Part shown: positions 1 to 64,000 of the stretch, in pieces
How the letters are laid out: every line of letters starts with the position of its first letter
How positions within the stretch are numbered: position 1 is the stretch's first letter
Source of the DNA: Capitulum mitella
Taxonomy: Eukaryota > Arthropoda > Thecostraca > Pollicipedomorpha > Pollicipedidae
Direction of reading: 5' to 3'
Assembly: GCA_030062745.1 (NCBI GenBank)
Contig: CP099846.1
Coordinates: forward strand, 28,231,201 to 28,295,200
DNA length: 64,000 bases
Made by a program: the position numbers and the translations under genes
Notes under the pieces: model-generated
What the model was told of the DNA's origin: nothing
Seen by the model: the letters and a program-made list of their open reading frames with translations, nothing else
Databases searched by the model: none

Positions 1-202
1 TTTTTGACATAGGTCCGTTTGACCTGACCTAGATCAGGCACCTGACCTGACCTGAGGTGAAAACTTTGACACAAGGTGTAAAAATGGACAAGCAAAAGGC
101 ACACAAAGTTTCGTGGCTCTATGTTTGTTCGTTCTCTCGCAAACCCAGAAAAACCTCAGGAGGGTGGTCAACTGCCCCCCCCCCCAGTCGAAGGCGGGTT
201 AA
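1..202 (+). mobile_element. Right end of a TTAA-flanked piggyBac-type MITE (family B), truncated by the window edge
   Basis: This stretch matches 9833-10027 almost base for base, including the TGACCT-rich block, the phrase around 70-120 and a C-tract near 170-186. It ends in GGGTTAA at 196-202, the outward terminus expected for an element whose other end begins TTAACCC. The complete relative at 8920-10027 shows both ends. No coding capacity is seen. The left part lies outside the window. Confidence 0.75.
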
Positions 203-2409
203 TGTAGCCGGAACACAATGTTGTCTTTGATATCAAACATAGGCATGTTCTTGACGTGGAGGAGACGACCGTAAACGTGATAAAGAGTTTCGGCAACAGA
301 ATTTCATATGATAAATGAGAGTAGAGTAGATAAAACTTTTGGGGAAAATAGTTCTTCCTGCAAAACGGGAAGATATCATCAACAATAGGAGAAAGCAGGA
401 GACTTGGCAGAATCAATTGCCCTGAAAGAACCTTGGGAGGTTTCCCCTCAACAGAACTCAACAGTTTTTTTTTTCAGCGCCATCGGGCGGTGGGCTATGA
501 TGAAACATCCCACTGGATAGCCATATTGTGAGCGACGAGTGTAAGACAGTACTCGAACCAGACGGGATTAAAAGATAACGGAACCGAAAGGCAGGGCTAT
601 GTCAAGTTCTGGAAGGAAACCCGTGGCCATTGGATATGAATGGAACGGCGATGATGCTTCGATGGGCACGCTAAACTGCAATGTGCTCATGGGCCTTTTC
701 CTGGAAAAATGTCATCCCAAGGAGGGACACAGCCAGTAAGACAACAGATGATTGTCTGAAATAGATGGGCACTCATTGTTTGATATCGTTGGGCTCTCGG
801 TTTTTTCCGGGGCTTGAGCGAAAACGCTCTCGGCTACCAAACACGGCTATTACAGGCCCATGTCAGTTAGTTAACCCATTGTTCCAACACGGTCCAGCAC
901 TCGTGCAAAATTTATTCTTGCCGAGATGCATATTGCATCTTGCCGAGAATGCAGTTGGGGTAAGTCCAAATGGAAATCTCGCACTCTGCCTTGGAAACTG
1001 CATCAAAGAACAAAAGGGCTTGACTTTTATATCGCTTTACAACTTCATGTTGGTTAATCCCCGTTTGATAGCTATTTGTTAAAAACCCATCTTTTCGGTG
1101 AACCCAAAGGACTGGTGCTTTTGCTGACCCGAACGTACTCAAACGTGCCTTTCATTTTCTAGTGCGATTTTCGCCTCGCCATTTAAATTAGTGCGGGATT
1201 GCCTAGCGCCTGATCTGTGTGTGAACGCGGTGTGTCTTGCGTTCTCTGTTGTGTTGGATCCCGCGGTCCATAAACAAGATTTCGTTAAAGAAATGGAGTC
1301 TCGCATATACAAGTCGACGTACTTTTCTTATCGTCACGGACGGACATGCGCGTGGCAATAAGATCTGGGAGTAGATATGAGAATTAGCATGAAACATTGT
1401 CGCATAGGGCACTCAAAAGGCAATGTTCTCTGCAGCGTCGCAACAGCTGTTTCCACGGTCATCGACTGCTTGTCACAAAGACGGCACCTCACACATTTTC
1501 CGAAGACCGCCAAGTACATGGGCATTGTCTGACTAAATCCCATTACTGAGGAGATCGTACAAGTTTGCGCTAACAGGATAAGCATCGCGGAAAAGGCTTC
1601 CCCTAAGGGCTTCCGTGACGCACACAGACCCACAAGCACAACTTTTGACGAGAGCAAACAATCACTGTCCGTGGCTCGGGCCATTGAGTGAACTTGCGAG
1701 GGAAACACGCCTTTGAGTCCGACAAGTTAGAGGAAAACTTGACGCTCGACCAAGGAAGCGGACGAAATGAAAAACAATATAAACCGACAGACTAGCAACG
1801 GCTAGCAGGCCTAAAAACTGGCATCGGTCAAACTAAAATCTCATCAGCGATTTGAGTCCCACTGTCGCTTTTCAAAACGAGAAATTCAGTGCGATGTTTT
1901 TTCAACTCCCATAAACCTTGAAACACGTGATAATGAAGCACCTGGCGAACAGTGTGTTTTGAATGTTCAGTATGAATTGGACAACCAATGTTGTTAAAGG
2001 GAATGCTGCATCTTGGTCGACTTTTTCTAATAAACTTGGTTGGTCTGAACCATGTCAGTGATCACGTTTTCAGCATTATTATTTTCGCACAATGCCTAAT
2101 AACATGAATTTTGGTGCAATTAACTACGTGCAATTGCCAAATCATGTAATTAACAAACATTAAGGCAATGTAATTAATCAACAGTAAATTTTACAGACAC
2201 CGTTGATATGACAGTACATGGGTTTTCTGCAAGCGTTCATTGTCCTGCTCGTGACGTAACGCAACAGTTGAAAACAGGACTCGGCTGAATGGCGTACAGG
2301 GAAAATTCCTGGGAAATAGCAGGGAAACTCTGTAAATGTAGAGATCCGAGACAGTTTGTATATGCAGAAATGGTTTTTAGTTCTGTAAGCTAAAACTTGA
2401 CATTCTAGC
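203..2409. other. Intergenic, no gene recognised
   Basis: No recognisable coding exon is seen. The longest open frame (minus, 1334-1708, 124 codons) has no family resemblance and no splice or start context that convinces. An orphan TTAACCC at 871-877 could be one end of a decayed TTAA-type element, but no partner end was found. Confidence 0.5.
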
Positions 2410-3615
2410 TTAACCCCATTTCCGGAGGGCTAGGCGGTATGGCCGATTCCCGGCAGGGGGAGCCGGACTGCCCCCCCCCCGAGGTCTCGAGAAGTACACA
2501 TCCGATTTCATCGCAACAAACGGCAACCGATTTGCCATAACGTAAACTACATTTCTATAAAAGGAAGTCTTCAAAATTTTGCAAGGGGTGGATACAGGGG
2601 GCAAAGGTATCAAAATAGGGGGTATTTTTTGGATTTCTTATAACTCTGTTGTATATGGGCCGATTGCGATGGAATTGGCGTGAATCGAGAAATGATGAAT
2701 GGGGCTTTTACCATGGGTACACACATTTGAACTTTTGAGAAAATTCATAGGCGTTTACAGGGTTTTAAAAATAGGGGGATTAGTTTTCAACAACTAAATG
2801 AACAAAAAAGGCAAAAACACTGTTGTGCTTCTCTAGTCATGTCATGCTAAAGAAGTACAAATCTTGCCAGAGACATGAAAAAGGGGGAACTGTCATGGTC
2901 ACATACTCTTCCGATCAACTTGTGACCTTTGATCTTAAATGATCTCCAGTGATTTTGGAGTCGTTTGGAATGATCTCGTGTGCATCTAATATTATCTGAA
3001 ACCGTTTTCAATCGTTTGAACTCAGTCTATTTCAAAAAGTTCATTTTATGGTTATTGTGATACAGGGTAGGCCCACAGACATTTTAGGTCAAGGCTCCGT
3101 GGCCCGACCTGATATCAAGCTGAAACTTGATACTGAAATAGAGGGCGCCCTTCTACATCATATATATTCCGGGTTTGGCATTTGAAAAAAAAACAGCGCC
3201 GAAATTATTACTATAAAAATAACCTCTGATGAATAAAATTAAATGATAAAATAAAATATAAAGAAAAAAATAAAATGAATAACGTGACCTCTGATGAATA
3301 AAACTGTATTTACACATTGCCCAATTATTTAGCTATATATCCATATAAAGTTTTAAGTTCCATCTTAACACTATTTTTGGCAGTCATTTTCCTTTTACCA
3401 TCAACAGGCCCAAAAATGGCATGAGGTGCCTCCCAAAAACGTTGCTTAGTCCCGCCCCTGAGCAAAATAGAAATTCGGAATTTTGTAACAGTACGTAGAA
3501 AAAATAGTTAGAAAAAGTCACCAAGTTTCGTGAAACTGTGTCAAAAAGCCTGGAATTAGCAAGCAAAAAAAACCGAGGGGGACGGATTCAGCTTTCCTGC
3601 CGGGAATAGGGTTAA
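2410..3615 (+). mobile_element. TTAA-flanked piggyBac-type MITE, family A, copy 1 (about 1.2 kb)
   Basis: The element starts TTAACCCCATTTCCGG at 2410 and ends with the inverted match (CCGGGAATAGGGTTAA) at 3600-3615, so it has about 16-bp terminal inverted repeats, each bordered by TTAA. TTAA target duplications next to CCC/GGG ends are the hallmark of the piggyBac superfamily. There is no transposase. A diverged copy in reverse orientation at 22075-23151 is collinear over the whole length: the CGATTTCATCGCAAC block, the ATTTTAGGTCA block, the TATAAAGTTTTAAGTT block and the terminal sequence all recur in inverted order. A C-tract lies near 2471. Confidence 0.82.
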
Positions 3616-4929
3616 AGAGAGCAAGTGTGGAATATTCCATTTATTTGTCTTGTACAAAAAAGCGTCTGCCAAAAAAGGGAGATTCCGTGCTTGGGCTATG
3701 CAAAACGTAACGTTTTCAGCTCTGGTTACCCTGGCTACACACTGTGAGGCTCGGCCTGCTGACAGCAAAGGTGAGTTTATTCTTGTCAGCAGTGTTTTGC
3801 TGACGAGCTCATACGATGTAAATGGTACGATATAAATCATCAGGAAACTGACATGGCATTGGCAGCCCTCCCTTGCGGCTCATACGCCTCTTCAGCTTAA
3901 ACGTGAAGGGCAGGCCCATTCATCTTAGCAGAGTGACACGGTGAAGCGTTCACCGAGCGTTTAGTTAAAACAGCTGAAACAAAGCACGTACATTTTGTCG
4001 GTGTTCACTGAGCGATGATGCTAACCAGAGCTGCCCTTATTGAAGCCTGCCAATGGTTGCAGACCGTTGGAGAATCTGTGTGACAACAGACCTTGCCTTC
4101 CCACTAATAAGAAAACCAGGCTTTGGGAAAATAAAAGAGACGAAACAAAAAGATGTCACATTGATATGCCTTAGATCTCACATGGCTTGGAGATTTCTAG
4201 GTGATTCCGCACAATGGTGGCATACTATTTATATTACGAAAGTGTTCGTGATAGTCTAGACTTCGAATCTCTCCTTTAATTTCCTACATCAGACCGTTTT
4301 TCTCCCGTTCTAATCCAATGCCATGTTCCGACTATCATTTAGACAAGCCATGCATCATAATAATGTTGCTGCAGGCATGCTTCTTCGTCGGTCAGGAGTG
4401 TGTCGACTGATTCTGCTTCATTGAAGTACAAAGTGTTGCTGATGAAAATGAACGGGTGCTCTGTAGATAGATGGTAGCCATTTGCCCTATTTGGGTCGAA
4501 ATTATCCCTACTGACAGTCGAGCAATAAACCTTTGCGGCCGGAAGTGGTTCCTTTATAATGTCTCCCGAGGATGTGCTGGATGACACATCAAACGAGGCA
4601 GAACTACTGACCACTTTCATATCTGAGCACAACCAGATCCAAGCAGTCAATATGTGCACACACATGCTGGCCAAATCAACGCAGCACAAACGTCATATCA
4701 TAATGTCATAAACGTGACAGCGTCCGCATCACAAGGGAACATTATTATCGGGCCACTTACTGCTTCCCAAGGGCAGCATACATCTTCACGCATGGTTTGA
4801 GCACGCACGCTGTCAAAGCGGGATTCTCCTGTATGAGGAAACGCGTGTGAAATGTAACACCACGATACCTACGCATGGCCGAATGAGAAAAATGAGCAGT
4901 GACACGGTGGCGCGCGACACGACTGACCT
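3616..4929. other. Intergenic, no gene recognised
   Basis: Mixed-composition DNA. The open frames here (for example minus 4339-4689) show no family motifs, and no repeats were recognised. Confidence 0.4.
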
Positions 4930-5320
4930 AGTTCCAACGCGGTGACGACTTCGGGTTCCACCGTCATGGCACGCGACCGTCCGCTACGCAGCGCCTCGCG
5001 AGAGGACAGACCTTCCCCGGCCCAAAGATCACCAGCCCGCAACTCCGGCTGGTGCACGGTGCAACGGTCGTCGGCGTGCCATGCTCGTGCGGCCGCGAGC
5101 GCGGAAGACTCCATGACGCACGAGACGGGGCACGGGGAGGGGAACGGGTGCTGACACTCAGCTCGCTCCTGCAGCCGGCTGCTGACACACCGCCTGCAGC
5201 TGCCGCCGGCAGTCGGGCGCCGGGCCGGCCTGGCCGAGGCCGCCGCTACGGACAGCAGCCTGCCGCCGACGCTGGACCGTCTGAGCGCCGGCTGCTGCCC
5301 CTCCTGCGCGACATCTGGCG
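4930..5320. other. GC-rich island, possible exon or promoter, function unknown
   Basis: A sharp rise in GC and CpG occurs against AT-rich flanks. Several overlapping frames are open on both strands (minus 4869-5357, plus 5052-5528), which is expected of GC-rich DNA lacking stop codons. None gives a recognisable domain. In this window real exons (STOML1 exons 2, 3, 5 and 6, MIF4G, RPL37A exon 3) are also GC islands, so an unrecognised exon is possible. Confidence 0.3.
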
Positions 5321-5959
5321 TTTGAAACGGATTTTTGCACTGCTTCATGGACTGCACAGCTGGGAATTTCCGAAAGAGAAACTGAAAATGCAGCGCAATT
5401 TTACATGCTGGTTAGCAAATTTGTTCTACTTCGTTCCATATCCACTGAAATATGGACCGAAGGCTTCGACGAAACTAAGAAAGAATAGGGAAAAAAAGCA
5501 GCGGAACATGACATGGTTATCCCACTAATAGGGAATCACCACAGCCATTCTTGACTTCGCTTACAAAATAGACACATGTCTTCTTCGTGTTTTAGTTTCA
5601 CAGCCGACTGGGCCGTTGCTTTGTTAAAACACAATGTTTTGTCTATTGAAATTCCTCCTCCTTAGAGATGCAAAACACCAGTTTCTTTTTAGAGACCAAT
5701 AGAATAGGACGTTTTTTTTCGATCCACAGTGCTTTGAAGCTGCCAGGGACAGGCACGGATGAAGGCATATTTAACAGTGAACAGAACATGTAACCCTCAT
5801 ATGACATCATGGGACACACGGGCGTTCGGTGAACGGAGGCAGCACATGGATTCCCTTAAGGACGTGCCCTCATGAATGCCTCCTAAGGTACCTAGCAGCT
5901 GTGGTGGAGCCATCATTAAGCCTCCAACAGGAATAACTCTGTGAGGATACATGAATCAT
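5321..5959. other. Intergenic, no gene recognised
   Basis: AT-rich sequence between the GC island and the word-repeat region. No feature was recognised. Confidence 0.4.
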
Positions 5960-6460
5960 GATACCGTAACACGAACAGCGGGCGAGATTCCATGGACAAG
6001 GGAACATTGCTCCATGGAGCCTACAAGACCATAAACTGCGGACCATGACACCATATACCACGGGTCAGGGACCATGGACATCAAACCGATCATTAAGGAC
6101 CGTGAACTAAGAACCATGCCACTTCGGACCATGTCATCGAGGGACCGTGAGGCACGGACCACAAAACTGAGACCACAGCATCACGGACAATGGCATGATA
6201 GCCTTCATACCACAGACAGTGACACCACGGGTACAGTACCGCGGAGCACGTACTATGAACCACAGACTACGACACCTCGAACCACGGGCCACAGGCTTCA
6301 GACCCCGGGCCACGGACCACGGGCTATGGACCACAGACCAAGTGCCACAGACCATGGAGAGCGGACCACGGACCATGGATCACGGACCGCGACGCCACTG
6401 GTCGCGAACGACATGAACCTCGACACCACAAACCACAGCACGGGCAACCGCAGCACCGCA
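5960..6460. repeat. Degenerate short-word repeat island (ACCACGGACCATGG-like)
   Basis: The words CCATGG, CCACGG, GGACC and ACCACAG recur every 6-12 bases for about 500 bp without a strict period. Examples are the run of ACGGACCATGG/GACCACGG variants at 6300-6400. The open frames across it (plus 6074-6469, minus 6134-6376) are low-complexity by-products of the repeat and not credible genes. Confidence 0.7.
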
Positions 6461-6491
6461 GACCGCTGATATCCTCGCCGGCTCACTGCGC

Positions 6492-6683
6492 GCGCCGCAC
6501 CCGGCCGCTGAGCCGGAGCGGAGCCTCATCAACCAGCCGAGTGGAGCGGAGCCGGCGCTGGCCGGTCCCGATAGTCCGGCGGCCGCGCCGCACCCGGCCG
6601 CTGAGCCGGAGCGGAGCCTCATCAACCAGCCGAGTGGAGCGGAGCCGGCGCTGGCCGGTCCCGATAGTCCGGCGGCCGCGCCG
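6492..6683. repeat. Tandem duplication, 93-bp unit, two copies
   Basis: Positions 6492-6584 and 6585-6677 are essentially identical, and the match runs a few bases further. The unit is 93 bp, exactly 31 codons, so frames stay open through both copies. It lies in a GC-rich island. Identity this high implies a recent duplication or ongoing homogenisation. Confidence 0.85.
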
Positions 6684-6689
6684 GGCCCG

Positions 6690-8919
6690 GCTCCGGCGGT
6701 TCAGGGATCAGCCGGTCGGATGACACAGCCAGCCGCTGCCGGCGGGCCGGCCAGCACGTGGAGCGCCAGCGGGCCCGCGTCATCGCGGCTGGACGTGGCG
6801 CAACGAGGGCGAGAGCTGTGCGAAAGACCGGCTTGATTACTGCGTCTCACGCGGTCCCGGAGGAGCGCTCTCAGAGATCGAGAGGAGGGTGCACGAGCCA
6901 CATGCTGCAGGTTTCCCGAGATTATGGTGGCGCGCCTTTCCTGCGTCATTCCCCGCTGTTTTCGTGGATGGCAGTTATATTTGTCAACAGAGACTTGAAA
7001 CAGTAGCCAATGACACGTGTTTTGTTTCAACGTGTATGTCATGAGTTGCTGAAAACGAACTGAAACCCAATATTGGCATTCAATAATAATATTTTAAATG
7101 AAACCGCTATCTGCAACACGAAAAATCTCAGTTACCGACAATGCTCATTGTCTGCATGCATTGTGAAATTCAGCACGCGCATGCGTGTGCAAGCTTGTCC
7201 AGTAGAACTGCAAGCGTTTTTACTATGTGGCACGCTGCCGTTTGGATCATAGGAGCGGTAACAGTCGCTCTTGCTCTCTTCGTCTGGCCGCGGACGAAAT
7301 GCTCAAATGATTCCGTCACAAACAGCTCGACCTCAATCTGTGCGGGAAATGGATCCATTTAAAAACGCCGAAAATACGTTAGAAGGAGGCTGAAGCGACG
7401 TTTTTAGACGTTTAACGTGGGCCATCGCCACCCCCTCCTGATTAAAACGCCCTAACGGGCTCACTCAAGTGTACTCCCTCGAAGGCTCGACGCATACGAA
7501 TGAGGTGAAAGGATGGGAAAGGTGAGGACGGGAAGTGCTATTGTGTCAGGCAGTGCAGTGGACAGTTCCGTAATAAAATGGTTGTAAGTTTTGAAATCAC
7601 TATTACACTGCAGTGAGAATAAAGCCGCCTTGGAACGAACCGAAGAGATTCTTTATAAACGTGCCGTGTCCTCATAAGAAGACAGCAACACTAATTGCTG
7701 CTACTTGTTATCCATGTGGCTGTCGACGCCGTTAAACGTGGTGATTGAGAGCGAAAGTCGGAAGGGACGAAGGGTACTTATAAGGCCGGCTGAGGCAGGC
7801 AGCTGTTCATGCTGGCAACGCAGAATCGATAAGCTGTTCGTGGACCAGCTAAAGCGATAGCTGTTATTTTTATCTAGCCGGTCTGTCACCTCAGAGAGAC
7901 AATGCTGTTCAAACAGAGGAAAAAAGAACAAGACCGAGAGGGTGTAAATTGTGCAGCTATATTTTTAGGAATACCGAAGCCATCCGTCAGTGCTTTCATT
8001 TCCTGGCATCGATTTCGCCAACTCGCAAATGGGCATATAGGACGGTTCTTGACTTTGGCTCTCCGACTTACAGTGTCCGTTCCCACCACCTACAAATGTC
8101 AGCAGTACGTAAAATAAAATAAATGGACGCGCGCTATTTCAAACGAAAGACGTTAGGGCCAACTCTGTGATGGATGCTTTTCAGCACTCCGCCAGTATTT
8201 TGATGGCCATTCCCCGAATACCTCAAGGTCCCACATCGGATTTTGTCCTCAGTGAATGGCATTTTAGATAGGAAATAGTTTATGACTTTAATACAACCGT
8301 CTTTAAACAGTGCTTTTAGCGGGAAATGAATGTTTTGTTGTCAATACTTTTCCCACATCTCTATTTGTCGCAATCGTTCAGACAGAAGCATGACTTCATT
8401 GAGCTGATTAGAGCCATACATACACATTATTTAATACACAGGCCCATTCTACTAGAAGAATAATTTACCTCGACAGCATCATGACAGTCAGAATGAGATT
8501 TTACATGGCAGGATCCCACGCCATCCCACAGGCTCTTAATTGTTCCACCCTAAAGGTGCAAGCTCCTGAAAACCAGTAGTGCAGACAGTTTCACGGATAT
8601 TCTTCCTATGCATTACCTTTGATATGTGTGTTGCATTGACAACATACAACATACCTACACTCTAGGGCCTCCACCCCAGTTTACACGTGATGACCATAAG
8701 AGTAAGGAAAAAATAATACCGGCATCAGCCTGGCAGCAACAATAGGGCCATCAGTTTTAAAAGTGTTCACTGTATGCCTGCGATTTTCTGTTTTTTTTTT
8801 TTTTTTTACTTTTCAGGACTCACATCTGATGCCATAACCCCATGATGTCTAAGGGCGAATCCCTCGCGTACGGTAGCACCCGGGAATATCCGGTGATCAC
8901 CACTGGGTCCTGAAATCTG
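6690..8919. other. Intergenic, no gene recognised
   Basis: GC falls after about 6.9 kb. The small open frames (for example plus 7141-7362, with one hydrophobic stretch) have no recognisable homology. A T-tract of about 18 bases is at 8791-8808. Confidence 0.4.
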
Positions 8920-9729
8920 TTAACCCGCGCACGACCGTCGGTCGGTTACGATCATGCCCGACTGGCAGTTGGCCGCCCCCCCCCCCCTCTAACTCACGAA
9001 CGGTTGGTTGCACGATAAAAATAGGCACATCCGTGGAAAGCTCGTGACGAGTAGAGCTCGAAACTGGTCTCATTTTTTACTTTTAGATAATTTGTAAGCA
9101 ATTTACGTGTTATATATGTTTTCTCATAGCCGACTGCATCAGACCGAGAAATGGCTTGAATCTCAAGGGCTGTGACTAATAACGCATAGGTAAAGGCACC
9201 GCAAATGCCGATACACATCTAATTTCTCAGATTTGTTCGATATATACGCCGAAACGTTGATTTAAAGACACGGCAATTTTCACGCTGGCTGTCGGCGGGC
9301 GGCGCAGCCGAACACAGTAAGAAATTAACAGGAACTAATTTTAGCGTTTCTTTATTTTCGCAAAAAAGCCTATCCATGTCAATTTTATTGACCTTAGTGG
9401 TTATTGTGATGGTTTTTCATGCCTAAATTACGGAAAAATTTATTAGTTACCAATCTACGTAATTGGCGGAGCTTTATTGCCGAGAGCCTGTTGATTTCCA
9501 AAATATGCAATATTTTAAAGCTTTTTGAGGTACTTGGTATTGCTTACATCTGTGCAAGCCAGTTCTGTCATTTTCTACACATTCTGAGTAATTCATCGCC
9601 GATTTTGACGGTGGTACATTTTGGCTCACTACAGTTATTCGTGACCTGGCCTCAGGTCAATACTGGAAGTCATTGATACTTTTCCCACTGAAGGTAACTA
9701 GATGTCTGCTTCATTCCACACAAATTATT

Positions 9730-9773
<44 letters not shown>

Positions 9774-9779
9774 AAAAAA

Positions 9780-9812
<33 letters not shown>

Positions 9813-10027
9813 GTTACAGAGCGCTAAACTTTTTTTTGACATAGGTCCGTTTGACCTGGCCTAGGTCAAGTACCTGATCTGACCTGAGGTCAAAACCTTG
9901 ACACAAGGTGTAAAAATGATCAAGCAAAGCGTACACAAAGTTTCGTGGCTCTGTGTTTGTTCGTTCTCTCGCAGTCCCAGAAAAACCTCAGGGTCGGTCG
10001 ACTGCCCCCCAGTCGGGGGCGGGTTAA
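8920..10027 (+). mobile_element. TTAA-flanked piggyBac-type MITE, family B, complete copy (about 1.1 kb)
   Basis: The left end at 8920 reads TTAACCCGCGCACGAC. The right end at 10012-10027 is its imperfect inverted match, closing with GGGCGGGTTAA. TTAA borders both ends and there is no transposase ORF. A long A-tract followed by a T-tract lies at 9737-9806, then a TGACCT/AGGTCA-rich block (9838-9902), then the phrase shared with the partial copy at 1-202. A C-tract follows the left end at 8973-8988 and a shorter one precedes the right end. Confidence 0.8.
9737..9806. repeat. Poly-A run followed by poly-T run
   Basis: A near-uninterrupted A-tract is followed by a T-tract inside the family-B MITE. 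The two arms are complementary and could fold back. The length is likely unstable and prone to assembly error. Confidence 0.9.
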
Positions 10028-10059
10028 GCTCAGAGTTGAATCCCAACCCAACCATGACA

Positions 10060-10400
10060 CACCTGTCGAGCGGCCACCGGGAGGCCCACCAGCTTTTGGC
10101 GATCCACGCTCACCGTGGCACAAGCGTCACTGCGGATCATTGTCGGTCGGTGTCGCAACAGGTCACTGGTGGCCGGCGCCACAGCTGACCACCGGTGAAG
10201 ACCGTCACAGCGGATCGCTGATGACCGACGCCACAGCAGATCACAGCGTCACAGCGCCACAACGGATCACTGGCCATTGGTGTCGCAGCGGACCACTGGT
10301 GACCAACGTTCACAGCGAATCATTGTGGATCGGCATCATGGCGGATCATTGGCGACCCATCACATCACATGGCGGATCACAATGGATCACTGGAGATGGA
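10060..10400. repeat. Degenerate word repeat island (GGATCACTGGTGACC-like)
   Basis: GGATCA, CACTGG, CGCCACAG and GTCGCA recur with irregular spacing of roughly 20-30 bp over about 340 bp, just outside the right end of the family-B MITE. The overlapping long frame (plus 9945-10643) is a by-product. Confidence 0.6.
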
Positions 10401-12290
10401 GGACCACCCCAGAACGGGAAAGGCTCCGGGAACTATTCCGCATCCCGTGGGATGAAAAGAACGGTTCGCGATGCCGGAGACAAAGCGTGTTTCCAGGCAG
10501 CGCACGCCCCGACCTTGCCAGGACCTGCCGCGCCGAAACGGTCAGGCTCCTCGGGCCTCCGACAGCGATTCGACGCGGCGCCGGCAGCGCGGGAAAGCTT
10601 CTTCCCGGCGGCATCGAAATTACCGCCGACGGAACGGCTTTAATCCGGCGGCGTCCGCGGGCCGCCAGACAGATCGGCGGCTTCACGGGCGGCACGTTTC
10701 CTGCGACACGCCGGAGCCGGGCCGCCGGCGAAAGCCGCCCGTTCATCTCGCGGCGTGTGATAGCGGCGGCGAGGACACGCAGCGGCGCCTGATGGTGGCG
10801 GCGAGGACATCTCAGCGGCGTGTGACGGTGGCGGGAGGACGTCTCAGCGGTCGTGGGGTGACGGTGGCGGTGATGGTGGCGGCGAGGACATCTCAGCGGC
10901 GTGTGACGGTGGCGGGAGGACGTCTCAGCGGCGTGTGATGGTGGCGGGAGGACGTCTCAGCGGCGTGTGACGGTGGCGGGAGGACGTCTCAGCGGCGTGT
11001 GACGGTGGCGGGAGGACGTCTCAGCGGCGTGTGACGGTGGCGGGAGGACGTCTCAGCGGCGTGTGATGGTGGCGGGAAGATATCTCACCGGCGTGCGATG
11101 GCAATGCTGCTGGAGGACGTCCAGCAGCGTGTGATGGTGGCGGGAGTGACGTGTGATGGCGGCGGGGAGGACGGCAGGTTGCCAGCGCTGTTGTCACGTG
11201 ACTTCGCCAGACGCCGGCGGAAATCCGCCGAGACCACGCGTCCTACGTCGCCTCCCGCCGGATGGACGCGGCCGAACGGCCCACAACGGAGGGTCCACAA
11301 AGGATGCCTCGGTCCGGGGGGATTCCTCGCTGCTTCCTCTGCCGCACCCGGCCCCCTCCGACAGCCGTTGAATCCGCAGGCGCGCCGCGCGCCGGAGAAG
11401 CCGCATCCATCGCCAGACACACCCGCTGAAAGCCGGAACGACCGACAAACAACGCCGAGTTTCGCAATAATCCGGCCGTCCGCAATGCGTCTGGGCTCCA
11501 ATAAGCCGACCGTCACACTGGGCCGGTGGTATGGGCCGGGGGCGGACGGGGCGCGGCATCTCTGCCGCCGCAGGCGAGGCGGGGCACGAGCCGCGCGGAG
11601 GGGTGAGACGAGCGTCCGCTGCAGGCGGGAGCCGCGTCTGCAACAGGCCTGAGATGGCCGGCAGCGAGTGAGGTCAGCGAGCGCGAGGAAGCGGAGCGAT
11701 GATCGCGGCTCGCTCGCACGGGGATTAGTCCGTCGCAGGCCACCAACCGCCACATCTGGAGACGTCTGCCGGCTTCTGCGTGCTCGATGACATTCACAGG
11801 GAGAAACAGAAGGGGGAGATCGTTTGGGCGTTGCACGCGGGCGGCAGTCGGCGCCGCTCGTAGTGGAGACGGATGACGGCCGGCGGGCCTCTTACCGCGC
11901 AGGTCTGATGGACAGCGCCGGGACAAACAATAGGCGGCCGCGGCAGTAGATCGCGCCGATCGCCCGGCCGCCATTCAGCGCCGGCCATCGCCGCACTTCG
12001 GCTGTCCGCCGGCCGGCCAGACTTATCATCGTAACGGCGCCGGCGGTCGTCGGCGTCGACGGAGCGGATCCTCCAAGCGGCGGCGGCGGCGGCGGCGGCG
12101 GGAAAGCCCGAGCGCGGATAGGGGGACCACGCCCGGTCAGGTGGTGCCAGTGGGTGATATGCGGGCCGGGTGTGGCAGTTTGGTGTGATAAGACTCGGGA
12201 CAGCGCTTGGTAGATAATCAGTTTTTAGGACCCAGTGCGCCTTCACAGTACAGCGGAACCTGTGCGCGCCGCAAGCAGTCCGAACAAATG
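10401..12290. other. GC-rich segment surrounding the minisatellite, no gene assigned
   Basis: CpG-dense sequence with many overlapping open frames on both strands (minus 11085-11753, plus 11098-11652, minus 11794-12297). The predicted proteins are dominated by Arg, Ala, Pro and Gly and show no domain. A short (GGC)n tract is at about 12076-12100. An unrecognised exon cannot be excluded. Confidence 0.35.
10755..11160. repeat. 32-bp minisatellite, GC-rich
   Basis: The unit contains GGTGGCGGGAGGACGTCTCA followed by GCGGCGTGTGAC, period 32. It is near perfect from about 10890 to 11080, with diverged units either side (GGCGAGGACATCTCAGCGGC variants). GACGTC recurs in every intact unit. The array sits inside a GC-rich segment. 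Confidence 0.85.
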
Positions 12291-12940
12291 TGTGCACTCA
12301 ATTTTCCTCCTTCCGCACAAAAAAGAAGACGGCCCCTTCCCCCTCCCGCGGAAAAAACTTCGTCCCATGTTTACTGATGATACTGGCCGGGGGAACGAGT
12401 AGCATCACACAACACTCAAGTAACAGACTGCAGCAATCGGTGCCGTGTCCTCCCGAGCCAGACAGTGTATCGAGCCATGAGCGGGCCTCACAAGACCGAG
12501 ATCGCCGCCGGAAGAGCGGCTCTTCCGGGGAGAGAGGCGGCGTGGGTGTGCCCGGGCCGACACTGACTGGTGATCCTTTGGCGCCAGATCTCACCCCTGA
12601 GCGAACGCGAATGCCCGCGGAAGAAGCCCTGATTACAGCTGGCGGCCGGCCAGGTCGGTGGGCGCCCCTGCGTGTGCCGCTGTTGGACGTGATGCGTCGC
12701 GCCGTCGCAGGCCGGCTGACACGGGGCATCGTGTTATCACTGGCCCCCGACAGAGGGCAACAGGCACGAGGAGACAGTACGGCGATGAAAAAATTACTCA
12801 TGTCGTTGCGCTCGAAGTTACGGTACAGCTACTGGTTTCAGTATCTCGTTACTGCGCAAATGAAAGTTTCGCCCCTGAAACCGACTGGCAGCATGTGTGG
12901 TTTCCAGTTCTGGCAAACCATTGAGCTTAGTATGTAGCAG

Positions 12941-14023
12941 CAGGCACGTTGCCAGGATTTTCCTCGGGAGGTGGGCCAAATGTCAAATTTTGCCATATAC
13001 CACTGGCATATGGAAAAATTTGTGGGAAAAAGCACTAGTTTTATGTAATTTGCCTCATGTTTAACTCACAGCTAAACACATGTCTGCCTTTCCAACATAT
13101 ATATGGTCACTGTTCCGTATTCCCAAGAAATCGCTGTATATCTATATATCTATATATGTATCTAGTTTGGACCGTTTGACTCAGAGGAGGGATCATGGCC
13201 CCCTTGGCTCAGTGGCGTGGCCAAGAGGGGCCAAAAAGGCCACGGCCCCCCGGAGGCCAAGCGGGTCCCCCCTGGCGGCCGAGCGGACCCCCTTGGGACC
13301 GAAGGCCCCAATTCCTTGGATAGCGTGAGGCCCCCGCAGGGCGTCTGACACTGTCCGAAACAGACAATGAAAGCAAAATAATAATACTTAGCATTAAAGA
13401 AGGCTTACGAACCTAAAGAAAACATCCTCCGAATATACAAGAAGGCTTTGTGTGCTGTGAAGAGAGGCCCGTAGCCTGAATGAGGGTTTAGAGGTCCCTG
13501 CTAGCCTGTAGGGGAGTTCACTACATGTCTGGGGAGAGTCCCCTCTCGGCCCATAAAGGTTCCCTGTTAGCCCCTGAAGGGACCTCCTTTCGGTCTGGAA
13601 GAAGGCCCCTGCCTCTGCCTCCAGAGGTCGACAGGGGCCCTCTCCAGGCGGAGAGGGTGCCCTCTACAGACAGGCAGTGGCCTTCCTGGCCAACAGGGGC
13701 CCCTGAACGATCATGCTGGGGCCCCTGCTTTCCTGCAAAGATGTCTCTGTCCAGGGACGTAGCCGGGGGGGGGGGCCATGGGAGTCATGGCCTTGCTCTG
13801 AGCCAAGCGGTCTGTACTAGGTATGTAACGATTTCGCAGGAATAAGTAATGGCGATCATATATATGTTGAAAAAGCAAACATTATATGCTTTTCCTGTGC
13901 GTTAAATATGAGGTAAGTTATTTCCAATTGCCGTATTTTCCTACGGATTTCGTCATATACAGGTGGCATAGGTCAAAATTTGGCATTTGGACCCTCCCTG
14001 AGGAAAACCTGACTATGTGCCTG
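12941..14023. mobile_element. hAT-like element with about 120-bp terminal inverted repeats
   Basis: The left arm begins CAGGCACGTTGCCAGG at 12941. The right arm ends with the inverted CAGGCACATAGTCAGG at 14023. The arms stay similar inward for about 120 bp: TTTTCCTC, then GCCAAAT, CAAATTTTG and a CATATAC-containing block recur inverted at 13904-14023. CAGG termini with a GTAGCC-like core are typical of many hAT-type MITEs. No clear 8-bp target duplication was seen. The interior contains another TIR-like start (CAGTGGCGTGGCC at 13210) and part of a GGCCCCTG-rich array, suggesting nesting. Confidence 0.65.
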
Positions 14024-15840
14024 TACCTGCCGATCTGTAAGAGGCACCCGCCAGATCGGCAGGCACGTCTTTACAGGCTAGCATGGGCCCCTTTACGCTC
14101 CAGCGGACCCCTTTTACGCTCCGGCGGGACCCCTTTACAAACCGACAGTAATTTTAAGCACATGGGGCTCCACTGATTACGGGGGTCAGGCGCGGATCCA
14201 AAGGGGGAGCAACTGGGGCGATCGCCCCCTCCCCCGAGGGCTGAGAAGGGCCCCTGTCAGACTTAAAAGGAGCCCCGAAGGGGCCCCGTATAGGCTTCAC
14301 GGGGTCTCTGTAAGAACCTGACGGGCTCTTGATTTAGTCAGGGAGGCCTCCTTGAGGATTAGGTGACCTCTGAGACGCTGAGACGCATAGAGGGCCCCTG
14401 AAGCTCCCAAAGGGCCGCTGAGACCACAACAGGACCCCAACACGGCAGAGTGTCCCTGGGACTGCCGGATGGCTCATAGGGCCCCTGAGACACCCGAGAT
14501 GAGGCCTGAGTGCCTAGGGGGCCCCTGTGAATGAAAAGCTGAAGGTTCTTGATGTAGTCAGAGGGTCTCCAGGAGGGATAATGAGACCCTGACACGGTAA
14601 GATGGCCCACAAGATGGAAAGAAGAACCATTGAAGTTCCCCAAGGGCCCCTGGGACCACAAGGGGCCCCAACACGGCAAAGGATTCATGAGACCGCTGAA
14701 ACTGCCAGAGAGGCACCTGAGACGGAAAGAACTTAGGAGGGTGCCTAGCACAGCATAAGGAGACCCTGGCCAGCCAGACGGGCCCCCTGAACGGGGATTC
14801 GTCGGTGACGTACTCAACCTCGAAAGAAACCACAAACGGGCTCCACTGGTCTTTCTTGAAATCTTGAGGGACTCTTGATGCTGTCAGGGACCCCCGCGAA
14901 GGTCAGGTGGTTTCTGAGACGGCAAGGTGGGCCTGTACACCGCAGATGACACCTGAGACCGTCAAAAAAAGTCGCAGGGTCCCTGCGAGGCAAAGACGAT
15001 AAAAGGGCCTCTGAGACGGTATTTGGGGTTTATGGGGGCGCTGGACGGCCAGAGGGTTCCGAATGTAATAAGCGGGCTCCTATCACGGACAAGGTCCCCC
15101 TGAGACTGCCAGTGAGGCCCTGAAGCGCCAACAAAAACTTCTTGTTACGGCTAGAGGGGCCCCAAATGACAGCCAGATATATCTCATGTGATACAGGAAG
15201 ATTCCTGATACAGCCATAAGGATCACCGAAAACGTTCAAAGGGCCTATGACATTGCACAGGCGGAGGACCTGAAATTGCAAAAAGGTCTTTTGGAACTGC
15301 CAGAGGGCCCCTGAGATCGTAAAAATGTTTCCCAAAGACGATAAGAGGGGTATCAGGGACCACAAGGGTCCACTGAGACCGCTAGAGAGTGACCTTTGAG
15401 ACTGTTAACTAGAAGTCTCTACCAATAGGGGCCCCTGAGATGACCAGAGGGGCCCCTGAAACTGCTAGACCTTGAGACTTCCAGACTGCTCCTGAAACGG
15501 CCAAAGGACCTAGGGGATTGTCATAGGCTCTTTTGTCACGGCAGAGAGAGACTTATAGAGGGTTTTTTTTTAGTGTCTTGGGGTCCTTAGACGGCAAAAA
15601 CATCCCAGGGACGACAGGAGGGAACCCGAGATGGCCTAAGCGTCCTTGAAACTGCCAAATGGGTCCCTGAGACTGTCCGAGGTGTTTTTGAAACTGCCAA
15701 AGAAGTGTCTGAGACGCCCCGCGGGACACGTGAAACTGTAAAAGGAACCTGAGACCACTAGAGGGTCCTGGCACGGCAGACGGCCCGAGACCACCAAAAG
15801 TGCCCCTGTAACTGCAAGAGGGAACCTAAACTAAAATGAC
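13440..15840. repeat. Large degenerate array, core word GGGCCCCTGAGAC
   Basis: For about 2.4 kb the phrase AGGGGCCCCTGAGACNGCNAAG recurs with many substitutions, spaced roughly 25-35 bp. It is best ordered at 14360-15780, and related but differently phased units lie at 13440-13770. Frames through it (minus 14359-14835 and others) encode only periodic low-complexity peptides, so I treat it as non-coding. Confidence 0.75.
14026..14063. other. Perfect 12-bp stem hairpin
   Basis: CCTGCCGATCTG at 14026-14037 pairs exactly with CAGATCGGCAGG at 14052-14063 across a 14-base loop, just outside the right end of the hAT-like element. It may be the terminus of another element, because CAGGCACGT follows directly. 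Confidence 0.8.
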
Positions 15841-16243
15841 AAAAAAAAATCCCTTGAAGCTACGGGATGGGGAGGGACAGACGGGTTCCTGGACCAGATA
15901 CCGATACGACGACGTTTCAAATGGAGAGAGGGACGGAACCGCCTAAAATCTCGCCGCTTTTGTCATGCTTCGGCGACTTTGTTCGGGAGCAAAACGCAGA
16001 ATTTTCTCAAATAAGGTGACGCGTTTGAATTTTCCGGTTATTTTATATGGTGAGAAGCAAATTACATCATTTTTCATGTCCAAAGGGCGAGAAAATGGGG
16101 CCCCGCGCTGAACATTCGCCTCCATCAATCCCGCATTGGTGAAATCTTTGGTCCGCTCTTGGCGAGGGGCCTCATTGGTAACGAGGGTCCCCCTGATCCG
16201 ATATGACCCCCTCCCCCTGGGCGGAATCCTGGCTACGCCCCTG
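14187..16243. mobile_element. Possible hAT-like composite element carrying most of the GGGCCCCTGAGAC array
   Basis: CAGGCGCGGATCC at 14187 and the inverted CAGGGGCGTAGCCAGG at 16228-16243 are both classic hAT-MITE terminal words in the right orientation to be paired ends. The two are only partly alike (CAGGSGCG), and flanking 8-mers do not match, so the pairing is uncertain. If real, the array is internal to a transposable element. Confidence 0.4.
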
Positions 16244-19200
16244 CCTTGTCTACGTCCCTCTGTAGCAGGTTTCAAAGAAGGACCACGTATATGCTTCGAG
16301 CACGTTATATGTATGGATGCATTTACCAATCTATAACTTTGCCGAAGCTGACCTTATACAGACGCGGAACTTCCCAAAAGTTCACGGAGGTGGAAATCCA
16401 ATATGGAATTCATTCTTTCAGTGCATCGTCTTTCGTGAACCGTCCATTTCTTTGCTAAGATGGCGATGCAAAGGGAACCCTTGTCCCATTTTTGTTATAT
16501 CTACGGTTTTATATACTAAACCACTTAAGAACAAAAAAATATTTTCTTTGCTTTGCAGCGAGGTCTGAGATCAACGGTTCTTGGACGAATAATACCGAAC
16601 TCATGCTCTTTTAAAACTGATTGATCCTATATTTCAACACAATATTGCACTGGCGTCAACGTTTCAGAAATAGGCCTTTTAAACTTTTTAAAAAGCGTTC
16701 TTTAAAATAGAATCTTAAAAAACGATACTGATTTCGTTTTTAGCGCATAATGTTCTGGGAAACAGGTCTAGAAACAGACAAATTTAGGAACTCGAGAACT
16801 GCATTCTACGTCACTCGTTGATCGCGACACAAAACTATTATGCTAACTTTCATTGATTTGCACCCGCTCGTGTCGTCACGCAGCAGCTGACAATACGTCA
16901 CAGATGAACACGACATCGGGGAAGTTCGCAGGGAATCGCTCATAAACTTCATAGGTAGAACAGAGTTTTTAACATGATGCACCCGTATAAGAAATCGACT
17001 TCATAGACGACAAGCGGTTACCTGGCCCGCTCGGCTCAAGCCACGCATTAAAGGTGCAGCACGTATTAGCAACGTACCAATACCCAATGAGACGCCGTAT
17101 GCAGCGATGTGAATCGATCGTCACCTCGGGACGCAGCCCCAGGAACCGTCCACCCCGTCCTACCTCCCCAGCCGCGCGTCAATCAGAGGGCCACCAGCTG
17201 ACTGCATTAGTGACCAATCAGCGCCGACCGGGGGCCGATCAGGGCCGACAAGACGCCAATATCGCAGCGGCGGCTGCTGGCGGGGAGGGGGCTCCCGTCC
17301 GCAGGGCGTGGGATACGGGGACGGGCAGGACAGGATGCGGTGGACAAGAAGGGACATGGGCGACGAACGGCGGAGATCCACAACGCTGGCAGAATCGATT
17401 AGTGTCGGTTATGTTCGCTAGCATCCATCGTACTTGCAATTCAGCCCCATTCGGTTTCCGATCGTTTTCGAAGCAACTCATGCATCCGTCCAGCTCTTTT
17501 TCTGGCATCTCTGACATTGTTTTCTGATGAAAAAAAATTGTGCATATTGTTACCGCTGTCAAGGGACTTTTCGTTGCTTCTCAGCATTCCCCAGACGTCC
17601 TCGCAGCCCCGACTTGAAGCGTGAAGAATGGCCAGAACTTTCAAATTTGTGAAGCAGGTCCCATTTTGGAGTGCGTGAATCAATGCTTCAGCGATAGATG
17701 AAAAGGGGGCTGTGGTATGGATGTACGGAAATATTGTCAGTGGCCAATCTGGGGACGAATAGACGAGATGAGCTCATTATCAAGCGCATAACTGGCTGGG
17801 ACGGACCGCTGTTCCCGCACTTGCAGATCCATCAGCCTCCGCCAACTCCTGACAGCAGATGAACGGGCGCTGGGAAACAAGGGATGGGCCAGCTGACAGT
17901 GAATGTTTAGCGTCCGACATGCACTTCCTTAGACCGCCTTCTGCGTGCCATGAATGTACCCGTCCCCAGTTGCTCAACCAGGGGTGTAACTCCGTATACC
18001 TTTTGAAAGGAAACCATTGATATGGAATTCCATGCTAATATTTCTACCCATTCATGTGTTTTCTTGTTTTCTGAAATAAAGTTATGCAAATACGTTCGTC
18101 GCAGTTCTACACCTTTGCGTTCAACCTGCCCTCTGCACCATGAATGTCACCAGGGCAGCCGAAAGACCCGAATCCTACATTTGAACGGTGCATAGGAAAC
18201 TTTCCAGATCGTTCAAGCCTTTTCCGTAAATTCCGTCAATTCCGTCAATAAAATCTTTCTGCAAAGACCTAGGTCTACCTTTGTAAACTACGGTAGATTT
18301 CGTGGCTTTAGGTATGTTCTGTGCATCTGTCTCGACCTTGCTGGATTTGAGGCCTGTCCTGCCTGGGGAAATGACAGGTTATTGACCATTGCACCAGCCC
18401 ATCTTTTGCTGTTTTTTGTTAATCTGACAGCTGATCCTGATGTCACTCGGCCACCGAACATTATTGCTCTGTTGCCTTTCTTTGTTTTTTGCACGACAGA
18501 CATAACGTATAAGTCCGACTTTATGGAACTGAACTTTGACGACAGAGCTTACCCATTTCTGCCAACCTAATTTGCAACAGCCGTCGTAAATAAAACTGTT
18601 CGCGACGATTCAGTGTTGCGTGATTCAGTTCTGACTGGTGTGTTTCTGATAATTAAAACTTCAGCGGCCCGACGCTTACTGACAGACTGACAAATCGTTG
18701 CGCGGCAGACAGTGCAGTCCTCCTGCTGCATCAGCAGCGTACGGCACCAACGCACAGCCTAACCCCGGTGCTTGTCCCTGCCGAAGCCTTCGACGTCACC
18801 CGACACCGCGACGTCCGACTCGGCTGGGGGGCTCCGCCGCCGCGGTGCAGCTCCCTCGTATATTCTCTGAAGCACCCCCAGTTCGGAGGCTCAGTTGGTC
18901 CGCGCTGCTAACGGCAGTTCTCTCGAGGCCCGAACGACGGACAACTGCCAACCGGTGCCGGCCAAACCACGAGTCATCTTCGGAAGCCGGTCTCGTGCTG
19001 CGTTCGCAGCGCGTTCGGCCGAGGCGCGGACTTCATGAAGGTTCAAATGTTCGCACGCGTCCGGGAGCAGACATGACAGCAGGATGACACCCCGGATGGC
19101 CACCATCACGGGATCGATATCTGAATCCGTCGTCATCATTCAGACGCTTTGATTTTGTCCTGGTCTTTTCGGATTTCATTTAGTGCAGTTGTCGCTGATC

Positions 19201-22074
19201 CGGTAGCATGAGAGGTGAAACGTTGAAAATCTTATCAGCACTATTTGGCAATTGTCACTCGTTGTAATGCATCTCAGCCTTGTGGCTGAGCACCACCGTC
19301 TATTTTCCGAAGCAAAGGGAACGTATGGTCCCAAGACAAAACTGAAGGGCTTGCGATGGTTAAAATAGAAAAGACAAATGGATTATTGTCAGAATATAGA
19401 ACGCTCCAGTAAGACAACTTGTGGGCACATCATGATTGGTTTTCTTTGCGTTTCCATTCCTTGTATAATCTTATATGTACGTGTATATATGTATATTCAT
19501 GTATAATATCCCTTTTTCTTCTGTATATATTCTTATATTCTTTCTATTTTCTTACTTTTTCCTCATTCTTATGTACACTACTTAAAACATTGCGTTGCTC
19601 TTCAAGCGTTTCAATTTTTCCTCAGTGCATTTTATGACAGAAACGAAAATTTATCCACCTCTTCCAGTAGTTGGCACACGAGAAAGTACACCTTTCAACG
19701 TCACGTGCCCACATGACGTCTGCTGTCATAATGAGAGGTTCAGAAACACGGCAGGCAAAAACAACGTGTCTTAGGGCAGAACATTGCCCATAGTCCTGTG
19801 CATATGTTTCCTACGTAAATCCAGGCTTCTCTCGGCACAAAGAAGGTTGTTTATTTCCATAGTTATACAACTTGGTCTGGCCAATTTCTTCACTTATCGC
19901 TAAAACTGGAAGCAGAATGGAGAGGAAGGGCTCTTCATATTAATGAAAACAATATTTTCTTCCTCTGTCAATACGACGCAAGATTGCCACTCCTCCAACG
20001 TAAGTTTGTGATATCAGCTAACTGGGTTGTTAGCACAACATATCAGTAATAACAACCAAGGTTTTTATTGGAAAGATGAAGGTGCTCGTCTAAGATCCAC
20101 AGTGTACCAAACATCCGTCCAAAGGCGGATGTGATACCGAGGCGCGCAGTATCAACCAGTCACGTGCTGCCGTGATACCGCAGTCACCAACGTTAGCCAA
20201 TCAACAGCCCACAAATCCGGATCACCAGAGCTCCTAACTGTTACGTCTACGTTGGCCTCAGCTATATGTGCTTTCCCGTCAGTAAATGAGAGCGGTACGA
20301 AAATAAGTAAGACAGGTTCGTTGGTTTTCGGTGTAGGTGGAAGGAAGAAATACATAAAATAATTGGAAGTTCACGAGACTTCCAGTAACTGTCGACTTAA
20401 ACATTTCCAATTCCAAACCACATTCGAGATTGCTTCACAAATTGCTCATGCCATTTGAAAATCTTTCCCTTGACCAGCGCCACTCATTTCCCTGCATCTC
20501 TCGTCAAACTTTTGCAGATTTGGACTCAGTTGCAAACTAGACCGCGCCATCCTTTTAAGAAGGCTAAAAGAGCTTCCAAAACAGAGTCGCCGAGCTGCCG
20601 CCGCTCGTGAGACGCCGGACATATCTCTCGCTGACAGTGCCGAGGTCGCGGCGGCCGGCTGCGCAGTTCATCTCGCCTCGCCCCGGCGTCTGATCCTGAC
20701 GCTTCACGTGCGCCTGGCTGCGCTCATTTTCCTGACTCTGCGGGCCATCATCCCCGACCGAATTTCCGAAACGGCCCGACCGAGAAGCGTTCGGCCCCAG
20801 CCACCTCGACAGGAGTCACCGTGAAGCGACTGATAGACCCGCGATGGCGTCGTAAACTGGGCATTCAACTCGAAGCGGCTTGAAGGGGTGACCATTTTCT
20901 CGCAGTCAGCTCAGCGTTATTCGCGGTGATTTTGAAGGCAACGTTTCGAGTTCGCCGCGGCTCTTAGTGCAAACCGTACGCATTCGATATGGCGTATTTT
21001 CGCCGGATCACTGCGGAAAGTTTCGTATTCGGTGTTTTCGTTCCAGATAGTAAACAAAGTTCAGATTTCCATCAGTCACGCCATGTCGCGGACATTTCAG
21101 CTGCCTTCCTTGTTCCGGATTTACTTCGTGTTATTGGTCACGCTATTGTTTTTTTCCCATTATTCGCCTTCTTGCTTTGGCCCAATGCAGTCTTCAAAGC
21201 AGTCTTCTGAAACAGAGCTTGCAGTTTTTATCAGGTGACACCACAATGCTCATGAATTCTTTCTCACAGTCTCGGTGCATCAAACACTATTCACGACTGG
21301 CGGCAGGCTCCTGCGGGTGTGAAATAAATACGATTGGCCAACGTTTGCAGCAGCTGTCTTCTCCGCGCTCAGGGCCGATAACTCTGTGAAACAAACCTAC
21401 GGACGCACTTGCGTTGAGGTAGGATGTCGACAACTACAGTGAAGATCTGGTTGGGGAAAAGCCTCATGTATGGTGGGGAAAGACAGCATTGCTTAATGAG
21501 TGATCCATTCATCAACAGAAAACCATTCATCCTTACAGATCAAAACATAAGCTATGTTGTTCCATTAATGTAAAGTTGCCCATTCCCTTCTAAGCTTTCC
21601 CTATAATTCATGCAAACACTGGCAGCCAAAAACGTTCTCTGCCTGAAAACAGGGCTTAAAAATAAATCCGAAGTCGCTGACTAATTAGCGCTTGGAATGG
21701 ATTAAACCTCAGTTAAACGAACCCCTGAATTAATCATCGTCAAGGCCTTTTCGTGCTGCCTGCGGTAGCGATATTTTGCCGATTTTGAGACGGAGCAGCG
21801 CCATATTACGGCACGATGACTACTATGGGGGCTGCAGCGCCTGAAAAAAAAAAAACAGGACGCGAATCAGGAAGGCAAAGCCTCCTAAACGACAACGTAA
21901 TGCACTCCGGTGAACCAGCGTCTTCCGACGTAAGTGTCCACGAATGCGTCTAAGCACACGGCAAACTGAGTAATCTTGAGATAATCCTTCCTGCGAAAAG
22001 AGATGTGTGCGCCGGCTGTTTGTATTTCCAGGTTACCAAAATATTTGGCTAGGCATGACTACCCTGCGTCATCA
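16244..22074. other. Long intergenic stretch, no gene recognised
   Basis: About 5.8 kb without a supportable exon. Moderate-GC patches at 17100-17400, 18700-19100 and 20580-20830 have open frames of unrecognised, Arg/Pro-rich composition. Around 17930-18150 two phrases containing GCCATGAATGT / ACCATGAATGT and TTGTTTTCTGA recur, hinting at an old duplication. No tRNA, TE protein or microsatellite of note was seen. Confidence 0.45.
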
Positions 22075-23151
22075 TTAACCCTAATTCCGTATGGGGGCTT
22101 CAATAGCCCTGCTCCAGTTTTTTTATCGTCATTTCTAGATGTTTTGAAACGGTTTCACGGAACTTGGTCACTTCTCGTACCTATTCTTCTTATGTATTAA
22201 ATTAAATTTTTAGAAATTTATTTTGCCCAGGAGCGAAGTCAGGCCACATTTTTGCGAGGCTCCTCAGGCCATATTTGACAACGTTGAAGGCAAAAGGGAA
22301 ATGGTTGCCAAAAATAGAGTCTTTAAGAGGTAACTTAAAACTTTATATGATGATATAAGTAAATAGCTGGACAAACATACGCAAATATTTGTGGTTGATT
22401 TAAGGTCACCTCAAAATGTCAGGCCAAGGTCAAAAGCCAAAATTACGTTTTATGTAAATATTTTTGACGCTTATTTCCAAAATAAAACATCCGAAATATA
22501 TGTAGCTTAGTCGTGTGCTCTATTTGAGTTCCAGACTTCATACATCAGGTCGGGTAACGGAGCTATGACCTAAAATGTCCGCACCCTAAGAAATTTCATG
22601 TGACACTGAGCTGATCTGGGGTCATCTGAGGTCACAGGTCGAAAGCTGACCTGATGAATACGCGACCATGACAGTTTCCCCTTTTCATGCCCCTGGCGCT
22701 GCCCATGCAAACGTTATACGAATAATGGGTACGATTTGCACTTCTTAAGTACGGGATGTCAAGGAAAAGCTTTAAAATATTTCAAAAGCTTATGTTAATT
22801 TAGTGACAGAAAATAATCCTTCCATTTTCCAAGCCCTGTGAACACCCATGAACTGTACCAAAATTCTACACCTCTGAACCAACGGAGAAAGTTTAGGCTT
22901 CGTTTAGGTCTCGATTTACGCCAGCTGCATCATTATGAGTCACTAAACATCGGAGGTATAACAAGTCAAGAATACATCCCTTTCTGGCTTTTTTGATCCC
23001 CCCGTGTCAAAAATTCCTTTTGCAAGGATGTAATTTATGTCATGGCAAACCGATTGCCTTTTGTTGCGATGAAATCGGACGTGTGGTTCTTGAGATCTCG
23101 GTGGTGGGGGGGGAATAAGCCGTCTCCATATATGGGGATGTGTTGGGTCTA
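22075..23151 (-). mobile_element. TTAA-type MITE, family A, copy 2 (inverted relative to copy 1)
   Basis: TTAACCCTAATTCCG at 22075 matches the terminus of copy 1 (read inverted at 3600-3615). The whole interior is collinear in reverse complement with 2410-3615: the ATAAAGTTTTAAGTTA block, the ATAGAGCA block, the ACCATGACAGTT block and the CGATTTCATCGCAACA block. The outer end near 23147 has decayed to GGGTCTA. A G-tract at 23103-23113 corresponds to the C-tract of copy 1. No coding capacity. Confidence 0.78.
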
Positions 23152-23154
23152 GGA

Positions 23155-24000
23155 CCAAAGTTCATAAATCAGGGGTTCATCAGGCAAAAGGCTTGAAGCC
23201 AAAGGTTCATAAGCATAAGGCTCGTATTGTAAAACGTCCGTACCGCAAAAGATTCGTTTTGGAAGAAGTTCGTATGGAACAGGATTTGCGTCGGAAAAGA
23301 TTCGTATCGAAAAAGGCTCGTAACGAAAAAAGTTCGTACTGCAAAAGGTTCGTATGGAAAAGGCTCGTACAAAAAAGGTTCGTAAGGGAAAAGGTTCGCC
23401 AGGAAAAGGTTCGCAGCCACAGGTTTGCAAACGTAAGGTTCGTGTTGAAAAAGATTTGTATATGACAAGGTTCGCATCGGAAGATTACTACACTCAGAAC
23501 ATTACTAGACAAAAGATCGTATGGAAGAAGTTCGAACGCAACAGATCGTTAGAAAAAGATCGTATAAGGTGAAAGATCGCATGGCAAATGATCGTTCGTA
23601 GAAGATCGTATGGCAAAGGTAGTCATAAGGCAACAACATCAAACGTAACCTAACGCAACCTAACTTCCGGCAAATCGATTATTGTGTCTACGGCAAGCCG
23701 ATTACTACGCCCACGCCAAACCGATTTCTGTGCCTCCGGCAAACGCTTACGGAAAACCACCTTTTGACAATGCTACCTTTTGTCCTTACGATCGTACGAT
23801 CGCACACCCAGATCCCGTACGATCTTTATCCTATACGATGTGTTGCTTATAATCTTTTCTTCCGATACGAATGTTGTCCGATACGAACCTTATGTTTACG
23901 AACTTTTGGTTACGACCCTTTTTTCCTGCGAACCTTTTCCCTTACCAACCGTTGGCTCACGAACCTTGCTCTGGTTTCCGTTAGCCACGAGTGTTTTGAG
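23155..24000. repeat. Inverted pair of degenerate AAAAGGTTCGTA word arrays
   Basis: From 23155 to about 23625 the words AAAAGGTTCGTA and AAAGATCGTATGG recur every 13-16 bp on the plus strand. From about 23780 to 23990 the same words appear inverted (CGAACCTTTTC, TACGAACCTTATG). Between them, 23669-23737 holds three copies of a 23-bp unit starting GGCAAATCGATT. The array starts directly at the decayed end of the family-A MITE. Frames across it (plus 23193-23465, minus 23149-23430) only encode periodic KRFV-like or YEPF-like peptides. Confidence 0.75.
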
Positions 24001-27000
24001 TAGGGGAATCGTGTTATGACATTTTCCAGTTTTTATACGGCAGATTGACATAGGATCAACAGTTTAACTCTTCATTGCGTAGGTTAACGTATTTATTGAC
24101 GAAGAGGATCAGAAATCGACGGTCTTGAACATAGCCCCAATATTAAAATGGCGTCGATTACGAAGACCGTAGATTGCCGAATCGAAATGGTCATGAACAA
24201 ACAGCGCGCTCAGTGCAGCAAGTCAGTCGTGATTTCACCTCAGAGTCCATTCCGCGCTCCGCAAACCTGAATAATGATCAGGGCACCTCCCGGACTATCA
24301 AATTTGATGGCGATTGGACGTCCCCGTCCGGCAGCTCAGCCCACGCTCTCCCCTCCGGCTCCGACTCAGTTCGTTGGCTGTTTTTAGGACGGGCCACGGC
24401 GCGAGCGGAGCTCCGACCACGCCCGGCACCCGGCGCGCGGAATCCCGCCGAGCGGCGCCCGCGGCCGCCCTCCGCGCGGAATCCGGCCGTCGGCACGTCG
24501 CGCGCGACGCGCCGTCGGCCGTCGGAGGCGACGAGCACGCGTCGGCGCCGCGAACGGGCGCGGCGGGCGGCTGCCCGAGGCCGGCCGCCAGCGGCGGCGG
24601 CCGGCCGGCGTGCCTCCGCCGGCCGAAATAGACAACAATTGGGGAATGCGTCGCGCCGCGCGCGGCCGGCATGCCCGGCCCCGGCCGGCGGCAGTAAATC
24701 GGCACCGGCGCCGGCGTCGGCCGCGACGGGCGTGCCTGGCGGGCCGCCGGCGCCGATGGGGCGCGTCGGAGCCGGGCCAGAGATCGACGCCTGGTAGGCC
24801 GGCACAGCCGTTATTTCCCCTCCCCGGCGGCAGTGTTTGAGCGGCTTCCGCCGCCGGTCGGCCGTCAGGGACGAGTCCGAAGGGGCAGTCCGTCCGATGC
24901 AGGGGGAGGGAGAAGGGGACGATGCCAACTGACAGGCGGGAAGCCAGGTTGACCTTTGGCGCGAGAGGCCCAAAGTGACGCCTTTGAGTGGGGTTTAAAG
25001 GATAAGATAAAGCAGAAGGCTTCCCGAACTGGATAAGGCAACACAAGGCCAACATTAGTCGTCACACCTCACCGCGTTAGTAATCCTCACGTCCCCGCTC
25101 CGAACAGCTTTAACAGATTTGCAATGATCCTGGCATCTGAGTTTTGTTCCCAGTTTTGAACTGGGAAAGAAAAAGTCAACATCGTCGTCAGAATCGAACG
25201 ACCCGCTTTGCCAGGGCAACAGGGATCCGGGTGCAGTCGGTACAATGACCGGCAACGATCCAGCGAATGGCGTAGTGAATGCCGACCGAAGCCCCTCGCC
25301 GGCAGCTGGTGCCGCCCAGACCACCCCTCCCCCGGTGGCGGCCGGAGGTCGGGACCCGGACGGCCTGGCCGGCGGCCGACCTGTCGCCGTCACCGGCCGC
25401 CGCCGGCCCATCGACCGGCCGTCCGGCTGAGCGATGACCGGCCGCCGCGCGATAGGCCGCCGCCTGGTTCAGCCGAGGCCGCTATCGCGCTGTCGCCGCC
25501 GCCGCCGGCCCGGCGCTGGCGGCCACTCTGGCGCGGCCGGCTCCGGCGGCCCCGCCCGCGGCGAGGCGGATCGGGGAGCGGGACCAGGTGGTGCCGGGAT
25601 GTGTCACCTGTGTCAGGCGCCGAAACGCAGCGTCGTTTGGGGCGGTGCGATCGGTGGCGACAGCTGATTACCGGGTCTTCGAATGAGTGTCACGCCACCG
25701 TCTGCTTCGCTCTTCGCTTAGCACAGGCCTCCTTACACCGTTCAAGATCATGTGGACTACGGCACTTACGGACAAGCGTCATCGGCGCAGTGGTTACTGT
25801 AGTGAGCTGTACACGCCTGTCATACAGACTACGCTAGAACTGAAGGATGCGATTCAACACCGGACCGGACATGCCCATATTTCAGGAGAGGAGCTTTCGA
25901 CCAATTACACGATTGGCACCTCTAAAAATCGTCCGCTAAATAACTGTTCTTATGTTTCTGGCTGGTTGGTGTAGGTTATGCAAAGCTTTCTTCGAATTTT
26001 ACGTTAATCTCGGAGCGGACATTAAAACGTAACGAAGAGCCAACTCGCTCCTTTTAGACAGCTATCCCTCAAATCGCAGCGTAAAGAACTTTTTGATCAG
26101 TCGCGATTCAGATTTCACCCATTTTGCACTACGGTCGTTATGGTTCTGCTTCTTTTGCAAAATTAAGTAGTACGCTTCTCCGAGAAGTCGGGACATTCAG
26201 CAATTTGGACAGAAAGCTAACGAACAGGCTGCTGATCGTGCTAACGATGTATCAATCCGCTTATGGAAAATCTGCCATATTTTTTTGCTGACGGGGCTCG
26301 TATGTCCTTACGTCGGGTGCGCCGTAAATTGGGCCAAAATGACGGAACAAAGGCGAAGACAACGTGAATTGCTTTTCTGTTTACTGTTCTACCAACCACG
26401 ATACTACGAGAGTCATCTACATTGTATCCAGTCATAAGCATTGTTGAAAGTACAAAGCAATTACGAATGCGGCAGCACTAGTGTTTTGTTCACTGCGTCT
26501 TTAGAAGAGAACATTTAGTATTGCTTACCACCGTCGCATTACGCGGCAGTGCTGAAAAAGGTGGAACAAGACACCTTGGAACTACATATCGCCTCAACAG
26601 GACTAGTTCTAATCGCGGAGTAACCCTGGTCGAATTAGTCCCACCACAAACTTTTTTTCCTTTTTTCGGAGCAAAATAACACCCTACTTCACGCATGCAC
26701 GAGCAGATGTCAAGGAACAAATAATCACATACGAGGCCAACAAAACACAAATAAGAACAACGATCAAGACGCTTACGATACGTACCATATTCCGGGGGAA
26801 GCACAAAAGGATGCGCATAAATGACAGAAAACACGGCAGTCCCAAGTCAAGACCTATTCCTTTGAAGCATCTTTGCAGCATGCTGTGGCGCACAATACAC
26901 GTGACTGGAAAGTACATTTTGCAGTCACAAAAACGTGCTTCCCAGCAAAAAAGAAATCGGAGCACGCAGTTCCCTTGAAAACGCTGATATTTTGCACGTA

Positions 27001-27634
27001 GCCAACAGAGAACGTGACGCAACAGCAGACGTCACATAATTCGAGTCTTCAACAGCTTCAACATTGATTAGCATCCATTCGCGTTGTGAGCAACATCGAC
27101 TGTGACCTCACCGTGACTAGAAAACAAAGCACGACAGTAACGCGGCAGTGTCCGTGACAGATCCAGCATCGCCGCACGGGCGTTCCCGGCGATCGGGACC
27201 CAATCCGCAGCTCGTCAGGGTGCCGCCACAACCACGATGGTGATCAACACAAAACACCAGGCAGGCTGAGCATTCTTCGTTGCCGCGCGCTTAGATCGGC
27301 CCGCAGAGTCCGGACTGTCGAAGCCAACAGAATCACGGCATGACGATGGGCATGGCATGAGCGGCACACGCGTTAATCCATCGGCATGAATCCTCCCATA
27401 GCTGGTCTGCCAACCTGAAACGGACTGATCACAAACTGTAGTTTAAATAAACCTTGACACGTTATGAAATGGCTCAGTGGCTCTCACGAAATGCGGCGAA
27501 CATAAAACGTGGCGACTAATCATCTACGCGACACCCTCCAGAATCATCAACAGGTTCCTCTACCGCCGGCTGGGCGGTCCTCAAGTCGGTCCCTCACCAC
27601 CCGGCGCCTGCCCTCCGCGCCACCAGCTCCCGCG
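24001..27634. other. Intergenic, with two CpG-rich islands (24380-24830 and 25280-25665)
   Basis: This is the region beyond the 3' end of STOML1. Two very GC-rich islands are dense in CGGCCGGCG words and leave all frames open, but give no domain. They may be promoter CpG islands, unrecognised exons or GC-biased repeat DNA. At 26490-27022 a minus frame of 112 codons with a hydrophobic centre is open. I do not recognise it. Confidence 0.4.
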
Positions 27635-28148
27635 CTACAGGTCCGCTCCCTCTCCGGCCTCCTTCAGCAGCGAACCGAGCGCCATCAGCAGGTGGACGTT
27701 CCCCCGGGCCCTCAGCCGGCCGCCGCTGTAGGCCGCCAGCGGGCTGAGCTCGCCGGCCGCCAGGCGGTGCAGGTCGGCCGCCGAGAGCGTCACCGTGACG
27801 TCGGCGGCCAGCTCGGGCGCCGGGCCGGCGCGCACCTCCCGGCCTCCTGCCGGCGGGGCGGGTCACCGTGACGGCGTGCTGTTGCCGGAGGCGGGTCAGC
27901 ACGTGTGCCGGCCGGCTGGCCGGGCTCGAGAATGATTCAGCTGATGAGTGGATTCACTTTCAGATTTCCAAGGCGGGCCGTCCATTCTAATTCAGAATCC
28001 GTGCATTTACTGAACGCGAATCGATTCACTTCGGCTCCCGAGTCGTAGGTCAGTCAAATCATCTTAAATTCAGTCCGGAATAATATGGACGTCGTATGGA
28101 AACAAATCAAAACGGAGGATATACATGCATACACACAAACGCACCTAA

Positions 28149-28195
<47 letters not shown>

Positions 28196-31100
28196 GCCAT
28201 TGTGGTCCGTGAACGTCTTAGTGAGTCGATTCACGGCTGATTCTTCCGGACAAGTAAACGATTCAATTTTCAATTTTGACTTTGATTCACTGCAGGTTTT
28301 AGCTGAATCGATTCAGATTCTAATTCATGCCAAACTATGTTCCTGAATCGATTCAGCGTTGATTCCATTCGACTCAGAATCAGGTAAAAGCCTGCGACTT
28401 TTATCCGTTTAAGGTTGTGATTCATTCACAATGAGTGTTCACTCGTGGATCACGCAACGGATTTCCTCAACGGAAGGAAGGACACAGAAGGAACGTGATC
28501 AGACTTGGGAACCACCTTAACTATGGCCAGGTAGAATCACTACCCTAACGAAAGGGACCAAAACGCAAGGTATGCCAACAGTGTGTCTTCGGATTCTGCC
28601 GCATTTGATGCAGAAATATTTCTCCTAACCAACGGCAGACTTTGTAGCTGTTAACACATCGGTGGGCAGACAACACCATTCTTCACCATACCATTAATAA
28701 CTGCAAGTGTTTCAACGATGAAAGAAGCGAAACGCATGAGAACATCCATACCTCCCAAAAGCTGGAGCTCAGATCCGTCCGACCCCACCGCCGACACTAA
28801 CCGTCGCCGAGGACGACGTGACAGACGCCGTCGGGCTCTGTGGTTTCGATCCGGTACACGCCGCGGGCCAGTCCGGCGGCGTCCGGCCCGGCCGGCAGCC
28901 GCTCCAGCGCGGCCCGCAGCACGCCCGCAGTCTCCGCGTCCGCCGCCAGGGGCGCTGCGGTCGCCGCGGCCGGCGGCAGGGGCGAGGCGGCGGCCGGCCA
29001 GGAGGCGGTCAGCGGCGGCTGGCCGGCCACCAGCGGGGTGCCGCCGCCGCCGAGCATGCTGCCGAGCTGGCGCAGCACGGGCCCCACGGCCGACAGCTGC
29101 TCCGCCTCCCGGTGCACCTTCACCTCGGAGCTGAAACACGGACGTGGCTGCAGTCCAACGGTCCTCAGCAACGCGTTAGGGATACAGCATATGTAAAGAT
29201 GGTAACACGAAAAACGGGCACGTTGGGAATAGAATCAGACTTCATCAGGGACTGACGAAGAGCTAGCATATCTTGAAGACATGTCGGCAGCAGGGTTTGA
29301 CCTCACCTTGTACATGAGGTACCGCGGGCAGGACATGGTGTTAAACGTAGCTTGACAATGATATATACGTCACTGGTACGAGACCGACCCAGCGTTAGAG
29401 ATGTAGTGATGGACAACGAACACGCGACCCAATTTGTTTGGCTGGACGAGACACACTTACTGAGCTTACGAAAGAACCGGCAAGGGTGCTTTTCTTCGCC
29501 CCTTATCACAAGCAACACAGTTCTGAAAGAACAAGACATGATTTCCGACCATAAAATCGTAGTGTCATATCAGTCGGTGACGGACACGCACACGCGACCC
29601 TTACAATTTGACTGATGACGCCTCCATACCCCAGTCCTTGAGCTGGCTGTTAATAGACAGCAGGACGGTTTCTTCAGTTTCTGCAACCTTCTTTGTTATT
29701 GCCGACAGCTGAAAACAGAAACGGCCAATATTTACAGCAAATCCTAATGAATTCGAGGTGAAAACCCGCACAAAGATGATAAATCGCGGACACGTGGAGC
29801 ATTCGGCGTACGAAGCAAAAACTTGGAGGCCAGCTTTAAAATCAAGCTCACATCGAACGTCCACGCTAAGATCTAGCCGAATTCGCCCAATAAACTGCGA
29901 CAGTTTGCAGGCAATGAAACGAAATGGCGCTGCGAATGCAATCACAAATTGTATCTCGGAGAAAACGTTACACCGGGCGTCCCCGTATCTGACCTCGTGC
30001 GCCACCAGCGTATTGACCATGATCGTCCTGGCCAGCGAGCGGAGAGAGCCCTGCGGGTCCACGCACGAGCCGACAAAGGCGTGCGGGTCGCAGACCCGGT
30101 ACCGAACCTCGGCCCCCAGCTCCACCACGGCTGCGTCACAGGTGATCAACTGACGGAGGCCCGGACAGGGTCAGGAGGTACAGCTCCACCACGGCTGTGT
30201 CACAGGTGATCAACTGACGGAGGCTAGGAAAGGGTCAGCAGGTACAGCTCCACCACGGCTGCGTCACAGGTGATCAACTGACGGAGGCCCGGACAGGGTC
30301 AGGAGGTACAGCTCCACCACGGCTGCGTCACAGGTGATCAACTGACGGAGGCCCGGACAGGGTCAGGAGGTACAGCTCCACCACGGCTGCGTCGCAGGCG
30401 CCGGAGCCAGGTGATCAGCTGACGGAGGCTACAAAAGGGTCAGGAGGTACAGCGCACGAACGGAGCCTGCCGGCTGAAATTAATAAGGTAACGGGCAGGG
30501 ACGCGGTCTTCGTGGTCAGCGTTACACTAGTGATAAGAGGCACTACGTCGAAAAAGGCTACATGGGAAGAGGGTAATAAATCCGGTGAAAACCCCTTACG
30601 AAATTCATGAAAATCGGGCAGAGGTGGTATACCCCTACGAACTCCAGACGGAAAGGATGAGGGGTGGACTACGGACAGAAGTCAACTCAATCGAAATAAA
30701 AACACACCATGTGCTGAACGTAATGCAATTTGTCTGCAGTTTTACACGATCGAGTACGAAAAAACCAAAACCTGGAGGTGCATATCACAAATCTCAGCTA
30801 ACAATCTTTTTCGACTGAGACAGGTCGCAACGGAGTTATCGAGTTTTCGCAAACACTCATCACTTTTCCTGAACTTCGATCCGCCGCCTGATGGAGCGCA
30901 ACGATACCGAAGCACCACCGGCATAATTACATGCACCACAGCACCATCCAGCAGAGTCTTAACCGCAGGTTACCACGTTCCCCGAGCGGCCGGGCCCGTT
31001 CGCCACTCGCCTGCTGCGGCGGCACCAGGATGCTCTGGTTGCGCAGGTCGACCAGCCGGTAGGTGTCAATCCCGGGCAGCAGCAGGGTCCAGCCGGGGCC

Positions 31101-32518
31101 GCGCGGCGGCAGCGCCCGGCCCAGCCGGAACACGACCAGCCGCTGCCAGCGCTGCAGCCGGCGCAACGTCCACCAGCCGGTCAGCGGCAGCGTGGCCAGC
31201 GCCAGCGCGTACACCAGCGCCAGCAGCAGGCCGGACACCAGGGAATCCAGGCAGCTGGGCGGCGGCTCTGCGGCAGGCGGCCGCGGCGTCGGGGGAGTGG
31301 TGCGCCGTGATGGGGCCGCAGCGGGGCGGAGGAGGGCCGCAGGCAGTGGGCGTTACGCAAGAGGGAGGGGGAGAGAGGCAGTGATGCAGGCCATGGGAGG
31401 CAGGAGGCGATGGTGGAGATGAGTATGGCATGAGTATGGCAGCAGGCAAGTGGAAAAAGGTTCGAACAAAAAATCTCGCTTGTTGTTCCACAACATTTTA
31501 ATAATCGTTTTAACGGACATACAAATACTGCCCGATGAAACACAGATGAAGCAGTGTCTGTAAACACGTACTTGTCGATATTACTGAACGGGTAAAAAAA
31601 TGCAAAGTCCTTTTCGTGCGACGTGGAGTTAATGAGCCGGGAGTTGATGATGAGAATTTGTAGCACAAAACGACACAGAATTTGCACTTTTTTTACAAGG
31701 CAGCACTTGGAAGTACTTAAATTTCCTGTTCCCACTGGGAACAAGAAACGTCAGTTTTTCAAGCCCTGAAACGGTTCAAAGAATACGGTATCAAAGTATG
31801 CTGACCACGTGAGGCATCTGTATTTTTTCATATCTTTGCCCCTGACTTCACATGTATAGCAGCCTTGATCAGTTATTTGACAATGAACTTAACATCGATG
31901 CAAGGACTAAGACCAGTGTAGGCAAGCTCACTTTGTACTGAATGTCAAGATGAGGCAAAAAATCAAAAGATGTAAGTATTTCAGTAACCATGGCAAAAAC
32001 CAAGGTCGCCAGAGATTGCAATGTTTAAAAACTTATTTCTGGCTGGGTGCACAGATGTAAAAATTCCCAAAGGATGTCAAAATTCTGTGAGGAAGATGCA
32101 TGACGACTGAATCTTGCACGGTAAAGATGTATCATCAGGATCCGGATACACGGAATTTGATGCCAAAATAATGTTCAGACGTAATAATTTCCGAAACTGA
32201 GATGTATTTGTTATGCAGGTAGGTGCCATTTTTCGTCCAAAATTGCAAATCTGGCCACACTGAGTAAAATGCAGTCACAAGGAAGCATGATGGATCTGTT
32301 ACTCCACATTTCCAATACTTACCTTTTTGCATCATAGAATTTTTCTGTTTTGAGAACGTGAAAAATGATTTGGATGGAAATGATGCTTTGTCAAATTTTG
32401 CAATGGAGCGAAAATCAAATGTAGAATCATAGTTAAATACCGCAGAAGTTCCTCCCTTCTTTCTTGCTGACTCATCTGGGTCTTCTAGGGACAATGCTGA
32501 ATATTCAGCTTTTGCCAT
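27635..32518 (-). CDS. STOML1: Stomatin-like protein 1 (SPFH + SCP2 domains), six exons
   Basis: The exons run 32518-32323, 31267-31011, 30149-29994, 29708-29605, 29130-28802 and 27846-27635 (TAG). They total 1254 nt and encode 417 residues, with every junction in phase. The N-terminus carries YSAL (residues 6-9), a YxxPhi late-endosome sorting signal as in vertebrate STOML1 (GYRAL). Residues 67-97 form the cysteine-preceded hydrophobic hairpin. Residues 98-250 are the SPFH domain (RLVVFRLGR, GPGWTLLLPGID, RVDLR-like RLVDLRNQS). Residues 315-417 are the SCP2 sterol-carrier domain (TVTLSAADLHRLAAGELSP, GGRLRARGN). The product should be a monotopic late-endosomal membrane scaffold linked to cholesterol handling. 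Exon 2 needs a GC-AG donor (CAG|GCGAGT). The exon-3 acceptor lies in a five-copy 64-bp array. GC content alternates between exons. Confidence 0.93.
27930..28400. repeat. Degenerate GAATCGATTCA word island in STOML1 intron 5
   Basis: GATTCA, TGAATC and the palindrome GAATCGATTC recur at irregular intervals over about 470 bp, for example near 28020, 28225, 28308 and 28344, broken by the (TA)n tract. Most occurrences are near-palindromic. No coding potential. Confidence 0.6.
28149..28194. repeat. (TA)n microsatellite
   Basis: About 22 uninterrupted TA dinucleotides inside STOML1 intron 5. Likely length-polymorphic. Confidence 0.97.
30117..30450. repeat. 64-bp tandem array (five units) duplicating the STOML1 exon-3 splice acceptor
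   Basis: The unit start CAGCTCCACCACGGCTG recurs at 30117, 30181, 30245, 30309 and 30373, exactly 64 bp apart. The last unit has a short insertion (GCGCCGGAGC region near 30395). On the minus strand each unit contains a polypyrimidine-like stretch, CAG, and the first 11 codons of exon 3 (LITCDAAVVEL). Only the copy nearest 30149 continues into the rest of the exon. The remaining copies lie in intron 2. Sixty-four is not a multiple of three, so using an outer acceptor without further splicing would shift the frame. Confidence 0.93.
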
Positions 32519-32559
32519 GACCCTGAAAAAACAATCAACCGTCATTGCACGAAATTTAC

Positions 32560-32822
32560 CAGACTGGAAAACACACCGAGGCCGGGACAACAAATGAGAT
32601 TGGAGGTGTGAAGCTCGGCGTCAGCTGGATGGCTTCGGTGCCGCCTGCCGGTTGGGCCGACGCTGGTCGGCGGCCGAGAGGCCATGCGAGGAGGCCACGG
32701 TGGTGAGGTACCCTCCTGTAGCTTCCGAGAGCCAGGCAGCCCTGTGCGAACAGCCGTCTGTGGTGGCACGACTGGTAGCTGACTTGCTGGGCTGGCTGGA
32801 GGACAGCTGACCAGCTGAGATC
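32560..32822 (-). other. Possible 5' exon upstream of STOML1, or 3' exon of an unknown minus-strand gene
   Basis: On the minus strand TTTGATCTCAG precedes 32822 and an open frame runs to a TGA at 32621 (GQLSSSQPSKSATSR...). A donor-like CTG|GTAAAT follows near 32564, and a strong TTTTTTCAG acceptor sits 4 nt before the STOML1 ATG. It could be a spliced STOML1 leader (the intron would be only about 43 nt) or the last exon of another gene. The peptide is Ser/Ala-rich and unrecognised. Confidence 0.3.
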
Positions 32823-32999
32823 AAACCTCAGACTGGACAGAGATTGGCCACTTCTAGCGCTGATCTAAGACTGCAGCTTCTTTGTGCGTGTTGAAATATC
32901 TGCGTAGTCCACCATTTTCTATCTGACCCTGCTGTCTTCATTTCCGATTCTGACTTCTCTGTCTGCATGCTTTCCCTTATTTTGTTCCCTTCCATTGCA

Positions 33000-33117
33000 A
33001 TGGTAAGGTGTGGTGGGGGTGGCACCCCTGAGGTGGCTGACTGGTGAGATGGCCATCCACAGCTGCCCCTTGCCAACCAAAAGGGGGTCATCCTCACCCT
33101 CCATGCACAACCCTAAA
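33000..33117 (-). other. Candidate minus-strand exon of an unknown gene
   Basis: TTTTTTAATTTTAG precedes 33117 on the minus strand, followed by an open frame whose peptide (LCMEGEDDPLLVGKGQLWM...) looks more protein-like than its AT-rich flanks, with balanced composition. No donor is obvious and no family is recognised. It may belong with the 32560-32822 candidate. Confidence 0.25.
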
Positions 33118-34782
33118 ATTAAAAAACCCAGTCATGAGCAGAATATGCTCATGACTGTGCATCACATATCATGCAGTCACACTGCATAACATGCTGCTAC
33201 TGTGATGGTTGGCTGATAGAAAACAGCACTACTCCACTGCAAAGAAAACAGTGCTGCCAAACATGACATTATTCACCCTGTTCACTAGCAAAGACATTAC
33301 ACAAATACTCGAACAGGTAAAGATGAAATATGAATACATATAAATCAGCATTATCTAACCTGAAATACACACATGAAATGTAAGTAGAGGAATAATAAAA
33401 AATGAAAAGGCCATCAGCAAGAAAATGAAAAGAAATGAAATGGCCACCTGATAATAGGTGGTGGGTAGAAAAAAGTGGCAGAAAAATACACATCAGTTGC
33501 CATACAAGAAGTTATGGCTAGGCTAGATTACATTAGGTGAAGTTGGGTTAAGTTAGGTGTATTATGTTAATAAGATATGTCAGGTTTTGTAATTTTTTGT
33601 CACAGTAACATTGGGTTAGGTCAGGTAAAGAAAGATAATGTTCGGGCTAGGTCAGTTACTCCTTGTACTGAGACATTACTGCCATTACTTTATTTCTTGC
33701 ATTTGTATTTATTTTACATTTCCATTTTTAATACCTCATATTTTTCACTACTTTTATTATTTTTCACTCCATCATTACTAACATTTTCATTTAATTTTAT
33801 TTGCACAATGAAATTAAATCATTCATTTTATTTCCACTTTTGAAATTTTTCTTCTTTCAATTGCTGACTTTACAGTCACTAATCTATTCCTTAATCCATT
33901 TCATATCTATTTCCATATATCTTCTCATATATCATATATTCATTCATATATTACATACCTACATACATCTATGTCATAAATTCACAGCCAGACAAAATAA
34001 ATAGCACATGCACAGCTCAAAGCCCAGGACCAACACATTCAAAAACTTCACACATTTCACTGTCAAGCTAGTAATGCTTCCAGAAGGTTGATTTGCTTAC
34101 CAAGGGACAGTGACTCAAAATTGGTACCTTTTCAAAAGAAATGGTACAACACAAGGTGCAGCACCCTGTTGCATTCCAGAAGACTGTGAATGTGCTAATC
34201 ACAGGCAAAGAGCACACTGACTATTTCCCAGTTTTTCACTTTTGTGCCAGACATAGAGACAAGACCAGATTATCAAAGCAAAATACAAAATGAAATGAAG
34301 GGCATTTAGAAATGTAGTCTGTGATGCACAGGACCATCCAGCATGAAGCAAATTACTGCTATTTATGACAATCTGCACCCCAAAGTTCAAAAAACAACCA
34401 CGGATTCCAAAGCCCAGCCTCCTTTGAAACTGACACGATCCAACACCACGCATTTTGATAGTTATAAACCTTGCTTAACGAGGTATGCAGCAAGTCCTAG
34501 TTTACACCAATTTCACACATTTCTTTTTCTTTCCTGCCAGTTTATTACTTGCTAATATTCTTATTTTCCACCTTAACATTGTTTTTACTATCAATGTTTG
34601 CTTACTTCCACATCTGTTTTCTTAACTGTGATCTTAATGCTGTTTTGCATTAATCATTTCTCCTTTTCATTTTATTTGTGTATTACTTTGTGCTTTTGAT
34701 GCTTTGTACTTCTTGAATTTATGCATTTCTCATGATGCCTCCTGGTCATTCTTAGATGGGCCAAAATAAACATCAAATTTCA
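33118..34782. other. CpG-poor intergenic DNA
   Basis: AT-rich, with very few CG dinucleotides and many TG/CA. A few TTAGGT-like words occur at 33518-33650. No exon was recognised. Confidence 0.5.
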
Positions 34783-35431
34783 GTAATCCTTACCGATCGC
34801 ACACCATGCACAGAGTCGAGGGTAAGGTTAACGAGCGAGTGTAGTTTCCGATTTCGCCACCAGGGTGATATTCGTTCTTTTTCTCGCCGCTAGGAAGAGT
34901 ACGTAAAAATACTGACATTCGCTAGGATGGTTCCCCTCAAGAACGCGCGAGTGTAGTTTCTGATTTCGCCACCAGGGTAATATTCGTTAGGTTAGGTTAG
35001 GTTAGGTTAGGTTAGGTTAGGTTAGATTAGATTAGATTAGATTAGATTAGGTTAGGTTAGGTTAGGTTAGGTCTGAACGAATTCATCTGCTTTCCATCCT
35101 GGTTCGGCAATTCTGGAGAAAGTGGTACTTTTTTTATGATTGACCTCACCTGTGACGTCATCAACGGGTCAAAAGTAAAAAAGTGTGTAAGTCACAGAAA
35201 CGAAACGTTCGGTGCTGTCAACTGGCGTTCAAATCAGCCAAATCGAACTATTGGTTATCATACCATTGGTTCTTGAGCGGAACCATCCTAGCGAATGTCA
35301 GTATTTTTAGGTACTCTTCCTAGCGGTGAGAAAAAGAACGAATATCACCCTGGTGGCGAAATCGGAAACTACACTGGCCCGTTAACCTTACCCTGGACTC
35401 TGCGCATGGTGTGCAATTGGTAAGGATTACC
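34783..35431. mobile_element. Mutator-type (MULE) MITE with long inverted arms and a telomeric-repeat core
   Basis: The arms at 34783-34945 and 35277-35431 are reverse complements over about 155 bp (GTAATCCTTACC at the outer ends; ATTTCGCCACCAGGGTGATA and CTAGCGAATGTCAGTATTTT recur inverted). Both ends are flanked by the 9-bp direct repeat CAAATTTCA (34774-34782 and 35432-35440). A 9-bp duplication with long arms is characteristic of Mutator-like elements. Part of the left arm (GCGAGTGTAGTTTC...) is repeated internally at about 34947. The core carries a TTAGG array. No ORF. The element is CpG-rich while its flanks are CpG-poor. Confidence 0.88.
34987..35071 (+). repeat. (TTAGG)n interstitial telomeric repeat with TTAGA variants
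   Basis: About 17 tandem 5-bp units. TTAGG units lie on both sides of a central run of about five TTAGA units. TTAGG is the canonical arthropod telomere repeat. The tract lies between the arms of the Mutator-type MITE. Confidence 0.97.
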
Positions 35432-35440
35432 CAAATTTCA

Positions 35441-38400
35441 ACCAACATTTACTTCAGAGAAACAAAAAAATTGTAAACATGCTTCAGGAGGTGGCATGCA
35501 GCGCAGAAGCTGTGCAGTTTCCTGAAAGGAAAGTTTGTGTATTTCTCCTGGTTTTCAGCTGAAAGCAGAGTAAAGCACCTACCTGTTACAATTTTAGGAC
35601 ACTAAACCTATCAATGCATTTTCTCAATATTATGGATTTTGTAGGAAGGACTGATTCCATAAGCAAACTCACTGCATGCTTCAACTTTGTCATGTGCAAT
35701 AAAGACATTGCAAAAGAATCTGATTCTGCCATGAATGAAAGAACTTATTCAATTAAGCGGGCATAATAGTATTTAAGACGCTCGTTTCCAGCATTTCATT
35801 TTCATCGAATTTTTTAACCTCTGGAGGGCCATGGAATCTGATGGCTAGAAAATGCTTTCCTCTTGAAACTGGCTGCGCCAGAGAATACTATCCGCAAATC
35901 ATTCTTGAAAACTGACTGCTACCTACATCTCCCGACATCATCAACTTTATCTCACCTTTATCTGTTGCTCGATAATAGCCAATTTTGTTTCGGAGGTAAC
36001 CTTCGGCCAAGGCCGCCTTTGCCAACATAACAAAGTACAGCGCAAAGATCGCAATTGCTGCGCAGGATATTTAAGTTATGTAGGTTTCCAGATACTGCCA
36101 AATATACTACATTTTTGTCGATACAAAGGATTGACGCAATGTTCCGTCATCGCGTCGTTTTCGCCGTTAGTTGTCGGTGTTCCTGGGTTCCTCTGAGGCA
36201 ATAAAGTAGGGGCCTCTCGATATAATAGTTCAATATCAGTCTGGTAGGATTCGGCTTCGGCTGTGTGATACCCGGAGCTTTGCACGAGTGCATGTGCTGT
36301 ATAACTACGTTTTGAGGCCCACGGCAAGAGCCAATATTGCTAGATAACCAGCCGGGTTGAGGGGCGGACAGCCTACGCGGACAGCTTACCTACCTTCAGC
36401 ACAAACGTTTGGTATGTGAATTTTTGGAATGTGTGTTTTTGGCGTTTCGGTATTTACCTACCTAGCTAACCGCCTGTCGTATCAGATAGGGTGAGACTCA
36501 ATATAAAGTTAGTGGGCAACTGTTTAATTACGATTATAGAAGCTTAATATGGGGCATGTGGTCATGAACCAGAAAAAATGAAAACTGGTTTTCTCCTTTG
36601 GTTGTTCCTGAAATGTTCTGCTACTGGCATGTGAAATGGCAGTTGTGGTCATTGTGGGAAAGTTGAATTACCATATTTGTGGTTTGGATGGTGCAATATT
36701 AGACTCCCTGTCCTTTCAAAATGGGTTAGAGTCACCCTGGGCAATTGGATAAAAGACATGGATGACACATAGCGTCAAAAGAAGACATCAGCTGTTGCAA
36801 GAAACAACAACATTATGCACTGGGAGCTCCAGGGCGAGATGACCTACTATTCTTTACACATAGGTCATGTCATGGTTAGGTTAGGTGGGTTAGGTTAGGT
36901 TTCCCTCAGGTTAAAATGGGCCATGACCTAACATTGCTTGATTGTGTGTGGGAATCAGTCCATGCAGCAAGCAAGCAGCACTTAGGGCAGGTTCAGATCT
37001 GGAATATCAGTGCATCAAGTCCCTTGGATCAATTCTAAAAAATAGAGCAGTCTGGTCTCTAAGTGATTTTCCAGCTAGTTCCACCTGTGACATACTCTAT
37101 AGAATGTGAAAGGATTTTCAGAAAGATGATTTTACCCAGAAGCAGTGGTGTGCAATAACATGAATACCTGATGACTTGTCCAAATAACTTGTTTGAAGCA
37201 AGGTGGTAGGACAATTGAGTTGTACATACATACTAATGATACTTGTACTTTGCTTAGCAGAAAAAATGGAACTGAGCTCTTAGTCTGGCTGTGCCATAAT
37301 GCCTTTGATGAATATATAATTTTGCAACCACTGGACACAGAATCATGAGCTTTTTACCAGGAGGTGCATCAGTTCTGTAATCATTTTCAGTTTTGTGTAG
37401 AGTGGGTTTTCTGCAAGGTCTTTTTCCCATGTGCTGTCTAGAAATGGCAGTTTCATTGCTGTTTTTGTAAACTGCTTATCAAGCTTGTGGATTAATGACA
37501 TCAAGCAATATTATGGTTGCACATAATGTTAAGCAACCATTTTAATGGGTGCAAAATATTGAAATAGGTTGCCAACATTCACATAATGTTAGTTACATTG
37601 CTAGGGGAAAAATTGCTGAATAATGATCCAAAGTATGTTTCCAAATGTCAAAGAATTGCAGTCTGCATTTTCCATGCTCCACACAGTGTCCATTGTAATT
37701 GTCCTGTAAAAATAAATTTGGTTGCACTCTTCTGCTTCACTTTATTGCAAGCTGTGATGCAGAAGGCATCCTACATTTGCTGAATGCATGCATCAATGGA
37801 CTGTTCAGTGAAGTGATGCGTGTTCTGAACAACAAAGAAATGCAGGTAGGATGGGCCAGGGTAGGTTAGTTTAGGTAATATTGATTTTATTAAAACAAGT
37901 GGAACCACATGGTCATTGACAGACAATGAAAAATTAAAAACCATATGGCACATCTCCATTTTCCTGGTCTGACAAATGGGGCAATTTTGCCAGTATTCTA
38001 AATCTGGATGTATGTGCATGAAACCAATTCATGTTGTCAGAGTACTCAGATCAGACCAGTGTTCATGCCAAACTGGTGACAGAACAACTTGCAATTTGGG
38101 CATGATCTATGGCTGACATGGGAGCACTGCAAAACAGTGACACATGACCCATGGGTCATGGTAAAATGGCACCAGTAGCATGCTGTAGAATGCTCTTGAT
38201 AATGTTCTCAGTGCAGATTTTTGGAAAAAATGCTTCATCCACTGACATGTAGCAGTACTAGACTGTGCAGCCCAGTGAATGCATATTTTCATTAGCCTGT
38301 GCCTGCTCGTGACATCATGTAACAGCTGTTCACAGGGCTCAGTCATATAGGACACCTGGAAACTTTGGATTCGTTTTGGAGGTCTGTAGGTATAGGGCAC

Positions 38401-38516
38401 TGAGATGTCAGATATAGTACAGGTTGGCCTCTTAAGACTACAGGCTACAACTTGGCTATCTCATTTCAGAAGGTGGCTTAGTGTAGAGTATTCCCATTCA
38501 CACACACAATGTGAAC
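35441..38516. other. Intergenic, mostly CpG-poor, no gene recognised
   Basis: CpG is depleted except for a CpG-normal block at about 35780-36500. The small open frames have no homology. A TTAGG-bearing foldback lies at 36861-36931. Confidence 0.5.
36861..36931. repeat. Small foldback containing four TTAGG-like units
   Basis: TAGGTCATG at 36861-36869 is inverted as CATGACCTA at 36922-36930. Between them lie two GGTTAGGTTAGGT blocks. This may be a decayed relative of elements that carry telomere-like words. Confidence 0.5.
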
Positions 38517-38861
38517 CATGGGCGTCAGTTTCTGTAAATGCTTGGGTAGGCCAAGCCATGAGCTCGAACAACCTAACCTCCCCCAAATGTGGGTTTCTCA
38601 AAGGATTTAGCCCACTTTATTTTGACCTGTGGAAATTTATGAGGTTTTGTTACTATTTGTCAAATAAAAAATATTGTATATCCCATGTATATAGATGTAT
38701 ATCTATATCTTAGATATTTATATCCAGATCTTATATATACATTTATATTTATATGTAAGCTGGCAGAAAATATTGGAGGGGCCTAAACCAATATTGGAGG
38801 GGCCCAAATCAACATTGGATGGGCCAGGGCCCCCTCGAAAGAATACAGATCGACACCCCTG
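38517..38861. mobile_element. hAT-type MITE, about 345 bp, with internal 21-bp repeats
   Basis: The left end CATGGGCGTCAGTTTCTGTA and the inverted right end CAGGGGTGTCGATCTGTA are similar. The flanking 8-mers ATGTGAAC (38509-38516) and CTGCGAAC (38862-38869) agree at six of eight positions, consistent with a decayed 8-bp hAT target duplication. Three 21-bp units (AATATTGGAGGGGCC core) lie at 38769-38831. No ORF. Confidence 0.6.
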
Positions 38862-39258
38862 CTGCGAACCCACCTTTGCTTGACAAGCACCAAACTGAGT
38901 GTGATGATGACCTGACCTTTGAATTTAGCTTTGAGTTTGATCATTTTGCTTTGCCTTTGGTATAATGGCCATGGGAATCCATGAATTCCCAGCAGTGGTA
39001 TTTTGCACGTTTATATTGTGGTTTTGTCACCACAGCTGTCTATTGTCACTGCAGCAGACTACATGTGTATCATAGGCTGTGTGTGGCTGGCTACTCAGTG
39101 GTACATCTTCATCGAAGGCAGGGTGTTAGTTTGCAGTATTCCTTGTATGATTTTTGTGGCGGCGTTTTGGAGTTAGAGTTTGCATTTTGACGTTTTTGTT
39201 AGCTGCTTCTTCACTACATAAGCTTTCTAAAGGTTTCTGTTGGTTTTTGTGTGTGTAG

Positions 39259-39656
<398 letters not shown>

Positions 39657-40977
39657 GGCAAACTCTGCTTTCTGTCCGGGACGATAGATGCCGCCGGTGG
39701 CTGCGGGTGATCCCACGAGGCGGGTCGGCGGTGCGTGGAAATGAGAGGCGGTGCCGCTGCGGCTGTGCTGGTGGCGAGGCGGCCATGGCTCCGGAGGCGG
39801 CGGCGTTGATGAGCTGCAGGAGCTGGCGGCGCTGGAGTCCCGCCGACGGTCAAATGAATGCGCCCTGCGGCTCTGCGCCAACTATCCATGTCGCCAAAAC
39901 TATTCTTTTACTCAAGTTTGTTCTGTTTTGTGTTTTCGGGTCGAAAATATAGGGAAACATGCGAAGAAAGTGTTTTTGCGAAGTATGTTGGTTAACACCC
40001 CAAGGCATGGTCACGGTGTCGTAAAGCTGCTGTGTTTAATCGCGTGATTCGATTTGGCGCCAAATAGCATGTAGCTTAAGCGTGGCAGCTAACATGTCAC
40101 CAACACGAAGTTATGGTCGATGTTTTACGGTGTGAAAGCAATCAACGTTATGCTGGCGTTCGTGCTCCAAAACCCAGCCCCATTTCCCACAAACCCGCTG
40201 AAACGCGTCTCACAGACGATTCATCGAAGTCATCGCGTCTGAAATCAGACTTGACCTTTCGCGCGCGCCGTTTCAGTTTCGTAAGTTTCAGGTCTTATGT
40301 TGGCTGAATTGGCCATGTTTCTACGTGGCATTCATCTGACCCAGGCATGACGCCCGGCGCGTCGTGCTATTGGGATCGAGGCAGTTTTACCATATTTGGA
40401 GGCAGAAGACGGACTTCAGGCCGCCAATCAGGGATATGGAGGGCGGAGGCGTGACCGAAATGGTCGCGGCACCAGTCACGATAATGAAGCTTGTCCCTTT
40501 AATTCAGCGACGCTTCGGCTCTCACATTGTGATTGTCGTGTCGCAAACAAGTTGTGACGAGCGCAAACACGAAGGGTGGCATCAAAGCCTCTGGAAAACG
40601 TAGTTAGGGCACGACGAATTAGCGCTCCGTGACTGGCAACTTATCAAAAGCAGGCTCTCGTCACGCACATGGTCATACCTCCACGTCAGTATCGTCAAAA
40701 ACGTCTGAACTTATGACTGAATTCACACTGGATCTGGAAAGGCAGCTTTTTTATTGTAAAAGGCAGCACGTTGTTATCTGCGTCTTCTCGGGCTTCTTTG
40801 GCGTCGCTAATCGCCTGGGGCAGGATTAGCACCATTAAACGGCGGATGACGCCGGATTCAACGTTAGCCGGATCGTGCTTCGGCAGCCCCGCCGTTTCGC
40901 TCGGCCGGCCGCTCCCTGCCGCCCGGCGTCCGCTCTGCCCTGGATCACGCTCGGCCCGGTCCGTTGCAGGTGGCGCC
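39657..40977. other. Spacer between NEDD8 and the MIF4G gene
   Basis: GC falls after the NEDD8 3' end and rises again from about 40850. Around 40964 CCGTTGCAG could be a splice acceptor for an upstream exon of the MIF4G gene. The frame is open back to 40771 but that extension is unlike the family. Confidence 0.4.
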
Positions 40978-41778
40978 ATGTGCGTCTCGCCGCGGCCGGC
41001 GGGCGACGCCGCGCCGCCGGCGCCGGTGGTCTCCTGGCTGCCGCGCGCCGCGCTGGCCGAGCACCTCTGGGCGCCGCTGCTGCGCGCCTGCCTGAACCGC
41101 GTCACGCCGACCAACTGCGCGGCGCTGGTGGCCGCGCTGCGGGCGGCCGTGGGCGCGCGGGCGGCGCGCGCCGACACCGTGCCGCGCCTGGTGGACGCGG
41201 CGCTGGCGCAGGTCTCGCTGAGCCGGCTGTACGGGCCGCAGAACGCGGCCGTGTGCGGCGCGCTGGCCGCGCTGCGGCCGCCCGACGACGGCGCCTGCTT
41301 CCTGGACGAGCTGGCGGCGCGCTGCGAGGCGGCCGCGCTCGGGCTGGACGACGCCGAGTCGGCCGCGCGCCGCCACTGCGCCGCCTTCCTGGGCGAGCTG
41401 CACGCGGCCGGCGTGACCGGGCCCGAGCGGATGGCGCGCTGGCTGACGCTGCTGCGGCCGGCGGCCAGCCAGCCGGCGCGGCTCGACAGCCTGTGCGCGC
41501 TGCTGGCGGCCGCCGGCGCCGCGCTCGACGCCGAGGCGGCGCCCGCGCAGGACGCGCTGTTCGCGCGGCTGGCCGAGCTGGCGGCCGCGCCGCGGCTCGG
41601 CACGCGGCTGCGCTGCCTGCTGCTCGACACGGTGGAGCTGCGCGCGCGCGGCTGGCGCCAGCGGGCGCACGTGGCCCGGCCGGTGCCGCTCGACGAGCTG
41701 AGAGCCGCCGAGCAGACGAGCGGCGCCGGCACCGGCACCGGCCGGCGCCGGCGGCGCGGCCACCGCCATCACCACTGA
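40978..41778 (+). CDS. Standalone eIF4G-type MIF4G domain protein
   Basis: The 266-residue product is almost entirely one MIF4G HEAT domain, the eIF4A/RNA-binding core of translation initiation factor eIF4G. Family landmarks appear in order: SWLPR, LLRACLNRVTP (eIF4G: ...ILNKLTP) at about residues 25-47, a helix with LSRLYGPQNAAVCGAL, RRHCAAFLGELHAAGVTGPE (eIF4G: IKFIGELFKLKMLTE), LDSLCALLAAAGAALD (eIF4G: LECLCRLLTTIGKDLD), and GTRLRCLLLDTVELRARGW (eIF4G: SRIRFMLQDVLDLRxxxW). The C-terminus is a short Arg/His-rich tail. The PABP- and eIF4E-binding regions and the MA3/W2 domains are absent. The ATG has G at -3. Third positions are nearly all G or C and Ala is very abundant. It may be a lineage-specific retrocopy or the sole large exon of a longer gene. 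Confidence 0.8.
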   Translation: MCVSPRPAGDAAPPAPVVSWLPRAALAEHLWAPLLRACLNRVTPTNCAALVAALRAAVGARAARADTVPRLVDAALAQVSLSRLYGPQNAAVCGALAALRPPDDGACFLDELAARCEAAALGLDDAESAARRHCAAFLGELHAAGVTGPERMARWLTLLRPAASQPARLDSLCALLAAAGAALDAEAAPAQDALFARLAELAAAPRLGTRLRCLLLDTVELRARGWRQRAHVARPVPLDELRAAEQTSGAGTGTGRRRRRGHRHHH

Positions 41779-42735
41779 GCCGCGGGCCTCTCGACACCTG
41801 CGGCCACGCGACGTCAGCCACAGCCAGCCGCAGGGCAGCTCTGGCTGGCGGTGTAAACGGTTGTGACCAGCGCAGTCGAAAACTGTGGCCGACCACTAGG
41901 AAGCTGACCAGACCATCCTGCCCAGCACCTGTCTCAAGCCGTTCGACAGCGGTGCGGTCTGGAGGTTGTAGCACGGGTCGGCTTGGCAAACAGCTGCAGC
42001 CTGCCGGAGTGACTGTAGCAGCCAGATTGTGCACGACGCCAGCCTAGTGGAACAAAGCCATTTAGCGGGATCACGGCAAACGCAGCTGTTATGACAGTGA
42101 GTCACGTGCTGAGAGTCGTTGACCGCCTGAACTGCATACACGCGAAATGAAGCCCAAATGCTTTAAAGCAGGTGTCTGCCATGCCATTCAGAGGCTTTTC
42201 CACAGACTAGCGCTTCAGATCCTTCAGGCCATTGGGTTTATTCTTGGAAGTGAGCAAGCTCGCACACTGCTGCATAGGTCACCGTGGGTTATTTCGATAA
42301 TGCTAGATGGAACAGGTTGGTGGCGCGTTGTTTCAAGTTTGCAGGACTGGTGTTACAAAGCGCAACAAATGTTTTTACAGTGTGACTGCTTCGTTGTCGA
42401 TCCTTGCGTGAAACGTTGGTGGGCACAAGTTTGCCATTGCCCACTGTTCTTAGTTGTCGCAGACTTCGTATGGTAGGCCATATTAAGAGTTACATAATGT
42501 TTCAAAGCACTTCATTTGTTACATGAAACCACAGAACAACAAACGCGTTGTCACTTGATGCCTAAACGCAAGTACATTGTTTTCCGAAGTTTTTTGGCTT
42601 GCCTGTATGTGACAACTACATTAGTCGGCAATGCACATTCTCTGATGTTTTGGGAGCAGAAGTAATGGGTGATGGGTGAAATGCCATCTGCCATAGACTC
42701 GAAGTAATGAATAAAGCTAGAGTCCAGAATACCTT
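41779..42735. other. Intergenic, no gene recognised
   Basis: The GC-rich start grades to ordinary composition. The small frames are unrecognised. Confidence 0.4.
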
Positions 42736-43264
42736 TGAGTATTTAACCCGCCCACCCCTGGGTGTTCTGGAGGACCCCTCCCCTGATCAGGGGATCTTCA
42801 AGCATTCTGACTTTAAAACGAAAGGAAACGACGAACTGCATGATCGCAACGAGTACATATGCGTGGTATGCATGTCATGGACAGTAAGACGAATTGTGTG
42901 ATAGCGACTTTTGTATAAGTGTAGTGTGCTTGTGACTGAGCGGCAAATGTACTGTAAAGAAAACATAAACGGATAATACCGAAAAAAAACTAATGGAGCT
43001 AGAAACCTCAAACTTCCATGAGTTGTTCGTACCTTATATTCGTTTTGCGACGATTTCAAGATCTGATCATTTCAGGTCAAACGCAAGAAACAGAAGGCGC
43101 CACGTGAATGAGCTACTCGTCATCCACAAGATGGAATCGTCATTTTCATGTATAACACACAAAACTGAACTGTCATTTCCATTATGAGACGTCGCTGTCA
43201 TGACCCTTGCGGTCAACCATGACCAACCGTCAACCTTATTTTGGGGGTGTTATCCCTGGGCGGG
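42736..43264. mobile_element. Possible decayed TTAA-type MITE (family D)
   Basis: TTAACCCGCCCACCCC begins near 42738, as in the other TTAA elements. A candidate inverted end, CCCTGGGCGGGAG, lies near 43254 but lacks TTAA. The interior near 43195-43225 has GACC/GGTCA words like the other families. The left end is convincing, the right is weak. Confidence 0.35.
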
Positions 43265-45549
43265 AGTGCCACTTCCATTCAAACTTCGTAACCCAGATTA
43301 CGGGGGATTCTCGCGTATCCCTGGAACCGCGACGACACTGTGTCGCCAGTGTCTGTTGTGCGTAGGTTACAGTGCCAATGACTTGAATTGCTAATTTCAG
43401 ACTGATTCCTGTTATTGCCGCGGGCCTGATGTTGAGACGTCTAAAAAATGGGAGTAGAGTCCCGCACGGAAGAGACGAACGACCACAGGACTACCGCGGC
43501 CGCGGACGCGGTACCGCACGCAACCGTGGACGACGCACGACGTACACCACACTGTGAATCGGCCTGCTTGAGTAGAGATGCGCAACGCTGCCTCCCCCTC
43601 TCAGTGAGCGTTCATCCTCGAATTGCGACATCCATGGAACAAGATATAAACAGACCTCACCGCAACGGATCACTCGAAAAGCCTAAAAGTGGGGCTACGA
43701 GACATTCGCTGCATTATTTTCCGCAGCGCCTTTCCGAAAAGATGAACACAAAATGATTACCCCGTACTCTTCTCCGCCTTGTACGCCGCAAACGCCAATG
43801 CCCGCTGTACATGCTGCCACCAGGACATTTTAGGCGCTGCTGGGGGTGGAACACCAACGTCTGCTTCAAGATCTTCCCGCTGTCGGCTTTTACGCGAGGG
43901 AGCGGGCCGAGCATCTGCCGCCGCTCAGGCCGTAGGGATATCACAGAACGGAGGGAACCCCTCCCTTCTACACGTCACTGCCATGAATACGCCGTTTGCC
44001 AGCCAGCCCACCGCAAAGATCTGCAGGCCGGCTTTCCGCGGTGGGCCGCCGCGGTCAAACGAGATGGACACGCCGGCGCACGCCCGCGTGCGGCCGTACC
44101 CCCTCCTCGCCCTCCCAGCCATGGACTGAAACTGGTCTGGCTTGACGCATTCGGAACCGGGTGTCCTGGGTGACCGAGTCCCTAACGAGCACTTGTAGTC
44201 GTCCCCGAGTGGACGACTATCCCCTTGTTGGGACAGCCACCTGGTGAGACCTTGTTGGGACAGACACTTTTCCTCACTATCACCGAAGTCCAAGATCGCG
44301 TTTTCGAACGAATCCAGCCGGCTCTGGTGGAAATACGCAACGATGCACTTTATGGCCAGGGGGCCTTCTCACGGCAGATGCGTGCAAATTTGCAGGTAGC
44401 CTAATCTGACTGAGATAGGAGCACGGGTTGTGGATAAGAAATGTTTTGGTGTGGCATTGACGGTCCTTCCATTTCGCCGGGAAGCACCAGAACACTCAGG
44501 TTTACTCCACAAAATGCCAAATTGAAATATCATTGAGCTGAGATCCAAGCAAACATAGATACATCACATTTTCTTTGAAAGGTTGACAGAAAAAGGATCA
44601 CTGTGACAGGCCTTCTAGTTTTGATGAGATTCTTGCATACATTATGGTTTAACGAATTCTGTTTGGCTTTGTCAGTGGTTTGACCATTGGCAATGCGTTA
44701 ATCCGCGAACACAAACGGTACACAGCCACCAGCCTTTACGGACCGGGATTTTTAGCAAGCATGCCATTTTTGTCGTCCCAGCCGATCTGTTCAATTTTTG
44801 ATTCCAGCACAGATCCGCCGCCAGCTCCGTCATAATTCTGGGGTGAAGCCATTTGGCCTCGGGACTCGCATGAATCCAGTTCCACCATCCTCTCCCTAAC
44901 TGCCTCTCCCATGATCTCGACTTAATCCAAGACGTAGCCGTTGAAGACAAAGTATGGCTGTAGAACATTTGTCCGCTTCTCACGTGCGAACATGTTGCTA
45001 CAGCAATTGTTCAGGACCTCTGCCTACTTTTCCCTCGCCCAAGCTGTGGTCCTACTCGTTCTTTGCAGCTATTCCACTTTCACACGCACCCTTCGCTTGG
45101 TGGCCACATACTTCCAAACACGGGCGAAGGAACTGGGGAACTGGTGGGCCATGGTCCCTGGCCACATAAAGGGAAATTTAATATTAGCCACAGAGGAAAG
45201 CTGGCTCTGCCCCCTCCCTCTCCCACCTTTCTTAATGCTCCTAGGCCACTGCTTCCAAAAGGCTTATGGATTTCGTCTAACCTCCCGTGCCAACTTTCCG
45301 CCTCGCTTCCCCTGCAGGCACTGGGACAGCTTCGTAAGTTGGTTCTTGGCTCTTTTAGAGTTTGTTGAATCAAGAGGAAGATTAATATGCATAAATGCGC
45401 CATGCACGCTTTCCTTTCTTTTCTTTGCCTCGACCGGTTTACTGTAACTGTACAGGTACTTAAATCCTTGCCATTTTCTTTTAAGCAGGACAAACGTCTA
45501 TCCCAGCCAGGTAAACACATTACGAAGGTCGCGCCAAGCATCCTCCACA
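43265..45549. other. Intergenic; GC island with unassigned ORFs near 43780-44300
   Basis: A minus frame (43925-44293) contains a hydrophobic stretch (AGLQIFAVGWLANGVFMA) and could be a first exon, but no family is recognised. A perfect 8-bp hairpin AGTCGTCC/GGACGACT lies at 44197-44218. The 168-codon plus frame at 44941-45447 is open but has no recognisable motif. Confidence 0.35.
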
Positions 45550-47640
45550 TTTTGGTTCTGGATTAACTGGTTGGTACCCGGATTCCAGAGCCTCAGCCAT
45601 CAACCTATAGGTATTTCTGTTGGTACCCCTTACAGGAATCTCATCATTTGGTGGTGATGCAAAGCATTTGAAGGTGAACTTCCCATACTGGTGAAAACTG
45701 TCTCACAAGGGTGGAGAGTAATTGAAGTAAGACACTATTTCTTAATCCACAGAATGAGGTTCAGAGTGCCTGGTGTAAAGCCAGGCATAAATGGCTTGAG
45801 GCTGTCACATGCTGAAAACTGTCCAGGATACCTGCAAGAAACCTCTGGGTACAGTGGGTTGCTGCTCTGGAAATGCCTCCTGGCCAGTTAGTTTCACAGC
45901 AATGCAGACCACCCAGCATCATGACTAACTGTTCTTCCTACAGCTTCCTGAAGGTGGGAGTACTGCCTCAGTTGACTGATGACCATCTGCATTAGGACTT
46001 TGGGACACCCCTTGCCCTCCCCCTGAAACAAATCACAGTTGTTCTGAGCCAACTCTTCCCACAGATCCTCTTAGAAGTTCCCCTGGAGAGGAACTAAAAA
46101 AGGACTCAGTTGCTGATGAACCAGAATTGCTACTTCATGCTTCCTGGAACCCCCTGGTTGAGATGTTAAGGAACAAAACATGGATGCAGTTGTTATGAGT
46201 GCAGGTGTAGCCACAATTCAGAGATTGGGGAGGGGACAAGCTGAATGAAATCCAACAATAATAGGTAGGATGGGGAAGAAAAATGCCTTTTCAGGTGTTG
46301 CATAGCAAAGTACAGTTAAAGTCCCTTTCAATGGATTTCAAAGTTGAAGAAATTGTGCCACCAATGGAAAATACCTATTTGGTACCTTAAATTAGCTGGG
46401 GGATTGACCACTTCTGAAAAACTGCTGAGGATGGGTCCCCTACAGCCCTACAGTAGTTACAACCATAGCTGTGAGAGAAACTGACTAAAGCTTTGAGAGA
46501 AAACACCATAACTGCAGAGAAACTAGCCAAGGGCAGTGGTCTATGTAGGGCTTTAGGGATACATTCAGTCAATACAACATTGTATGGCCTATCATATTCC
46601 ATGCAAACTTTCAGTTCATTCATTTCTTCAAAACACCAGCATTAGTTATAGCACACAAAACCCAATGTCCTTCCAATTATGCAGCTTTGCATTCACAATG
46701 GCCCTAGCAATAAGCCTTTTCCTTTTCCTGCTGAGCTTGCCAGTAGCTGGTATGCTCACCACACCAGGACCATGCAAATCATCATCTATGCCCAGACTGT
46801 TGCCTCCATGCACCCAGCAACATAAATGATAAAGCATGACATAAGACATGGGTATTTGGGAATCAATTCTTTTTGGGGGTTAGTATAGCTTGCAGAAGAT
46901 GTGGTAATACAATGTTGTAATGAATTAAGATATAGTGAAATTGACAGAAATTAGTTTATGAAAAAGACTAGACCAACAACAGACAAGACAAGACACAGGA
47001 CAACAAGAGATGGTGTATATTTCAGTGTAAAGGCAAGATGCTTAAAAATCTAACAGGAAAACAATAACTGAGCATGAGCATAAATTAACAAACTTTTGCA
47101 GCATCTGGAAATATAAATACTGTGATCATTAAAGATGTCCAGAATATAGTGGAGAGGAAAGACAATGTATGGGAGGTAAGAAAAACAATTGATGAGCTAC
47201 CACAAGGAACAGTTTTATGAACACAGAAAGAAACAACTTGGATATAATTCAATCATAATGCAACACATACAAAAAGAAAATGAAGCACAATGTACTTCAA
47301 CATTACATCACTACATGTGCACTCATGATTTACCTCAGAGTGCCAAAAATTAATGTGCTACACAAAATTCAATCTTGTCAAGCCAATGATATAACATGAT
47401 ACACATCATAGGTGTAGTGCACATCTCCAACAGTGTTTTCCCTCAAGCAAATATGCGTAGCTTATTCATTTTGGATGCCTCAGACATCCAAAAGAAATAT
47501 GCTATGCACACTTCAACCAAGCTAGCTTCTGAATGTTGCTATTTTTACACAAATTATAAACTGAAGCAACACATAGCCTGAAGCCTTTGAGTTACAGAGC
47601 CACATTTATTTTTCTGCTACATGTAGTTTTGTTCAGTAGA
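45550..47640. other. CpG-depleted DNA upstream of RPL37A
   Basis: About 2 kb with almost no CG dinucleotides and abundant TG/CA. CpGs return abruptly at about 47643, before the RPL37A start. No exon was recognised. Confidence 0.6.
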
Positions 47641-47882
47641 TTCGCAATATTTACCATCTATTGCGCCGATTTGGGTAGCGTTATAACATAACCTCAAGAA
47701 ACTAAAGGATATCACATTGTCGTTCTGTGGGAGAACTTCCTATTTTGGGTTATTTTTCATCCCAAAAAATATTTTCGATTTGGTTTTGATTCCTTTTTGC
47801 ACGCCACTTAGATTGCGTATAAATGGTTCAATCCGACTCCAAAAAGCAACTACGGGTTTAGTCTTCTCTACACATGCACGGT

Positions 47883-47889
47883 CTTTCCG
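47883..47889 (+). promoter_or_regulatory. Candidate 5' TOP start of RPL37A mRNA
   Basis: A short pyrimidine run CTTTCC lies 31 nt before the ATG, in the position expected for the terminal oligopyrimidine tract of ribosomal protein mRNAs. A second run (CTTCTCT) lies at 47863. The transcription start is inferred, not shown. Confidence 0.3.
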
Positions 47890-47913
47890 TTAGCATCGTC
47901 ACAAGAGGCAGAC

Positions 47914-50612
47914 ATGGTAAGTGTTTTACGGTGCAGTCTGGAGATGCATTAGTTTGTACTTCGTTTTTTCGAGTGATTCATTTTGTGTACTGTTTGTGTA
48001 CCCAGTTCTACTCCAAGCACCACCTTGCGTGCTGGTTTAAGGTAACAGTGTTCAATATTTTGCGTGCGCTACGTTTTTGACGCGGCGTGTACGTTTCAGG
48101 CTAAGAGGACCAAGAAGGTCGGTATTACAGGGAAATACGGCACCAGGTATGGTGCTTCCCTGAGAAAGAAGGTTAAGAAGATTGAAATTTCACAGCACGC
48201 CAAGTATGTCTGCAGCTTCTGTGGCAAGGTTAGAACTGGAATGTTTGCTACGGGTAAGATGACCTTAGGGTATAGAAATTGGTTCATTTTGAATTCACAA
48301 ACCACCCCAGTGTTCTTAAATGTGGTGATTACCCATTTTTACACTGATTAGTAAGCCTCTGTGTTATTATATATGAAGCACTAGACAATGGTGGTAACAT
48401 TCAAGAATAATACTTCTATCTGAGGCCATTTAAGAGGTGAGGTGGTCATGTGTAAATGCTATTTGTGTGTTCTAATGTCAATTTTTAGAAGACATGAGTG
48501 TGGTATGGTTTCCTCATCAATTCCTGAGTGAGCTAAAATGATGTTAAGTGTGCAAGTGATGATGGTAATGTGTTGGAGTATGTGTAGAATGTGTATAGAA
48601 GCTGTAAGTAAAACTTGTATTATTAATTATGTAGTTATGTAGTTATTCTGGTCACAGATAGGCTGTTCATTTGGATTTGTTCTTAAGTATCTAAAAGCAT
48701 GTTATGTCAGTCTTCTGTTCTCTCTGGTTTTGCATGGGATGCTGTGCAAGTGACTTTTTTTCTAGCTGTGCCTGTTGTGCTTCCTGTAGCATACTTCTGT
48801 TTATCATAAAATGTTGTATGTTTTTTGAAGTTTCAGATGAAACCTAATTGTTTCATTAGATAAGTGACAGCAAAATAGCTCAAACACACACATGTCCTGT
48901 CTGCCTGAATATAGGTAGCATGCTGATATGTGTAACCTTTGTGTCTCATTGCCATTATTAACATAGAAAATAACTATGCATTCTGGTATATATATAATGC
49001 AGTTTATATATTCACAGTATCCATGCACATATATGCACATAGATGCAAATATATCATGCAGGTTTATTTGGTTTGATATATGTCAGTGTAAATGCTACTA
49101 CTGAATATGATTTTCTATGATGAATTTTATCAAACTGTTTCATTAGGGTAGTGCTCAGAGTCAGAATGTCATGGCAAGCAGAATTTTTTGCATACAAACT
49201 AAATGAAACATCTGCTTATGTTATTCTAGATAATGATTGATCTCATGGCACAAGTTCATGTTACCAGAGAAATCATGCAATCATACAGAATGCAGTGTGA
49301 GCATTTATTGGCTAGTTACTAAGGACCCTTGGCTGACTTTTCACCAGCTGGCCCCTGTGCTAGTCAAAAGCAAAAGCTACTTTAATCCATCTTACTAAAG
49401 TTTCAGAGCCAGCACTCCCAAGAGAGCATTCTGTAGTGGTTAGTCATGCATTGATTCATTAGAGAAAGTTTTGACATTATACATAACATACAACATATAC
49501 ATAACACATGACATTTTGACATCTGGATTACCAGTAGTCATCTAGGGGGATGCAGTCGAGGCAGAACAGGGGGAAGGATTGGAATTGCTTAGGAGGATGA
49601 CTAGTAGTGTGTTAGTTGCATTGCAGCTGGTGTGTCATATCATTTTTATCCATGCATAGAACTGTAGAAAAGTGGGTCATGGTATGTGCATGTGCTTTAT
49701 CTTAAAGATTCCAGCTCATTGTGGGTACCTACCTGAAACAGTGGCATACATAAGTCACCATCCTTTTAAGGTGCCATATAATGTTGGGGGAATTACAGCA
49801 CTCACAGAAATGAAGAAAACTATACCCATCCTTGTATCCTGGTGTATTGTCACTTTTCATTACTATCCAGATATGAGTAATACAGCTCACCTAAGCATCC
49901 TGTTATGTACATTTGGTGTGGGTGTATGTCAACCTTGTGCTTTGCATTTTGCTGCACAGACATTGATAAAGAGTAATATTCAAAGAGCAAACATAAAGAA
50001 AAGAAAGAATATGGTACAGGTGGGCCAGTAGGCAGACACACTTCTAGACATTGTGGCCAGGTTCACAAGTTTGGATGGAAAATGACACCTGAGTTTAAAA
50101 ACAGATACATCCAACTTTGGAAATATTACATCTGAACACCATTATGGCAGCAAATTGTATGCACGGAAATCCTTATGTTACGTCTTTGCGGTGCAGGATT
50201 CAGTCGTAATGCATCGTTCCCTTCAGGATTTTGACGCCCTTTTTGCACTTGCACGCGTGATCAGAATAAAATTGTGAAACGTTGCGGCCGATGACGACCT
50301 TTATTTTTGCTGTAGCCATAAGATATGTACATCTGATTTTTTGCTACATCTTAACACCCACTGCAAAATGAATTTGGCCATGCTGCTTCCAGAAGTGTCC
50401 GTGGCCAACTTGCAACTTGTACTGCTGCTGAATGAGCTGATGCAAGGCTGGCATTTCCATTCCAGGAGTCAATGAAGCGGACTGTGGTCGGCATCTGGAA
50501 GTGCAATGGCTGTCCAGTGGTGTGGGCCGGCGGTGCCTACACGCCGCACACCACGTCCGCCATCACGGTGCGGGCAACCACGCGCCGCCTGCGCGAGACC
50601 AAGGAGCTCTGA
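47914..50612 (+). CDS. RPL37A: Ribosomal protein eL43 (RPL37A), three exons
   Basis: The exons are 47914-47916 (ATG alone, then GTAAGT), 48100-48228 (donor AAG|GTTAGA) and 50466-50612 (acceptor CATTCCAG, stop TGA). The product is 92 residues, the usual animal length: [20 protein letters not shown]..., [44 protein letters not shown]. The four zinc ligands are Cys39, Cys42, Cys57 and Cys60. It is a structural protein of the 60S subunit. A first exon carrying only the initiator codon is common in ribosomal protein genes. Exon 2 has mixed codon use, while exon 3 is strongly GC-rich and more divergent ([12 protein letters not shown] where vertebrates have MKTVAGGAWTYN). Intron 2 (2.2 kb) is CpG-depleted. 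No convincing C/D snoRNA was found in it. Confidence 0.96.
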
Positions 50613-53600
50613 ACTGTGACCGACCCATCCACCGCCGGCGAGGAGTGAATACACGGACCGTGACGAGAGCCTGGCTTTTCGCTGCAGCCTGACCGGAGCG
50701 TGGAACGGACAGAGGTGCGCTGTTTGACGCGGAAGAGATGCCTGAGGGAACTCGTACATGCGGCGGAACGATGTGATGGGTAGCGTCTGAAACTAATGAT
50801 TCTGACAGGTTTTTGAACTCGAATATTCGGATGGGTACATTCGAATGTCCGATGAATATGCGAATCTTGAAGCTTGCGCCATTTCAACCCTAAATGAATG
50901 ATCAGAACTCAAAATGAAGAATGCAAAAATCAGACTGATTCACATTGCATGAACAAGTTACGGAACTTTTAAGGTGCGGCCGGCGCCGAGCACCGGCCGG
51001 ACGGCGGACGGCGCTGCCGAGGCAGGAGTGGGGAATGACGTCAGTGGCGGAGAGTACCTTGATTGACAGTCATGCTAACCAGAGGTGCAAACCAGGAGGT
51101 CCATACGATACGGCACTTCGCAATGATAAGGTCGAGAAGAAAAGATAAATTTGGGAAAACATCAATACCAGCTTTGAAATTGGTAAGAAGTTCTCCTGCC
51201 CCTCACGACCCTATCCGTAGACAGCATTAGAGCCATGACTAGGCTTCGCTTAGCCTTAAGCATCGCTCCTAATCACTCCGGTTAAAGTAAAAGCGTGGCC
51301 TTCCTTATCACTTACCTGTTAAAACTGGCGTTAAGGGCGGGCTTTCGGCGATCGTTTTCTCCCGTTTTCTTTGTTCTGGAGGGAGAAGAGACGACTCTTC
51401 GTTTCAAAGATTGTGGATGTCCCTAGTGCGGGGGTAATTAGCGGTGAAAATTCACACGTCATGAACGATTAATGGTGGTCATCAACCTCGCACCGTTCGT
51501 CGTCTCACCTTCCTGACGGCCGCCGGCCCTCGGTCCGCTTCCTGTCGTCGCCGCCCGGCTGAACGTCAGCTCTCGGGAGAGAGAAAGTGGTTGCCGGAAG
51601 CGAACTGGCAGTAGTCGGTACGAAACCTTTCGGTTTTGTTGCGCAGCAGACTACTACAGCAGGGCTCCCATTCCCTGGCGAAATTCTGGGTAAGCCGCGG
51701 GCTTCAGCTTCGTTGCGCAGTTTTGATGCAGTCAAGTGGGGTTAACACTTGAAGTTGAGAATGGTGTTCACGAATATCATGACACCGTCGTTTCATCGTT
51801 TCCTTTTTGCCATGCCTCGATACCAATAACCGCAGGTCGTATTTTTTGGAATGGTAGGTTTCGCCTATTTCTTAACGACTTATTCGTGTATTTAGAGTAA
51901 CGAAGAGTCATAGTGTTGTTAGTATTTTTTGGGATGAAACAGTTATTTGCCATTCATTTCGTCTATGAAAGATGGCACTTCGCTTTATCAGGGTCTGTCG
52001 GTGACGTCGCATGTTTACACATGTTACAGACCTAAACGTACCTCTCTGGGTATATTGCAGCCTGTATCTTATGGGTTTCTGCAGGGATAGGGAAAGTTGC
52101 CCAATTTTCGCCAACTTCGAAAACGGGCACTCGCTACGACATTGCAAAAAATGTCGCATTTCTTTCTCATATGCCTTCTCTGGTCTTTTGACCACCATTA
52201 CTTCCGATGTTTTAAAACTTCGGCCTTTGCGTACTATTTGTTTTTCAGTTTCAAGCAAGACGTGGCAAAAGGAGCAATTAAGGCAATCATGCCTCATTTG
52301 CGTCACATGATGTGCCTAATTGCGCCACCATAGGAATGGTGCAGAGTTCCAGGTGCTTTGCGGTGGCGAAAGATATGATTAACCACCATCTAGTTTACTA
52401 TGAACGGTTTCACTTTTATTCTTTTTGCCAATACTTGCAAACAGGTCGTGACAGGTGCTCAGATCCCGATAGATGCTGGGCAGCCCCATGGAGGTGGCTA
52501 CATAGGCGCATCCAGTGGGTTTGGGGTCCATACCACTCTTGTGATCCGAAAATGTTTCCCCCTTAAACTCGAAAGTAAGATGGTCCTGTATTTTCTAAAT
52601 GTCAAGGTAAGTGCACCGAAGTCGAAAGGGTGTTGGAGTATGAAAACGATGCATTTTCTCCCTTCAGGGTCCATTTCAGCATGTCAGTTAGAGAACAGAT
52701 TCCTGCAGGTAGGTAAATCCTCCGATGAGGAAGGACACAGCAAGGTTACCTGACTGCGAAGGGCAGAGTACGGTCAGCGGCGAGCCACCCCCTCTGAATG
52801 GATTGGTTAAAATTCCAAACACATTTGCCCCTGACGTTGTCCATTGCCATTGCCACATTTTCCCTTACGAGGGGAAAAATAAAAGGTCCTCGTTTCCAGA
52901 GTGTCGCCAGGATTGTCGACCTGGGTGCTGTCTGCGAAACTTGAGGTGCTGATTACATGGTGAGCGGGAAAAATAGTGTTTTTACATTAGTTTCCGCGCG
53001 GGGCGGGAGGGCTGAGGGCTGCAGCACTTCCAAGAGGGCTCTGGCAACATTTTTGCCTCATTTTCAAGGCCCCCTCTGCGGCCGAAATTCCCCCCCCCCG
53101 TGATTATTGCTTCAAATGGGTCCCAGATACGTGCGAAACACTGGAACAACCATCAGCACGCCGTTAGCTAGTCCTGCCCTGATTGTGCTACTGGCGCAAT
53201 AAGGCCCGGCAAATGGTGGCGCAAAAAGGGCAATGGCTCTACCGTAACAAAACCAGCCGCCGATAAACAACGCACGAACGTATCATCTCTATTCTGGTCA
53301 AATGGGAAACGCAATTTCACAACGGAGGCAATGTAAAGGATCAGTTTTGTTTCGCGGTATTGATAGCACAGATGTAAACGAGTAACACGAGACAGAAATT
53401 TGTTTCGAACCTGCACGGAAGCTTCATGGACCCACCTCACGTCCGTATCGCTGACAGCGAGGAACAGAGGAAGGAATCGAAGCTGCAGCCATGCTGTCTC
53501 TGCCGGAAAATAATCTTTATCAGTCAATCACCTGTCTCAGTTAGGGGATAATGGGGATGGCGCAATTCGGCAGGGTGGCGCCCATTGGGCGGCTTCCCCT

Positions 53601-55120
53601 GCTTGTCTGCCGGTAGACCTTTTGTTATGTTGTGGTTTGAATATTTCGTTACCAGAACGTCTTGCGACGCGTCGTTGCACGTCACATGCCGCGAGCTCTA
53701 ACATTCTGAAATCCAAAAGCCATTTTCACGTGTATTCTCCGTTTCCATTGACCTCTCCGACCCCCAATGGCACCAATTTAGGTGACTAGGAATTAGAGAC
53801 TTCACGGGGGCCGTCCCCCAGTCAACATGTTCGTGACGAAATGCTACATTTCGGGGCTTTATAAGACAGCCCTAGAGAATGCAGAGACTCGTCTTCTCCC
53901 AGTTCCTAGCATATAAAAATGACGGAGACAGTTCGGACAGTGATATAACATAACGCGCTGGAAAGTGAAGGCGGTAAGCGTTCCCCAGCAGAATGCGCAT
54001 TATGTGTTACAATAACCACGGCACAATATACCTAGGTTGTGCTGCGGGCTGTGAACATGTTCTATTTCCGGGTTTGGCTGTGAATGCTGATCACCACTGA
54101 TCGCGAAATAAAATACAAATGACAGTGTTGACTGCAAGCGTGGGGAAGTGCCGGTTTGGAATTGTTTGATCACATAAAAGAAGCCATATTTGAAGTCCTA
54201 ATGTCATTACCGTCGAAAAGAAATACCGCTTCTATCAGGGTCTCGCTGGGCTAATGAGTCTCTGGTTATTAAATGGTTCTATGGTTATTATTTTTTGTGC
54301 AGACAGCGAAAGTGAATAACAGATATGCAAAGCATTATATTGCGTTGCATAATAACCGTTGCAAGGTGTGGCATCAGTTTAGCTATCACGGCGCTGCGAT
54401 GCATTTTACGATGAACCACTAGCCTCGGCGACATCGCCCACCTCCACGGTTGCCATTGCTATTGCCATTCCAGTATCTCTTGACTGTCGCCCGCCGGCCG
54501 GGGCACCGTCTTCAGCGAGGACGAGTCGCGGAGCCCTAAACTGAACAACCAGATGTTTGAACTGCGCGCGGGGAAAACGACGTTGTTTATTGCCTTCGAA
54601 CGTGCCGCTGTTGGACTCTGCTAGCAGAGACATCTATCGTTGAAACAGAGAACTAGCTGCTGCCAGACCGTGCGACGGATGAGACAAAAGCGATATACAG
54701 CCTGAGTAGTTATGTTTGCACAGTAGTTTTAACTTTTATCCTATTGCCTTCGGAACAAAGAACGTTTGTTATAAGGCAAATTTGCCAGGAAATGACCGCA
54801 GCTTTCTTGCTAGATGATGCAAGATGAGCATTGCAGTTGCAGCACTGCAGCAGAGCTTTTGGAGAAAGTATCATATAGCTTGCGTTCTCATATGAAAAGT
54901 AGTTCATATTAGGTATTCGTTTCGAAGGAATAACTACAACGTTCTATTCCTTCAAAATTTTCATTTTGGAACATGTTTATGGCTAATAACTTGCAATGTG
55001 TGAAGAACAAATGGACCAAGACTTCAAAAAATGTCTATTGCACTGCGCTGTATAGGATATTTCTGTATGAATGGCATCAATCTGAAGCATTTAAAGTTAC
55101 ATGAGAATGACCGTTTTCAC
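50613..55120. other. Intergenic, no gene recognised
   Basis: A TATTCGAAT-rich patch is at 50805-50880, a moderate GC patch at 50975-51040 and a C-tract at 53090. A 75-codon minus frame at 54406-54633 (MSLLAESNSGTFEGN...) has balanced composition but no homology I can name. A few TGGCGCAA-like words recur at 52320, 53190 and 53560. Confidence 0.4.
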
Positions 55121-55126
55121 AATAGG

Positions 55127-55196
55127 AAAATTCCACTACTAAAATTCCCGTTCTAGTAGTATTGGAAATTTTAGTAGTAAAGTGGAAATTTTGGTA
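55127..55196. other. AT-rich imperfect hairpin
   Basis: AAAATTCCACTACTAAAATT is repeated inverted as AATTTTAGTAGTAAAGTGGA with a short bulge and about 20-nt loop. It could be a tiny foldback element. Nothing supports a processed small RNA. Confidence 0.5.
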
Positions 55197-58100
55197 TAAA
55201 TATTTGAAATGATATATTTTGTAAGGAGTTACGTAACAGAACACCAAATATGACATTCTCTTGCAGAAATAAAAATAATTCTCATTTCCAAATATGACCA
55301 TTACTTATTTCGTCCACAAAACAACTGATTTCCAGATCTAGAACAAACCGTTGTCATTCAGATCTGGCATCACATCACAAAACGCGGCTGCTTTGACGTG
55401 TGCTTGTAGTCGTATATTTGTGTGTACCGTGGATTTGTTTGCTCTTTGATTAAGTTATTTCGGAATATACGTGGGTATAAGAATTTGATATTTTAAAACG
55501 CCCGAGTAGAAATGTCATTACAGACTCATTCATGGTTTGTTCTTTGTTCAACCGTTGATGAATCACACAAGTATTCATTTTATTTAAATATTCGTGGACG
55601 TTTGGCCTGTTTGTCTGTTCTACATTATGGCTGACTTTCAGTAACTGTTAACTTATGCGTACACCAGTTTTTTGCCACCGGCAATGTTGTCATTCTCATA
55701 TGAACATTTTTAGTGGCTTGATTTCAACAAACTCCAATGTTTGATTCCATCCTCAAGTTCAGATTACATATCTTCTTAAGCTTACTTGTACAAAGACACG
55801 AAGACCATTTTCTGCTTGGCAGTTTAGGTAGCAGGGCTCAGGTCTATGCAAAAATCCCATATTTATCTTGCACACTATTTTCACTTTGCTACCTACATCC
55901 AAGTATAACAGCTAAATCTGTGAAAGCCCAAAACTGCATGCAAAGGCATAACATTAACATGTCTTGCTCCCAGTCAGCTCTGGAGGAATTTCTAAAAGCA
56001 GGAATCGACTGCTATTGCTATTGATTGCACACCAGTACTTGTACCCGATTCGTGCAACACGAAAGCATTGCACAATCAGAAGGTGCATGTCTTTTCCTTG
56101 CATAGTTGTGCTTTATACCCTGGTTGGTGTGCATTATTATTGTATAATTATGCATGCAGCAGCACACAATTTTTCTGCTGAGTATAGGCACACATCTTTT
56201 GGAAGGGAAAATATGGTATTTTCAGCACATGTTTTCTACAAGAAACACATTTTCAACACAGGACTAGGAAATATATTGCTAACATACCACAGGACATCCA
56301 TCACATGCCAGGATATGGAAGCAAAATGAAATGTTACATTCATTATTTCCTACCACATTATTAATTACCTTTGGACTGCTCCATAACTCAGAATAAGCCA
56401 CTTTACAACAGGCACTGAAAATTAGCCACAGACTGCATTTTGCTATTTGCTGTGATCCGTTAACATTTGCCACAAATGGGGCTATCCCAAAATGATTCTG
56501 CTTGTTGTAACAATGGCTATAGATTTTTATAACAATGGCCAACATGCCGCAGACAGCCACCACAGGTTCACTATGCCACTGCACTACTGCACTCTACTAT
56601 GGAGCATAACATCTGCAGTAGCCGGCCTTGCTGTGATAGGACAGGCCAGAAGCAGCCTCTTAGCATCATGGCTGCTTGCTCTATGACCACTCATGCCTTC
56701 CTGAAATGCTTGTTGAGATGCCTTCGCTCCAGTATAAGCTGACTGCAGGAGCCCTTCAGCAGCCAGGACCACAGCAGGAGGCAGCATCTTAGACAATCAG
56801 CACAGGAGTGTCCTAAATGCCAGCTCTGACACTTCCCTGAAATGCACAGGAACATTTAAACCCCTGACAACACATCAATATTAAAACCCTATCCACTATC
56901 ACTACCCAATTTCAGTTGGAAAAACAAAACAACATATCATTCACTGGCAATGTACAACTATAGTGCAATGCAGTAACAACTGTAAGCACATCCTAAAAAA
57001 AAACACAAAGCAGAGGTAACAGTCATAATATGTCAGTCTGTGAGTGTTAAGTACATAATCTGATCACACTTCCACAAAAAATGGCCACCTGGCAGCAGTG
57101 CAAGGAAAATACTGATAGCTGGCACTACCATCCATGCCAACCAGCACTTTCATTGGGTGTACCTGATGTTAATGAAGACCAGCTGCCTGCTCTTTGGTAG
57201 TGATATGAAGATACAAGTGCCAAAGATAGTGCCCTAGATGGCTGGCATGCTGGTTGTCCTGCACATCCTCAAAACAGCAGCTGGAGGCTCAACAGATGAA
57301 GGCAGCGTGATGTACATGCTTGCTCACTTCTCCAGCATATCACTGTGGTCATACGTAAACAAAATTATCAGTCAAACTGACTGATCAGCCAAACAAAACA
57401 GTGCTAATAATTTTCCAACAGATCATTCTCAGGCATGTGAATGCAACTATCAACTTTACAACATTCTTTTTGCTAAAATATTGCTCCAGCAGCTGCATTC
57501 ACTGGAAAATACCAATTCACAGCCCAAATTTCCCTTGTTTTTGATGTTGATGACTTTATCCTTGTGGCATTCCTCAAACACCTGTCACTGCCTGCAGTGA
57601 TGGGTCTGGTGATGTGGTTCATAGCCAGGTCTGCCACAAGACCAAACAATGATCATGTCACCACCTGTTTGAAACAATCCATCACTCCATGTATGTTGCA
57701 TTGATAAATCATAGCTACCAAAGCCACCACAAAACCATACAAGTCTATAGGCAGCAAAACGTATATCATGACATGCAGAAGTACATTTCACCAAAATTCA
57801 CACAAGACAACAGAGTGTAAACTTCACACTGTCATACTTGTTAATCAATTCCTTACTGGTGCCCCTGATTTACTTGACTTTGACGAAGTCCTTATTTCAT
57901 ACTAATGACGTTCATACCAATGCTCATAAAATATTTTATATTTAAGGATTATGGGCATATGTCCTCTATTTCTTAACCAACTTCAAAGATAATTTTATGC
58001 TAGCAAAGACCACAGAAACGGAAGGGACTGGGTCTAGGCATGATGCGGGGAAATATTTAACAAGGGGTGAACGAGCACAGTCAGACGCACCAAGTCTTAC

Positions 58101-60399
58101 CCCAATTGAGGTCTGGCTGCGGACGAACATGTCCTGAAATCACCTCCATCGTATCCGATCCGCGAAATCCAAAGGTAGCAACGGTGCGCAATGTTATACG
58201 TTCAACACCAGTAGACGGACACGGCGCATGTGAGACATTACTGACTAGCGATCAGCTGTGGTCGCAATAGCCAATCAGATGCGTCCGTCCGTGGTCGCCC
58301 GCGACATTCAAGAGCGCCCGAGCCTCTGGAAATTTTAGTCGGAGAAACCTACCAGGAAAATTCCGATGCGACGGGTCGGAAATTTCCATTTTCTCTTCCG
58401 AAATTTCCAATTCAGAAAAGTGTCGATTGCGGTAGTTTTCAATGCGCTGAATCCAACGGTGGTACTCATATGTGGCAGCCCTCGCTACTTTTCTAGTTTC
58501 AAGCGTCTAAACATTGGAAATTTCGCGCATTTCCACATTGTGAAAACGGTCAATGCGTGTCCCCATAGCGTTACGCACGAAACCCACCCTTAAGGCTGTG
58601 TGGGATGGTGTTTAAAAACAACCACATCTTTGTTACGAGACATTTTGCCAACCGGAGTGAGAGGTTTCGGTGCGGGGTGGCAGAAATGACTGACAGTCGG
58701 GAGCGCCGTTAAATAACAATAAGAAACCATCTTCGTAACGAAAATATCTAGTTGCAGTCGGCAGGATACTGTGTGAGTGGTTCCTGATGCCGCATTTTCT
58801 CGCCTCGATTCCTGACTAGTATATGTACGTGGTAATGGAAAGTCAACATATGTGCAAAAACTTATTGCGCGCACGACAGTCAATGTGTTGAGAGACTGGT
58901 ATTCGTCTCAGTAGACTAAAATAATAGACAATCTAAACTGGCTATTATGTACTTTACGGAATGGTATGGATATGGACATATAATAACAAAGAGAAGTCAA
59001 CGTGTGCGCAAAAGGTTATTGTGCGCACAATGTCAGTTAATGTGTGGAGAGACCGGCTATTTCCCTACATTCGTCTCAACAGACTAAAATAAAAGAGACA
59101 ATATGAACAGGCTGATATGTACGTTAGGGTAGTGCCCAGCCTTACCCACCGACTGACATCGACCCGGCATCTCTGCCCGTCTGTGCCAGACACGGCACAG
59201 ATGCCAGATCATGCTCAAAACTACTCATCGTACGAAACATGATGAGCAGATCAGTGCCACATTGGGGAGAGGCCGGAGCATGGCTTAGCAGTGTCGCCTT
59301 CAGTATTGCTGTCATCCACAATGATGCACAGAAGCCAAAATAACGGTTGGCAGTGCCCCGATTAGCATTCCGCTTGCTTAAGTATGATTTGGCTTATTTT
59401 TCTTCAGATTCCGCACCGAAATACAAGAATATTCGAATGCCCACTTGACATTCGAGTGTTCGGTGGATATTCGAATGAAAGTGGCCAACCGAAGATTCGT
59501 CGAATATTCAGATCTTGAAATCAAGATTCGAGCACACGCCAAATTCGCATATTCAAATCCTCCGAATCCGAATCCTTGGTCCTAGTAACGTTACTGAAAC
59601 CTTTCTCTGATGTATGCAGAAAGATTGCAAGTAATTCGTGGAAGCAGGTTGACGCTACCTTGACAGTAGTAAGCGCATATTGTAAATGACGTGAAGGGAC
59701 GTCAGACATTTTCCCGACTGAAGTCTTCACCCAGTCTGGCTCTCGCAGAAGCGCCCTGAAGACTCGTTGTTATGTGCGTAGTGCACGCGCAATGGCAAAA
59801 CGCTTGTTTTCCGTCCGCGTCGAGGAGCGCAGAGTCGGCGAAATACGATTTTGACAGGCGTGCTGAAGAGGCGCCAGGTGCTGAGTGGTCTTCCCCAGTG
59901 CGCCGTCCACCTGCTGGCTCGTTAGTGGTGCCCGGGCGGGCAAACGGAGCCGGACGAGCGGGCAGTACCGGTTCGACTGCCACCGGTCGCGGCGCAGGCT
60001 TGGTGTGGAGACGACCGGTCGGCAGGGTTGTCAGGCTCCCGACTGCCCATGTCGTCAAGCCGGCACAGAAAACGGCCAGTTGCACCGAACTGAAAGGGAA
60101 CCCGCCAGTTTCCCGCGTGTTGCTATTTTGGACAGTTAGGTAAGCTCCGTGCAAGGGAACACGGAACATGTTGAGAAACTTGAGTGCTCCGTACAAATAC
60201 ACCTCAAACTTCAGTCTTCAGTACCGATTTTTTAGCTTTCCAAATTATGTTCATTGGAGGGGACATGGTCAGCGCTTCCCAGTGAGAATGAGGATTCGAT
60301 TTCTTTCTTTCCTTAGGTTGACCTCCGCTCCTGCCCGTAATGCCTACCCACGATGTACCGTCTACCCACTATCTGCTATGGCGTCAATGGGCACGACTC
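55197..60399. other. Intergenic, no gene recognised
   Basis: The stretch 55750-58000 is CpG-poor. At 59400-59580 the words ATTCGAATATTCG cluster. GC-moderate 59700-60150 has open frames on both strands (minus 59702-60202, plus 59772-60143) of unrecognised composition. Confidence 0.4.
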
Positions 60400-60429
60400 C
60401 TCTCTCTCCCCCTCTCCCTCTCCCTTTCT

Positions 60430-60474
<45 letters not shown>

Positions 60475-60548
60475 TCCCTTCCTTCCTCCCCTCCCTCTCT
60501 CTCCCCCTCTCTCTCTCCTTCTTTCACTCTCTTTTTCTCTCTCTCTCA
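60400..60548. repeat. (TC)n / CTCTCCC microsatellite tract
   Basis: About 150 bp of pure pyrimidine on the plus strand, with a perfect (TC)n core and CTCCC interruptions. The long frames across it encode Ser/Leu repeats and are artefacts. Confidence 0.95.
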
Positions 60549-60713
60549 GCCAGCTGTTGAACTGGTATCGGCTCGTATTAACAGCTGTCTCCACCAGTGG
60601 TATATATTTTTACTAAATACATAGATATCATCCCAATATCTCTATCGCCTCTATCGAAAACTTCCAGTTAAATCCACGTCCAGTTTGCATTTAGCCAGAC
60701 GGGTAGCCTCAAA

Positions 60714-61074
60714 CTAGATATTGTCTAGAAGCTCGGTCACCTCTTCCTCGGCGCTGGATTGCATGTTACTCGTCGCGAACCAGCTGAACATGGACGGAAT
60801 GACGCGTAGGTCCTGGCAGCATTCTCCGTCTTTACAACTGGCACGGACAGCTCCCACGGCCTGCAATAGCTCCAGTCTCGTTCGCGATCTCACCATTTTC
60901 TTTACGTAGGTTACGTGGGGGAAAATTCGCTCCACGACGGAGTTGTTCACTGGAAGTGCGAGGGGATGAAGGGCGTGCGTGGAAGGGATGTAGGCGGAGA
61001 GCGTCCTGGTACTTCAGCACGTGGACCACGAAGGCAATTGTGCTTGTGGGAATGGAGCTGATGTCCCTTTCCAC
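60714..61074 (-). pseudogene. hAT transposase C-terminal fragment, frameshifted
   Basis: The minus frame ending at 60714 contains LPVNNSVVERIFPHVTYVKK, the hAT C-terminal dimerisation signature (SNAxVERxFSxxxxxKxKxRNR), followed by LELLQAV, GECCQDLRV and an acidic tail (AEEEVTELL). This agrees with animal hAT transposases (CC-D, then ML.F). Upstream, FVVHVLKYQDALRLHPF lies in a different frame near 61010-61074, indicating a frameshift. The catalytic core is absent. It could be a relict of the autonomous source for the hAT MITEs in this window, but that link is not shown. Confidence 0.7.
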
Positions 61075-61780
61075 TCGAGATCTATCACTTTTCGCTGCAT
61101 GTTTGACAGAAAACGTAACACATATTTTTTTGTGTGTTTTGTTTTTGTTTGTTTGTATTGTTTTTTTTGTGGGTCAAAACGTCCCTTTTCTCCTATTTTG
61201 GCTGGAAGGTGAAATTTACAAAGCGATAAGCAGTGCTGGCATTGGAGGAACAGAGAATGATCAGAGTGCCGACGAGCAGTAAATGTCCAAGAAAAGTGCA
61301 GATGATTTCATTTCTCCCCAACATTTGATGCAGGACCAGACCGGGCTGGCGATACGGAATTGCCTGACCGCTTGTCCATCAGCTACAAGGATGACATCAG
61401 CTTCGGCCTCGGCAACTCTGCAGCTGCTGGGCGAGACGGGACCGTATGGGGCTTCATACTCTTCATTTCTTATAGATGAAAATCCTCGTTGGAAGTCTCT
61501 CCTGCTTGATCGCCTCGATGATGGAGGTTAAACGCCAGTGCTTAACGTCCATCACCTTGCTCGCTTACATTCAAGATTTGGCAGCATCCGACTGAAATCT
61601 GGTGCCAAAATCCATGTCAGTCGCTGGCCCCGTCGAAAAACTGCTCGGAGCTGGGCCCGAACACGAGGTCTGAACCGCGGGCCACGTCTGACGACAGCAC
61701 GCGCTGCCGTCAGACGTGCGATGCTTGCGTATGCTTGCGATGCGATGGCTTCTGTAGAGAACGATGGGGGCTCATGGAGT
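61075..61780. other. Intergenic, no gene recognised
   Basis: May include eroded upstream hAT sequence. No further transposase motif could be read. Confidence 0.35.
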
Positions 61781-62986
61781 TTGTCCGCTGGGGGTGTCAA
61801 AAAGGGCACCCCCTGCTATCTCAGGGTCCAACCTTCGGATCTGAACTGGTCTACCACCAATCGATAGCCCTGAGTCTTGCGTATCAGAAAACAATATGTT
61901 ATGGTTACTCGACTGATGACATCACAGGCCATGCAAAATGCATTACACGACGTCGGAAAAACCGACATCGGTTTGTACCTCAAATTATCGGTAATAGTGG
62001 TCTTAGAGTCTTCAGTTGGATATCAAACGAAATGTCATGATCTTTTGCATAAAATGCATACCAAAATGTCAAAAAATGCTAGATGAAGGCCAGCCTAGGT
62101 CAGGCGAAATCTTGGTCTTATCTTAAATGCCGGAGGTCGATACTTACTTACAGCAGTTTTGATCTACGTGACAAAAAGAATGAAGTGAAACCTTCTTATT
62201 ATCAGTTTTGCATTATCTTCGTTTTATCCAATCATTGTCAGTCTAGGTTAGGTTAGACAAGCCTACATTACTCTTCCTGACAAACAGCAAATACTACTCT
62301 CTGCGATTCTTAACTGCGTCAAGTACAGAACTGAAACGGCAACTCATGATAATTTAATATGCTCTGTCTGCTCTTTAGAGGGTCAAGGTCAAGCGAGTTC
62401 AGGACAATTAGTCATTTTCTTTTCTGACTAAGAACAATAACTGCTGTCTGCTGCTACTGAACGATCTTCCACAGACAATATTGCATTTCATTTCGTTTTG
62501 ACATCTACCTATGGCGTGACCTGACCTGACGTCAACTCGCGTTGCATTCGGTGAGCTTTGCTAAGAGGAGCATATAGATTTGCTTGTCTGACTTAAACGA
62601 TGGGAAAAGTCAGCGGCCATTATGCACGTGGCCTAGCATGACCTCTAATGTTGACATATCAAGGTTGTAGACCTTTTTGGGGACCGTTTCCTAGGCGGAT
62701 TTTAAAAAAAAAATCCAGGCGTTATACTTGCAAATATTAGCAAAAAACGAAGCATGTTCGCGCCGCCGCCTCAACAAGCAAAAACAAGCATGCAAGGGTT
62801 CATATATGACGTCACATCTCTATGACCTGATCTAGCATGAAAATAATTTTGATGTCAAAAGTTTTCAAACTGATTGTTAAACGGATAAGGAAAATTTGGT
62901 TGGGCTGACTCTAACGGTCCAGAAGTTATTCAAGAAAAACCGAGAGGGGTGCCCTATTTGACGACCCCCAGGCGATGCCGGGTTAA
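61781..62986. mobile_element. TTAA-type MITE, family C (about 1.2 kb)
   Basis: CTGGGGGTGTCAAAAAGGGC at 61790 is inverted at 62945-62972 (GGGGTGCCCTATTTGACGAC, then CCCC), giving about 26-bp inverted repeats. The right end closes with CCGGGTTAA at 62978-62986. The corresponding left TTAACCC has decayed. The interior has GACCTGACCTGACGTCA and GGGTCAAGGTCAAG words. No ORF. Confidence 0.65.
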
Positions 62987-64000
62987 ACCTGCATCATGAA
63001 GCACGGGCCCAGGCTGTCCGATTGCCCGGCTTTGGGAGTAATGGCTGCAGCTCTGGGGGATAAGAAGAATAAGAAGAATAACACCTTGCCCTGTCTTCAC
63101 ATACTGGTCATGAACCAGCGTTAAAGATAACTCAAAGAGCAAAGAGTTGTGCATGTCATTGTTACTTTTCCAAAGGATCTTCATTCATGTTTTTATGGGC
63201 CAGACAGTCAGCATTTGGGTCGCTGGGTTTTCAGGGCTATCTTTGGAAGCTCCGGTTTTCCAGTGGCAACGACGAGTCAGTAACATTTCGCATTATAAGC
63301 CGGGTTTACCTCTTTTTTCATGGATTTCACAAAAAACGGTCATTTTTCGTCGGAGGCGATTCTTGCTGCCATCCCGAAAGATGTCTCACCGAATAGTTCA
63401 ACGTTCTTACGCACTTTCACGGATCTGTTATGTTTATTTCTGCTGCATTAAAAGTTTGCCGTCTGCTTCGTGTGTTGCAAAAATCCCACGGATACGTTAT
63501 TCAAATTCGAATAAAAAGGAAACGTGCTACGTGATTGTTTTTCTTCCGCCGTATCTCCATTAGGAGCGAAACGGGCAGAGGTGTGACAACCACGCGCTCT
63601 CGCCCGGGAGATGATAATCGCCGAACAATGGTATTGACGCTTTTAGTGTGCCATTTACCTTTTCAAGTGTGGAAAAACAGGCATCACTTTGCAGATGAAG
63701 GTGACTAGAAATGAAGGTGATTTGAGGTTTCCTTGGTACTATATTCTTTACTTATCCTGATTTTTGCCGTATCACACTAAAAGGGAACGTGCGACGGCAT
63801 TGATGGCGCTGTAAAAAGATAAACTTACGCAGAGAGTCTAATACGACCACACGCCAGACGGATACGGCAAAGGATATGTTTGCGTTCCTCGTTGTGAAAT
63901 TAATGGCACACAACTTTTTTTTTTGGTTAAACGGGAGGAAAATTTTGAAACAGGGCGATAGATATTCGTTAGCACTGGGAAACGCATTAAAGGAGAATAA
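62987..64000. other. Intergenic, no gene recognised
   Basis: AT-rich tail of the window. The frame at 63147-63563 is open but unrecognised. Confidence 0.4.

Follow-up and report, generated by a model that had tools for sequence, protein, structure and literature searches.

The window analysed here, a stretch of 64,000 nucleotides from Capitulum mitella (G000:C8:28231201-28295200), contains at 34782-35431 a 650-bp element, a member of the family here termed F1, in which inverted arms enclose about 17 TTAGG-type units. From left to right it consists of a 162-bp left arm, a 47-bp copy of part of that arm, the array, a 196-bp segment and a 162-bp right arm. The left TIR (34782..34944, + strand) begins with A, in place of the G of the other 38 full-length copies, and the right TIR (35269..35431, - strand) has the terminus GGATTACC. 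Recomputed from the window, the arms 34783-34944 and 35269-35430 are 162 bp long and 94.4% complementary; counting the flanking palindrome AAATTT gives 170 bp, which inflates the arm. The 47-bp direct copy of arm bases 48-94 (34942..34988, +; 94%, repeat D2), which the initial annotation had overlooked, leads at its end into the (TTAGG)n array (34986..35072, +), which comprises 17.4 units with 97% matches and includes five TTAGA units at 35025-35049 (+). The 196-bp internal segment that follows (35073..35268, +) is, in a larger relative considered below (L098), mostly the inner part of a longer TIR of at least 347 bp.

On either side of the element lie the identical 8-bp target duplications (TSDs) CAAATTTC, at 34774..34781 and 35432..35439 (both +), in the register common to 25 of 39 full-length copies. 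The nine letters CAAATTTCA do occur at both ends (34774-34782 and 35432-35440), and the initial annotation had taken them for an intact 9-bp duplication around a 649-bp element with arms of about 155 bp. The inverted-repeat element is real and does enclose about 17 telomere-type units, but comparison with the 38 other full-length copies places its start at 34782, one base before the start first proposed. As a constant G precedes GTAATCC in those copies, with the TSDs outside it, a 9-bp duplication abutting a GTAATCC terminus was rejected, and the ninth matching base in the window copy is best read as the first base of the element, changed from G to A. A Pfam scan recognised none of the seven frames tried among the 30 window frames of at least 150 residues, and window scans with Rfam (gathering thresholds) and for tRNA gave no matches. 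Outside F1 the window holds three further GGTTAGGTTA 10-mers, at 36874, 36888 and 62246.

A search of the animal's own genome (477,042,490 bases in 16 contigs) with the window element returned at least 164 matches (40 scored among 288 candidates). Forty matched places were taken with their flanks, 39 of them full length; the partial copy L047 is outside all counts of 39, as are nine more copies (L069-L077) obtained from a search with the internal segment. A 36-base terminal pattern, allowing up to three mismatches, is present at 94 forward and 93 reverse sites, compared with 0 and 0 for the controls, and these 187 terminal sites correspond to about 94 elements, confirming the premise that the element is repeated in the genome. 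The 39 full-length copies measure 575-654 bp and, outside the array, differ from their consensus by only 0.4-3.9% (96.1-99.6% identity), which indicates a young family. F1 has the features of a MITE: it is short, non-coding and multi-copy, with TIRs, TSDs and near-uniform copies. In one copy (L071) the sequence separating the two 47-bp repeats is missing, a deletion that recombination between these repeats would give. For two others (L015 and L031) the insertion site adjoins or lies inside other GGTTAG-type repeats.

When one base per side is given back to the element, so that it runs from GGTAATCC to GGATTACC, perfect 8-bp TSDs lie outside these ends in 25 of the 39 copies and perfect 9-bp TSDs in four (L026, L040, L044 and L046); two of the ten copies that have no perfect TSD match at seven of eight bases. 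At least seven of the eight bases agree in 27 of the 39 copies, versus 4 of 1,482 mismatched left-right flank pairs used as a control. Target duplications had been anticipated for the flanks and are present, though mostly at 8 rather than 9 bp. The left terminus is GG in every copy except that of the window, which has AG (38 of 39), and the right terminus is CC in 37 of 39. Duplications of 8 bp also occur in hAT and P elements, whereas those of MULEs are mostly 9 bp (9-11); hAT elements combine the 8-bp TSD with short TIRs starting CA or TA. F1 agrees with hAT in the length of its TSD but not in its 162-bp TIR starting with GG. Long TIRs, GG termini and some 9-bp TSDs are also compatible with Mutator-like elements, and the first description of the element as a Mutator-type MITE is consistent with all three, as well as with six genomic matches to the MULE domain (PF10551, best 4e-10) and with a second family, F2, which also starts GGYAATCCTT and has 9-bp TSDs, judged by eye, in L079, L080, L081, L083 and L085. 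We nevertheless consider a Mutator-like origin of F1 unlikely, as its duplications depart from the MULE length in most copies and the MULE matches are few; at the three of these six loci that were examined, over about 3.2 kb each, F1-, F2- and F3-type end motifs were absent within 1.5 kb. While the designation as a MITE holds, the TSD lengths and the scarcity of MULE domains weaken the Mutator assignment.

Merlin-type enzymes are better represented, with 36 genomic matches to the transposase domain PF12762 (best 1.8e-19), 15 of them in open frames of at least 288 residues. The superfamily, which encodes an IS1595/IS1016-related DDE transposase, is characterised in PMC8101967 by GG termini, TIRs of 24-462 bp and TSDs of 8 or 9 bp, and the GG start, 162-bp arms and 8- or 9-bp duplications of F1 all fall within these bounds. 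Given 8-bp TSDs outside GG...CC ends and a genome in which Merlin transposases are abundant, F1 is probably a Merlin-type rather than a Mutator MITE. It differs from typical Merlin elements in having no gene, and no element combining F1 termini with a Merlin or any other transposase was found (none of the 36 PF12762 matches was shown to have F1 ends), so that its assignment to Merlin is likely only. One F1 copy (L033:1-535, - strand) precedes, by about 65 bp, the start codon (ATG) of an open 308-residue frame for a Merlin transposase, whose PF12762 match is at C11:26770697-26771017; the part of the frame within L033 itself has no Pfam match, nearly all of the DDE match lying beyond it.

The telomere-type array is a fixed component of this family. 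In all 39 full-length copies it is flanked by AATATTC and TCTGAACGAATTCATC (point changes allowed), and the spacing between these flanks, 19-94 bp, is always 4 modulo 5; array lengths in every one of these copies thus differ by whole 5-bp units only, the unit number ranging from about 3 to 18. As the copies had been recovered by similarity to an array-bearing query, the right-junction sequence was also counted without the array, to avoid selecting for it, although that sequence itself adjoins the array. Alone it is found at 87 places in the genome, and at 86 when joined to one TTAGG unit (GGTTAGGTCT), with up to three mismatches allowed and controls at 0. The array is therefore constitutive in F1, its unit being joined at the identical base in 86 of 87 right-junction sites, and together with the 5-bp steps in the full-length copies this upholds the idea that the dispersed element serves as a vehicle for interstitial telomere sequence. 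A later insertion of telomere DNA into some MITE copies, independent of the spread of the element, would accord with the lack of an array in the larger L098; the identical junctions in all 39 full-length copies and the unit at 86 of 87 right-junction sites render such a history highly improbable.

Within this constant frame the arrays vary. TTAGA units are found in L009, L011, L017, L048 and L069, while L010 and L012-L016 carry TTCGG units together with CTAGG or TCTGG units; the latter copies are near-identical, yet their arrays already differ. Variant units, too, are inherited and undergo expansion. In L013 about nine copies of a neighbouring unit, TCTGG, have built up alongside the TTAGG units, and units other than the telomere-type one can therefore expand. 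The suggestion that the TTAGA interruption might date expansions fares poorly: the variant is present in one to seven units per carrier, and a tree built without the array gives no support for grouping L009, L011 and L048 (L069 was not on the tree), so that TTAGA dates nothing well and was rejected as a clock.

Larger relatives offer a view of how the element may have been assembled. Among the first 100 of the 187 terminal sites, three facing pairs of F1 ends lie wider apart than in a MITE. L098 (on C3) is a 4,871-bp fold-back element bounded by F1 termini; its 1.5-kb arms are 92% identical and built in part from diverged tandem units, each about 190 bp long. It has no frame longer than 102 residues and no GGTTAGGTTA-type pair. 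The outer 347 bp at both of its ends correspond to the right half (304-650) of the F1 MITE, and the ancestral inverted repeat was therefore probably at least 347 bp long. F1 accordingly looks like a left arm (162 bp) and an arm fragment (47 bp), followed by the array and a right arm of about 347 bp, and comparison with the array-less L098 suggests that the array occupies the junction of an internal deletion. L102 (on C10) and L103 (on C7) are 1.95-kb F1 elements into which the same 1.34-kb element of another family, F4, has inserted, flanked by the 8-bp duplication GCTTTCCA. These composites are 97.6% identical and sit at different sites with different outer TSDs, which shows that the composite was moved whole by its F1 ends at least once.

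F1 is only one of the carriers of such arrays. The exact 22-mer GGTTAGGTTAGGTTAGGTTAGG occurs 3,870 + 3,970 = 7,840 times in the genome, against 1 + 3 = 4 times for the reversed control. Its first 100 places, at C1:2.54-9.18 Mb, form 25 clusters (two of them, 0.8 kb apart, having been merged), and the first 20 of these were analysed, a non-random sample from one stretch of one chromosome. Scaling up the 25 clusters per 100 places to all 7,840 matches would give, very roughly, 2,000 arrays genome-wide. At these 20 consecutive loci F1 is met once (L088), and the other 19 arrays lie in four other dispersed repeat groups. F1 is thus a minor carrier of TTAGG arrays in this genome, and its role as a vehicle, correct in itself, had been understated as a description of what is a multi-family phenomenon. 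Nine of the loci (L078-L081, L083, L085 and L090-L092) belong to F2, an inverted-repeat family, 382 bp long in L083, with the ends GGCAATCC/GGTAATCC and, in the five of these nine loci named above, perfect 9-bp TSDs by eye; its left linker is present at 422 places in the genome with up to three mismatches. F3 comprises L082 and L084, with arms of 378 and 382 bp and 8-bp TSDs by eye; L094 resembles these two at 69-77%. F4 accounts for five loci (L089, L093 and L095-L097) and has ends of the type GGYYAACAGTAAG, while F5 (L086 and L087) is represented by two loci sharing 70% over 394 bp.

Inverted arms of at least 80 bp are found within about 1 kb on either side of the array at 11 of the 20 loci, and at 4 of 153 window positions and 1 of 57 contig-end positions used as controls with a fixed 30-bp gap. 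When the arms of different families were aligned and compared with 500 shuffles, the observed score was reached by 153 (F1-F2), 470 (F1-F3) and 39 (F2-F3) of them; homology of the arms as proof of a single ancestor of F1, F2 and F3 is unsupported by these controls, and F1 and F2 are alike only in their first bases, GGYAATCCTT. The window itself contains a degenerate F2 copy (36759..36935, +), 1.3 kb downstream of F1, which matches F2 loci at 78-88% over 77-106 bp; the match covers 36759-36852, the right edge was set by eye, and short GGTTAGG units lie at 36874-36900. Elsewhere in the window, 23217-23967 is a minisatellite with inverted arms (I4), built of AAGGTTCGTA-type units, that resembles sequence in the F3-like L094, and 38516-38861 is a dispersed repeat common to L092 (76-83%) and L089 (80%).

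A further context for the array is the 3' side of Merlin genes. In L104, the 601 bases after a Merlin frame of 324 residues read as a stop codon, about 10 bp, a CCTAA array of about 75 bp and then F4-like sequence (102 bp at 87% identity to F4). Array apart, this 3' region resembles F4 and not F1, F2 or F3; F4 is most likely a Merlin derivative. A 43-base pattern made up of the gene end and the array occurs at 11 places, nine of them exact, and all 11 lie just downstream of PF12762 matches; six of these loci have frames of at least 288 residues. The other 25 of the 36 PF12762 matches, including four of the 12 best-scoring and the very best, lie outside the pattern loci. Because the pattern included the array, Merlin genes that have none are not countable by it, and these 25 may be array-less or may come from other Merlin families. 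The array is most likely a regular part of one Merlin family, placed just after the transposase gene.

The recurrence of the array at arm junctions in unrelated families, and at these 11 loci just behind a Merlin gene, might be taken to mean that the TTAGG block is useful to the element, be it as a putative binding site for host proteins that bind telomere repeats, as a loop spacer or as a Merlin 3' end signal, and is kept by selection. The F1 family tolerates anything from about 3 to 18 units, variant ones among them, and we regard selection for such a use as quite unlikely. It is similarly doubtful, if a broader proposal, that Merlin-type transposons have repeatedly taken up (TTAGG)n and keep it as a standard part, both beside the gene and at the arm junction of several unrelated MITEs, that the telomere repeat of the host has thereby been dispersed, and that such elements may make use of telomerase or telomere-binding proteins for their healing, positioning or replication.

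The telomerase RNA-binding domain PF12009 has a single match in the genome (7.5e-11), which lies in a 739-residue open frame. Terminal CCTAA repeats were seen at one of the 20 contig ends examined (L049-L068, of 32 in all), namely the start of C10, where they extend for about 200 bp with CCCAA variants; one other, the start of C1, opens with 5,000 N. With terminal repeats at 1 of 20 ends, TTAGG is likely, rather than proven, to be the telomere repeat of this species. The F1 array starts after ATTCGTT, the GTT of which could prime telomerase or a template switch, and on its other side borders on GAACGAAT, which is complementary to that arm motif, as if the tip of a hairpin had been opened. These junction sequences are compatible with the healing of a break, and are not proof of it. 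The presence of the same unit in unrelated families may reflect the use of existing arrays as templates, the action of telomerase at transposon breaks, growth from seeds by slippage, or a use to the element.

The third of these routes amounts to an alternative account of the origin of the arrays, in which each family acquired its own as an ordinary microsatellite, from short GGTTAGG-like seeds through slippage and with no link to telomeres or telomerase, the frequency of such arrays being due to the mutation bias of this genome. It concerns origin only, being compatible with F1 as a Merlin-type carrier, and it sits well with several of the above observations: lengths shift in whole 5-bp units; TTAGA, CTAGG and TCTGG units expand too, which is not expected of a telomerase with one template; and in most comparisons alignments between the array-bearing arms of F1, F2 and F3 score no higher than those with shuffled sequence. 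Yet a single 5-mer, TTAGG, is shared by at least four repeat groups, lying beside arms or immediately behind a gene, the excess of the 22-mer over its reversed form is very specific to the telomere-type unit, and the genome has a telomerase domain match. On balance we judge independent microsatellite origins to be a possibility of real weight, albeit the less probable course.

Repeats riding on MITEs are not without precedent. Coates et al. in 2011, cited in PMC6947457 and PMC9659126, reportedly described lepidopteran MITEs with hitchhiking (GTCY)n microsatellites; as in F1 a microsatellite lies inside a MITE, but the lepidopteran repeat is not of telomere type. Tandem repeats riding on a MITE in Xenopus are likewise said to have been described by Hikosaka and Kawahara in 2004, and that element shares with F1 the carriage of lineage-specific tandem repeats, though both repeat and element are different. 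Microsatellites carried in MITEs are thus already known in moths and Xenopus. Interstitial telomeric sequences, for their part, are commonly regarded as traces left by chromosome fusion or break repair, and those of mammals are attributed to the action of telomerase at double-strand breaks. The mammalian arrays are like that of F1 in that the array abuts a break junction, and the GTT of F1 could prime TTAGG synthesis; they differ in being separate events each, whereas F1 would represent one founding array multiplied by transposition. In Caenorhabditis elegans 1,229 interstitial telomeric tracts are counted in passages of PMC9071541, where many short telomere-type arrays are likewise scattered inside chromosomes; unlike the tracts as presented in those passages, all 20 arrays sampled here lie in dispersed repeat groups, several of them with clear transposon structure. 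In passages of PMC8101967 on Merlin no telomere-type array is described, and the strings 'telomer' and 'mite' have 0 occurrences in its main text. Among the open-licence full texts listed for telomere-type repeats in MITEs, transposons or Merlin elements, subscription papers lying mostly outside this coverage, none was seen to describe Merlin elements in which a TTAGG array is a constant component.

The reading that we favour, with a probability of roughly 0.72, is that F1 is a recently amplified, non-autonomous Merlin-type MITE family whose founder carried an array at the junction of an internal loss, that it moved as a whole while its array was altered by slippage, and that it is one of several array carriers in this genome. 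According to this scenario the founder would already have possessed a (TTAGG)n block where the internal part had been lost, the block itself probably being repair filler, either made by telomerase or templated by another array, placed where the ancestral element had broken. A Merlin (IS1595-like DDE) transposase would then have acted on the GGTAATCC termini, copying the whole element, array included, to new sites, where insertion would yield duplications of 8 or 9 bp; once inserted, the array would grow and shrink by slippage in 5-bp steps.

As far as sampled, interstitial telomere-type DNA in this genome is cargo of transposons and other dispersed repeats, multiplied in the case of F1 by DNA transposition. 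This bears on how TTAGG signals are to be read in such chromosomes and assemblies. It also provides numerous insertions in which a telomere-type array sits in a known context, whereby the effect of such an array on fragility, recombination or telomere maintenance becomes testable.
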